A DNA stretch of 45,849 bases from an uncultured Clostridia bacterium (GTDB lineage: Bacteria > Bacillota > Clostridia > Oscillospirales > Ruminococcaceae): NCBI GenBank assembly GCA_947628615.1, contig CANRAO010000012.1:1-45849 (forward strand), read 5' to 3'. Under the pieces are notes generated by a model. It had not been told where the DNA came from. It worked only from the letters and a program-made list of their open reading frames with translations, and ran no database searches. This document shows positions 1 to 45,849 of this stretch, piece after piece. Positions within the stretch are counted from its first letter, which is position 1. Each line of letters opens with the position of its first letter. Position numbers and translations under genes: made by a program.

Positions 1-72
1 GGTAGTTCAGTTGGTTAGAACGCTAGCCTGTCACGCTAGAGGTCGTGGGTTCGACTCCCATCCAGGTCGCCA
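1..72 (+). tRNA. tRNA-Asp (GTC), 5' end cut by the window
   Basis: The anticodon loop reads CTGTCAC (anticodon GTC). The T stem GTGGG/CCCAT encloses TTCGACT, and the 3' acceptor strand CCAGGTC is followed by G and an encoded CCA. The 5' acceptor strand would be GACCTGG, of which only the last two bases are inside the window, so about five bases are missing. First member of the tRNA cluster. Confidence 0.93.
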
Positions 73-76
73 TTTT

Positions 77-152
<76 letters not shown>

Positions 153-185
153 ATTTGTTTGATTCCGCATATTATGGAATCAAAT

Positions 186-261
186 GCGGGCATAGCTCAT
201 CTGGTAGAGCGCCACCTTGCCAAGGTGGAGGTAGCGAGTTCGAGCCTCGTTGCCCGCTCCA
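186..261 (+). tRNA. tRNA-Gly (GCC)
   Basis: Acceptor GCGGGCA/TGCCCGC, anticodon loop CTTGCCAAG (GCC), discriminator T and encoded CCA. Third gene of the cluster. Confidence 0.96.
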
Positions 262-274
262 ATACTTTCTTTTC

Positions 275-348
275 GGCGCTATAGCCAAGTGGTAAGGCGT
301 AGGTCTGCAACACCTTGATCCCCGGTTCAAATCCGGGTGGCGCCTCCA
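275..348 (+). tRNA. tRNA-Cys (GCA)
   Basis: Acceptor GGCGCTA/TGGCGCC, anticodon loop with GCA, T loop TTCAAAT and encoded CCA. Last gene before a strong terminator, so it closes the Asp-Phe-Gly-Cys transcript. Confidence 0.95.
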
Positions 349-353
349 AAATG

Positions 354-383
354 AGCATCGGCGATTGCTGATGCTTTTTATTT
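354..383 (+). terminator. Rho-independent terminator of the tRNA Asp-Phe-Gly-Cys transcript
   Basis: A 9-bp stem AGCATCGGC/GCTGATGCT (one G-U pair) with GATT loop is followed by TTTTTATTT. It begins 6 bases after tRNA-Cys. Confidence 0.9.
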
Positions 384-402
384 ACCAGACCTAATTTTTC
401 TA

Positions 403-432
403 TTGACAACTATTGTTTATTGTTGTATAATT
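403..432 (+). promoter_or_regulatory. Sigma-A promoter for tRNA-Leu
   Basis: TTGACA (403-408) and TATAAT (427-432), both perfect consensus, separated by 18 bp. The tRNA-Leu 5' end is 26 bp downstream of the -10 box. Confidence 0.88.
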
Positions 433-457
433 ATTAAGTTGATTTTATTCGATTTTG

Positions 458-543
458 CCGCTGTGGTGGAATAGGCAGACACAAGGGACTTAAAATCCCT
501 CGGAGTAACATCCGTGCCGGTTCAAGTCCGGCCAGCGGCACCA
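458..543 (+). tRNA. tRNA-Leu (TAA)
   Basis: Class II tRNA with acceptor GCCGCTG/CAGCGGC, anticodon loop CTTAAAA (TAA at 491-493), a variable arm, T loop TTCAAGT and encoded CCA. It has its own promoter and sits at the left edge of the accessory island. Leu tRNA genes are frequent integration sites, but no integrase is visible here. Confidence 0.96.
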
Positions 544-554
544 TGTGTTTTACG

Positions 555-594
555 TAGACGTTTTGAACCCTTGTGTTCTAAATGTCTATTTTTT
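555..594 (+). terminator. Terminator after tRNA-Leu
   Basis: The 5' arm at 555-568 pairs with 575-588 over 14 positions with one T-T mismatch and one G-U pair. The loop is CCTTGT and six Ts follow. The T tract is only on the plus-strand side, so it terminates tRNA-Leu rather than the converging transposase. Confidence 0.8.
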
Positions 595-643
595 ATGCCG
601 AAAACATGCGTGTTTCACGTTGTTTCTGGCATATATCTTTTTT
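594..643 (+). terminator. Second tandem terminator-like hairpin
   Basis: TATGCC (594-599) pairs with GGCATA (628-633), extended inward by AAAC/GTTT with one mismatch, and is followed by TTTTTT at 638-643. Immediately follows the first terminator. A degraded version is present in repeat copy B. Confidence 0.6.
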
Positions 644-702
644 AGACATTACAATTTTTAATTTAAAATAGTTGAAAAATTAAAGTGAAATCATAAAATT
701 TG

Positions 703-1947
703 TGTAATCTGAACCCCAATATTCCAATTGTTATTCAGTGAAAACACCGTGTTTTAAGGCATAATCCTTCTCTGCCTGACATGGTGTTTTATATTTTAAC
801 ATGGAGTGAGGTCTTTCATTATTGTAAAACGATATATATTTATCTACTGTTTGTTTAAAATTTTTTTCTGATGTGAAATCAGTACGATATAATGATTCAC
901 GTTTTAATGAGCTAAAAAATGCTTCCATTACAGAATTATCATATGGGGTACCTGGATCTGAAAAACTTTGTATAACATCAAGTGAAGCAAGATATTTTCT
1001 AAAAGTAATAGATACAAAATTTCCTCCTTGATCATTGTGGAAAATCAATCCGTTTTGTGGCTTTCGTGATTCATATGCTGATTTAAATGTTGATTTTATA
1101 AGTTGTGTACTGTTTTTTACAGCAATTTTATAACTAATTATTTTTCTAGAAAATAAATCAAGAATTGCACAAATTGAATATTTTATTTTATTAAATGTAA
1201 AGAAAGTTACATCACTTACCCAAACCTGATTTGGGGCAGATGTATTAAAATGTTGTTGAAGTACGTTCCTTTTTCTAGGTTGTTTATTTAACTTTTGATA
1301 TATCCTTTTTGAGTCAGTGCGAATACTGACTAAATTCATCTCAAACATTAATTCCGAGACTAGACGTTCGCTGATCTTATATCCCTTGTTTTTTAAAACA
1401 GCTGTGATTTTTTTTGCTCCATATATCTGCTTGTTTGAATCAAAAATTTCTTTAATAATAGGTTTAAATTCTTCTCTACGTTTTGCCGAAAGTGTGTTTT
1501 CTTTTTTGTTTCTCCAAATATGGTTATAGAATGTACCTCTGGATACTTCTAAGGAATCGCACAATACATGAACACTGTATTTTCCGTACAGTTTTTCAAG
1601 TTCATATAGCTTGTCACGTAATGGTGAGTAAACTGTACAATTGACAGATTTAAGAATTGCTATCATATCTGACTGACGTTCTACAGTTCGTCTGAGCTGT
1701 TGTACTTCCTTGTAAGTAAAAAGTTTTTCTTTTGATTCAAAATCAGATCGGTACAATTTAATCCAACTATATAAGGTACTGGATGGAACACCTGAAATTT
1801 TCGAAATAGACCTAACTGATTCTCCTGAAAAGTACTTAGTTACTAATTTTTGTTTTTCTTCTAGTTTAAATTTTCTCGTCATAATAAATAACTCCTTTAA
1901 ATTTAGTAGAGTTATTATAACATAAAAGTTGAAAAAATTTATTTACA
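703..1947 (-). mobile_element. IS3-family-like insertion sequence
   Basis: It encodes one complete DDE transposase on the minus strand. Candidate ends are TGTAATCTGAACCCC at 703 and the reverse complement of TTACA at 1943-1947. Only TGTAA is clearly shared, and I see no target duplication, so the ends are uncertain. An alternative outer pair is TTTTACGT at 548 with ACGTAAAA at 1977-1984. The similarity shared with 5826-6052 extends left of 703, which leaves open whether the true left end lies nearer 545. Confidence 0.6.
731..1882 (-). CDS. IS3-family transposase, single-ORF form (OrfA and OrfB in one frame)
   Basis: Catalyses DDE-type cut and strand transfer of its own element. The N-terminus (about residues 1-50) is a helix-turn-helix containing SISKISGVPSSTLYSW, followed by a coiled stretch. 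The C-terminal half is an rve integrase core with the catalytic triad visible: D in WVSDVT, D in HNDQG, and E in VMEAFF, with exactly 35 residues between the second D and the E. IS3 elements usually need a -1 frameshift between OrfA and OrfB. Here both parts lie in one 383-codon frame without interruption, so the gene appears intact. It runs towards tRNA-Leu. Confidence 0.9.
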   Translation of the reverse strand: MTRKFKLEEKQKLVTKYFSGESVRSISKISGVPSSTLYSWIKLYRSDFESKEKLFTYKEVQQLRRTVERQSDMIAILKSVNCTVYSPLRDKLYELEKLYGKYSVHVLCDSLEVSRGTFYNHIWRNKKENTLSAKRREEFKPIIKEIFDSNKQIYGAKKITAVLKNKGYKISERLVSELMFEMNLVSIRTDSKRIYQKLNKQPRKRNVLQQHFNTSAPNQVWVSDVTFFTFNKIKYSICAILDLFSRKIISYKIAVKNSTQLIKSTFKSAYESRKPQNGLIFHNDQGGNFVSITFRKYLASLDVIQSFSDPGTPYDNSVMEAFFSSLKRESLYRTDFTSEKNFKQTVDKYISFYNNERPHSMLKYKTPCQAEKDYALKHGVFTE

Positions 1948-2279
1948 CTAGTCGATAATAATACCATAACAGTTAAACGTAAAAAATATGTGATAAATGC
2001 AAAGGAACTAAGTCCGTCATAATGAGACTAAGTTCCTTAAATTTTTTGGTGGGCTTTCTGAGGAATAGTAGTAAGAATCGCTTATATAAAAGCAAAATAA
2101 TAATTCTAGTAAATAGTTTATTTATGGAGCTAATACTTATGTTATATAACATCTCTTAAATTCTCCAATATAGTAGAAGAATTACCATAAACAGTATAAT
2201 ACTATCCATACTTATGAAGTATATTGTTGTATGATCATCAAAACTCTTATATTATGAACGAATTTTATAATAATAAGCA
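1948..2279. other. AT-rich intergenic stretch between the IS and the ietAS-like operon
   Basis: No open frame with a ribosome binding site was recognised. The only structures seen are the hairpin at 2002-2047 and, further right, the ietA promoter elements. Confidence 0.5.
2002..2047 (+). terminator. Terminator-like hairpin
   Basis: AAGGAACTAAGTC (2002-2014) pairs with GACTAAGTTCCTT (2026-2038) at 12 of 13 positions. The loop is 11 nt and a T run lies at 2042-2047. No plus-strand gene precedes it, so it may insulate the downstream operon or be the remnant of a lost gene. Confidence 0.6.
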
Positions 2280-2349
2280 ATCGTACCATATAATAATGTT
2301 ATCGTTCCTAAAATAAGAAATTTATTTATAAAAATTAAGAAATCGTTCT
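2280..2349 (+). promoter_or_regulatory. Three ATCGTWCY direct repeats, candidate operator of ietA
   Basis: ATCGTACC at 2280, ATCGTTCC at 2301 and ATCGTTCT at 2342. The spacings of 21 and 41 bp keep them on about the same helix face. The last copy abuts the -35 box. The role as an operator is inference. Confidence 0.4.
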
Positions 2350-2377
2350 TGACAAAAGTATAAATGATGATTATAAT
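2349..2377 (+). promoter_or_regulatory. Sigma-A promoter of the ietAS-like operon
   Basis: TTGACA (2349-2354), 17-bp spacer, TATAAT (2372-2377): full consensus. The ribosome binding site AGGAG at 2396-2400 precedes the ATG at 2414. Confidence 0.88.
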
Positions 2378-2413
2378 ATAATAAATTGAAAATTTAGGAG
2401 GAGTGGAATATCA

Positions 2414-3547
2414 ATGAAATATACAATTGAAATTGGAAAGATAGTTGAAGGGGCTTTGAAACATGATCAAATAAAGGTTATAAATTATACAAAGCAACTG
2501 ATTTCAAAGCTAGAACAAGACAATGAAGTGAGAGCTGCAAATAAATTTACCAAGCTTTTAACTGCCCAGAGTGAAACTACTCTTTCGGCCATGGATATGA
2601 GAAAGAATATTGCTATTCCATTAGATTCTGAATCTAGAACGGTATTAGCTGACATTATTTATCCTGACAAAAATAAAACTAGTGTTATTCTTTCAAAGGA
2701 AAACAAGAATAACTTGAATAATTTTATTCTTAGTTATAAAAATGCCGATAGGTTGAATTCAATGGGAATAGGTGTATCAAATACTTTGTTATTGTATGGA
2801 CCCCCCGGATGTGGCAAGACAAAATGTGCATATCTTATAGCGAGAGAACTTAATTTGCCATTGGTTATAGCAAGACTGGATAGCCTTATATCTTCGTACC
2901 TCGGAACTACTGCCAAAAACATACGGGCATTATTTGAGTTTGCCCAAAAAATTCCATGCGTACTTTTTTTAGATGAATTTGATGCTGTTGCAAAAGCTCG
3001 TGATGATAGTAATGAGCTTGGTGAGTTGAAACGTGTTGTAAATAGTTTGTTGCAAAATGTTGATGCAATGAGCAATGACAGTTTATTAATAGCTGCTACA
3101 AATCATGATAAATTATTAGATTCAGCTGTATGGCGAAGATTTGAGTATAAATTAAAAATAGAATTACCTGATACTAATGCCATATTAGAAATGATTGACC
3201 TCTTTACTAGAAATGCTCACAATTTAAGTACCAAAGAAAAGATGGAATTAGCTACGGCTTTGACTAATCTAAGTGGCGCTAATGTTGAGGAAATATTGAT
3301 TAAAGCAATACGTAAGGCTGTAATTCATGACAGGAAAGTGGAGAAAATTGATTATTATGATGAGCTTTTTTCGTTCAAGGGTATAATTCCGCAAAATTGC
3401 AGTTGTGAAAGGATGCTATTAAAAATAAAAGCAAATTTTCTAAGAGCTTGCAATGATAAAGTGTTTAGCTATCAAGTAATAGCAAACATTTTAAATTGTT
3501 CAAAAACAACAATTTCGAAGTTAATTAAGGAGGCTGATGAAATATGA
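2414..3547 (+). CDS. ietA: AAA+ ATPase, IetA-like
   Basis: ATPase partner of a subtilisin-like protease. IetA/IetS pairs are known as plasmid-stability toxin-antitoxin loci and as an antiphage system. Visible motifs: Walker A GPPGCGKT (129-136), Walker B VLFLDEFD (183-190), sensor-1 Asn in AATN (230), and Arg pair VWRRFE (241-242) in the arginine-finger region. The N-terminal 100 residues are a non-ATPase helical region. The C-terminus (about 350-377) looks like a helix-turn-helix (VIANILNCSKTTISKLI), which would fit DNA binding or autoregulation. The stop overlaps the next start by 4 bp (ATGA), so translation is coupled. The family name rests on domain pairing and order, not on a search. Confidence 0.8.
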   Translation: MKYTIEIGKIVEGALKHDQIKVINYTKQLISKLEQDNEVRAANKFTKLLTAQSETTLSAMDMRKNIAIPLDSESRTVLADIIYPDKNKTSVILSKENKNNLNNFILSYKNADRLNSMGIGVSNTLLLYGPPGCGKTKCAYLIARELNLPLVIARLDSLISSYLGTTAKNIRALFEFAQKIPCVLFLDEFDAVAKARDDSNELGELKRVVNSLLQNVDAMSNDSLLIAATNHDKLLDSAVWRRFEYKLKIELPDTNAILEMIDLFTRNAHNLSTKEKMELATALTNLSGANVEEILIKAIRKAVIHDRKVEKIDYYDELFSFKGIIPQNCSCERMLLKIKANFLRACNDKVFSYQVIANILNCSKTTISKLIKEADEI

Positions 3548-5823
3548 AAGAGAAAAATCTTCCAATAAAACTTGTTCTGCAGAAGAATGATGATACAAAG
3601 AGAAATACAGGAGGAGGTTCTATAACATTTTTTGGAGAGATAACGAGTGAATTACAAAAAGCAGTCGAGGAAAAGTTTAGTCAGATGTTAAAATACTATC
3701 AAGAAGTATTTGAGGAAAATGAATTTGTACCTGCGGTCGGTAAGATTACTGTCAAACCTGAAGCTATTGCCAAGTCGCATAAACCTAACGTTCTTTGCAA
3801 AAATTGTCCTATTATAGGAAGTAAAGATTTAGGTGAAATATTTATTAAGGTGAATGCTAAATCTATCCGGGAAACTGTAGAACTCATAAGAAATCCTCCG
3901 TCTGAAAAATTCAGAGCTAATTTAACCGCAGTGGATGATATAAGTCCTATAATTCCTAGTGAAAAAATATCTAGAAACATAGTGAGTTTATCCGAGCATA
4001 ATGATTTTGCTTGTATTAAAAACAGAATTAAAATTAAACTTTTTGATTTTGATGATGAATTTGATAATGCTCAGATTACGAATTATGTATTTAAAAAGAT
4101 CAATGAATATGGTTTTGATGGAAAATATAAAGTGATAAAATATGGATCTTCTATAATGTATATTAAAATTGAAGTTGAAACATATGATGATATAATTAAG
4201 CTTGCTAGTATAAATGGTGTAAAGACAATTGACTTTTTTCAGGAATATTCACAGCCATTAAGTAACTATGATTGTTCAGAAATAGTTACTTTAATTGACA
4301 GTGAAGCCTCAGAAAGTGATATTACAATTGGAATAATTGATGGTGGAATAAGTGATGAAAACAATCTCTTAAAAAATTATATTGTTGCAAGAGAATTTTA
4401 CGTTGACAAATTATATCAGAATCATAAACACGCAACTTTTATTGCCTCAACTATTCAGTATGGCAACGAGTTAAATAGCATTAAAACTAATGAGCATACT
4501 CGATACAAATTCGTTGATATTGTTGCAATACCCAATTCGGATAGGAATTTTGGCTTAACAGATTCAATTGGAGAAATTGAACTTATGGAGATAATTGAGG
4601 AGTGCATGGATAAGTATGCGCATAATACAAAAATTTGGAATTTATCTTTGGGAATAGAAACTCTTGTGTGTGATGGTTCAATTTCTGATTTGGGAAAATT
4701 TTTAGATTATATTCAGGATAAATATAAAGTTCAAATATTTGTGTCAAGTGGAAATTTAAATGAATTGCCTTATAGAGAATGGCCACCACAAGTTGATATG
4801 GGTGAAAGAGATAGAATAATTTCACCTGCGGACTCTGTGAGAGCTATCACTGTTGGTTCTGTTGCATTATATGATTCTAATGATTCAATAGTAAAAAGCA
4901 CAGAGCCTTCTCCGTTTAGTCGTAGAGGTCCAGGAGCAAACTACATAGTAAAACCTGATGTTGTTGACTTTGGCGGAAATCTTTCTAGAAATTATTCTAT
5001 TGCAGGATTAGGAATGAAGGGGATGGATTTATATGGTAATATTGTTGAGGGGAATGGAACTAGCTATTCAACTCCTAGAATTACACAGAAGTTTGCTTCA
5101 ATTTATGATAAAATGATGGATAAAGATATATTACTTGCTAAAGCTATTTTGATCCATTCTGCACGAATGAATTCTCGTGGACTTTTAGATGATAACCCTG
5201 ATAATATTAAATATTATGGATTTGGTATGCCGTCGAATAATGTTAGTGATATTTTGCTCTGTAGTGAGGATGAAGTAACACTAGTGTTTAAACAGAAGGT
5301 TAGGCAGGGAACGCATTTGGAGATGCTGGACTTTCCATTTCCGAAATCACTCATAAGAAATGGAAAGTATTATGGTGAAGTAGGAATGACGCTTGTATAT
5401 AATCCCGTTCTTGATGAGAATTTTGGTTGTGAATATTGCCGCATAAATATTGATGCAAAATTTGGTGTATATAGACAAAGTGCTTCGGGAAAGATTAAAT
5501 TTAAAGGTTGCATACCTCTTGATTGTGCTTGGAACGATAAATTTGAAAGAGCGAGAGTTGAGAACGGTTTTAAGTGGAGCCCAATAAAATCATATTATAA
5601 AAAAATTAAGCGTGGAATAAATGTTGGAGATGGCTGGAAAATTCGTATTGATATGACCCAAAGAAATGAAATTTCAATCCCTTATCAAGAATTTGTATTA
5701 ATTGTAACTATAAGAGATCCTGACGGAAAGGATATTTATTCTGAAGTTGTGAATGGATTAAGAGAAAGAGGTTATAGTACAAATAATCTTGAAACTAAGT
5801 TACAATTGCGTCAGCGTCATTAA
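3544..5823 (+). CDS. ietS: Subtilisin-like serine protease (S8), IetS-like
   Basis: A 759-residue protein with a catalytic S8 core in its middle: Asp266 in IGIIDGG, His296 in HKHATF, oxyanion Asn404 in SSGN, and Ser507 in GTSYSTP. All three catalytic residues are present, so it should be active. There is no signal peptide, so it is cytoplasmic, unlike degradative subtilases. The first 250 residues carry a CxxC-like pair near 85-88 and are otherwise unassigned. The C-terminal 200 residues are probably a beta-rich accessory domain. In this family the protease is thought to be the toxic arm controlled by the ATPase; the target is unknown. It starts inside the ietA stop (ATGA) and ends a few bases before repeat copy B. 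Confidence 0.85.
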   Translation: MKEKNLPIKLVLQKNDDTKRNTGGGSITFFGEITSELQKAVEEKFSQMLKYYQEVFEENEFVPAVGKITVKPEAIAKSHKPNVLCKNCPIIGSKDLGEIFIKVNAKSIRETVELIRNPPSEKFRANLTAVDDISPIIPSEKISRNIVSLSEHNDFACIKNRIKIKLFDFDDEFDNAQITNYVFKKINEYGFDGKYKVIKYGSSIMYIKIEVETYDDIIKLASINGVKTIDFFQEYSQPLSNYDCSEIVTLIDSEASESDITIGIIDGGISDENNLLKNYIVAREFYVDKLYQNHKHATFIASTIQYGNELNSIKTNEHTRYKFVDIVAIPNSDRNFGLTDSIGEIELMEIIEECMDKYAHNTKIWNLSLGIETLVCDGSISDLGKFLDYIQDKYKVQIFVSSGNLNELPYREWPPQVDMGERDRIISPADSVRAITVGSVALYDSNDSIVKSTEPSPFSRRGPGANYIVKPDVVDFGGNLSRNYSIAGLGMKGMDLYGNIVEGNGTSYSTPRITQKFASIYDKMMDKDILLAKAILIHSARMNSRGLLDDNPDNIKYYGFGMPSNNVSDILLCSEDEVTLVFKQKVRQGTHLEMLDFPFPKSLIRNGKYYGEVGMTLVYNPVLDENFGCEYCRINIDAKFGVYRQSASGKIKFKGCIPLDCAWNDKFERARVENGFKWSPIKSYYKKIKRGINVGDGWKIRIDMTQRNEISIPYQEFVLIVTIRDPDGKDIYSEVVNGLRERGYSTNNLETKLQLRQRH

Positions 5824-5825
5824 TA

Positions 5826-6052
5826 TTGTTTTACGTAACGTTTTGAACTGTATATTTTTTATGACAAAAACATGCGTGTTTACGTTGTTTTCAGCATATT
5901 CCTTTTTAGGCATAACGATTTCAATTTAAAATAGTTGAAAAATTAAAGTGGAATCATAAAATTCATGTGATCTGAACCCTAATATTCTAATTGTTATTCA
6001 ATGACAGCACCGTGTTTTAGGGAATAATCCTTTTCTGTCTGACATGGGGATT
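5826..6052 (+). repeat. Direct repeat copy B, degenerate
   Basis: A decayed duplicate of 545-788 begins 3 bases after the ietS-like stop. It still shows the tRNA-Leu terminator remnant (ACGTTTTGAAC, then a T run), the AACATGCGTGTTT hairpin, and the transposase 3' end (CACCGTGTTTTAGGG). Small indels and substitutions throughout suggest it is older than, or has diverged from, copy A. Confidence 0.85.
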
Positions 6053-6078
6053 GATTGATGCAGGTAATGAAAATGTGA

Positions 6079-6128
6079 ACAGAGGTCGTAATCTGAACCA
6101 TAAGCGTTCGAATACGACCTCTGTTTTT
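6079..6128 (+). terminator. Strong hairpin terminator downstream of ietAS-like operon
   Basis: ACAGAGGTCGTA (6079-6090) pairs perfectly with TACGACCTCTGT (6113-6124), followed by TTTTT. The loop contains a second small stem GAAC/GTTC and the text GTAATCTGAACC, which resembles the IS end at 703. Confidence 0.8.
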
Positions 6129-6145
6129 ATGTTTAACCTTTATTT

Positions 6146-6169
6146 AAGCACCTTTACGGGTGCTTTTTT
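6146..6169 (+). terminator. Second terminator
   Basis: AAGCACC/GGTGCTT stem with TTTACG loop and a T tract reaching 6169. Together with 6079-6128 it isolates the next cassette from upstream transcription. From here to about 6440 the sequence is AT-rich with no recognised gene. Confidence 0.82.
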
Positions 6170-6449
6170 CATTTTATTGATTCGTACAGTTAATCCAAAA
6201 CATCTCAAAGTTGAATACTAAAACGGCTAAAGTTATGTATTTGAACCATTAGTGTCCGGATCTTTTTCGCTTTTAATGGCTTGTCTACTTAGAAAATTGG
6301 CTTCGGTTTTAAATTTAGAAAGTAATACTATTTATTAAATACTATTAGTAGATTTATAATATAATTTAATGGAAAAAAATATATAATATGTATATATTGT
6401 AAATTTATAATTAAATTATATGTAAATATGATAATATTCGACAGCAATG

Positions 6450-6458
6450 TGTTATAAT
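6450..6458 (+). promoter_or_regulatory. Extended -10 promoter of the membrane protein/ATPase cassette
   Basis: TGT followed by TATAAT (6453-6458) forms an extended -10 box. No good -35 is visible. The leader to the first start codon would be about 100 nt. Confidence 0.55.
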
Positions 6459-6565
6459 TTTATTATTAAAGTAATTAGATATTATTAGTATAAATAAAGG
6501 GAAATGATTAAAGATTTATCTTCTATTTATATTTTACAAGAATAACTTTGCAAGAAGGTATAATC

Positions 6566-7150
6566 ATGAACAGTTTATTTGATTATGTAGAAAAAAATCC
6601 ACAAATAGGTGCGGCAATTATCACAGCATGTTTTAGTTTTATAGGTGTGTTTTTAAACATTCTTATTAACATATATTTTAGAAATATTGACTATAAAAAT
6701 AAAAACCGAATTAATTATATAAAAGTTTTAGAAAATTTTTATATACCATTGAAAACAAATTTGAATAAAATATATATAATTCTTTTAAAAATAAATAAAG
6801 ATGATTGTTGTAATATTTTTAAAGAAGCACAATATTTAAGTGATATAAAAAGCCTGAGAGAAAATACAGAGAATATAATAAATATAAATTCAATTAATAC
6901 AGAAAAATATATTAATGATTTTAAATTATTTATTTATCAAGAAAAGTGTTTAAAAGATATAAGGTTAATGCAAATAATTATAAATAAAAAAGATGCAAAT
7001 CAATTTGCAGAAAATTTGAATGGATTTATTCAAAATATTGAAATATTATTTAATCAAATTAAAATTCAAAGTTATAAAGTATTTTCAAACCATTATCTAA
7101 TTTTTTTATTTAAAAGGTTTATTATTAGGAATAAAAAAGATAATATTTGA
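6566..7150 (+). CDS. Small membrane-anchored protein of an uncharacterised two-gene cassette
   Basis: Not recognised as a named family. The ATG at 6566 is chosen because AAGAAGG lies 7 bases upstream; the frame is open back to a TTG at 6548. The 194-residue protein has one hydrophobic segment near its N-terminus (about 11-36, IGAAIITACFSF onward), then a long Asn/Ile/Lys-rich helical region that should be cytoplasmic, and a short hydrophobic patch near the C-terminus. It lies 32 bp upstream of the ATPase gene on the same strand. Base composition is more AT-rich than the core genes, suggesting transfer. A membrane-anchored sensor or effector partnered with the ATPase is inference. Confidence 0.7.
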   Translation: MNSLFDYVEKNPQIGAAIITACFSFIGVFLNILINIYFRNIDYKNKNRINYIKVLENFYIPLKTNLNKIYIILLKINKDDCCNIFKEAQYLSDIKSLRENTENIININSINTEKYINDFKLFIYQEKCLKDIRLMQIIINKKDANQFAENLNGFIQNIEILFNQIKIQSYKVFSNHYLIFLFKRFIIRNKKDNI

Positions 7151-7182
7151 ATTAAAAAACTCATAAAATAAGGAGAAAGCAT

Positions 7183-9423
7183 ATGTTACAAAATAATATT
7201 CTAATTAAAACGGAAGAAATTGATAGTATGATGTTAGAGATAATTAAAGAAATCAAATCCGATGTTGAGACTGGTATTTTAAGATACTTACAAGCTAATC
7301 CATATTCAAGTTTTCCTTTTTATAATTTTAATAAAATAATTAGCGAAAAAGGATTTAAAAAAGCATTTTTGTCTGAGAGTGAGACGGCAAAATTATATAA
7401 AAAGAAATTTCTAGATATGTTACACACACCAAATGGCAAAAATACTTTTTTTATTGTGGGATATCAAGGTTGTGGGAAAACAACTTTCATACAATCGGTG
7501 GTTAGCGAATATAAAAATAATACAGAAGCCAATGTTTTGCTTATAGACTGTGATAAAAATCCTAAGAAAGTAAAAGAACAGGTTAAAAGTATATTTTGCA
7601 GTGAATTAATTACTTCAATCGATAATATTGATGACTATTGTGGGTTTATTAACTTTTTTAATAATAATTTACCAGTAATTAAAACATTTAATAACAATAT
7701 AAAATTATTAGAGTTTTTTGAAATAATTAATAATTTACAAGTGAATATAGAATTGGATGAAACTAAAAAATTTATAGAATTGCATAATTTCATTTCTTCA
7801 TTAGATTTCGTTGATGTATTGTATTTATTGTTTTTTTGGCACTTATCATTGCAGTATGAATCTGAAAAAAGAAGTAAATTACTATTTGTTATTGACAATT
7901 TAGATTATATTGATGATTACAATGAATTAGTAACATTTATTGAAGGTATTGATGCGTTTACGATAGAGTTTTCAGATAAATTTTCACAACTAAAAGTATA
8001 TAAAAATACAAATAAAAGAATAGGATATATTGATAAAATAAAAATATTTATTTCAATGAGAGAGACAACAAGAGCTAATCTGCCATCCTCACATTTTTCT
8101 AACGCATTTAATAGTATTTATATTAGTGAAGATATGTCTGAATGGTACGATAAAAGTGCTATTATTGAAAAAAGACTTAAAACTTTAAAAGATTTTGATA
8201 AGTATAATGAATTGGATACTATTATATATGATCAAATAGAATTAATATTAAGTATTATTAAAGATGACTATACAAAGCGTGTTATTTTTCCTTTGTTTAA
8301 TAATAATTATCGCTCATGCATTACTATGTTAGTACGTGTTGTTATAAATAATCCGATACAGGTCAAGTCGTATAAATATCTAATGAGTTTAAACGAACCA
8401 ATGTTTAGACACGGAGCTAGAGGAATATTATTTAAACTTATTTTTGATAGATTTAGTTTGAATGATGGAAACGAAGAAAATTGTTTGAAAAAAATAGGTG
8501 TTTTAGACCTGTTAAATAGAGCAAATAAAGAAGTTAGTATATGTAGATTGCTATTATCTTATTTAAGTAACTATACTGAGACTAAATGTTCTTCTGCTCG
8601 TAATAGTGTTAGTATTAAAGATATTTTAGAAACATTCCAACATGTATTTAAAAAAGACGAAGTAGTTAAAATTCTATGGGAAATGTTTAACTTAAGAGAT
8701 ACAGAATGGACACATTTAATATCCTTTAATCAAATAGAGTATTATGATAAAATTAAGAATAATGTAATTGAGATTAATAAATTAGATCCTGAAACTACGT
8801 TATTACATTATAGCTGTGCAGGTAAAATTTATATAGAATATGTAACAACGCATTTTGAATTCTATTCAGTGCGAATCTTTAAAAATCTTGAAGCTGCTTT
8901 ATTTAGTGATAAAAGTTTTATTTTTGATAAAGAAACGAATACCTATAAATTTTTTACGATTATCAATAAAGTATATTTACAAGTTAAAAGTTGTTGCGAT
9001 GAATTAATAAAATTTAACAAGAAATTGTGTAATCAGAGTAAATATGGAAACCCATATAAAAATTCAGAATTATATAAGGATTCACATTATGTTTGTCAAT
9101 TTAAAAGAAAAAACATTTATGGTGAAGAGAGAAGGTTTAAGCAATTTCATGAAGACCGAATAATTAATAGTCATATTGTATATATTGACGCATTCAGAAT
9201 TTATGTTCTAAACTATTGCAAATTAATTGATAAAAACCAGAAAGCCAAAATAAACGAAAGACTTACAGGTTATATAAAGAAATATGTTGATTTATTAGAA
9301 GACAAAAATATTTTAATAAATGAAAAGACTTCTAAAATATTATTATCACATTATAAAAAGCAAATAGAAAAACTTCAGAATAATTGGGATGATTTCACAA
9401 CAGAAATAAGTTATAATGAGTAA
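7183..9423 (+). CDS. Large P-loop ATPase of the two-gene cassette (KAP/STAND-like)
   Basis: A 746-residue protein of unknown function. Visible: Walker A GYQGCGKTT (93-101), Walker B LLFVIDNLDYID (233-244, Asp238), and KIFISMRETTRANL around 290-305, which fits the strand after Walker B in STAND/KAP-type NTPases and carries Arg candidates. The region around 460-510 could be a winged helix. The C-terminal 200 residues are helical and Lys-rich, with no nuclease motif seen. AAGGAG precedes the ATG. Codon use is extremely AT-rich. The arrangement (small membrane protein, large P-loop ATPase, in an island beside a tRNA and next to an ietAS-like locus) is typical of defence loci, but I cannot match it to a named system. 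Confidence 0.75.
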   Translation: MLQNNILIKTEEIDSMMLEIIKEIKSDVETGILRYLQANPYSSFPFYNFNKIISEKGFKKAFLSESETAKLYKKKFLDMLHTPNGKNTFFIVGYQGCGKTTFIQSVVSEYKNNTEANVLLIDCDKNPKKVKEQVKSIFCSELITSIDNIDDYCGFINFFNNNLPVIKTFNNNIKLLEFFEIINNLQVNIELDETKKFIELHNFISSLDFVDVLYLLFFWHLSLQYESEKRSKLLFVIDNLDYIDDYNELVTFIEGIDAFTIEFSDKFSQLKVYKNTNKRIGYIDKIKIFISMRETTRANLPSSHFSNAFNSIYISEDMSEWYDKSAIIEKRLKTLKDFDKYNELDTIIYDQIELILSIIKDDYTKRVIFPLFNNNYRSCITMLVRVVINNPIQVKSYKYLMSLNEPMFRHGARGILFKLIFDRFSLNDGNEENCLKKIGVLDLLNRANKEVSICRLLLSYLSNYTETKCSSARNSVSIKDILETFQHVFKKDEVVKILWEMFNLRDTEWTHLISFNQIEYYDKIKNNVIEINKLDPETTLLHYSCAGKIYIEYVTTHFEFYSVRIFKNLEAALFSDKSFIFDKETNTYKFFTIINKVYLQVKSCCDELIKFNKKLCNQSKYGNPYKNSELYKDSHYVCQFKRKNIYGEERRFKQFHEDRIINSHIVYIDAFRIYVLNYCKLIDKNQKAKINERLTGYIKKYVDLLEDKNILINEKTSKILLSHYKKQIEKLQNNWDDFTTEISYNE

Positions 9424-9490
9424 GATAAAATACATATGTATTTGCAATGTCATTTAGAAATAATTATGCGTTAGTTCAAGTCCATATCGA

Positions 9491-9542
9491 AAAAATCTTT
9501 TTTGCTAAGTATTTACAGGATAAGTTAGTAAAAAAGATTTTT
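9491..9542 (+). terminator. 18-bp AT-rich hairpin after the ATPase gene
   Basis: 9491-9508 (AAAAATCTTTTTTGCTAA) pairs with 9525-9542 at all 18 positions, with one G-U pair, around a 16-nt loop. It abuts the next hairpin with no spacer. Confidence 0.6.
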
Positions 9543-9580
9543 AGCAAGAAAGCCCCGATTTTTCGGGGCTTTCTTGCTTT
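9543..9580 (+). terminator. 16-bp perfect terminator hairpin
   Basis: AGCAAGAAAGCCCCGA (9543-9558) pairs without mismatch with 9563-9578 around a TTTT loop and is followed by TTT. Very stable. It ends the ATPase cassette and shields the IS200 element. Confidence 0.85.
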
Positions 9581-9680
9581 GTAGCTTTAGCGTAAAGCAA
9601 CCACCAGTTCTACTGGTGGGAATAAAAAGCTTAAGCAAAAGGATAAAAAAATAACCTCCAAATATGATAAGATAGAAAAG

Positions 9681-9702
9681 GTTTGACAAGAGCATTACTA
9701 TC
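9681..9702 (+). repeat. Left arm of a long inverted repeat around tnpA
   Basis: GTTTGACA, AG, then AGCATTACTATC. It matches the reverse complement of 10228-10248 at 20 positions plus a 1-2 base internal difference. It contains the TTGACA likely to be the -35 box of tnpA. Confidence 0.8.
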
Positions 9703-9726
9703 AAACATATAAGGAGGTAAAAGCCA

Positions 9727-10194
9727 ATGAAAAACGAGATAAAAACACTTTCACATTCAACATATCGATGTCAATATCACATAGTATTTGCACCAAAGTA
9801 CAGAAGAAAAGTAATCTATGGAAAATTAAAAACAGATATAGGACAAATACTAAGAAAACTGTGTGAAGAGAAAAAGGTAGAAATACTAGAAGCAGAAGCA
9901 ATGCCAGACCATATACATATGCTAGTAAGTATACCACCATATTTAAGTATAGCACAATTTATGGGATTTCTCAAGGGTAAAAGTACATTAATGATATTTG
10001 ACAGACACGCAAATTTAAAATACAAATATGGAAGTAGACATTTTTGGTGCAGAGGGTATTTTGTAGACACGGTAGGACGAAATGAAAAAGCAATAAGGGA
10101 ATATATAAAACACCAAATGGAAGAAGATTATATAGAAGACCAAATGACACTAAAAGAGTATGTGGACCCGTTTACGGGTAGCAAGAATAAGTAG
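9727..10194 (+). CDS. tnpA: IS200-type transposase TnpA (Y1 HUH)
   Basis: Single-strand DNA transposase of 155 residues. The HUH motif PDHIHML gives His62 and His64, and the nucleophile is Tyr126 in REYIKHQ. Length and motifs match complete IS200 transposases, so it looks intact. AAGGAGG lies 8 bases before the ATG. It acts at the hairpins that bound the element by peel-and-paste transposition. Confidence 0.93.
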   Translation: MKNEIKTLSHSTYRCQYHIVFAPKYRRKVIYGKLKTDIGQILRKLCEEKKVEILEAEAMPDHIHMLVSIPPYLSIAQFMGFLKGKSTLMIFDRHANLKYKYGSRHFWCRGYFVDTVGRNEKAIREYIKHQMEEDYIEDQMTLKEYVDPFTGSKNK

Positions 10195-10204
10195 GCAAAA
10201 AAGA

Positions 10205-10299
10205 CAGCCGCTTTAGCGGCTGCCCGAGATAGTAATGCTATGTCAAACATTCAGTAACCCCTTTTAGGGGTTGAGCCTGTATTTGCCCCTTCTAGGGGC
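10205..10299 (+). repeat. Array of three short hairpins at the right side of IS200
   Basis: CAGCCGCT-TT-AGCGGCTG (10205-10222), AACCCCT-TTT-AGGGGTT (10256-10272) and GCCCCT-TCT-AGGGGC (10285-10299). All share a CT..AG closing pattern with a 2-3 nt loop, like the end hairpins at 9601 and 10306. Confidence 0.8.
10228..10248 (+). repeat. Right arm of the long inverted repeat around tnpA
   Basis: GATAGTAATGCT, A, then TGTCAAAC. Reverse complement of 9681-9702. On the minus strand it presents TTGACA pointing back into tnpA. Confidence 0.8.
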
Positions 10300-10335
10300 T
10301 GTGCAAACCACCACTTTAGTGGTGGTTCTGATTAA

Positions 10336-10704
10336 AAAAGCAATAAAAATGAATAGTTTTTTATAGATGTATTTTGCTGAATTTACGGAACTGTAAGGAC
10401 TCGAACTATCACCAACCAAATATTTGAAAAAATTAAGGCGCATAGAAAAAATATATGTGTATTATTTTTTTACATAAAGCCAATCGTTTTAAAAATAAGC
10501 GGTTGTATTTCGTTTTAAGAGAGATGAATCCTATGAACTATCAGAATTAAACACATATATCTGTAATTAAGAATGCCATCGAAAAATGACAAAAAGAATT
10601 ACAAATTGATGTCAGACTTTATTTAATTGTAAAAGGTGTTTTATTATCTGCCATATTTTAAAGTCAGCTGTAAGCAAACAAAAGAAACTGTAGTGCCAGT
10701 TACC
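10336..10704. other. AT-rich intergenic stretch, no gene recognised
   Basis: No open frame with a ribosome binding site was seen. It may contain decayed mobile-element sequence. The minus-strand text GTTCGAGTCC near 10410 resembles a tRNA T loop but does not extend into a tRNA fold. Confidence 0.45.
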
Positions 10705-10733
10705 TTGAATTATCGGTTTTTATGTGATACTAT
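10705..10733 (+). promoter_or_regulatory. Promoter of the DUF5131 gene
   Basis: TTGAAT (10705-10710), 17-bp spacer, TACTAT (10728-10733) preceded by TGA (extended -10). Confidence 0.6.
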
Positions 10734-10770
10734 TGGTTATAGGTGGTTTGTACGAAAGTAAGGTGATAAG

Positions 10771-11646
10771 ATGCACGATATATGGAACCCGTGGCATGGC
10801 TGTATAAAGTGCAGCGAGGGATGTCAGAATTGCTATATGTACTTTCTTGATCGTATTCGTGACAAAAACGGTGCTGATATATACAGAACAAAATCAAGAT
10901 TTACCTATCCTGTTCATAAGAACAGAAAAGGCGGTTACAAAATACAAAGCGGTGAATTGATTCGTGTCTGTATGTCGTCAGATTTCTTTTTAGAAGAAGC
11001 GGACGAGTGGCGTGATGAAGCATGGGAACTTATGAGGGAACGCAGTGATGTAAAGTTTTTTCTTTTAACAAAACGCCCACAGAGAGTGGCAGATTGTCTG
11101 CCGTCAGACTGGGGTGATGGTTGGGAGAATATCTTTTTCAATGTCACCTGTGAAAATCAGCGCAGAGCAGACGAGCGTATTCCTATCCTGCTCGATTTGC
11201 CGTTTAAGCACAAGGGAATAATGTGTGCACCTTTCATCGGTGCGGTCAGCATTGAAAAATATCTTGGTGACGGGCAGATAGAACAGGTTATATGCGGCGG
11301 CGAAAATTACGATGGTGCAAGACCGTGTAAATTTGATTGGGTTAAGAGCCTTAGAGCCGAATGTGTTGCCCATAATATCACATTTTGCTTTATTGAAACA
11401 GGTACGGTTTTCATCAAAGACGGCAGACGATATCATTTACCTAAAAAGCGGCTGCAAAGTGAAATGGCATATAAGTCGGGAATGAATTATGTGGGTAAGC
11501 CGATAGAGTGGAAACTCACAAACGCTTTGGGTATGGAGATACCTAAAGAACATTTATATGTACCTCACTATCGCAGTAATTGTGAGCATTGCGGAAGCAG
11601 ACTTATTTGTAACGGATGTTCTGATTGCGGAAGATGTAAAGAATAA
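10771..11646 (+). CDS. DUF5131 / phage Gp37-Gp68 family protein
   Basis: The N-terminus WNPWHGCIKC...CQNCY (Cys11, 14, 18, 21) is the hallmark of the Gp37/Gp68 family, a radical-SAM-like group often found on phages and islands; the reaction is unknown. The C-terminus (about 270-288) has CEHCG...CNGCSDCGRC, a zinc-ribbon-like cluster. Length 291 fits the family. The start has AAGGTG 6 bases upstream. Its base composition is closer to the core genes than to the island on its left, so it may be the first core gene or an older acquisition. Confidence 0.82.
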   Translation: MHDIWNPWHGCIKCSEGCQNCYMYFLDRIRDKNGADIYRTKSRFTYPVHKNRKGGYKIQSGELIRVCMSSDFFLEEADEWRDEAWELMRERSDVKFFLLTKRPQRVADCLPSDWGDGWENIFFNVTCENQRRADERIPILLDLPFKHKGIMCAPFIGAVSIEKYLGDGQIEQVICGGENYDGARPCKFDWVKSLRAECVAHNITFCFIETGTVFIKDGRRYHLPKKRLQSEMAYKSGMNYVGKPIEWKLTNALGMEIPKEHLYVPHYRSNCEHCGSRLICNGCSDCGRCKE

Positions 11647-11678
11647 AAGTAAAGAACAAAGTAGGGAATTGATATAGA

Positions 11679-11765
11679 ATGTTAAACGGTTTTAATACGT
11701 TTGAAATCAATTTGATTTACGATGGAAAATGTGGTTGGCTTGTTCTTGATTTTGGAAGGCTGTAA
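11679..11765 (+). pseudogene. Possible short ORF or gene remnant
   Basis: A 28-codon frame containing LIYDGKCGW. The YDG.CG text recalls the start of DUF393-type thiol-disulfide proteins, but the frame stops soon after. There is no convincing ribosome binding site. Most likely a relic or chance. Confidence 0.25.
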
Positions 11766-11795
11766 TTAATATTCTATCAAATTAATATAAAATTC

Positions 11796-11824
11796 AGGCA
11801 CATAGAATTAACTATGTGCCTTTT
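11796..11824 (+). terminator. Terminator shared by DUF5131 and apbE genes
   Basis: AGGCACATAG/CTATGTGCCT stem with AATTAA loop and TTTT on the plus side. It lies between convergent genes and may work in both directions. Confidence 0.75.
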
Positions 11825-11851
11825 GTTATGAAGTATTATTTATTATGATAA

Positions 11852-12895
11852 TTAATTTTTGTTTAAGTTAATCACATTAACTTTCATATTATTATTCTTA
11901 TTAACGGAGAATTTATCCTTTATCCCATTGGTCAGGTAGATTTTTTCGTCATCAGTTATTAGAATCATATCAAAATCTTTATATTTCCGCCAATGTTCAA
12001 TTGCTTTGTCAAGACCCATAACAAATAGCGAGGTTGAAAGTGCGTCGCACAGTTTGCCGTCTTTTGCGATAATTGTGACCGACAATAAGCCGTTTTCAAC
12101 CGGCTGACCTGTCGCTGGATCAATAATGTGACCGTATGTTTTTCCGTCTTTACCTGTGAAATATCTCTCATAATTGCCGGATGTGACAACTGCAAGATCA
12201 GTTACGCTCAGCACTCCGATATTTCCTTTGCCCTTTGGATTCCTAACACCAAGCCGCCATTCACTTCCGTCCGGCTTTGAGCCTATTGTCTTAATGTTCC
12301 CTCCCAAATCTAGCAAAGCGGATGTTATACCGCTTTTTTTTAAGATTTCTGCGGAAATATCACTTGCATAGCCCTTGCCTACAGCTCCGAAATCAAGCAT
12401 TATACCGTTGTCAAGCTGTATGCTGTTATCAGTTAGTCTGACTTTATCATACCCCACTCTTTTTAATAGTCTTTTGATTTCATTTTGGGAGGGTATACGA
12501 TATTTTTCTGTCGTAAAACCCCATGCGTTTATAATCGGATATATTGTAGGGTCAAGAGCTCCTTTTGTTCTTTCAGCCATTTTAAGCGAAAATGTCAATA
12601 ACTCTGCCGTTTCTTCGCTGACTGGCGTTGATTTTCCGTTGCTGTGATTGACAGCGTATATTTCGCTGTTTTCATCGGTAACTGACCATAGACTGTCAAG
12701 ATGTTTGATTTGTTTCTGTGCCTGTGAAATAGCCTGTTTTGCATTTTCACCGTAGGCAGTAATGTTCATATAAGTATCCATTGCAAAGAAGTCAGTGCTT
12801 GACTTTTTCGGTTCGGAGCTGTTATCTGAACACGCTGTTATGAACAGCATAACACTGAATATTAAAACTATTGCGATTTTTCTTTTCATTCTCAT
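11852..12895 (-). CDS. apbE: FAD:protein FMN transferase (ApbE), lipoprotein
   Basis: Transfers FMN from FAD to a Thr of flavoproteins outside the membrane (for example Rnf/Nqr subunits or extracellular reductases). It has a lipoprotein signal with lipobox FITAC (Cys22), so the mature protein is anchored outside. Family motifs: DTYMNITAYG, LDFGAVGKGYA, LLDLGGNI, and YGHIIDPATGQP. 347 residues is the normal length. No target flavoprotein is adjacent. The start may be the first or third codon (both Met). The gene has its own promoter at 12927-12955. Confidence 0.93.
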   Translation of the reverse strand: MRMKRKIAIVLIFSVMLFITACSDNSSEPKKSSTDFFAMDTYMNITAYGENAKQAISQAQKQIKHLDSLWSVTDENSEIYAVNHSNGKSTPVSEETAELLTFSLKMAERTKGALDPTIYPIINAWGFTTEKYRIPSQNEIKRLLKRVGYDKVRLTDNSIQLDNGIMLDFGAVGKGYASDISAEILKKSGITSALLDLGGNIKTIGSKPDGSEWRLGVRNPKGKGNIGVLSVTDLAVVTSGNYERYFTGKDGKTYGHIIDPATGQPVENGLLSVTIIAKDGKLCDALSTSLFVMGLDKAIEHWRKYKDFDMILITDDEKIYLTNGIKDKFSVNKNNNMKVNVINLNKN

Positions 12896-12926
12896 TTCTC
12901 GTCTTTCAAAATTTTAGCCTATTTAT

Positions 12927-12955
12927 ATTTTATTTGGGTGTGAATATATTGTCAA
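12927..12955 (-). promoter_or_regulatory. Promoter of apbE
   Basis: On the minus strand TTGACA (12955-12950), 17-bp spacer, TAAAAT (12932-12927), about 30 bp before the start codon. Confidence 0.75.
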
Positions 12956-12980
12956 GTCATAAATCAAAAATCAAAAACCC

Positions 12981-13009
12981 TTGACTTTTTTGCCGAAAGA
13001 TGTTATTAT
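12981..13009 (+). promoter_or_regulatory. Promoter of the BspA-like gene and its leader
   Basis: TTGACT (12981-12986), 17-bp spacer, TATTAT (13004-13009) preceded by TGT (extended -10). Confidence 0.7.
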
Positions 13010-13031
13010 ATTCCTGCTTGGAGGAATATTT

Positions 13032-13079
13032 ATGTGCAGAACATTCAATGTAATAAAATGTAAACGGGGGGGGGCTTAA
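13032..13079 (+). CDS. Leader ORF interrupted by a G9 tract
   Basis: The ATG has GGAGG 7 bases upstream. The frame runs 15 codons, through a run of nine Gs (13066-13074), to a TAA. With eight Gs the frame would instead stay open for about 73 codons and end at 13254, inside the next gene. It lies between a good promoter and the surface-protein gene. Slipped-strand variation is inference. Confidence 0.4.
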   Translation: MCRTFNVIKCKRGGA

Positions 13080-13204
13080 AAGCCTGACCTTTATTTGTTA
13101 TGCACAAAATAATTCTCTGAAATCTAATATTGGATATAAGGCGTTGTATACCTATATGGCGTACTGCGTCTTTTATTATTTAATTATATTTAGGGAGGTC
13201 TATT

Positions 13205-15811
13205 ATGACGAAAAAAGTTTTAAATCTATTGACAGCATTGGTAATGGCAGTTAGTTTAGCAGGGGTGTTGCCAACGGTGACGGCAGGAGCGGAGACCTAT
13301 AGCGGTTCATGCGGTGATAATGTAACTTGGTCGCTTGATAAAGGAAGTGGTGTGCTTACAATTTCAGGTACGGGTGATATGGATAATTTTGGTCTTGATT
13401 ATGGGGCATCAGGTTACGCTACTACTATACCTTGGTATAGTTATCGATTGAACATTAGACATGTTGAAATTAACTATGGTGTAACAAGAATTGGAGATTG
13501 TGCCTTTTGTGATTGTAACAGTTTAACAAGTATTACAATACCAAATAGCATAACAAGCTTTGGTGGTAGTGTGTTTAATAATACACCTTGGCTTGAAAAC
13601 AAACAAAAAGAAAATCCTTTAGTTGTAATTAATGGAATACTTATTGATGGAACAACTTGTAAAGGAGATGTAACAATACCTGACAATATAATGAGTATTG
13701 GAGTTGGTGCTTTTTATGAATGTAAAAGTTTAAACAGTATAGTAATACCAGATAGCGTGACAAGCATTAGAACTCTTGCGTTCGGATATTGTGGTAGTTT
13801 AACAAGTATAACAATACCAAATAGTGTAACAAGTATTGGAATTGAAGCGTTTTTCAAATGTGAAAGTTTAACAAGCATAACGATACCAGATAGTGTAATA
13901 AGTATTGGAGGTCATGCATTTTATGAAACGCCATGGCTAGAAAACAAACAAAAAGAAAATCCGTTAGTTATTGTTAATAGAATACTTGTAGATGGATCAA
14001 CTTGTAGTGGAAATGTTATTATACCTAATAGTGTAACAAGTATTGGAGATGATGCGTTTTGGTGGTGCGAAGTTTTAAAAAGCATAACAATACCAGATAG
14101 TGTGACAAGCATTGGAGATGATGCGTTTGTTAATTGCACCAGTTTAACAAACGTAACAATACCAAACAGTGTAACAAGTATTGGAAATTTTGCGTTTTGG
14201 AATTGTGAAAGTTTAACAAATATAACAATACCAGATAGTGTAGCAGTTATTGGAGAACATGTATTTTCTAGTTGCGGTTTAACAAGTATAACTATACCAA
14301 ACAGTGTAACAAGTATTGGAGATAGTGCGTTTAGTAGTTGTGAGAGTTTATCATACATAACAATAGGGAATAGTGTAACAAGCATTGGAGATTATGCGTT
14401 TGAATTTTGCCGCAGTCTAACAAGCATAACAATACCAGATAGCGTGACAAGCATTGGAGATGGTGCGTTTGAAGATTGTGACAGTTTAACAAGCATAACA
14501 ATACCAGATAGCGTGACAAGCATTGGGGATTATGCGTTTTATTCCTGCTCAAATTTATCGAAGATAACAATACCTGATAGTGTAACAAGTATTGGAGACC
14601 GGGCGTTTGACGGTTGTAACAGTTTAACAAGTGTAACCATACCAGATAGTGTGACAAGCATTGGATATGGTACGTTTTATGATTGTGACAGTTTAACAAG
14701 TATAACAATACCAAACAGTGTAATAAGCATTGGAGATGATGCGTTTTATGATTGTGACAGTTTAACAAGTATAACAATACCAAATAGTGTAATAAGCATT
14801 GGAGATGATGCGTTTTATGAGTGTATAAGTTTAACAAGCATAACCATACCAGATAGCGTAACAGATATTGGATATGGAGCGTTTGGTGGATGTAACAGTT
14901 TAACAGAAATAAATGTTGATTCTAATAATAAAAATTATTCATCTCAAGATGGAGTTTTATTTAATAAAAGTAAAACTGACTTAATTAAATATCCGGAAGG
15001 TAAAACACAAACATCTTATACAATACCAAACAGCGTAATAAGCATTGGATATGAGGCGTTTTTTAGTTGCACCAGTTTAACAAGCGTAACAATACCAAAT
15101 AGTGTAACAAGCATTGGAGATAATGCGTTTGAGTATTGTGACAGTTTAACAAGCATAGCTATACCAAATAGCGTAACAAGTATTGGTGATTGTGCATTTA
15201 CATATTGTGATAGTTTAACAAGTATAACAATACCAGACAGTGTAACAAGTATTGGATATGAGGCGTTTGCATGGTGTGAAAGTTTAACAAGCATAACAAT
15301 ACCAAAAAGTGTAACAATTATTGGAGATGATGCGTTTTTTAGTTGGGACAGTTTAACAATAAAATGCTATAAGGATAGCTATGCAGAGCAATATGCATTA
15401 AAGAATGATATTGACTATGAACTTATAGATGATAATTCAAACATACCCAACAACCCATACAACTCAAATCAAACCGTCAGTCCTATAAACAAGGCAAAGA
15501 CAGCCCCAAGCACAAACAAAATTACCGTTTCAAAACCCACCAAAGTAAAATCAGTTAAGCTGACCGCAAAGAAAAAGAAACTGAATGTAAAATGGAAAAA
15601 GGTAAGTGGAGCGACAGGCTATGAAGTAATGTATGCTAAAAATAATAAATTCAAAGGCAAGAAAATGATTAAGGTTAAGAAAAACAAGGCAACTCTTAAA
15701 AGGTTGAAATCTAAGAAAAAATACTTTGTCAAGGTTAGAGCCTATAAGACTGTAAACGGCAGTACAAGTTACGGTAAGTGGAGCAAGGTTGCTAAGAAAA
15801 AGGTTAAATAG
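13205..15811 (+). CDS. BspA-type leucine-rich-repeat surface protein
   Basis: Secreted or surface adhesin-like protein of 868 residues. The signal peptide is residues 1-29, with a likely cut near AGA-ET. About 23 LRR_5/BspA repeats of 23 residues follow the pattern [18 protein letters not shown]. They are broken by two near-copies of a [14 protein letters not shown] insert and by a degenerate repeat around residue 565. The C-terminus (about 775-868) is a Lys-rich fibronectin III-like domain, with a Ser/Asn/Thr linker before it. AGGGAGG precedes the ATG. There is no LPXTG motif. The DNA repeats are nearly identical, so copy number can change by recombination. A structured repeat supplies the last base of the stop codon. 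Confidence 0.9.
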
Positions 15812-15840
15812 CGGCGAGCCGCCGCAGGCTCTCCGCCTAT
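15811..15840 (+). repeat. Partial copy of the stop-codon-adjacent GC-hairpin repeat
   Basis: GCGGCGAGCCGCCGC begins at the final G of the TAG stop and is followed by AGGCTCTCCGCCT. Same start as the copy at 31597, then it diverges. Confidence 0.75.
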
Positions 15841-15900
15841 TAAAAATTTGAATATTGTTAAGGGTTATACAACGGAGGAATTGTATATTGAAATAAACAC

Positions 15901-15932
15901 AAAGCGTTCGGAATTTTTCCGAACGCTTTTTT
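15901..15932 (+). terminator. Terminator of the BspA-like gene
   Basis: AAAGCGTTCGGAA/TTCCGAACGCTTT, a 13-bp perfect stem with TTT loop, followed by a T tract. Confidence 0.9.
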
Positions 15933-16016
15933 ATCTCCGACCTATAGTTGTAGAATACAGAATATTTAACTCTTATCTGCAAATAATAAAACAAAATGTA
16001 AAATAACGGAGTTAAT

Positions 16017-17012
16017 ATGTATCCTAAAAAAATTTACTACGAGCCTAAAGCACTTGAATATGAGCTGGGACAAAGGCTGAAAGAAAAATATTCTGATGTT
16101 GAGTGGATTCCTATTGAAAGCCATAACAATATTGAGAAACTGAGAAATAAAAGCAATGCAGAATTTGTTGAGATGAAAAAATATCTGATTATCGGTATAA
16201 GAAAGACTCACAAATATGTGGATAATCAAAAGGTTTCTGATTATCTTGTACCCTTTTCATCATCTGGCTGCAGTGCTATGTGTTTATACTGCTATCTTGT
16301 TTGCAATTATAATAAATGTTCATACCTTCGAGTGTATGTGAATATTGACCAAATGATTGAAAAGTTAATTGCGAAATCACATAAGACGGATAGGGTCTGC
16401 ACATTTGAAATCGGGAGCAATAGCGATTTGATACTGGAAAATCAAATCACAGGAAGCCTTGTAAAGACTATAGAGCGGTTCGCAGAACAGGGACGAGGGT
16501 TTATTACTTTTCCGACTAAATTCAGTATGGTTGACAACCTTTTATCGCTCAATCATAAGGGTAAAGTTATTTTCAGAATGAGCGTAAATCCTGAGATGAT
16601 TATAAGAAAGGTCGAGATAGGAACTTCTCCGCTGAATGATAGAATTGAAGCGATAAACAGAATGTGCGATGCAGGGTACAGGGTAGGACTGCTTATTGCA
16701 CCTGTTATTTTTGTTGATGATTGGAAAAGTCTGTATACTGAACTTTTGGATACGCTGTCTAAACGCCTTACGGAAAAGGTAAAAAGCGAAATGTTTATGG
16801 AAGTAATTTTTATGACATACAGCTATGTACAAAATGCAATTAACAGTCAGGCTTTTCCGAATGCTTTGAAGATATACAATAAAGAACTTATGACAGGCAG
16901 GGGAAGGGGAAAGTATTGCTATAAGCAGGAGTACCGTGACAAAGCAGAAATATTTTTAAGAGAAGAAATCAAAAAGAGGTTTGACGGTACTGAAATAGTA
17001 TATGTAGTGTGA
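16017..17012 (+). CDS. splB: Spore photoproduct lyase-like radical SAM protein
   Basis: Repairs 5-thyminyl-5,6-dihydrothymine in spore DNA using SAM and a [4Fe-4S] cluster. The cluster motif CSAMCLYC gives Cys85, 89, 92, followed by RVYVNID as in SplB. The N-terminal 60 residues match the family (YYEPKALEYELG). At the position where Bacillus SplB has its hydrogen-donor Cys141 (FEAACTSD from memory), this protein reads FEIGSNSD with Ser134. Cys96, Cys101 and Cys128 lie nearby and might substitute. 331 residues is about the family length. It is preceded by CGGAG 6 bases from ATG. Suggests a spore former. Confidence 0.85.
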   Translation: MYPKKIYYEPKALEYELGQRLKEKYSDVEWIPIESHNNIEKLRNKSNAEFVEMKKYLIIGIRKTHKYVDNQKVSDYLVPFSSSGCSAMCLYCYLVCNYNKCSYLRVYVNIDQMIEKLIAKSHKTDRVCTFEIGSNSDLILENQITGSLVKTIERFAEQGRGFITFPTKFSMVDNLLSLNHKGKVIFRMSVNPEMIIRKVEIGTSPLNDRIEAINRMCDAGYRVGLLIAPVIFVDDWKSLYTELLDTLSKRLTEKVKSEMFMEVIFMTYSYVQNAINSQAFPNALKIYNKELMTGRGRGKYCYKQEYRDKAEIFLREEIKKRFDGTEIVYVV

Positions 17013-17098
17013 TGATTTGATTTTCCTAACTCAATAAGCTTTATTATAAAATACAGATTAAAAGGTATTAAATGTATAAAAAATTAGTCATTTTAATA

Positions 17099-17126
17099 TT
17101 GACTTATTTGAAAAAAATACTATAAT
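17099..17126 (+). promoter_or_regulatory. Promoter of the ferritin gene
   Basis: TTGACT (17099-17104), 16-bp spacer, TATAAT (17121-17126). Confidence 0.75.
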
Positions 17127-17193
17127 TAAATTAGACAAGCATATGTCGCAATCTGAGAAATATTCAGAAATATACAACAAGGAGTGTTTAATT

Positions 17194-17703
17194 ATGGACA
17201 GTAAAGTAGCAAAGCTTATTAACGAACAGGTAAACAAGGAGTTTTATTCAGCTTACTTGTATTTGGATTTTGCAAATTATTATGCCCAAGCAGGTCTTGA
17301 CGGCTTTGAAAACTGGTACAAGGTTCAGGCTCAGGAGGAAATGGATCATGCAATGCTCTTTTATCAGTATCTTCACAACAACGGCGAGAAGGTAACTCTT
17401 GAAGCTATTGCGAAGCCTGATATTGAGCTTAATGACAATTTAGCGCCATTAAAAGCAGGTCTTGAACATGAAAAGTATGTAACCTCGCTTATCAACGACA
17501 TTTATGACGCAGCATTTGCAGTTAAGGATTTCCGCACGATGCAGATGTTAGACTGGTTTGTTAAAGAGCAGGGCGAGGAGGAAAAGAACGCAGAGGATAT
17601 GATAACGAAGTTCGAGCTGTTCGGTTCTGATCCAAAGGGACTTTATATGCTTAACAGCGAGCTTGCTTCGAGAGTACATTCTGCACCGTCGCTTGTGCTG
17701 TAG
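17194..17703 (+). CDS. ftnA: Ferritin (FtnA-type, iron storage)
   Basis: Oxidises and stores iron in a 24-subunit cytoplasmic shell. The start at 17194 is preferred over an upstream ATG at 17143 because AAGGAGTG lies 7-8 bases before it and the protein then begins MDSKVAKLINEQVN like other ferritins. Ferroxidase-centre candidates: the Glu in NKEFYSAYLYLDFA, the Glu-Glu and His in AQEEMDHA, and Glu residues in KEQGEEEKNAED. The length of 169 is normal. Single-gene transcript with its own promoter and terminator. Confidence 0.95.
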   Translation: MDSKVAKLINEQVNKEFYSAYLYLDFANYYAQAGLDGFENWYKVQAQEEMDHAMLFYQYLHNNGEKVTLEAIAKPDIELNDNLAPLKAGLEHEKYVTSLINDIYDAAFAVKDFRTMQMLDWFVKEQGEEEKNAEDMITKFELFGSDPKGLYMLNSELASRVHSAPSLVL

Positions 17704-17730
17704 GGATTAGTTTTATATGAAAACAGAAAA

Positions 17731-17760
17731 GGTTCGGTATAAATATGCCGAATCTTTTTT
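17731..17760 (+). terminator. Terminator of the ferritin gene
   Basis: GGTTCGG pairs with CCGAATC (with G-U), extended towards the loop, and is followed by TTTTTT. Confidence 0.8.
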
Positions 17761-17776
17761 CTTGATATGAGACTTG

Positions 17777-17805
17777 TTGACATCTATTTTTCTTTGTGGT
17801 AAAAT
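17777..17805 (+). promoter_or_regulatory. Promoter of the YebC gene
   Basis: TTGACA (17777-17782), 17-bp spacer, TAAAAT (17800-17805). Confidence 0.8.
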
Positions 17806-17863
17806 ATTACGAAGTGAAATGTTCATACGAAGGGAGGAACGCTCCAAAAGGGGCGAATTATAT

Positions 17864-18595
17864 ATGTCAGGACATTCAAAATGGAGCAATATTAAAAGAA
17901 AAAAAGAGGGTAACGATGCTGCAAAGGCTAAGATTTTTACTAAAATCGGCAGAGAAATGATGGTATGCGTAAAAGAGGGCGGACCTGACCCTGCTAACAA
18001 TTCAAGGCTTCGTGATTTGATTCAGAAGGCAAAGAGCAACAACGTGCCAAATGACAATATAGAAAGAATGATAAAAAAGGCTGCCGGTGAGGGCGATAAG
18101 AATAATTACGAGACAATGGTCTATGAGGGATACGGACCTAACGGAGTTGCTGTTATTGTTGAGTGTCTTACTGATAATAAAAACCGAACGGCAGGGGATA
18201 TAAGACATTATTTTGACAAGTTCGGGGGAAATCTCGGAACGACCGGCTGCGTATCATTTATGTTCGAGCAAAAGGGAATAGTTGTGCTTGAGAACAATGG
18301 TGCAGATGAGGATAAAATAATGGAGGACTGTCTGGAGTCGGGTGCTTCTGATTTTAATATCGAGGATGATATTATTGAAATTACCTGCGAGCCTAATGAG
18401 GTATCAAATGTAAACCACGCAATGACTGATTTGGGATATAAAGTTCTCTCAGCTGAGGCTGAACAGATACCGTCAAACCGTGTTTCATTGACCGATGAGG
18501 AGGCAGTTAAGAAAATGAATTTGCTTTTAGAAGCTCTTGAGGACAATGATGATGTTCAGGAGGTTTATCATAACTGGGATATGCCGGCTGAATAA
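17864..18595 (+). CDS. YebC/TACO1-family translation or transcription factor
   Basis: YebC-type proteins either act as DNA-binding regulators (PmpR) or help ribosomes through proline stretches; which applies here cannot be told from sequence. The start MSGHSKWSNIKRKK is the canonical family N-terminus. It is chosen over in-frame upstream codons (17774, 17819), with AAAAGGGG about 10 bases upstream. 243 residues is the usual length. A small GGAG/CTCC hairpin lies over the upstream leader and could affect initiation. Confidence 0.93.
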   Translation: MSGHSKWSNIKRKKEGNDAAKAKIFTKIGREMMVCVKEGGPDPANNSRLRDLIQKAKSNNVPNDNIERMIKKAAGEGDKNNYETMVYEGYGPNGVAVIVECLTDNKNRTAGDIRHYFDKFGGNLGTTGCVSFMFEQKGIVVLENNGADEDKIMEDCLESGASDFNIEDDIIEITCEPNEVSNVNHAMTDLGYKVLSAEAEQIPSNRVSLTDEEAVKKMNLLLEALEDNDDVQEVYHNWDMPAE

Positions 18596-18723
18596 TTATA
18601 GGCTGATACAGCTCTGCTTTGTTTAAAAATGAAGGCAGGGTTGTTTATTTTCTGCAAAATGCTGATAATTTCGGCTTAAATCATTACTTTTTTGTGAAAA
18701 TACGAATAATTCGTCAATAGATA

Positions 18724-18752
18724 TTGCATTTTTTCTTAAATGAGTATATAAT
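18724..18752 (+). promoter_or_regulatory. Promoter of ilvE
   Basis: TTGCAT (18724-18729), 17-bp spacer, TATAAT (18747-18752). No T-box or other long leader structure is seen before the gene. Confidence 0.75.
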
Positions 18753-18790
18753 ATTTACGATATATATTTTTTGGAAAGAGGTATTATAAA

Positions 18791-19867
18791 ATGTTAGACA
18801 TCAGATATGAGCTTTCAAGCAAGCTCAAAGACAAACCTAAAGACGAATCGAAGCTGGGATTCGGAAATATCTTTACAGACCATATGTTTATTATGAATTA
18901 TGATACAGGCAAGGGCTGGCATGACGCCAGGATCGTACCGTACGGCGATATTTCTCTTTCACCTGCGGCAATGTGTCTGCACTACGGTCAGGAGATTTTT
19001 GAAGGGCTAAAGGCTTACAGAACAAAAGACGGTTCTATTCAGCTTTTCAGACCTGACGAAAACTTCAAGAGAATGAATGTTTCTAATGAGAGAATGGTTA
19101 TTCCTCAGGTCAATGAGCAGGATTGCCTTGATGGTCTTATGGCACTTTTAAAGGTTGAAAAGGACTGGGTTCCTCATACTGAGGGTGCGTCATTATATAT
19201 CAGACCTTTCATTATTTCAACCGATCCGTATGTAGGAGTTCGCCCTGCCGACCACTATTTGTTTATAATTATTCTGTCTCCGTCGGGAGCTTATTACTCA
19301 ACAGGTCTTAACCCTGTTAAAATCTATGTTGAAAGCAGATATGTAAGAGCAGTAAGAGGCGGTACGGGCTTTGCCAAGACTGCCGCTAACTATGCTATTT
19401 CTCTTAAAGGACAGGACGAGGCTCACAAGCAGGATTATGAGCAGGTTCTTTGGCTCGACGGCGTAGAGCAAAAGTATGTTGAAGAAGTAGGTTCAATGAA
19501 CATTTTCTTCGTTATTGACGGCAAAATAGTTACTCCTGCACTCACAGGCTCGGTTCTTCCGGGAATTACAAGAAAGTCTGCAATAGAGGTTTGCAGAAAA
19601 CGCGGTTACGAAGTTGAGGAGAGAAGAATTTCTATCGAGGAAGTTGCTAAGGCATATGATGATGGCAAGCTGGACGAGGTATTCGGAACAGGAACGGCTG
19701 CTGTTATTTCTCCTGTAGGTCATTTAAAGTGGAACGATAAGATCATGACGATTAATGACAACAAAATCGGTCCTGTATCGCAGATGCTTTACGATACAAT
19801 GACAGGGATTCAATGGGGAACTATTCCTGACGAGTTTGGCTGGATCGTTCCTGTTGATGTTGACTAG
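18791..19867 (+). CDS. ilvE: Branched-chain amino acid aminotransferase (IlvE)
   Basis: PLP enzyme that makes or degrades Leu, Ile and Val by transamination with 2-oxoglutarate/Glu. Fold type IV signature: PLP Lys196 in [12 protein letters not shown], the substrate-loop [13 protein letters not shown] (65-77), and the phosphate-binding [10 protein letters not shown] near the C-terminus. 358 residues fits the long (type II) BCAT group. Stand-alone gene with its own promoter and strong terminator. Confidence 0.96.
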
Positions 19868-19889
19868 TATTTTGTTTGAATATAAAATC

Positions 19890-19916
19890 AGCGGGCAGAT
19901 TTTGCCCGCTTTTTTG
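19890..19916 (+). terminator. Terminator of ilvE
   Basis: AGCGGGCA/TGCCCGCT stem with GATTT loop, then TTTTTT. Confidence 0.92.
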
Positions 19917-19925
19917 TTAAAAATA

Positions 19926-19956
19926 AAAAGCTAAGCACTTGTATGGCTTAGCTTTT
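19926..19956 (-). terminator. Hairpin terminator facing the minus-strand genes
   Basis: AAAAGCTAAGC/GCTTAGCTTTT, an 11-bp perfect stem with a 9-nt loop. A/T runs on both sides allow function in both directions. It would end transcripts of the small peptide gene at 20041-20151. Confidence 0.7.
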
Positions 19957-20040
19957 GCTTTACTTTTATTTATTCTTAACAGATAAAGCAATAAGTATAG
20001 TTATTACTTTTACATAAATAGTTACTAATGTATTATTTGT

Positions 20041-20151
20041 TTATTTTTTACTGCTTCTTACTATAAGTTTTACTACAACAACTATTAAAAAGATTAATAA
20101 AAGTGTACTTATTGATACGAAAATAGCAGTAGGTATATCTATTACAAACAT
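20041..20151 (-). CDS. 36-residue hydrophobic peptide, possible type I toxin-like or small membrane protein
   Basis: A complete small ORF starting MFVIDIPTAIFVSIST, continuing with an unbroken hydrophobic segment (about residues 9-27) and ending in a basic tail (KLIVRSSKK). AAAAAAAGGAG lies 7 bases before the ATG, an excellent ribosome binding site. Size and layout (short acidic start, one membrane helix, basic end) resemble type I toxin peptides, but the sequence is not one I recognise. A palindrome TGTAAAATTTACA lies upstream at 20186-20198. It sits between the lipid kinase gene and a terminator and may be co-transcribed with the kinase. Confidence 0.6.
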   Translation of the reverse strand: MFVIDIPTAIFVSISTLLLIFLIVVVVKLIVRSSKK

Positions 20152-20185
20152 ATTACTTCTCCTTTTTTTACTTTTAAATATTAAT

Positions 20186-20198
20186 TGTAAAATTTACA
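20186..20198. promoter_or_regulatory. Perfect palindrome TGTAAAATTTACA
   Basis: TGTAAA-A-TTTACA in the gap between the lipid kinase stop and the small peptide start. A possible operator; no regulator is assigned. Confidence 0.35.
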
Positions 20199-20237
20199 TT
20201 CAATGCAATTCTAAACCTTGTGCTTCTTGATAAGCCT

Positions 20238-21230
20238 TTACTGATTATCAATGTAAGCGCTCTTAACAGCTTCGATTTCGCTTTCTTCAGTATTGTTTGC
20301 AGAGCTTTCTTCAAGAATATCGCTTGGAGGTATAATTATGTTTATTGCCTGTTTGTGGTTTACAATGTTCATTTCAGTATAAGAACCGCCGCTTTCGCCG
20401 TCTATTGTCCATGAAACCATTTCTTTAGAAGTGATTTTAAGGTTTGCAGTTTTGAATTTCAAGAAGTATTTCGGATTAAGCTGAGCCTTTTGTGAACCGG
20501 CAGCAGGAAGGTTTGTTATAAGGGAAGTCCATTCTATAGGATTGTTCGGTTTTTTGACTAGTGTTACTTCAAAAAGTCCGTCGTCGAAGAGAACGCCTTC
20601 TTTTTTTAGATTTAGAATGCCTCCGACAGACGTTGTATTTGTTACCATACCGAGAATAAAGGTATCCTCAATTGTGTTTCCGTCGTATTCGACTTTTAGC
20701 TTGTAAGACGGAATTTTACCGAGACTTTTTGCCCCCTCAAGAACATAAGCCAAATGTCCCAGTATGTTTTTTGAGGTCTGGGGTGTTTCATAAGAAACTG
20801 CTGTAAACACACCAAATGCGGCAATGTAACAAAAATGCTTGTCATTCAGCGAGCCGACATCGTAAGCAAACGGTGTGCCGTGAATAACATTTTCAGCGGC
20901 CCTAACCATATTTTTAGGGATTTTCAGGCTGTTTGCAAAGTCGTTTGTTGTTCCTGCGGGTATGTAGCCCAGATTAGGACGGTTTTCACAGTTCATAAGA
21001 CCTGTAATAGATTCTGATAATGTACCGTCGCCGCCGGAGCATACTATAAGGTCATAACCCTCATTATTGCTTTTTTCTATTACCTTCAGAGCGTCGCTTT
21101 TTTTCTGCGTGGGATATGCTGTAACAAAGTAGTCATCCTTTGTAAAAAGGTCAATAATATCCGATAGACTAGACTTTAACAAGCCTTTTCCGGCATTAGG
21201 ATTATAAACAAAAAGTAATTTCTTTTTCAT
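20238..21230 (-). CDS. Diacylglycerol kinase-family lipid kinase (YegS/BmrU/DgkB-like)
   Basis: Phosphorylates a lipid (probably diacylglycerol) at the membrane. The N-terminal kinase domain has VYNPNAGKG and the GGDGTL nucleotide loop, with PAGTTNDFA further on. The C-terminal beta domain contains DDGLFEV and TIDGE. The start MKKKLL at 21230 is preferred over 21263 because AAGGAA lies 6 bases upstream. 330 residues, slightly long because of an acidic C-terminal tail. Confidence 0.9.
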   Translation of the reverse strand: MKKKLLFVYNPNAGKGLLKSSLSDIIDLFTKDDYFVTAYPTQKKSDALKVIEKSNNEGYDLIVCSGGDGTLSESITGLMNCENRPNLGYIPAGTTNDFANSLKIPKNMVRAAENVIHGTPFAYDVGSLNDKHFCYIAAFGVFTAVSYETPQTSKNILGHLAYVLEGAKSLGKIPSYKLKVEYDGNTIEDTFILGMVTNTTSVGGILNLKKEGVLFDDGLFEVTLVKKPNNPIEWTSLITNLPAAGSQKAQLNPKYFLKFKTANLKITSKEMVSWTIDGESGGSYTEMNIVNHKQAINIIIPPSDILEESSANNTEESEIEAVKSAYIDNQ

Positions 21231-21269
21231 TTTAATTCCTTCTTTGTTATTAATTCTCAACATAGTAAT

Positions 21270-21298
21270 ATCTTATCTTATATTAAAAAAAAAGTCAA
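21270..21298 (-). promoter_or_regulatory. Promoter of the lipid kinase gene
   Basis: Minus-strand TTGACT (21298-21293), 17-bp spacer rich in a T/A run, TAAGAT (21275-21270). The plus strand shows nine consecutive As at 21285-21293, which overlap the spacer and the edge of the -35 box. Confidence 0.65.
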
Positions 21299-21316
21299 CA
21301 TCAATACTAAGCAACC

Positions 21317-21345
21317 TTTACAAATTGGCAGTTTTGTGTTATCAT
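21317..21345 (+). promoter_or_regulatory. Promoter of the HAD/thioesterase pair
   Basis: TTTACA (21317-21322), 17-bp spacer, TATCAT (21340-21345). Divergent from the lipid kinase promoter. Confidence 0.7.
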
Positions 21346-21388
21346 TTTTCGGTAAGGCAGGATTGCTTTAAGAAAGGACATTTATCGA

Positions 21389-22036
21389 ATGGATTTAGAT
21401 AACTTTGACGGATATATTTTCGATTTGGACGGAACGCTTATTGATTCGTCAAACGCATGGCACAGAGTAGATAATATTTTCCTTTCATCATATGGGTTTG
21501 AAACTCCTGAAGATTACGACAGGGAAATAGCGGGAATGGGCTTTGAACTGACTGCAGAATATACAATAAACCGATTTAAGTTGGACCGCACAGTGAATGA
21601 AGTTATAAATGAGTGGAATGATATTGTAAGAGATATATTTGCAACGGAAATTTCTTTGTTTGAGGGTGCTGAGGAGTACTTAAGATACTTAAAAAGCAAA
21701 GGAAAGAAACTGAGCATTGCGACTGTCAACAATCTGGAGCTGACAATACCTGTTTTGGAAAACAACAATGTTCTTGATTTGTTTGATGATATTACCACAG
21801 CGTCAGAGGTGGCACGACCTAAAGGATTTCCCGATATTTATCTGAAAGCCGCTGAAAAGCTTGGACTTTTGGTATCAAAATGCGTTGTGTTCGAGGATAT
21901 TTTACAGGGAATTGAAGGAGCAAAAAAAGGCGGTTTTAAAACAGTAGCAGTTATGTGCAAAAATAATATTCATTACCGTGATGAAATGGTTTCACTTTGC
22001 GATAGGTATATAACAAGCTACAATGAGCTTATATAA
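21389..22036 (+). CDS. HAD-superfamily hydrolase, beta-phosphoglucomutase-like
   Basis: Phosphatase or phosphomutase of unknown substrate. Motif I FDLDGTLID (Asp12, Asp14), a helical cap domain, motif II region SIATVNN, the Lys in ARPKGFPDIY, and motif IV VFEDILQGIEGAKKGG. Length 215 is normal. The thioesterase follows 16 bp later, so the two are probably one transcript. Confidence 0.88.
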   Translation: MDLDNFDGYIFDLDGTLIDSSNAWHRVDNIFLSSYGFETPEDYDREIAGMGFELTAEYTINRFKLDRTVNEVINEWNDIVRDIFATEISLFEGAEEYLRYLKSKGKKLSIATVNNLELTIPVLENNNVLDLFDDITTASEVARPKGFPDIYLKAAEKLGLLVSKCVVFEDILQGIEGAKKGGFKTVAVMCKNNIHYRDEMVSLCDRYITSYNELI

Positions 22037-22052
22037 TTGATAGGAGAATAAT

Positions 22053-22454
22053 ATGAAAGAAATTGTTATAGGTAAAGAATTCAAGGCTGAGCGTATGGTT
22101 GATGAAACTATGCTGGCGTCAACGGTAGGAAGCGGAAAGGCAAATGTTCTATCAACGCCAATGCTTATTGCCTTAATGGAAAACGCCGCACTTTGCTGTC
22201 TTGATGAATTTTTAGAGAGCGATAATGACGAAACCTCCGTAGGAACGATGATTTCTGCTTCTCATACGTCTGCAACGCCTTTGAATATGCGGATTTATGC
22301 CGTTGCTAAAATTGTCAGGGCGGACGGCAGAAAAATTGATTTTGAAATTGACGCTTTCGATGAATGCGGTCCTATCGGTAAGGCGGAACATTCAAGAGTA
22401 GTTGTGTACGGCAAAAGATTTCAGGAAAAGTGTAATGAGAAATTAAAAGTATAA
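22053..22454 (+). CDS. Hotdog thioesterase, FlK-like
   Basis: Acyl-CoA thioesterase similar to fluoroacetyl-CoA thioesterase. The catalytic set is consistent with FlK: Thr35 (STPML), Glu43 (MENAA, 8 residues on as in FlK) and His71 (ISASHTSATP). Such proteins in gut clostridia are generic small acyl-CoA thioesterases; the substrate is not known. 133 residues. Second gene after the HAD hydrolase. Confidence 0.85.
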   Translation: MKEIVIGKEFKAERMVDETMLASTVGSGKANVLSTPMLIALMENAALCCLDEFLESDNDETSVGTMISASHTSATPLNMRIYAVAKIVRADGRKIDFEIDAFDECGPIGKAEHSRVVVYGKRFQEKCNEKLKV

Positions 22455-22459
22455 TATAA

Positions 22460-22510
22460 AAACGGTGCAAAGCAAGTCAGTCGATTTGCCAAGCACCGTT
22501 TCTATTTTTT
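22460..22510 (+). terminator. Bidirectional terminator between thioesterase and histidine kinase
   Basis: AAACGGTGC (22460-22468) pairs with GCACCGTTT (22493-22501). An inner stem GCAAGTC/GATTTGC closes an AGTC loop. A T-rich tract follows on the plus side and an A-rich tract precedes it. Confidence 0.85.
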
Positions 22511-22518
22511 TAAATTTT

Positions 22519-23430
22519 CTACAGGTTTGTTTTATTATCCTGATTTGGAAAGGTAATATGAATGTATATTGAGCCGTCAATGTATTTGGCGGTAATGCTT
22601 CCGTTCATTTGTTCTGTAAGAGCCTTTGCGATTGAAAGCCCCAGACCTGTTGACTTTTTTGCCGTTTCTACTGTATAGAAACGGTCAAACAGCCTGCCTG
22701 TTTGTACTTCGTCAAGAGAGGAAGCCTTGTTTGAAAATATAATTTCACCGCCTTCAAGAAGTGTGATATTCAAATCTCCGCCGCTGTATTTTATAGCATT
22801 GCTGATAACGTTTCCGAAAATTCTCGATAATGCGTTTTTGTTAAGACTTCGTTCTATTTTGACGTCAGGAATGGATATTTTCGGAGTGATATTTTGCTCT
22901 TTAAGCGACGCATAGAATGCCGATATGCTTTCCTCTAAAACGCTGTTTAGGACTACGTTTTCATATGATGTGTTATCTGATACCGATATAAATACAGAGT
23001 ATCTGAATAGCTCTTCGGTAAGCTGTTTAAGAATTTCTGTTCGATTTCTGATTATTTCAAGATAACGTGTAACCTCTTCTGATTTTTCCGTCTGCTCAAG
23101 TAAATCAAGATAACCGCATATCGCAGTCAGGGGAGTTCTTAAATCGTGCGAGATGTTAGTAACCGCTTCTTTAAGCTCATAATCTCCCTGCTGGTAATGT
23201 AATCGTTCTTTTCTAAGCTCTCTGAGCTGTATGTTAATACTTTCTGCAAGGCTTTTCATATGTTTATTATGGCTTGATATGTCAATAAGGGTATTTGTTT
23301 CAATTTCAAGTTTTTCTGATAATGCTGTTTTAATTTCTTGAGCTGATTTTTTTAACATATGTAATTTTGTCGTTAGTAAAATTACAGCCAAAATAAGGAT
23401 AAATATTGTTATCCATAAACATACTTCCAT
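22519..23430 (-). CDS. Sensor histidine kinase of an ABC-linked two-component system
   Basis: Membrane kinase with a single N-terminal helix (about 5-22) and hardly any extracellular part, so it is an intramembrane-type sensor. The HisKA phosphoacceptor is His95 in NISHDLRTP, and the HATPase domain shows NAIKYS, FDRFY and STGLGLSIAK. It is the last gene of the operon after the ABC genes. Kinases of this type usually sense peptide antibiotics together with their transporter. Confidence 0.92.
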   Translation of the reverse strand: MEVCLWITIFILILAVILLTTKLHMLKKSAQEIKTALSEKLEIETNTLIDISSHNKHMKSLAESINIQLRELRKERLHYQQGDYELKEAVTNISHDLRTPLTAICGYLDLLEQTEKSEEVTRYLEIIRNRTEILKQLTEELFRYSVFISVSDNTSYENVVLNSVLEESISAFYASLKEQNITPKISIPDVKIERSLNKNALSRIFGNVISNAIKYSGGDLNITLLEGGEIIFSNKASSLDEVQTGRLFDRFYTVETAKKSTGLGLSIAKALTEQMNGSITAKYIDGSIYIHITFPNQDNKTNL

Positions 23431-23475
23431 AATAGATCTCCGTTTCTTGCAGGCGGGGTTTGTTATTTCAATTTA

Positions 23476-24402
23476 TCACTTGAAATCTCTGCGCCGAAAC
23501 AGTGCATACCCCGCCGCTGTAATTATAACTATGAGAATCGGCATATATACTAGATCAACGCTTAATGCTTTATTATTAGCCTTTGTTATAGAGAATTTTG
23601 TGTCAGGATCTTCTTCATAAGTTAATCCGTTATCTCTGTATTCATTATTATAAGAGAAGCAATTAGATATACGCTCTAAGCTCTCATAAATATAGGAATA
23701 CGGAGTAATGTGATATGCTGTTTTTAATATAGAGCGTTTCCAGCCGCCAACATAATTCGGATTTTTAACTTTACGTTCTGTTCCGGGTATTTCTACAAAC
23801 TCTGTCAATTCATTTCCGTATTCATCAATCGTTACTTTTGATTCATAATCATATTCAATATTGTATTTTTCATTTAATAATGAAGAATCAATAGATGTTG
23901 TTAAAAATGCTATACCGAAAATCAATAATATATTTATAATTGCAATAATTGCCCGATGGGGAATAATACAGCTTATTGTTACAAAAATTGCAGTAAGTGC
24001 CATATTAGAAAGCAGACAGCCAAGGAAAATCCTAATCAATACACTTGCCGGGATATTTGAGAAGACATAACTGTTAAAAGCCGCAAAGATTCCTGAGAAA
24101 ATCAAAAAGAGAAATATGCAGTTTATCTCACCCAAAATCAGTTCGGAAAGAAAGATAGTACCTTTTGTATGACCGCAGATCATTTTGTTGCGAAAAATGC
24201 CCTCGTCAAACTCACGGCCTACAAGCCAGGTAATAAGAATTGCTATTGCAAAAAATTCAATAAAAAAATAAAAGTCATCAATATAATAATTCCTCGACCA
24301 ATTTCCGCAATAAACAGCGATTGCAGCTGTTGCTATAACTGCTAGCCAGAATATTATACTTTTTAAATAGCGGCGAATGCCAGCATAAAGAAGTTTACTC
24401 AT
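23476..24402 (-). CDS. ABC-2 type permease
   Basis: Membrane subunit of the exporter. About six hydrophobic segments (first near 15-33, last near the C-terminus) with a large extracellular loop around 170-270. The ATG at 24402 is preferred (GGAGG 8 bases upstream) to the GTG at 24411. It overlaps the ATPase gene by 8 bp, indicating coupled translation. The family is typically lantibiotic or bacitracin self-protection. Confidence 0.88.
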   Translation of the reverse strand: MSKLLYAGIRRYLKSIIFWLAVIATAAIAVYCGNWSRNYYIDDFYFFIEFFAIAILITWLVGREFDEGIFRNKMICGHTKGTIFLSELILGEINCIFLFLIFSGIFAAFNSYVFSNIPASVLIRIFLGCLLSNMALTAIFVTISCIIPHRAIIAIINILLIFGIAFLTTSIDSSLLNEKYNIEYDYESKVTIDEYGNELTEFVEIPGTERKVKNPNYVGGWKRSILKTAYHITPYSYIYESLERISNCFSYNNEYRDNGLTYEEDPDTKFSITKANNKALSVDLVYMPILIVIITAAGYALFRRRDFK

Positions 24403-25309
24403 TACGCTCACCTCCGACCATATTGATAAAATAGGTTTCTAAGTTTTCATTTTGCTCATGAGAGGAAATAAGTTCGCAATGCTCATTGCTGAGTGCAAGA
24501 ACAAGCTGGGACAAAACAATCTCACCGTATATATTAGCAGTTGTATCTGAAATGATTTCATACTCGATGTTCATTTTGTCAAGTACAAGAGCAAGTGTTT
24601 CTGTATTGCTCACTTCTACCTGTATAGACTTTCGGAAGGACGCTTCAAGTTCCCTAGCACTGATCTCTTTGACCATATGTCCGTTGTCGATAAAGCCGTA
24701 ATGTGTGGCGATTCGTGAAAGCTCGTCAAGTATATGGCTGGAAATTAACACAGTTATTTGTCTTTTGCGGTTGAGCTCTAAAATAAGTTCCCGAATTTCA
24801 ATGATTCCCTGCGGATCAAGTCCGTTTACAGGCTCGTCCAGAACTAAAAAATCAGGATCTCCAATAAGTGCAACGGCTATTCCTAAACGCTGCTTCATTC
24901 CCAGAGAGAAGTGCCTTGCGTGTTTTCTGCCTGTGTTTTCAAGCCCTACAAGCCTTAGAATTTCCGGTATTTCATCATATGACGGCAAGCCGAGAATAAG
25001 GCATTGCTGTTTTAGGTTTTCCTCCGCAGACATATCAAGGTAGATAGAGGGCGTTTCTACGACTGCTCCCATCCTCCTTCGGGATCTAACTATACCCTTT
25101 TCTTTGTAGTCTTTTCCGTAGAGAGAATATGTTCCTTGAGTTGGCTCCTGAAGTCCGCATATTAATCGGATAAGCGTAGTCTTTCCGGCTCCGTTTCTGC
25201 CTACAAAGCCGTAAATCGCTCCCTTTGGTACGTTCATAGTAAGACCGTCTAACGCTTTAAAGCGTCTGTAGGTTTTACTAAGAGAATTAGTTTGTAAAAC
25301 ATACTCCAT
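24395..25309 (-). CDS. ABC transporter ATPase, bacitracin/lantibiotic-resistance type
   Basis: Energises the adjacent permease. Walker A GRNGAGKTT (about 37-45), signature SLGMKQRLGIA, Walker B FLVLDEPVNGLDP, and H-loop SSHILDEL. A C-terminal extension beyond residue 220 fits the BcrA/LanF group. AAAGGAGG precedes the ATG. It is the first gene of the transporter-kinase transcript and lies just downstream of the GTWAAG repeats. Confidence 0.93.
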   Translation of the reverse strand: MEYVLQTNSLSKTYRRFKALDGLTMNVPKGAIYGFVGRNGAGKTTLIRLICGLQEPTQGTYSLYGKDYKEKGIVRSRRRMGAVVETPSIYLDMSAEENLKQQCLILGLPSYDEIPEILRLVGLENTGRKHARHFSLGMKQRLGIAVALIGDPDFLVLDEPVNGLDPQGIIEIRELILELNRKRQITVLISSHILDELSRIATHYGFIDNGHMVKEISARELEASFRKSIQVEVSNTETLALVLDKMNIEYEIISDTTANIYGEIVLSQLVLALSNEHCELISSHEQNENLETYFINMVGGERNE

Positions 25310-25354
25310 AATTTTGCCTCCTTTAATTTGATATTCACAGTCTATCAGATAAAG

Positions 25355-25395
25355 GTTAAGAAAGCGGTAAAGAAAAGAGTTAAGATACAGTAAAG
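25355..25395 (-). promoter_or_regulatory. Four-fold GTWAAG direct repeat, likely response-regulator binding site
   Basis: On the plus strand GTTAAG (25355), GTAAAG (25367), GTTAAG (25379), GTAAAG (25390), spaced 12, 12 and 11 bp. On the minus strand these are CTTWAC boxes just upstream of the ABC gene. OmpR-type regulators bind tandem direct repeats near one helical turn. The following -10 box is weak (GAATAT region), as expected for an activated promoter. Confidence 0.6.
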
Positions 25396-25406
25396 ATTTA
25401 AACTTG

Positions 25407-26072
25407 TTAATCCTCTTTCATTTTAAAGCCAATGCCCCATACTGCTTCTATGTAATCCTTGCCGTTAATTTCACGCAGTTTTCTTCGTAAATTGCTTATA
25501 TGAACCTTCAAAGAGCTTTCCATACAGTCTGGGGTATCCACGCTTATACGGTCGAGAATAGCTGATTTTGTTATTACCTGTGAGGGACTTTGCATAAGTA
25601 GCTTTAATATTGCAAATTCAGTTTTTGTGAGTTTTACAGGCTTTTCTGATACGGTTACGGTATGCTGTGCAGTGTTTAAGCTCAGATCCTTAAAATTAAT
25701 AGCATTTTTATTTTCTTTAGCAGAATTATTCCTGAGGGCAACTGCAATTCTTGCAAGCAGTTCCTTAGTGTCAAACGGCTTTGTAATATAATCGACAGCA
25801 CCGCCCATTAGAAGCTCCACCTTGTCATTTACGTCTATCTTGGCGCTCACCACAATAACAGGTGTATCTTTGATTTGCGGAAGTACTTCCTCTCCATTTA
25901 AGCCGGGAAGCATAAGGTCAAGAAGAACAAGATCGGGTTTATGCGAAGAAAGAAACAACAGAGCTTCCGTGCCCGAGTATGCACGGGAAACCTTGTAGCC
26001 TTCCTTTGAAAGCACTTCTTCAAGCATATTGCCTATGTGGACGTCATCGTCTATAATCATTATATTTTTCAT
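25407..26072 (-). CDS. OmpR-family response regulator
   Basis: Receiver domain with Asp8-10 acidic pocket, phosphoacceptor Asp52 (VLLDLMLPG), Thr/Ser in VVSAK and Lys in YITKPF. The C-terminal winged helix (about 125-220) has LTKTEFAILKLL and WGIGFKM. It is transcribed just before the ABC-kinase transcript, from which it is separated by 97 bp holding the repeat array. Predicted to activate the transporter in response to the kinase. Confidence 0.95.
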   Translation of the reverse strand: MKNIMIIDDDVHIGNMLEEVLSKEGYKVSRAYSGTEALLFLSSHKPDLVLLDLMLPGLNGEEVLPQIKDTPVIVVSAKIDVNDKVELLMGGAVDYITKPFDTKELLARIAVALRNNSAKENKNAINFKDLSLNTAQHTVTVSEKPVKLTKTEFAILKLLMQSPSQVITKSAILDRISVDTPDCMESSLKVHISNLRRKLREINGKDYIEAVWGIGFKMKED

Positions 26073-26102
26073 TTTATCACCTGTGTTTAAAATTATTACC
26101 GG

Positions 26103-26138
26103 CTAAAACAAAACTGACACCGCTTATTGATGTCAGTT
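26103..26138 (-). terminator. Terminator downstream of ackA
   Basis: AACTGACA/TGTCAGTT stem, followed on the minus strand by TTTTGTTTT. Confidence 0.8.
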
Positions 26139-26184
26139 CATATTGTTTTTTGTGAATAGCAATTTCTGGTTCCTTTTGCATATA

Positions 26185-26263
26185 GGTGCTAGTCTGCTGT
26201 TGTACATATTAAACAAATTTTGCAAACATTCAAAGGCAGCAGAGCCACCGGCGGTTCGCCGGT
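26185..26263 (-). repeat. Structured repeat copy next to the ackA stop
   Basis: Read on the minus strand it starts right after the TAA of ackA with CCGGCGAACCGCCGG, then CTGCTG...CAGCAG and ACTAGCACC. It aligns over its whole length with the copies at 31597-31779. CTGCTG/CAGCAG replaces the CTGCC/GGCAG pair of the other copies, so pairing is kept. Confidence 0.75.
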
Positions 26264-27468
26264 TATAGCAGTTCGTTTGAAATGAGAGCTAAAGTGTCTC
26301 TTGCGATAAGAAGCTCCTCATTTGTCGGTACTACCCAAACCTGAACCTTTGATTTAGGTGTTGATATTCTTGTAAGCACACCCCTTTTTGCATTTGATTC
26401 AGGATCTATCTCAATGCCAAAGTATTCCATATTCTCGCATACCTTTGCTCTTACATCAGCGGCGTTCTCGCCGATACCGCCTGTGAAAATGATAGCGTCA
26501 AGACCGTTCATAACAGCGGCGTATGAACCGATGTATTTCTTTATCTGGTATACGAGCATTTCGCTTGCAAGCTGAGCTCTTTTATCGCCCTTTTCTGCGG
26601 CTGCGGTAATATCTCTGTTGTCCGAAGATATGCCCGAAACGCCGAGAAATCCTGACTTTTTATTCATATAGTCGCTCATCTCGCTTGGTGTGAAGCCGTG
26701 CTTATCCTGAACAAATGTAACAGCAGATGGATCAACGCTGCCAGTTCTTGTTCCCATAAGAACGCCGTCAAGAGGGGTGAAGCCCATTGATGTATCGACC
26801 GATTTACCTCCGTCAACCGCTGTGATAGACGAGCCGTTTCCTAAGTGGCAGGAAACAATTTTTAGATCCCTTATATCAGTATCCATTGCCTTAGCGAGAG
26901 CCGCTGTAACAAATCTGTGAGATGTTCCGTGAAAGCCGTATTTTCTGACAGAATAGTTCTTATAGTCTTCATACGGCAGACCGAACATAAATGCCTTCGG
27001 AGGCATTGTTTGGTGGAAAGCGGTGTCAAAAACAACGACCTGAGGAACATTTTCAGGTATAACCTTTTTGCAGGCTCTGAGTGCCAATGCGTGAGGGTGG
27101 TTGTGTACTGGTGCAAGCTCTGCTAAAGAGTCTATTTTGTCTATAACTTCGTCTGTTGCAATACAGGTTTTATTGAAAATCTCAGCTCCCTGCACTATTC
27201 TGTGTCCTACTGCTGATATTTCAGCCATAGAACCGATAACTGACGCATCTCCTTCTGTCAATACCTCGACCAGCTTTTCAAAAGCTTCTGTATGAGTAGG
27301 AAAACTGCAATCTTCATCAATAGTTCTGCCGTCGAATGTTTTGTGAGATACATGACCGTCTATACCTATTCGGTCGCAGTTGCCCTTTGCAATTACCTTT
27401 TCATTTTCCATATCAAGAAGCTGATATTTCAGTGATGAGCTTCCTGCGTTTACTACTAGAATTTTCAT
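26263..27468 (-). CDS. ackA: Acetate kinase
   Basis: Converts acetyl phosphate and ADP to acetate and ATP, the ATP-yielding end of acetate fermentation. Starts MKILVVNAGSSSLKYQ, with VGHRIVQGAE, VFDTAFHQTM, GFHGTSHRFV and FTGGIGENA, all family signatures. The length of 401 is normal. AAAGGAG precedes the ATG. No phosphotransacetylase gene is adjacent. Divergent from tmcAL, whose product also uses acetate. Confidence 0.97.
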   Translation of the reverse strand: MKILVVNAGSSSLKYQLLDMENEKVIAKGNCDRIGIDGHVSHKTFDGRTIDEDCSFPTHTEAFEKLVEVLTEGDASVIGSMAEISAVGHRIVQGAEIFNKTCIATDEVIDKIDSLAELAPVHNHPHALALRACKKVIPENVPQVVVFDTAFHQTMPPKAFMFGLPYEDYKNYSVRKYGFHGTSHRFVTAALAKAMDTDIRDLKIVSCHLGNGSSITAVDGGKSVDTSMGFTPLDGVLMGTRTGSVDPSAVTFVQDKHGFTPSEMSDYMNKKSGFLGVSGISSDNRDITAAAEKGDKRAQLASEMLVYQIKKYIGSYAAVMNGLDAIIFTGGIGENAADVRAKVCENMEYFGIEIDPESNAKRGVLTRISTPKSKVQVWVVPTNEELLIARDTLALISNELL

Positions 27469-27613
27469 AATTCGTTCTCCTTTTTGTATATTAATATTTT
27501 GTATACTTGACTTATTCCATTAATATATAATATAATATATTTATCAAAATTTCAAGGTTTTAGCAGTTATTTTAGTAAATTTTTTATGCAGTCAAACATA
27601 AAAAGCTTTTTGA

Positions 27614-27636
27614 GTTAAGTATTTAAACTACTTAAC
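27614..27636 (+). promoter_or_regulatory. Inverted repeat upstream of tmcAL
   Basis: GTTAAGTA/TACTTAAC around TTTAAAC, in the leader between the divergent ackA and tmcAL genes. Could be an operator or leader hairpin. Confidence 0.4.
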
Positions 27637-27667
27637 GGTTTAATTCTAACAGCTAGAGGAACAGATA

Positions 27668-28843
27668 ATGATAACTTCTATTATTTGTGAATATAATCCG
27701 TTTCACAACGGACATAAATATCAGATAGAAAAAGCCAGAGAAAAGGGCTCTACGCATATAGTTTCTATAATGAGCGGAGACGCTGTTCAGCGGGGAGACG
27801 TTGCAATTTTTTCCAAGCATTACAGGGCAAAACAGGCCGTACTCAACGGTGCTGATTTGGTTGTTGAACTTCCTGCACCTTTTTGTATATCTTCTGCTGA
27901 GGGCTTTGCAAAAAGCGGAGTTTACATTGCAAATGCTATAGGCAGTAACTGCCTTTGCTTCGGCTGTGAAAATGATGATCTATATACTCTTTGCAAGGCG
28001 GCAAATCTGTCAGACAAGCTAGCTCTGTCAAGTGAAAAAAGCAGTGAATCAAATCAGTTTAAAAGGCTGCTTAAAGAAGGTAATTCCTATCCTGCTGCGT
28101 TATCTAAAACGGCTGAGCTATTCGCAGGCAAAGAGGTTGCAGAGGTTTTTAACAGCCCAAATAACACTTTGGCTGTTGAGTATTTGAAGGCTGTTAAGAA
28201 TACAAAAATAAAGCCTATGCCAATACTAAGAAAAGGAGCAGGGCATAATGATGACTGCCTGAACGGAGATTATGCAAGTGCATCAAAAATCAGAGAGCTT
28301 TTAAAAAACGGGCTGCTTAATGACAATCTGCTTCCGTATAGTGATAACTATGCTGAGATTCGTGATATAAAGAATATGGAAAAGGGAATTTTGTTCAGCC
28401 TTATCAAGATGGATAAAAGAAAACTTCGTGAAGTTCCCGATTGCAGCGGAGACTTAGCTGACAGAATACTAAAAGCTCTGAAAACGTCAAGGAGCTATGA
28501 CGAACTTATTATTAATGCCAAGACTAAAGCATTCACTATGGCTCGAATCAGAAGAGTGGTTATGTATGCTGTTTTGGGTATTAATAAAAGTGATTTTCAG
28601 CTTACTCCTTATGCTAGGGTTCTGGCTTTTAACGACAGGGGAACAGAGATTTTGTCTAAGGCAAAGAAATTGGGCAGAATTGATATATCAACATCACTGA
28701 AGGAGCTTGAGCATAAAAATGATAATAACAAAAGGCTTGCCGAGTTAGACGCTCGTACAAGTGATTTTGCAAAGATGTGTCAGAGTGTTGCGAGCAATGA
28801 GCCGAATGAATATTCAGTGAGGATAGAAAAAACAAATATATAA
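27668..28843 (+). CDS. tmcAL: tRNA(Met) cytidine acetate ligase (TmcAL)
   Basis: Makes N4-acetylcytidine at the wobble base of elongator tRNA-Met from acetate and ATP. The N-terminal nucleotidyltransferase fold has CEYNPFHNGHKYQI (HxGH-type ATP site), followed by SGDAVQRGDVA and the FNSPNNTLAVEYL segment, all typical of the YlbM/TmcAL family. The length of 391 is normal. The next genes (mutarotase-like, hisA) follow on the same strand at short spacing. Confidence 0.93.
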   Translation: MITSIICEYNPFHNGHKYQIEKAREKGSTHIVSIMSGDAVQRGDVAIFSKHYRAKQAVLNGADLVVELPAPFCISSAEGFAKSGVYIANAIGSNCLCFGCENDDLYTLCKAANLSDKLALSSEKSSESNQFKRLLKEGNSYPAALSKTAELFAGKEVAEVFNSPNNTLAVEYLKAVKNTKIKPMPILRKGAGHNDDCLNGDYASASKIRELLKNGLLNDNLLPYSDNYAEIRDIKNMEKGILFSLIKMDKRKLREVPDCSGDLADRILKALKTSRSYDELIINAKTKAFTMARIRRVVMYAVLGINKSDFQLTPYARVLAFNDRGTEILSKAKKLGRIDISTSLKELEHKNDNNKRLAELDARTSDFAKMCQSVASNEPNEYSVRIEKTNI

Positions 28844-28862
28844 TAAGACAGGAGAGTTGATT

Positions 28863-29789
28863 ATGAAGCACAGGGAAGTTGATTATGGTTATTTCGGAAA
28901 ATGTCTGGAGCTTATAAATGATAAGTGTACAATGCTTATTATGATTGAAAAAGGTCCGAGAGTTATTTCCTTTAAGCTAAACGGCAAAGAGAATATAATG
29001 TGCGAGGATAAGAGCGAGCAGACGATTATGACAGGCGGTAAGTTTGCAGAGATGTTCGGAGACGACAAGTGGTATATTTACGGGGGACACAGGCTTTGGG
29101 TCTCTCCCGAGCATGACCCTAAAAGCTATTATCCCGACAATAAAAAGGTGAGCTATGTAATAGATGGTAATAAGGTAACATTAACGCCTCCGCCGCAGAT
29201 TGAAACTGATATGCAGTTTTCGCTTGAAATTGAATTGTCAGAAACGGACGCTGCTGCAACGGTTACTCACAAAATCAAGAACATAGGAGCATCGAATATG
29301 ACGATAGCTCCTTGGGCAATGACCGTTGTTGATAAAAATGCTGTTTCTATAATGCCGCAGTCGGAAAAGGAAACTGGGCTTCTCTCAAACAGGAACTTCA
29401 CCGTTTGGCCCTATACAGATTTGACAGATGATAGGATGTATATTGGCAACAAGTATCTGACGCTTCAGCAAATACCAGGTGCTAGAACCAATATCAAAAT
29501 CGGGTTCAATGACGACAAGGGCTGGCTTGCAAGCCTTAATAAGGGTCAGTTGTTTATAAAGAGATTTCCTTATATTGATGGGGCTGATTATCCTGATAAC
29601 AACTGCAACTGCGAAGTATTTACAAACTTCTTTATGATGGAAATTGAATCTTTAGGCGAGCTTAAAGAAATCAGACCTGATGAAGTTTTGACTCATGTTG
29701 AAAGCTGGGAACTTAAACCGTGTGATGATACTTTTAACAGGAGAGATGACAGGTCTATAGACGAGTTTGTTAAGAGGTATATTGGATAG
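28863..29789 (+). CDS. Galactose mutarotase-like (DUF4380-type) protein
   Basis: Probable sugar- or carbohydrate-binding beta-sandwich of the aldose-1-epimerase superfamily. Features: the GPRVISFKLNGKENIM start, GGHRLWVSPEHDP (catalytic-His region), and TIAPWAMTV. Function not established. The ATG at 28863 with GGAGAG upstream is preferred to an in-frame TTG at 28857. Length 308. Follows tmcAL by 19 bp. Confidence 0.75.
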   Translation: MKHREVDYGYFGKCLELINDKCTMLIMIEKGPRVISFKLNGKENIMCEDKSEQTIMTGGKFAEMFGDDKWYIYGGHRLWVSPEHDPKSYYPDNKKVSYVIDGNKVTLTPPPQIETDMQFSLEIELSETDAAATVTHKIKNIGASNMTIAPWAMTVVDKNAVSIMPQSEKETGLLSNRNFTVWPYTDLTDDRMYIGNKYLTLQQIPGARTNIKIGFNDDKGWLASLNKGQLFIKRFPYIDGADYPDNNCNCEVFTNFFMMEIESLGELKEIRPDEVLTHVESWELKPCDDTFNRRDDRSIDEFVKRYIG

Positions 29790-29827
29790 GTTCAGGTATT
29801 TATATATTAAATTACGGAGGATAAAAA

Positions 29828-30643
29828 ATGAGATTTCGTCCGTGCATTGATATTCATAACGGAAAGGTAAAGCAGATAGTCGGCGGAAGTCTTAGTGATT
29901 CAAAAGAAAAAAGCTCTTATGCTGATGAAAATTTTGTTTCAGGTGAAAATGCGGATTATTTTGCAGAGCTTTATAAAAGGCATAATCTTTCAGGCGGACA
30001 CATTATTCTGCTTAACAAAGCCGGAACATATGAGTATCAGGAGGATTTAAAACAGGCGGAGTCTGCACTTAAATGCTTTCCGAGCGGATTTCAGATAGGC
30101 GGAGGAATAGATGCGGACAACGCTTTGAAATTTATAAGAATGGGTGCAAGCCATATAATAGTTACTTCATACGTTTTTAAAGACGGTAGGGTGAACATTG
30201 AAAATCTAAAGGCTCTTGTAAAATCAGTCGGCAAAGAAAAAGTCGTACTTGATCTTTCCTGCAGAAATCGTGATGGGAATTACTATATCGTTACTGACAG
30301 ATGGCAGAAGTTTACCGATACTAAAATAACCGAGCAGACCTTTTCAGAACTTTATAAATACTGTGATGAATTTTTGGTTCATGCTGTTGATGTTGAAGGA
30401 AAGGCTTCGGGTATAGACACTGAGCTTTTGCATATTCTTTCAGATTCTGCTGAATTGCTTTCTTCACAAAGTAAGAGCAAAAATATTATTACTTATGCCG
30501 GAGGCATAGCATCGCTTGAAGATATTGATATAATAGAAAAAACAGGCAAGGGGAGAATTGATTTTACTATTGGTTCTGCACTTGACATATTCGGCGGAGA
30601 CATTAAGTTTGACGATGTTTCCAAATATAGCGGGAATACTTGA
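29828..30643 (+). CDS. hisA: Phosphoribosylformimino-AICAR-ribotide isomerase, eukaryotic (HIS6) type
   Basis: Amadori isomerase of histidine biosynthesis (ProFAR to PRFAR), a TIM barrel. It resembles yeast His6 more than usual bacterial HisA: FRPCIDIHNGKVKQIVGG at the start, then VVLDLSCR, RWQKFTDT, FLVHAVDVEG and GSALDIFGG. Active-site Asp candidates are Asp8 and the Asp in HAVDVEG. 271 residues. It is not in a his operon; the neighbours are a mutarotase-like gene and a membrane protein gene. Confidence 0.88.
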   Translation: MRFRPCIDIHNGKVKQIVGGSLSDSKEKSSYADENFVSGENADYFAELYKRHNLSGGHIILLNKAGTYEYQEDLKQAESALKCFPSGFQIGGGIDADNALKFIRMGASHIIVTSYVFKDGRVNIENLKALVKSVGKEKVVLDLSCRNRDGNYYIVTDRWQKFTDTKITEQTFSELYKYCDEFLVHAVDVEGKASGIDTELLHILSDSAELLSSQSKSKNIITYAGGIASLEDIDIIEKTGKGRIDFTIGSALDIFGGDIKFDDVSKYSGNT

Positions 30644-30700
30644 TTTTTTGTTAAATCTAGGGTAAAATAATTTCTAAGATAACAAAACGGAGGATTAATT

Positions 30701-31597
30701 ATGCAGAGTTTTTTTCAGAATATTTGGGTTAAACGTGTAATATCTTTAATTAACTTAGCTTATGTTGCTGTAATAGCAGTTTTGACTTATGCTACATTCT
30801 TATATGAGCTTGAATTTAGACAAGGGTCGCAGTTCTCTTTTTTACTTATATATGTGATTGCCAGTGCAGTTTTCCTGACGCTTATGATATTAACGAGAAA
30901 TGAGTTTATAACCAAGTTAGTGGGTATTTTGCTGCCGCCGCTTGTATTTCTTTTTGTGATATTCAATCTCGGCGACTGGGTATTGATTATTCCTGCGTTT
31001 ATAGTTGCAATCGTTATATTTTTTGCAGCGTCTAATAACGAAACTTTAAAGGTCATTTTAGGAACTGTTTATTTACTTATATATGTTCTGGGACTTATTA
31101 TTTTCTTTGTAATAAACTTTCTATTCGGAGGTTCTAATGTTGAGACAAGGCTGGATTCTAATCTTGCAAACTACCCTGAAGTATACTCTATGTATGCAGA
31201 ACAGATCGACGCTATAAACAGAGTTAATTTTAAAACAACTGCCAATACTGGAAGCGATTCTGATTTTGAAAAGGACGCTCAAGGAAATTATATTGACAAT
31301 ACGATCTCACCTGACGGAAAAATGCAGTTTTATGTTGCCGATGTTCAGGATAATAATGTAGGAAAGGTTGCTCTTTATGTTGTGCCTTATGGTCAGGATA
31401 AGAACTTTAAGTTTTTCAGTCTGAAACAAAAGGGAATAAAGAAAACGGTTTATAATTTTGAACGTGGAGAGGTTCCTTTAGTTGCTTGGAAGGATAACAA
31501 CACGATAGAATATCAGGCAAGGGGAAGTTCAAAGATAGAGGAAACTTATGTTGTTCTTCCTGAAAAGAACTACTTTGAATTTCTAGGTATAAGCTAG
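30701..31597 (+). CDS. Uncharacterised membrane protein
   Basis: Not recognised. About five hydrophobic segments in residues 12-145, then a soluble C-terminal half (about 146-298) that looks beta-rich and is probably outside the cell (charged, no Cys, DNTISPDGKMQFYVADVQD). CGGAGG lies upstream of the ATG. The TAG stop shares its final G with a structured repeat. Confidence 0.7.
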   Translation: MQSFFQNIWVKRVISLINLAYVAVIAVLTYATFLYELEFRQGSQFSFLLIYVIASAVFLTLMILTRNEFITKLVGILLPPLVFLFVIFNLGDWVLIIPAFIVAIVIFFAASNNETLKVILGTVYLLIYVLGLIIFFVINFLFGGSNVETRLDSNLANYPEVYSMYAEQIDAINRVNFKTTANTGSDSDFEKDAQGNYIDNTISPDGKMQFYVADVQDNNVGKVALYVVPYGQDKNFKFFSLKQKGIKKTVYNFERGEVPLVAWKDNNTIEYQARGSSKIEETYVVLPEKNYFEFLGIS

Positions 31598-31983
31598 CGG
31601 CGAGCCGCCGCTGGCACTCTGCCTTTGGGGAGTTTGTAAAATGTATTTACTTTGCAAAACGGCAGGCTAGTACCTAGAGACAAATTTCAAACAAGAAGCA
31701 AGATTGGCGAGCCGCCGCAGGCTTTCTGCCTTTGAGAAGTTTGTAAAATGTGTTTACTTTGCAAAACGGCAGGCTAGTACTTAATGAAAAAGCAATAGTC
31801 AAGAGTAACGGTGACGTTGCATCCGGTCTGTCTTTGGGGAAATTGCAAAATGTATTTACTTTGTACAACGGCAGGCTAGTAATTAATAAAAAGCAATAGT
31901 CAAGAGTAACGGTGACGTTGCATCCGGTCTGCCTTTGGGGAAATTGCAAAATGTGTTTACTTTGTACAACGGCAGGCTAGTAA
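31594..31983 (+). repeat. Tandem array of four structured repeats
   Basis: Copies at 31594-31673, 31706-31779, 31828-31882 and 31929-31983. The first two start with a GGCGAGCCGCCGC hairpin. All contain CTGCC (CTGTC in copy 3), then an AAAATGT(A/G)TTTAC core, then AACGGCAGGCTAGTA. Copies 3 and 4 are separated by exactly 101 bp and share the spacer GCAATAGTCAAGAGTAACG with the 2-3 gap. Copy 1 ends are inverted (CTAGC...GCTAG). No gene lies here. Confidence 0.88.
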
Positions 31984-32004
31984 TTTTAATGAGGAGGTAC
32001 AGGT

Positions 32005-33123
32005 ATGAAACCAAACATTGAGGGTATAGATAAAAATTTAGGTTTTGGGTGTATGCGTCTGCCTATGAAGGGCAATGAAGTAGATTATGATGAATTCAAT
32101 CGTATGATTGACGCATATATGGACGCAGGCTTCAATTATTTTGACACGGCACATATGTATGTAGACGGAAAGAGCGAAACAGCATTACATGACTGTCTTG
32201 TAAGCCGCTATCCCAGAGAAAGCTATATATTGACAAACAAGCTATCCTCGAGCTATTTTGAAACGCAGGAGCAGATAAGACCTTTCTTTGAAAGTCAGCT
32301 TAAAATCTGCGGAGTTGATTATTTTGATTTCTATTTGATGCACGCACAGAATGCAGATGTTTTTAAAAAATACAAGAAGTGCAAGGCATATGAAACCAGT
32401 CTGGAGCTTCTTAAAGAGGGTAAGATTAAACACTTTGGTATATCTTTTCACGACAAGGCATCGGTATTAGAACAAATTTTGACTGAATATCCTCAGATAG
32501 AGATAGTACAGATTCAGTTTAATTACATAGATTATGATGATACAGCTGTTGAAAGCCGAAAATGCTATGAAGTATGCCGAAAGTTTGGCAAGCCTGTTAT
32601 TGTAATGGAACCTGTAAAGGGCGGAAGTCTTGCAAATCTTCCTGCTGTAGCAAAGGAAATTTACGATGAGCTTCATGGAGGAAGTCCTGCAAGTTATGCT
32701 ATTCGTTTTGCAGCAGGTTTTGAGAATGTAGTGCTTGTGCTTTCGGGTATGAGCAATATGGCTCAGATGAAAGATAATATCAGTTTTATGACCGACTTCA
32801 AGCCTATTAACGATAAAGAGATGGAAGCGATCAAAAAGGTATGCAGTATTTTAAAAAATCAGGATATTATTCCTTGTACTGCCTGCCGATACTGCACTGA
32901 AGGCTGTCCGCAGAAAATTTCAATACCCGATTTGTTTGCGTGTATGAATGCAAAAAATCAGTATAAGGATTGGAACAGCTCGTATTATTACAATGAAGTT
33001 TATACTGTAAAAAACGGCAAGGCGTCTGCTTGTATCAAATGCGGAAAATGTGAAGAAATATGTCCTCAGAAATTGAAGATCCGTGATCTGCTGGAAAAGG
33101 TCGCAGCAGAATTTGAACAATAA
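32005..33123 (+). CDS. Aldo/keto reductase with two C-terminal 4Fe-4S motifs
   Basis: NAD(P)H or ferredoxin-linked oxidoreductase; substrate unknown. The AKR barrel has GFGCMRLP, the catalytic Tyr region NYFDTAHMY and KHFGISFHD. The C-terminus has two ferredoxin-type clusters, CTACRYCTEGCPQ (291-303) and CIKCGKCEEICPQ (343-355). 372 residues is normal for this subgroup common in anaerobes. GAGGAGG-like site upstream. Forms an operon with the ECF component and DUF1893 gene. Confidence 0.92.
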   Translation: MKPNIEGIDKNLGFGCMRLPMKGNEVDYDEFNRMIDAYMDAGFNYFDTAHMYVDGKSETALHDCLVSRYPRESYILTNKLSSSYFETQEQIRPFFESQLKICGVDYFDFYLMHAQNADVFKKYKKCKAYETSLELLKEGKIKHFGISFHDKASVLEQILTEYPQIEIVQIQFNYIDYDDTAVESRKCYEVCRKFGKPVIVMEPVKGGSLANLPAVAKEIYDELHGGSPASYAIRFAAGFENVVLVLSGMSNMAQMKDNISFMTDFKPINDKEMEAIKKVCSILKNQDIIPCTACRYCTEGCPQKISIPDLFACMNAKNQYKDWNSSYYYNEVYTVKNGKASACIKCGKCEEICPQKLKIRDLLEKVAAEFEQ

Positions 33124-33158
33124 GAGTAATTTTATTAATTATTAAAGGAGAGTTTATT

Positions 33159-33728
33159 ATGACAAACACAAATGTATTAAAATCAATTACAAAACCACGT
33201 CTGTCAATAAGGATTCAGATACTGGCAACAATTGCAGCAATAGCTGCGGCAGTAGCTGTTCCGCAGGTATTTCATTTGCTTGGTGCTGTTTCAGGGTTAG
33301 GAACTGCACTCGGCGAAACGTTTTTACCTATGCATCTGCCTATCATTCTTGTCGGTCTTTTAGCAGGTCCGTATGCAGGAGCTATTTCAGGCTTACTTGG
33401 ACCTCTTGCGAGCTTTGCACTTTTGGGAATGCCTGCAGCTGTTATGCTTCCGTTTATGATGATTGAGCTTTGTGCATACGGTTTTTTTGCAGGGCTTTTA
33501 AGAAATGTGAAAATGCCGACTATTGCAAAGGTACTTATTACTCAATTTGCAGGACGTGCAGTTCGTGCTGCGGCAATACTTATTTCAGTTTTTGCATTTG
33601 GAAATGAGAGCGTGAATGTTTCTGTAATATGGATGAGCATAGGTGCCGGAATTTTCGGTATCGTTCTTCAGTGGGCGTTGCTTCCTCTTATCGTTTATCG
33701 TGTGGAGAACTCGAAGAATGAAGGCTGA
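33159..33728 (+). CDS. ECF transporter substrate-binding (S) component
   Basis: Integral membrane protein of 189 residues with about five or six hydrophobic segments. LAGPYAGAISGLLGPLAS and the small-residue-rich first helix (IAAIAAAVAVPQ) fit the energy-coupling-factor S family (PF12822 type). It would pair with EcfA/EcfT encoded elsewhere. The vitamin or other ligand is not predictable. It lies 35 bp after the reductase and overlaps the next gene by 11 bp. Confidence 0.82.
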   Translation: MTNTNVLKSITKPRLSIRIQILATIAAIAAAVAVPQVFHLLGAVSGLGTALGETFLPMHLPIILVGLLAGPYAGAISGLLGPLASFALLGMPAAVMLPFMMIELCAYGFFAGLLRNVKMPTIAKVLITQFAGRAVRAAAILISVFAFGNESVNVSVIWMSIGAGIFGIVLQWALLPLIVYRVENSKNEG

Positions 33729-34158
33729 TTTAAAGAAAGCTGTAGATTTGCTTTTCAAGGGTGAATACACCTGCGTTCTGTGCAAAGATGATGAGGTAAT
33801 TACGAGCGCTGTGAGAGGTGTAAAACCGCTTATTGACTGGTTAAATTCTAAAACGGAATTAAAAGGCTTCTGTGCCGCTGATAAGGTGGTAGGGAAGGCT
33901 GCCGCTTTTCTCTATGTATTGCTTAATGTTGATTCGGTTTACGCTCCTGTTATGAGCAAAACAGCAATCGATATTTTGTCTAGGTATGGAATTGAACCGT
34001 TTTATGATTTGTCAGTTGAAGTTATCAGAAATAGGTCTGATACGGATATTTGCCCAATGGAAAAAACAGTACAGGATATTAATGACCCAATAACAGCTTT
34101 TGAAAAAATAAAGCAGAGACTTGAATTAATGACCTCGACAGAGTCTGCAAATCATTAA
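33718..34158 (+). CDS. DUF1893 (TM1506-like) protein
   Basis: A 146-residue protein of the DUF1893 family, which has a deaminase-like fold without a demonstrated activity. Typical features: YTCVLCKDDEVITS, GVKPLIDWL, DKVVGKAAAFLY and the C-terminal CPMEKTV. The ATG at 33718 lies inside the end of the ECF gene, so the two are translationally coupled. The link to a small-molecule importer and an Fe-S reductase suggests a shared uptake or salvage pathway (inference). Confidence 0.82.
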   Translation: MKADLKKAVDLLFKGEYTCVLCKDDEVITSAVRGVKPLIDWLNSKTELKGFCAADKVVGKAAAFLYVLLNVDSVYAPVMSKTAIDILSRYGIEPFYDLSVEVIRNRSDTDICPMEKTVQDINDPITAFEKIKQRLELMTSTESANH

Positions 34159-34166
34159 GATATAAA

Positions 34167-34199
34167 AAAACCGGAGGACTGTAAGTCTTCCGGTTTTTT
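34167..34199 (+). terminator. Bidirectional terminator
   Basis: A 14-bp stem from 34167-34180 (AAAACCGGAGGACT) with 34184-34197, one G-U pair, and a GTA loop. T runs are available in both directions. It serves the DUF1893 operon and the converging GNAT gene. Confidence 0.9.
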
Positions 34200-34218
34200 G
34201 TCTGTTTTGCTTTGAATG

Positions 34219-34671
34219 CTATTTTTTGTTAAGTGCTTCTCTGCAATAATACTCCGTATATTCCAGTTTTTCAAAGCCGAGATGCTTGTAAAAATTCGGA
34301 GCAGGCGTTTTATTGTTGGTAAGCAGTGTTATACATTCGATACCTTTTTCTTCAATATGCTTTTCAAGAGCTGATATAAGACTTTTTCCGATTCCCTCTT
34401 TATGGTGTTTGTTTGACACAAAAAGCTCATAAATATAAAGCTCGTCTCCCGACCACCAAACCTGCTCATTTGCAAATACAGCACCGATTATTTCACATGT
34501 TTTATCATCTTCAAAAACAAAGCCGACAAATCGCTTAAGGTCGGATATTTCATCTAAATACCGTGTTCCGGTTTTCTCATTCCACTTGTTGTTCCACGGA
34601 TCATTGTAGTATACATCTATAAGAAGATTGACACAGCTTTTCAAATCTGTTTTTTTAAACGGTCTTACCAT
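34219..34671 (-). CDS. GNAT-family N-acetyltransferase
   Basis: Acetyl-CoA-dependent transferase with unknown acceptor. The 150-residue single domain has the CoA pyrophosphate loop HKEGIGKSL, preceded by YIYELFVSNK, and NFYKHLGF near the C-terminus. Monocistronic. Confidence 0.85.
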   Translation of the reverse strand: MVRPFKKTDLKSCVNLLIDVYYNDPWNNKWNEKTGTRYLDEISDLKRFVGFVFEDDKTCEIIGAVFANEQVWWSGDELYIYELFVSNKHHKEGIGKSLISALEKHIEEKGIECITLLTNNKTPAPNFYKHLGFEKLEYTEYYCREALNKK

Positions 34672-34796
34672 AAAAGTATCCTCCGATTTTGCATTGTATT
34701 ATTATTTATGATATAGTATAATTACATTATAGAGATATAAGCAGTTTATGTCAATAATTCTTATTTGAAGCAGTATTTTTACTGTTTTTCACTTGA

Positions 34797-34825
34797 TTTA
34801 CACAATCAGGTGCTAGTGTTAATAT
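34797..34825 (+). promoter_or_regulatory. Promoter of the second two-component operon
   Basis: TTTACA (34797-34802), 17-bp spacer, TAATAT (34820-34825). Confidence 0.6.
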
Positions 34826-34864
34826 AGATAAAAATGACAAATGCCTGAAAAGGAGAAGATAATT

Positions 34865-35542
34865 ATGTCAAAAATACTTATTGTGGACGATGAAAAGAAA
34901 ATAAGAGATGTTGTGCGCGAGTATGCTGAATTCGAGGGCTTTGAAATTGCTGAGGCTGAAGACGGTATGGAAGCTGTCAAAAAGGTTTCGGAAATTGATG
35001 ATATAAGCATAATTATTATGGATATTATGATGCCGAAGCTGGACGGTTATTCGGCTGTTCGTGAAATAAGAAAGACAAGCAGCGTACCTGTTATTATGCT
35101 TTCTGCAAGGGGAGAGGAGTATGACAAGCTGTTTGGCTTTGAGCTGGGAATCGACGACTATGTTGTAAAGCCGTTTTCGCCTAAAGAGCTTATGGCAAGA
35201 ATTCGTGCGGTAATAAGCAGAGCTAACCCTGTTAGCAACAAAGAGGATATAGTAAAATATAAGGGTCTGACTATTAACTTTACTGCAAGAGAGGTTTTGA
35301 TAGACGGTGAAAAAATTTCAATGACTCCGAAGGAGTATGACCTTTTGTTTTATCTTGTGAAAAATATGAACATAGCGCTCTCAAGAGACAAGCTGTTAGA
35401 AGAGGTGTGGGGATATGATTTCTACGGTGATGACAGAACGGTTGATACTCATATTAAAATGTTAAGAAACAGCTTGGGCGAATACAGAGATCTTATAGTT
35501 ACCTTGAGAGGAATGGGATATAAGTTTGAAAAGATTGTTTAG
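34865..35542 (+). CDS. OmpR-family response regulator (second system)
   Basis: The receiver begins MSKILIVDDEKKIRDVV. The phosphoacceptor Asp is in IIIMDIMMPKLDG, with MLSARGEEYDK and VVKPFSPKEL. The C-terminal winged helix has MTPKEYDLLFYL and the RTVDTHIKMLRNSLG recognition helix. The start at 34865 (AAAAGGAG upstream) is preferred to 34841. Its end overlaps the kinase start by 17 bp. Confidence 0.95.
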   Translation: MSKILIVDDEKKIRDVVREYAEFEGFEIAEAEDGMEAVKKVSEIDDISIIIMDIMMPKLDGYSAVREIRKTSSVPVIMLSARGEEYDKLFGFELGIDDYVVKPFSPKELMARIRAVISRANPVSNKEDIVKYKGLTINFTAREVLIDGEKISMTPKEYDLLFYLVKNMNIALSRDKLLEEVWGYDFYGDDRTVDTHIKMLRNSLGEYRDLIVTLRGMGYKFEKIV

Positions 35543-37037
35543 TAGAAAAAAATCTGATAATGCTGTTGAACCTGTAAAAAAGCAGAAGAGTCTTGTAACA
35601 TATATCTGGATAAGCTTTATGGTCTTCACTATAATAATTCTGCTTTTGCTCTGGCTTTTTCAGTATTTTTTCATTGAGATGTATTATCAGTCTATGAAGG
35701 TAAGGGATCTAGAATCATGTGCTGAACAGATTTCTGAAAACATTGATTCTTATAATCTTGACGCTCTTATCAACAGTCTGGCATTTCAGAACAGTGCTAC
35801 TATTCTGATTACCGATACTTTGGGAAATGTCGAGCATAATGCAAATTATCTCGGTAGATTTTCTTATTTTAACGCCGATGTTGAGAAAAAGTTCGGACAG
35901 TATATTTATAAATTCAGAAACAGGCTTTTAAACAGTGGAAAAAACAGTATTTCGGAAATTTATGAGAATAAAGAGACAGAAAGCAAAGAGCTTTTTTATG
36001 TAACTAAGATCGAATTAAACGGAACACCTAAGCTGTTGTTTTTAGAAAGCTCAGTTGAGCCGGTAGATTCTACAAGTAAGATAATTAAAGAACAGTTGAT
36101 TTTTATAACCTTTATTTTGTTTGAACTTGCATTTATCATAGCTTTATTTATGTCAAAGAGAATAGCAAGACCTATTGTTAAAATTACCGAATCGGCAGAG
36201 AAATTTGCAGAAGGCAACTATGACGTTCATTTTGAAGGCGAAGGGTATGAGGAGGTTCAGGAGCTATCAAATGTACTCAATCATGCAGGGCAGGAAGTAA
36301 AAAAGGTAACTGACTTAAGGCGGGATCTTATTGCCAATGTATCGCACGACCTGAGAACGCCGCTAACTATGATAAAGGCGTATGCCGAGATGATAAGGGA
36401 TTTATCGGGCGATGATCCTAAAAAGCGTGCCGAGCATATACAGGTTATCATAGACGAATCAGACAGGCTGGCTTTTCTTGTAAATGATATTCTTGAGCTT
36501 TCTAAACTGGAAAGCTCGAATGCTGAACTATCGCTTTCTGAGTTTTCAGTTTGTGATAAGATGAATGACGTGCTTTCAAGGTATCAGATCTTAATTGAGC
36601 GTGACGGTTACAATATCAAGTATTACAAAGATGATGACAGGATCTGTCTTGCAGATGAAATGAAGATAGAACAGGTTTTGTATAACCTTATCAATAACGC
36701 AGTTAATTACTGCGGTGATGATAAGACAGTTATCATACGGCAGATCAATGAAAAAGACAGAGTAAGAATTGAAGTAATAGACCACGGCGAGGGAATTTCA
36801 AAAGAGCTTATGCCGCTTGTTTTCGACAGATACTACCGGGATAAAAAGGTTGCTCGGGATAAGGTGGGAACAGGAATAGGATTATCGATCGTTAAAGGAA
36901 TTTTAAAATCGCATGAGTTTCCTTTTGGGGTATCAAGCGAAGAAGGTAAAGGTTCTATGTTCTGGTTTGAAATGACAAACACTAAGCCGTTAATAAAAGA
37001 AGCTTCATTGGAGGATAATAATACAGAAAATAATTAA
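35526..37037 (+). CDS. HAMP-containing sensor histidine kinase
   Basis: Membrane kinase of 503 residues. TM1 about 25-50, extracellular sensor about 52-187, TM2 about 188-210, HAMP about 211-262 (RIARPIVKITESAEKFAEGN). The phosphoacceptor is His274 in NVSHDLRTPL. ATPase motifs are NLINNAVNY, DHGEGIS and GTGIGLSIVKG. A TTG start at 35526 within the regulator gene is the most likely, since no better-placed ATG exists before TM1. Envelope-stress type architecture; the signal is unknown. Confidence 0.92.
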   Translation: MKRLFSRKKSDNAVEPVKKQKSLVTYIWISFMVFTIIILLLLWLFQYFFIEMYYQSMKVRDLESCAEQISENIDSYNLDALINSLAFQNSATILITDTLGNVEHNANYLGRFSYFNADVEKKFGQYIYKFRNRLLNSGKNSISEIYENKETESKELFYVTKIELNGTPKLLFLESSVEPVDSTSKIIKEQLIFITFILFELAFIIALFMSKRIARPIVKITESAEKFAEGNYDVHFEGEGYEEVQELSNVLNHAGQEVKKVTDLRRDLIANVSHDLRTPLTMIKAYAEMIRDLSGDDPKKRAEHIQVIIDESDRLAFLVNDILELSKLESSNAELSLSEFSVCDKMNDVLSRYQILIERDGYNIKYYKDDDRICLADEMKIEQVLYNLINNAVNYCGDDKTVIIRQINEKDRVRIEVIDHGEGISKELMPLVFDRYYRDKKVARDKVGTGIGLSIVKGILKSHEFPFGVSSEEGKGSMFWFEMTNTKPLIKEASLEDNNTENN

Positions 37038-37095
37038 AATAAAGTTAGGTTAAATTATCACAAGTAATCTATTTAGTTAGGCGGAGTATTAGAAT

Positions 37096-37863
37096 ATGAG
37101 ATTAATGTTTATAGGAGATGTTGTGTCAAAGCGTGGGTGTGAATTTTTAGCAAATCATATATTCGACTTAAAAAAAGAATATGAGATAGATATACTTGCT
37201 GTAAACGGTGAAAATTCGGCTCCAGGAAACGGAATTACTAAGTCGTCGCTGGAAATGCTGACAAACTGCGGTGCAGACGTTATAACAACTGGCAATCATT
37301 CTTTTAAGAGAAGAGAATCTGTTCACTTATATGACGAGTGCGAATATCTTCTCAGACCGATTAATTACCCCGACGGAGTAGTAGGGAAGGGAATGTACAT
37401 TCTCGATTTGGGAAGAACTCAGGTCGCTTTTATAAATGCAATGGGTGTTATTTATCTTGAACCTATTGACAATCCCTTTACCGCTATTGACAATGCGTTG
37501 TCAAAAATATCTACGCCGAATATTTTTATCGATTTTCATGCAGAGGCGACATCTGAGAAAAAGTGTATAGGACACTATTTTACTGGACGTGTAACCGGTG
37601 TATTCGGAACGCACACTCACGTTCAGACGGCTGACGAGATGATTCTGGGAGGTCATACAGCTTACATTACCGATGTGGGTATGACAGGTCCCGAGCGTTC
37701 TGTGCTGGGCGTTGACAGCGATATCGCGACTGCTAAAATGCGCCTTCACTTTCCTGTTATGTTTGAAGAAAGCAAAGAGCCTTGCTTTATAAACGGAGTT
37801 GTAGTTGATTTTGACGAACAGACCGGAAAGGCAAGAGATATACAAAGAATTATAAAAAGATAA
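37096..37863 (+). CDS. YmdB-type metallophosphoesterase
   Basis: Binuclear-metal phosphodiesterase of the TIGR00282/YmdB family; Bacillus YmdB hydrolyses 2',3'-cyclic nucleotides. Metal ligands visible: Asp in FIGDVVSKRG, Glu and Asn in VNGENSAPGNG, Asn-His in TTGNHSF, His in IDFHAEATSEK, and GTHTHVQTAD. 255 residues is normal. Follows the kinase gene by 58 bp. Confidence 0.92.
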   Translation: MRLMFIGDVVSKRGCEFLANHIFDLKKEYEIDILAVNGENSAPGNGITKSSLEMLTNCGADVITTGNHSFKRRESVHLYDECEYLLRPINYPDGVVGKGMYILDLGRTQVAFINAMGVIYLEPIDNPFTAIDNALSKISTPNIFIDFHAEATSEKKCIGHYFTGRVTGVFGTHTHVQTADEMILGGHTAYITDVGMTGPERSVLGVDSDIATAKMRLHFPVMFEESKEPCFINGVVVDFDEQTGKARDIQRIIKR

Positions 37864-37900
37864 CATTTAAGTGAAAAGATCAATATATCATATAAATAAA

Positions 37901-37935
37901 AACCTGTTCCATAAAAAATGGTTCAGGCTTTTATT
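37901..37935. terminator. Bidirectional terminator
   Basis: CCTG..CCAT/ATGG..CAGG stem with two T-T mismatches, between convergent ymdB-like and dinB-like genes, with A and T runs on either side. Confidence 0.65.
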
Positions 37936-37943
37936 TTAATACT

Positions 37944-39230
37944 TTAAGTGTGAAATACCCCCACGGGATGTACTTCATTTTGTATCTTTGCCGAAAAGTT
38001 AGCAAAGCCCTTATCACTTACAACAACTGCTCTCCTTATACAGGTATAACCGTATTTTTCTCTTAGACGGTCAACTGTTTTGTTTAGACTTTCCTGCTTT
38101 TTGTTTTTATCTGAATATTCAATAATTGAGGTCTGGTAGTTGGAGTAAATATCTTTAAGCTCGGAAACGCAAATCGATACTGCACGGATAGGATTGCCTG
38201 CTGCCCAGTTGTATGATTCTTTGTAAAGCGAGAGTGCAATTTCTGCTATTTCGTAGGCGTTGTCTGTGGGAATATGCAGCTTCTTTTGCCGTGAATAGGT
38301 ATATAGCTTATTGTTTTTTACCGAAATTGAAACGGTCTCGCATTTTGAGTGGATAGCTCTAAGCCTTGATGCTATGCTTTCTGCCAATGCAAATGTGATT
38401 ATTTTTACATCGTTGTCGTTTTCAAGGTCGCGGTATGAGGTAGTTCCATTGCTTACCGATTTGATCAGAGGTTTATGACCGTCGCTTTCAACAGGAGTTA
38501 TATCAAGTCCGTTTGCATAGACCCAGAGATATTGTCCCCATTTGCCAAGCCAGCTTTGAAGAAGTGAAACAGGTGTTTTTGCCAGTTCTCCTATTGTGAA
38601 AATCCCTCTTTGGTTGAGTCTTTTCTTTGTTGCCTTTCCTACATACAAAAGTTCTCCTACATCAAGCGGGAAGACCTTTTCCTTAAAGCAATCCTTGCCG
38701 CTGGATGCAATAACTGTGGTGGCGTCGGGTTTTTTCATATCAGAGCCCAGCTTTGCGAAGATTTTATTGAAGCTAACGCCAATAGATACCGTAATGCCAA
38801 GCTCTGATTTTACTCTTTCTCTTATTTCATCAGCTATTAACTTTCCGTCAGCCTGCCTGCCGTTTCGCCAATAGCCGGTTATGTCTATCCAGCATTCGTC
38901 TATACCGAATGGTTCAATTTTGTCTGTGTAGTCAGAGTATATTTTTCTTGCTGCCTTTGAATGTTTTAGATATTCCTCATAGTGGGGCGGTACCAGAATA
39001 AGCTGAGGACATTTTTTCTTTGCCTGCCAAATAGGTTCTCCTGTCTGTACGCCAAAGGATTTTGCAAGTTCGTTTTTGGCAAGTATAATTCCGTGACGTT
39101 CCTCCTGATTTCCGGCAACAGCTACGCATTTTCCTTTAAGCTCAGGATTAAGTTTACATTCAATTGATGCGTAGCAGTTATTCATATCAATGTGAAGTAT
39201 AACTCTTTCAGTTTGTGTTTCCATAATCAT
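37944..39230 (-). CDS. dinB: Y-family DNA polymerase (DinB/Pol IV-like)
   Basis: Translesion polymerase. The catalytic acidic residues are Asp15 in HIDMNNCYASIE and Asp111-Glu112 in GIDECWIDIT. The steric-gate Tyr/Cys region NCYASIE, finger HGIILAKN, and helix-hairpin-helix region LLYVGKATKKRL are present. 428 residues is slightly long. The promoter carries LexA-like boxes, so it should be SOS-induced. Two close ATG codons (39230, 39224) are both possible starts. Confidence 0.94.
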   Translation of the reverse strand: MIMETQTERVILHIDMNNCYASIECKLNPELKGKCVAVAGNQEERHGIILAKNELAKSFGVQTGEPIWQAKKKCPQLILVPPHYEEYLKHSKAARKIYSDYTDKIEPFGIDECWIDITGYWRNGRQADGKLIADEIRERVKSELGITVSIGVSFNKIFAKLGSDMKKPDATTVIASSGKDCFKEKVFPLDVGELLYVGKATKKRLNQRGIFTIGELAKTPVSLLQSWLGKWGQYLWVYANGLDITPVESDGHKPLIKSVSNGTTSYRDLENDNDVKIITFALAESIASRLRAIHSKCETVSISVKNNKLYTYSRQKKLHIPTDNAYEIAEIALSLYKESYNWAAGNPIRAVSICVSELKDIYSNYQTSIIEYSDKNKKQESLNKTVDRLREKYGYTCIRRAVVVSDKGFANFSAKIQNEVHPVGVFHT

Positions 39231-39285
39231 TCATCCCTTTTTATTTTTCATATTTCTAAGGCTGTCAATTGCTATAAGGCATAAA

Positions 39286-39347
39286 GAACATTAGTTCTAT
39301 ATACTTATTATAGAACATTTGTTTGCTATTGTCAAGAACAAATGTTC
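39286..39347 (-). promoter_or_regulatory. SOS-controlled dinB promoter: perfect -35/-10 with three LexA-like boxes
   Basis: Minus-strand TTGACA (39335-39330), 17-bp spacer, TATAAT (39312-39307): full consensus. Three GAAC-N4-GTTY boxes lie at 39286-39297, 39313-39324 (exactly filling the -10/-35 spacer side) and 39336-39347 (abutting the -35). This matches the Gram-positive LexA consensus GAAC-N4-GTTC. Confidence 0.88.
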
Positions 39348-39370
39348 ATTTTTGAAAAATAAAAAAGAAT

Positions 39371-39410
39371 AAAAAAAGCAGAGGCTTCGAATTTTGAAGA
39401 CTCTGCTTTT
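39371..39410 (-). terminator. Terminator of the parvulin-like gene
   Basis: AAAAGCAGAG/CTCTGCTTTT with inner CTTC/GAAG. On the minus strand it is followed by a T run. Confidence 0.85.
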
Positions 39411-39423
39411 AACCTAAGTTATT

Positions 39424-40854
39424 TTATGTTAAATCGCCGAAGTTAAAGTTTTTATAGGTATCGGTTTGTTCAACCTCAATAGTTTCGTAAACCTTGTATA
39501 GTACTTTATTAACGGCATTGTTATTATAAGTCTGAGCAAAATACTCAATATTTTTATTGATATATTTTTTATCTAAAGGAACACGCATAATAATGTGATA
39601 TCCTGTGCTTGACTCGACGACCTTGCTTACTTCGTTTTCTTTTAAACTCAATGCCGCTTTTAGATAAGCCTCGTCATAATCATAATCCTTGCCGACTAAT
39701 ATGCCCTTAGGATAGCTCTCATATAGAGAATCATATGTGTTTTCCTTCATAAGGCTGTCAAAATCAGTACCCGATTGAATCTTTTTGTAAAGGTTGTCGG
39801 CAACCTTTTTTGAAGCCTTTTTAGCTTTGCTTTGCTGGTCATCGCTTAAAGCGTCATAATTTGAATCAATAACCTGAGCCCTTGCCGGTTTTGAGAGTTT
39901 ATCATAGTCTTTAACGCTGTTTGATGATAAGACTTCGTCAGATATTTTTTCTTCAGAACCAAAAGGAATAAATATTTGCTTTACCTGATAAAGTTCTTTT
40001 TGAGCTGTTTTATAAAAATCTTTTTCAGAAATGGAAAGAGATTCTTCTACCTTATCAGCTAAGACATTGTTTCTCATAGCAATATTAAGGTATTTTTCAG
40101 TCATATAGTTTTCTTTTAGAAAATTTTTATAATTATCTCCCTGCTCGTCTTTAACTGACTGGATTCTTTCCTTAACGGTCTTTTCATCATCTTCATTAAG
40201 TGTGATGTTATTTTCCTTTGCATAGACTGCATGAACATAACCGCCCTTTATATATTCAGCAAGAGTGTCCTTAAATGAATCGAACATATTTTTAAGATCA
40301 TCTCCGCTTGCATTTTTAAAGGTATCTTCAGAAATACCGTAGTACTGACCGTATCCATACAAAAACTGATAATAGCAATTTCTCAATTCATCAAATCCAA
40401 TTTCAGTTCCGTTGATTTTCAAAAATACTAAATCATCGGTATTAACTTTTTTACCGTCAATTTTAAATGACGCTTCCGGAACATCAGCATTAGCACTAGT
40501 ACTTGAATTAGATAGTGAAGGATTAATTTTAGATTTGTTCATAAAAATCATCAAAACTGCAACAATAATCACTGCAATAACGACAATTATGGGTATTAGA
40601 ACTTTAAGCGGCGCATTAGACTTTTTTTCATCAGAATCAATTTTGTTGCCGTATGAAAAGTCTATTTCAGAATTTTCATCTGATTCATCAGGTTCTAAAA
40701 TGCCTGTGTACTCTGATGATGACGGTTCTTTCTGATCTTCTCTATCTAGAATCTCATCATATAAATTTTCATCAGTTTGATTGACGTTATTCATTGAATT
40801 GTCAATCTGATTTTCATTATTCAGAAATTCATCCTGATTTTTATTCTCATCCAT
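39424..40854 (-). CDS. Membrane-anchored peptidyl-prolyl isomerase (PrsA/SurA-like parvulin)
   Basis: Extracellular foldase-like protein of 476 residues. The acidic, Asn/Asp-rich N-terminal 80 residues are cytoplasmic, one membrane helix lies at about 83-105, and the rest is outside. Residues about 140-290 form a SurA-N-like helical chaperone part. About 285-430 is a parvulin-type domain (LYQVKQIFIPFG, GTDFDSLMKE, KENEVSKVVESSTGYHIIMR). There is no lipobox, unlike classic PrsA, and a long insertion sits inside the isomerase domain, so catalytic activity is uncertain. Confidence 0.8.
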   Translation of the reverse strand: MDENKNQDEFLNNENQIDNSMNNVNQTDENLYDEILDREDQKEPSSSEYTGILEPDESDENSEIDFSYGNKIDSDEKKSNAPLKVLIPIIVVIAVIIVAVLMIFMNKSKINPSLSNSSTSANADVPEASFKIDGKKVNTDDLVFLKINGTEIGFDELRNCYYQFLYGYGQYYGISEDTFKNASGDDLKNMFDSFKDTLAEYIKGGYVHAVYAKENNITLNEDDEKTVKERIQSVKDEQGDNYKNFLKENYMTEKYLNIAMRNNVLADKVEESLSISEKDFYKTAQKELYQVKQIFIPFGSEEKISDEVLSSNSVKDYDKLSKPARAQVIDSNYDALSDDQQSKAKKASKKVADNLYKKIQSGTDFDSLMKENTYDSLYESYPKGILVGKDYDYDEAYLKAALSLKENEVSKVVESSTGYHIIMRVPLDKKYINKNIEYFAQTYNNNAVNKVLYKVYETIEVEQTDTYKNFNFGDLT

Positions 40855-40958
40855 ATTTATTCTCCATTCCTAAAATTAAGTTTTATGAGTAATTAACTCA
40901 TTAATATTAGCCAACACATAATTTATCATATCAATGTGACAGTAATGTGATAACGAAA

Positions 40959-43847
40959 TTATGGCAGTAATCTATTCAAATCTCTCGGGAACATTGAGGT
41001 CTCGCGAATATTTGAGTAGTTAAGCAGTTTCATCAAGAGCCGCTCCAGACCTATTCCTAATCCGCCGTGAGGGGGAAGTCCGTATTTATGAGATTCAAGG
41101 TAGTTTTCAAAGTCGGCAGGGTCAAGTCCCTGACGTTTCATTTTCGCTACCTGCTCATCATAATCATGAATTCTCTGACCGCCCGAGGTGATCTCAAGAC
41201 CTCTGAATATAAGGTCAAACTTATATGCGGCTTTAGGATCGTCTCTGTCGTCCATTGCATAGAACGGCGGCTTGGAGCTAGGGAAGTGAGTTATAAAGAT
41301 AAAATCGCTGTCATACTTTTCTTTTGCGTATTTGCAAAGATTGACTTCGTCCTCAGGGTCTAAATCGAATTTTGTTGAAACATTTTTGCCCCGCAGAAGC
41401 TCTATTGCATCGGAAAATCTAATTGATGGAATATTTTTGATATGAGGTACATCAGCACCGAGCAGTTTTATCTCTTTAGAGTAATTTTTCTCAATATACT
41501 CAAAAATATGTTTAAGCATAGCTGTTTCCATATTCATAACATCATACATACTGTCTATATATCCCATCTCGAAATCAAGACCGATATATTCATTAATATG
41601 ACGTGATGTTGCGTGCTTTTCAGCTCTGTAAACAGGGGCTATTTCATAAACTCTGTCATAGAAAGCGATAGCAGCCTGCTTATAAAACTGAGGAGACTGA
41701 TTCAAAAATGCAGGATGACCGAAATAATCTATCTTGAAGATGTTTGCTCCGCCTTCTGCGCCCTGAGCAACGATTTTCGGCGTGTGAATTTCAGTGAAGT
41801 CATTCATTCTCATAAACTCGTGCATTCCCTGAACAAGACCTTCCTGTAGTTTGAAAATAGCACGCTGATAAGGGTTTCTCAAAGAAACGCTTCTGTTATC
41901 AAGATTGACATCAAGGGTGCAATTAAGTTCGCCTTGAGAAATCTTGAGAGGATATTCCTCTTTAGGTTTAGATATAAGCTTTATTTCACTTAGAATGATC
42001 TCAATGCCGTTTTGGTCTCGCTTATTTTCATTGACAGTGCCCTTGATATGAACAAAATAACCCTCGTGCAGACCGTCTATGCTGTCTTTGCAGTTATCCT
42101 TATTATATACGGTTTGAATAACGTCTCTTGCTGTTCTTATAACAACAAACGAGATGCTTCCCATCGACTTGACCTTATGAACACAGCCGGAGAATTCAAC
42201 CTCTGAACCGATATTGTTCTGAGCAGTTTCAACGCTGAATTCTTGCATTACGTTTTTGCCGCTTATTACTAACAGCTTATCGTTATCAGTTTCGGCTTTA
42301 GGTATGAATTTATCGGGGTTTTCATATTTAGTGAGTTTTGATGTGTCAGGTTTTGAAGTGTTTTCAGATTTTTCACTTTCTTCCGATGTCTGTTTTTGCT
42401 GTTGTGTTTCATCGGATTTAAGCTTGCTTTCGAGAATTTCTTTTATGACCTTAGGCGTACCTACGCCTTTAAGTGCCTTTGTACATTTTCCCATAAAGAA
42501 GCCGAATACCTTTGTTTCGCCGTTTTTATACTGTTCAACCTGCTCGGGGTTAGCGGCTAAGATCTCGTCGATTCCTGCTTCTAACTTTGAGTTGTCAAGC
42601 TCAATCAAATAGCCGTTTGTCTTTATGATTTCACTGCAAGTTTTTCCTGTTTCGACCATTTCTCTGAATGTCTTATTAGCGTCGTTTAAAGAAACCTTTT
42701 CCTCGTCTGAGAGCTTAACCAGTTCGGTAAAATCTTCGGCTGTGAAATTAAGATTATCCAAGTCAATTTCACCGAGATTTAGTCTTCTCATAAATTCACG
42801 CAGAATAAATGCGGCTATGCTCTTTGGATTGTTATACGCCTTTACTGCATTGTCAAAGAAATCAGAAACGACCTTAGACTGAATCAATATTTTAGCGTCT
42901 GTTTCGCTCAAGCCGAATTTCTCAACGTATCTCTTGATTCTTTTGTCGGGCATTTCAGGCAGTTTTGCTTTGATCTCGTCAAGCATTTCGTCAGTGAAGT
43001 TTACCTGCAAAATATCCGGCTCAGGGAAGTATCTGTAGTCGTGAGCGTTTTCCTTGTTTCTCATTGAGGTCGTAACATCACGGTTTTCGTTGTATCTTCT
43101 TGTTTCCTGAATAACACGCTTTCCTGCGTCAAGCAAGAGAGCCTGACGTCTTTCCTCGTATTTTATTGCTCTGCCGATTGATTTGATAGAGTTTAGGTTC
43201 TTGATCTCCGCACGAGTGCCGAATTCCTTATCGTCGGGCTTCATAAGAGAAATATTTACGTCGCACCTTAAAGAACCCTGCTCCATTTTGCAGTCGCTGA
43301 CGCCTGCATATTTAAGCAAAAGCGCAATTTGAGATACAAACGCCTGAGCCTCTTCAGCAGATGAAATGTCAGGCTCGGTAACTATCTCGATAAGAGGTAT
43401 TCCGCATCTGTTGTAGTCGGCGAGCGAAACGCCGTTAAAATCATCGTGTATGAGCTTTCCCGCGTCCTCTTCAAGATGTATACGGTTAATTCTGATATTT
43501 TTCTTTTTGCCGTCGACCTCAATAGGAACAAGACCGTCTAAGCAGAGAGGTCTTTGAAGCTGTGAGATTTGATATGCTTTAGGCAGGTCGGGGTAGAAGT
43601 AGTTCTTTCTGTCGAACACAGAAAACTTGCTGATGTTACAGCCCAGCGCAAAGCCTGCTTTTACTGCGTATTCAACAGCAGTCTGATTGATAACGGGAAG
43701 CGTTCCCGGCATACCTGTGCATACAGGACAGCACCTTGTATTTTGGTCGCCTCCGAACTCAGCGTTGCAGGTGCAGAAAACCTTTGATTTTGTAAGCAGC
43801 TCGGAGTGAATTTCAAGACCGATGACTGTTATATATTTATTTTCCAT
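40959..43847 (-). CDS. gatB/aspS: GatB fused to archaeal-type aspartyl-tRNA synthetase (AspRS2)
   Basis: One uninterrupted 962-codon frame. Residues 1-475 are a full GatB: GLEIHSELLTKSKVFC, zinc-type Cys25/27/40/43, FYPDLPKAYQISQ, HLEEDAGKL, HDYRYFPEPD, and a C-terminal tail domain (FFMGKCTKALKG). Residues about 476-525 are a charged, low-complexity linker. Residues about 526-962 are a class II AspRS of the archaeal/eukaryotic type: an OB-fold anticodon domain, motif 2 around 732-750 (APVYRAEKHATSRH), and motif 3 GLGIGLERL (929-937). His557 in GCVHKVK occupies the position that is His in non-discriminating and Trp in discriminating archaeal AspRS (from memory). Third gene of gatC-gatA-gatB. 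Expected to charge tRNA(Asn) with Asp and pass it to GatCAB for amidation. Confidence 0.93.
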   Translation of the reverse strand: MENKYITVIGLEIHSELLTKSKVFCTCNAEFGGDQNTRCCPVCTGMPGTLPVINQTAVEYAVKAGFALGCNISKFSVFDRKNYFYPDLPKAYQISQLQRPLCLDGLVPIEVDGKKKNIRINRIHLEEDAGKLIHDDFNGVSLADYNRCGIPLIEIVTEPDISSAEEAQAFVSQIALLLKYAGVSDCKMEQGSLRCDVNISLMKPDDKEFGTRAEIKNLNSIKSIGRAIKYEERRQALLLDAGKRVIQETRRYNENRDVTTSMRNKENAHDYRYFPEPDILQVNFTDEMLDEIKAKLPEMPDKRIKRYVEKFGLSETDAKILIQSKVVSDFFDNAVKAYNNPKSIAAFILREFMRRLNLGEIDLDNLNFTAEDFTELVKLSDEEKVSLNDANKTFREMVETGKTCSEIIKTNGYLIELDNSKLEAGIDEILAANPEQVEQYKNGETKVFGFFMGKCTKALKGVGTPKVIKEILESKLKSDETQQQKQTSEESEKSENTSKPDTSKLTKYENPDKFIPKAETDNDKLLVISGKNVMQEFSVETAQNNIGSEVEFSGCVHKVKSMGSISFVVIRTARDVIQTVYNKDNCKDSIDGLHEGYFVHIKGTVNENKRDQNGIEIILSEIKLISKPKEEYPLKISQGELNCTLDVNLDNRSVSLRNPYQRAIFKLQEGLVQGMHEFMRMNDFTEIHTPKIVAQGAEGGANIFKIDYFGHPAFLNQSPQFYKQAAIAFYDRVYEIAPVYRAEKHATSRHINEYIGLDFEMGYIDSMYDVMNMETAMLKHIFEYIEKNYSKEIKLLGADVPHIKNIPSIRFSDAIELLRGKNVSTKFDLDPEDEVNLCKYAKEKYDSDFIFITHFPSSKPPFYAMDDRDDPKAAYKFDLIFRGLEITSGGQRIHDYDEQVAKMKRQGLDPADFENYLESHKYGLPPHGGLGIGLERLLMKLLNYSNIRETSMFPRDLNRLLP

Positions 43848-43866
43848 TTGTCTGTTCCTCCGTTTA

Positions 43867-45324
43867 TTAATCTATGTTTGGCAAAACTCTTGTGAAGTTC
43901 TTTTCATAGGCGTCCGCTGTCTGAATTACCGTCTGCTCGTCAAAAGGCTTTCCGATAACCGACATTCCGATAGGAAGTCCTTTGCCGTCATATCCGCACG
44001 GGGTAGAGATTGCAGGAAGTCCTGCAATATTAACCGTTACTGTGCAAATATCAGCCTGATACATCTTTACAGGGTCGGATATATTTTCATCACAGCGGTA
44101 TGCAGTTGTTGGCGTTGTAGGTGTTAAAATAACATCGCACTTATCAAAAATATCGTTGTATTCTTTTCTTATAAGCTGTCTTAAAGCCATTGCTTTTCCG
44201 TAGTAAGCGTCGTAGTAACCGCTTGAAAGAGCGTAGTTGCCTAAGAGTATTCTTCTTTTAACCTCGTCGCCGAAGCCCTCACGCCTTGACGCTTTGATAA
44301 GCTCATCATATGACTCGCACTTCTTATCAGTTCTGTGTCCGTATTTTATACCGTCGTATCTTGAAAGGTTTGAAGCCGCTTCAGCAGATGCAATAAGATA
44401 GTATGCAGGAATTGCATATTTAAGCGACGGCATAGAACATTCAACAAGCTCTGCGCCCATAGCTTTGTATTCGTCAGTGGCATTTAAGACCGCAGTTTTT
44501 ATAACATCGTCTATTCCCTCAGCAAAAAACTCTTTAGGCAGGGCGATTTTCAATCCCTTTATATCATTGCCTATTTTTGCGTTGAAGTCGGGAACATCTA
44601 CTTTAGCAGATGTTCCGTCGTGAATATCAAATCCGCAAATAGCATTGAGTATAGTTCCGCAGTCCTGAGCGTTTTTAGCGACAGGTCCTATCTGGTCAAG
44701 AGATGATGCGAATGCAACCAAACCGTATCTTGAAACACGGCTGTATGTCGGTTTCATACCTGTTACTCCGCAGAAAGATGATGGCTGACGTATCGAGCCT
44801 CCTGTATCTGAGCCGAGAGCCGCTGTGCAAAGGTCTGCTGAAACTGCACTTGCCGAACCGCCCGATGAACCGCCCGGTACCCTGTTAGTATCATACGGGT
44901 TCTTGGTTTTCTTGAATGCCGCCGTTTGTGTAGAACCGCCCATTGCAAACTCGTCCATAGAAACCTTTCCGAGCATTACTATGCCCTCGTTCTCCAGCTT
45001 ATCCATAACTGTTGCGTTGTAAGGCGGAATGAAATTTTCAAGCATTCTTGAAGCACAGGTGGTTCTTACACCCTCTGTACAGATGTTGTCTTTAATCGCC
45101 ATTGGTATTCCCGTCAGCGGTGAAGCTTCGCCCTTGTTGATTTTCTCCTGTGCTTTATTGCAAGCCTTATATGCCTGCTCTTTTGAAAGGGTTATAAAGC
45201 AGTCCAGTTTTTTGTCTGCCGATTCAATACGGCTGTAGTATTCGTCAGTAAGCTCTTTTACGGAAATTTCTTTTCCGTCCAGAGCTTTTCTTATATCTTT
45301 AATACTGCTGTTTTTTAGTTCCAT
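43867..45324 (-). CDS. gatA: Asp-tRNA(Asn)/Glu-tRNA(Gln) amidotransferase subunit A
   Basis: Glutaminase subunit that delivers ammonia to GatB. The amidase-signature triad is visible: Lys78 (MAIKDN), cis-Ser153 (GGSSGGS), and Ser177 (GSDTGGS). 485 residues, normal length. It lies 45 bp after gatC and 19 bp before the gatB fusion, so all three are one transcript. Confidence 0.97.
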   Translation of the reverse strand: MELKNSSIKDIRKALDGKEISVKELTDEYYSRIESADKKLDCFITLSKEQAYKACNKAQEKINKGEASPLTGIPMAIKDNICTEGVRTTCASRMLENFIPPYNATVMDKLENEGIVMLGKVSMDEFAMGGSTQTAAFKKTKNPYDTNRVPGGSSGGSASAVSADLCTAALGSDTGGSIRQPSSFCGVTGMKPTYSRVSRYGLVAFASSLDQIGPVAKNAQDCGTILNAICGFDIHDGTSAKVDVPDFNAKIGNDIKGLKIALPKEFFAEGIDDVIKTAVLNATDEYKAMGAELVECSMPSLKYAIPAYYLIASAEAASNLSRYDGIKYGHRTDKKCESYDELIKASRREGFGDEVKRRILLGNYALSSGYYDAYYGKAMALRQLIRKEYNDIFDKCDVILTPTTPTTAYRCDENISDPVKMYQADICTVTVNIAGLPAISTPCGYDGKGLPIGMSVIGKPFDEQTVIQTADAYEKNFTRVLPNID

Positions 45325-45369
45325 TGATTATTCTCCTTATTAATTCGGAATTTATTAATGTGCGTTTTG

Positions 45370-45648
45370 TTATTCCACTACCTTTGGAACAACAAAGCAG
45401 TTATCTCTGTTTTTAGCATTGGCAATTACCTTTTCGGTAGGCATTGAAGGTTCATTGAAATCCTCTCTTAGATCGTTTAAATATATATTCTTGTTATCGG
45501 CAAGAGCGTCATAGGTGACGTCGATTTCCTTTACCTTATCCATAAGCTCAATAATGTTTGTCATATCGCTTGACGCCTTTTTAAGCTCATCGTCGGTAAA
45601 ATCAAGTTTACCAAGCTCTGCTAAGTATTTTACCATTTCTAAATCCAT
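45370..45648 (-). CDS. gatC: Amidotransferase subunit C
   Basis: Small belt subunit that holds GatA and GatB together. 92 residues, starting MDLEMVKYLAELGKLDFTDDEL with the family's helix pair, LNDLREDF and the C-terminal RDNCFVVPKVVE. First gene of the operon. Confidence 0.94.
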   Translation of the reverse strand: MDLEMVKYLAELGKLDFTDDELKKASSDMTNIIELMDKVKEIDVTYDALADNKNIYLNDLREDFNEPSMPTEKVIANAKNRDNCFVVPKVVE

Positions 45649-45727
45649 AATGATTTGTCCTTTCTGAAATATTTAGGTATAATTAGTTTTCCTTATTTTG
45701 GACGTAACAATCCAATACTTAGATTTT

Positions 45728-45756
45728 ATTATACACTATTTTGTTAGTAAACGCAA
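45728..45756 (-). promoter_or_regulatory. Promoter of the gatCAB operon
   Basis: Minus-strand TTGCGT (45756-45751), 17-bp spacer, TATAAT (45733-45728), about 80 bp before gatC. Confidence 0.75.
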
Positions 45757-45789
45757 GAGTTTTAAACGTAATTGATATTTTAGGAGCTC

Positions 45790-45818
45790 TTGACATATAA
45801 AAGTATTTGTGGTATATT
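45790..45818 (+). promoter_or_regulatory. Divergent promoter for a gene beyond the window
   Basis: TTGACA (45790-45795), 17-bp spacer, TATATT (45813-45818). The transcript would begin near 45825 and leave the window; its gene is not visible. Confidence 0.7.
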
Positions 45819-45849
45819 GAAATCGGCAAAGGGGAGAAAACCCATAACA

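Follow-up and report, generated by a model that had tools for sequence, protein, structure and literature searches.

The window analysed here is the whole stretch of 45,849 nucleotides, and on its reverse strand lies a gene in which gatB and an archaeal-type aspS are joined (Table 1). The gene is read as one frame, from an ATG at 43847 to a TAA that ends at 40959. The initial annotation had described a single 962-codon frame with a complete GatB and a complete archaeal-type AspRS, placed directly behind gatC and gatA. Our analysis bore out this description: the coordinates are exact, both halves have Pfam matches and exceeded NCBIfam cut-offs, and gatC and gatA, both upstream on the same strand, were also over their NCBIfam cut-offs (TIGR00132, 616 against 481; TIGR00135, 52.5 against 47.1).

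Table 1. Position of the fusion gene, its parts and its partner genes in the window.
Feature	Position	Strand	Size or residues	Basis
GatB::AspRS2 fusion gene	40959..43847	(-)	962 aa plus stop	ORF and profile matches
GatB half, complete, catalytic and YqeY/tail domains	42414..43847	(-)	residues 1-478	profile and structure matches
Linker	42240..42413	(-)	residues 479-536	alignment of fused rows
Conserved linker motif DTSKLTKYENPDKFIP	42300..42347	(-)	residues 501-516	alignment, dN/dS, motif search
Archaeal-type AspRS half	40962..42239	(-)	residues 537-962	profile and structure matches
His557	42177..42179	(-)		by alignment, His in Thermus AspRS2 (1n9w) and Trp in the 1b8a/3nel AspRS
gatA	43867..45324	(-)	485 aa	profile and structure matches
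gatC	45370..45648	(-)	92 aa	profile matches

In the N half of the fusion protein, the Pfam domains GatB_N (PF02934) and GatB_Yqey (PF02637) covered residues 7-289 and 329-476, and the second was matched over its full profile (1-148 of 148). This half scored 537 bits against the NCBIfam model TIGR00133 gatB, for which the cut-off is 315. The C half was found to consist of an OB fold (551-625) and a class II synthetase domain (646-956) and nothing else; the GAD domain was not among the Pfam matches of this AspRS half. It exceeded the cut-offs of TIGR00458 aspS_nondisc (397 bits against 368) and of NF003483 aspartate--tRNA(Asn) ligase (542 bits against 353). The nearest solved structures were 3h0l, 3al0 and 2df4 for GatB, and 2df4, 3h0l and 4wj3 for GatA. 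The best PDB match of the AspRS half was 1n9w/3kfu, the non-discriminating AspRS2 of the crystallised Thermus transamidosome, and the AspRS half, GatB and GatA all matched chains of this one complex, 3kfu.

Control of the operon by a T-box was also considered, on a lead from Clostridium acetobutylicum that the title of a 2012 work by Saad reportedly gives. This candidate was rejected, as neither the window nor the 11 loci searched among the 78 related ones gave a match at gathering score.

The search for other GatB-AspRS fusions, a check that the initial annotation had proposed, gave a positive answer. The fusion is carried by 24 of the 78 related named loci, three of which end at a contig edge, and a full-length single-frame fusion was present in 15 of the 41 genomes searched, the window's own genome included. 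The genus, with 15 genomes, accounts for 13 of these, and the other two (G019 and G023) come from elsewhere in the family; the remaining two of the genus are G002, which is cut inside the fused frame by a contig end, and G009, with only the last 193 residues. The assemblies with fused loci bear the labels uncultured Clostridia, Ruminococcus or Clostridiales; the host group is gut bacteria. In these loci gatA precedes gatB in all 21 fused loci checked (the other three of the 24 lack the start of gatB), and gatC is present in 19 of these 21, both misses being contig ends.

A wider census was made with the AspRS half as query (E up to 1e-60). At the level of the order 75 of 394 genomes matched, for the class 56 of 391 and for the phylum 36 of 398; these draws overlap, and contig ends truncate a few of the matches. 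In each draw the only open frame longer than 540 codons was the window's own, and no other genome of the genus was among the matches listed. Thus, as far as sampled, the fusion is confined to near relatives.

An assembly or sequencing error could conceal a stop between two genes. The same genes are indeed separate and adjacent in relatives, and in three of 26 unfused loci (L039, L040 and L042) a single in-frame stop parts both frames. However, the fusion was found on 24 contigs of different assemblies, and the linkers have diverged, with indels in whole codons and a dN/dS below 1. These results refute a hidden stop or start, so that the probability of such an error is negligible. GatB-AspRS2 is a genuine single-chain fusion that is conserved in relatives.

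The linker, about 58 residues long in the window, was compared in 22 aligned fused rows, in which its length, counted at 477-535 between L476 and E536, is 53-60 residues. The initial annotation had called it low-complexity. This name is apt for residues 477-500, which are variable and in which no residue is common to more than six of the 12 rows under 90% identity, but it does not fit residues 501-516, which form a conserved motif of roughly TSKLTxYxNxxKYxP. Among the same 12 rows, L505, Y508 and N510 are each kept in 11 and T506 in 10, and all 12 have an aromatic residue at 514 and P516. An expression written for the motif matched 22 of the 24 fused named loci and none of the other 54, the unfused gatC-gatA-gatB-aspS2 loci among them; because the expression was drawn from the fused genes, its presence in them is no test. 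The two loci that it missed, L032 and L038, are fused and have a variant motif. When 151 sequences (1.11 Mb with overlaps) were searched in six frames, the matches lay in fused genes only. The linker had no match among solved structures up to E = 10.

To describe the selection on the linker, pairs of rows were taken inside four groups of closely related sequences, which include 15 of the 22 rows, and dN/dS was pooled over these pairs. The values were 0.32 for residues 478-500, 0.08 for the motif and 0.09 for residues 517-535, compared with 0.04 for GatB and 0.03 for AspRS; the linker figures are rough, because synonymous change is near saturation (dS 1.1-1.9, over 16-24 codons). In the window, both other frames of the linker contain stops. 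Synonymous change is not lowered in the motif (dS of 1.5, against 0.8 in AspRS). Since the synonymous sites of the motif vary freely, the constraint acts on the protein and not on the DNA, and a nucleotide-level element in the motif is unlikely. These measures indicate that the linker evolves as coding sequence.

A stop closes gatB in the unfused relatives and aspS2 comes next, with the two frames in agreement in 10 of 26 loci. The anti-Shine-Dalgarno energy at the start of the unfused aspS2 was -8.8 kcal/mol or stronger in every one of the 14 loci scored out of these 26. Among the 22 fused rows, 19 had no in-frame start candidate at -8.0 kcal/mol or stronger, and a possible internal start of this strength was found in the other three (L028, L030 and L031). 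The only in-frame internal candidate in the window is an ATG at -1.7, and gatC, gatA and gatB of the operon have -8.2 to -10.0. Judged by these energies, the strong ribosome-binding site of the unfused aspS2 is lost in the window's fusion, which also speaks against an assembly error. In 26 of the 78 loci gatB and aspS2 are adjacent but separate genes, from which we conclude that a lost stop codon probably gave rise to the fusion; the comparison supports read-in of the downstream aspS2 in a gatC-gatA-gatB-aspS2 operon as its likely origin. In 11 unfused loci (L055, L057-L061, L063, L071, L075, L077 and L096), about 230-660 bases lie from gatB to the aspS2 frame.

The long chain might be cut in the linker by a protease at the motif, which would yield an ordinary GatB and an ordinary AspRS2. 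A short conserved motif inside a variable linker would suit a recognition site. However, 19 of 22 rows retain the fused frame and lack a strong second start, a state that separate end products would not need, and we know of no proteolytic processing of GatB or AspRS. We therefore hold such cleavage to be improbable.

The number of fusion events was explored with a concatenated tree of GatB and AspRS without the linker. It contained 32 rows, namely 20 of 25 fused (the window with 19 of the 24 loci) and 12 of 26 unfused; the fused rows L022, L024, L025, L045 and L049 were excluded because they are near copies or partial, and of the unfused rows L072 is partial and the other 13 are outside the alignment. 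A clade with 100/100 support comprised 19 of the 20 fused rows, and L085, with 67% identity, was placed near this clade with weak support. A single clade of all 20 fused rows was not rejected (p-AU 0.52) and fits slightly better than the free tree. On the concatenated tree the fused or unfused label needs two changes; one change was enough in 18% of 200 bootstrap trees. The linker motif of L085 is the variant MSAYKNNSQYFP, and because L085 carries this variant, one origin is favoured. In a quick tree of AspRS only (53 rows, with long-branch warnings), the fused L085 grouped with the unfused L042/L043, and the starred branches force two changes of state. On these trees the fusion may thus have arisen twice, or once with a later fission, and the grouping of L042/L043 with L085 is the place of a possible fission or second fusion.

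We also investigated the pathway in which the fusion would work. The search for AsnRS covered 48 genomes, of which 24 are fused and 18 unfused, five have AspRS2 and no gatB in the fetched stretch, and one is L080 (Pygmaiobacter). The initial annotation had proposed to look for an absence of asnS and for a separate bacterial aspS, and the data agree with both. Lack of AsnRS usually accompanies an Asn-transamidosome but is not required for one. No AsnRS was over the profile cut-off in the own genome, which is 93.5% complete, or in any of the 24 fused genomes; this absence is consistent but rests on incomplete data, because the fused genomes are drafts in many contigs. The bacterial enzyme of the own genome (AspRS1, 591 aa) has a GAD domain and scored 739 bits against TIGR00459, over the cut-off. 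It has Leu at the site where the non-discriminating AspRS of Pseudomonas presumably has His31, which is a weak indication.

AsnRS was over the cut-off in 12 of the 18 unfused genomes. Fisher's test of fusion against AsnRS gave p = 2e-6, a value that ignores kinship and is invalid as a probability if there were one or two fusion events. The other six unfused genomes, with L039, L042, L043 and L078 among them, have no AsnRS over the cut-off, and therefore the loss of AsnRS may predate the fusion and the pathway can operate in the absence of a fusion. Of 44 genomes tested, 42 had genes of the asnB type over the cut-off, with two copies in the own genome; the exceptions were L032 and L062, both fused. 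Free asparagine is thus likely made separately in most genomes.

The initial annotation took His557 as a sign of a non-discriminating enzyme. The contrast of His with Trp in the anticodon loop of the OB fold is what we take to be the discrimination position, at which a Trp-to-His change relaxes an archaeal AspRS. The alignment with the Thermus His agrees with this reading, and His stands at this position in 20 of 20 fused rows and in 41 of 44 AspRS rows overall, fused and unfused (the exceptions L093, L098 and L099 are all distant). However, the residue is also kept in unfused relatives that have AsnRS, and because of this His557 alone is no proof of lost discrimination. At a second site, we assume, a Lys-to-Pro change relaxes the archaeal enzyme. 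This site was placed by hand at residue 612 from the structure alignment; it is Gln in the window and Q, P, L, I, S, Y, A or F in the fused rows (Pro in 4 of 20), and Lys occurs there in none of the 44 AspRS rows compared.

If the AspRS half were discriminating and charged tRNA-Asp alone, the insufficiency of His557 as proof and the variability of the second position in the fused rows would be easy to accommodate. However, no AsnRS was found while a bacterial AspRS is present, models for aspartate--tRNA(Asn) ligase fit over their cut-offs, and Lys is missing at the 612 position in all 44 rows, so that a discriminating half is very improbable. The evidence favours a non-discriminating AspRS half.

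A second gatC-gatA-gatB set is present in the own genome, each gene over its cut-off, and no GlnRS was over the cut-off there. The tRNA-Asn(GTT) and two tRNA-Gln of this genome have U1-A72, and tRNA-Asp has G1-C72; the end pairs were read by eye, and typing was done on the loci reported for 30 of the 33 tRNA matches. According to a review (PMC9976931), tRNA-Asn owes its amidation to U1-A72, tRNA-Asp is protected from it by G1-C72 and U20a, and ND-AspRS enzymes are dimers.

Together with GatC and GatA of its operon, the GatB-AspRS2 chain likely makes up an asparagine transamidosome that is covalently tethered. The AspRS half would load Asp on tRNA-Asn, and the Gat half, as judged from its family, would recognise U1-A72 and amidate the product to Asn-tRNA-Asn, so that Asp-tRNA-Asn may be channelled through the fusion. 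Because ND-AspRS enzymes are dimeric, the unit likely has two GatCAB held by an AspRS2 dimer. Since no AsnRS was found, Asn-tRNA-Asn probably comes mainly from the fused operon; AspRS1 and the second GatCAB could be an alternative source. The second GatCAB would serve Gln-tRNA-Gln, and the two sets would then divide the work, with Asn as the task of the fused set. We speculate that the linker motif probably docks onto one partner domain, the GatB tail or AspRS.

The fusion may also be explained as a device for co-expression or stoichiometry, in which the complex assembles on tRNA-Asn as in Thermus and the tether does not channel. The same gene order without a fusion is often seen in relatives, and the six of 18 tested genomes with neither AsnRS nor fusion imply that the fusion is unneeded for the pathway. 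However, the length of the linker is nearly fixed in the 22 rows, and its motif is under strong purifying selection, beyond the needs of a passive spacer. We regard this explanation as doubtful, yet deserving of some weight. The tethered transamidosome can be extended to a fuller proposal, in which one Oscillospiraceae-like lineage has a covalent transamidosome, a docking or guiding motif that came after the fusion, and a tethered transfer that is obligate for Asn-tRNA-Asn; in our judgement this proposal has as much for it as against it.

How Asp-tRNA-Asn is kept from the ribosome is explained by transient complexes that hand it over. In this group of gut bacteria, a complex otherwise known to assemble transiently appears to be pre-tethered. 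A natural one-chain version with close unfused relatives would make it possible to measure directly how tethering affects fidelity and rate, and the linker motif offers a specific target for mutation.

Several known systems can be compared with the fusion. The Asn-transamidosome of Thermus thermophilus (PDB 3kfu; AspRS2 also 1n9w) likewise combines an archaeal-type AspRS2 with GatCAB, but there AspRS2 and GatB are separate chains, whereas the fusion is one chain with a motif-bearing linker. The unfused operons of related Oscillospiraceae/Clostridia have the same gene order, with GatB and AspRS2 mostly 60-76% identical; unlike the fusion, they have a stop after gatB, a strong ribosome-binding site before aspS2 (in all 14 scored) and no linker motif. 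The name of the NCBIfam model NF009460 (PRK12820), bifunctional AspRS / GatC, points to another covalent link between AspRS and a Gat subunit. Because this AspRS-GatC fusion has a curated model, covalent joining of AspRS and Gat is not without precedent. However, the subunit is GatC and not GatB, it is joined at the other end, and the AspRS part is bacterial-type, since the own AspRS1 matches positions 23-617 of 723 with 579 bits; the fusion did not reach the cut-off of this model (82 bits against 1379).

GlnRS with a YqeY domain (NF011291 PRK14703; PDB 2hz7) is similarly a synthetase chain that matches the GatB tail, but it has the tail domain alone, on GlnRS, and the GatB catalytic domain is unmatched. 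A gene fusion within a Gat operon is also described for gatC-gatA of Mycobacterium smegmatis in PMC7541841, where it is shown by Western blot; it is a laboratory-selected mutant that joins two amidotransferase subunits and that, according to the title, causes mistranslation. In the open PMC library, a scope without subscription journals and protein databases, we recognised no paper on a GatB-AspRS fusion. Protein databases may hold automatic annotations of this architecture.

Some other genes of the window were also noted. A pair of an AAA ATPase and a subtilisin-like protease at 2414-5823 (+) matches IetA (462 bits) and IetS (852 bits) of the anti-phage defence system IetAS, and it adjoins a tRNA cluster. 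Near this pair, a 746-aa protein (7183-9423, +) has weak NTPase matches, with NPHP3_N over the cut-off and NACHT below it; it had no PADLOC match and is possibly a further defence gene. A 291-aa protein (10771-11646, +) matches the PADLOC candidate families PDC-M30B and PDC-M41B with about 99 bits. An 868-aa BspA-type leucine-rich-repeat protein at 13205-15811 (+) has an fn3 domain and a zinc-ribbon match.
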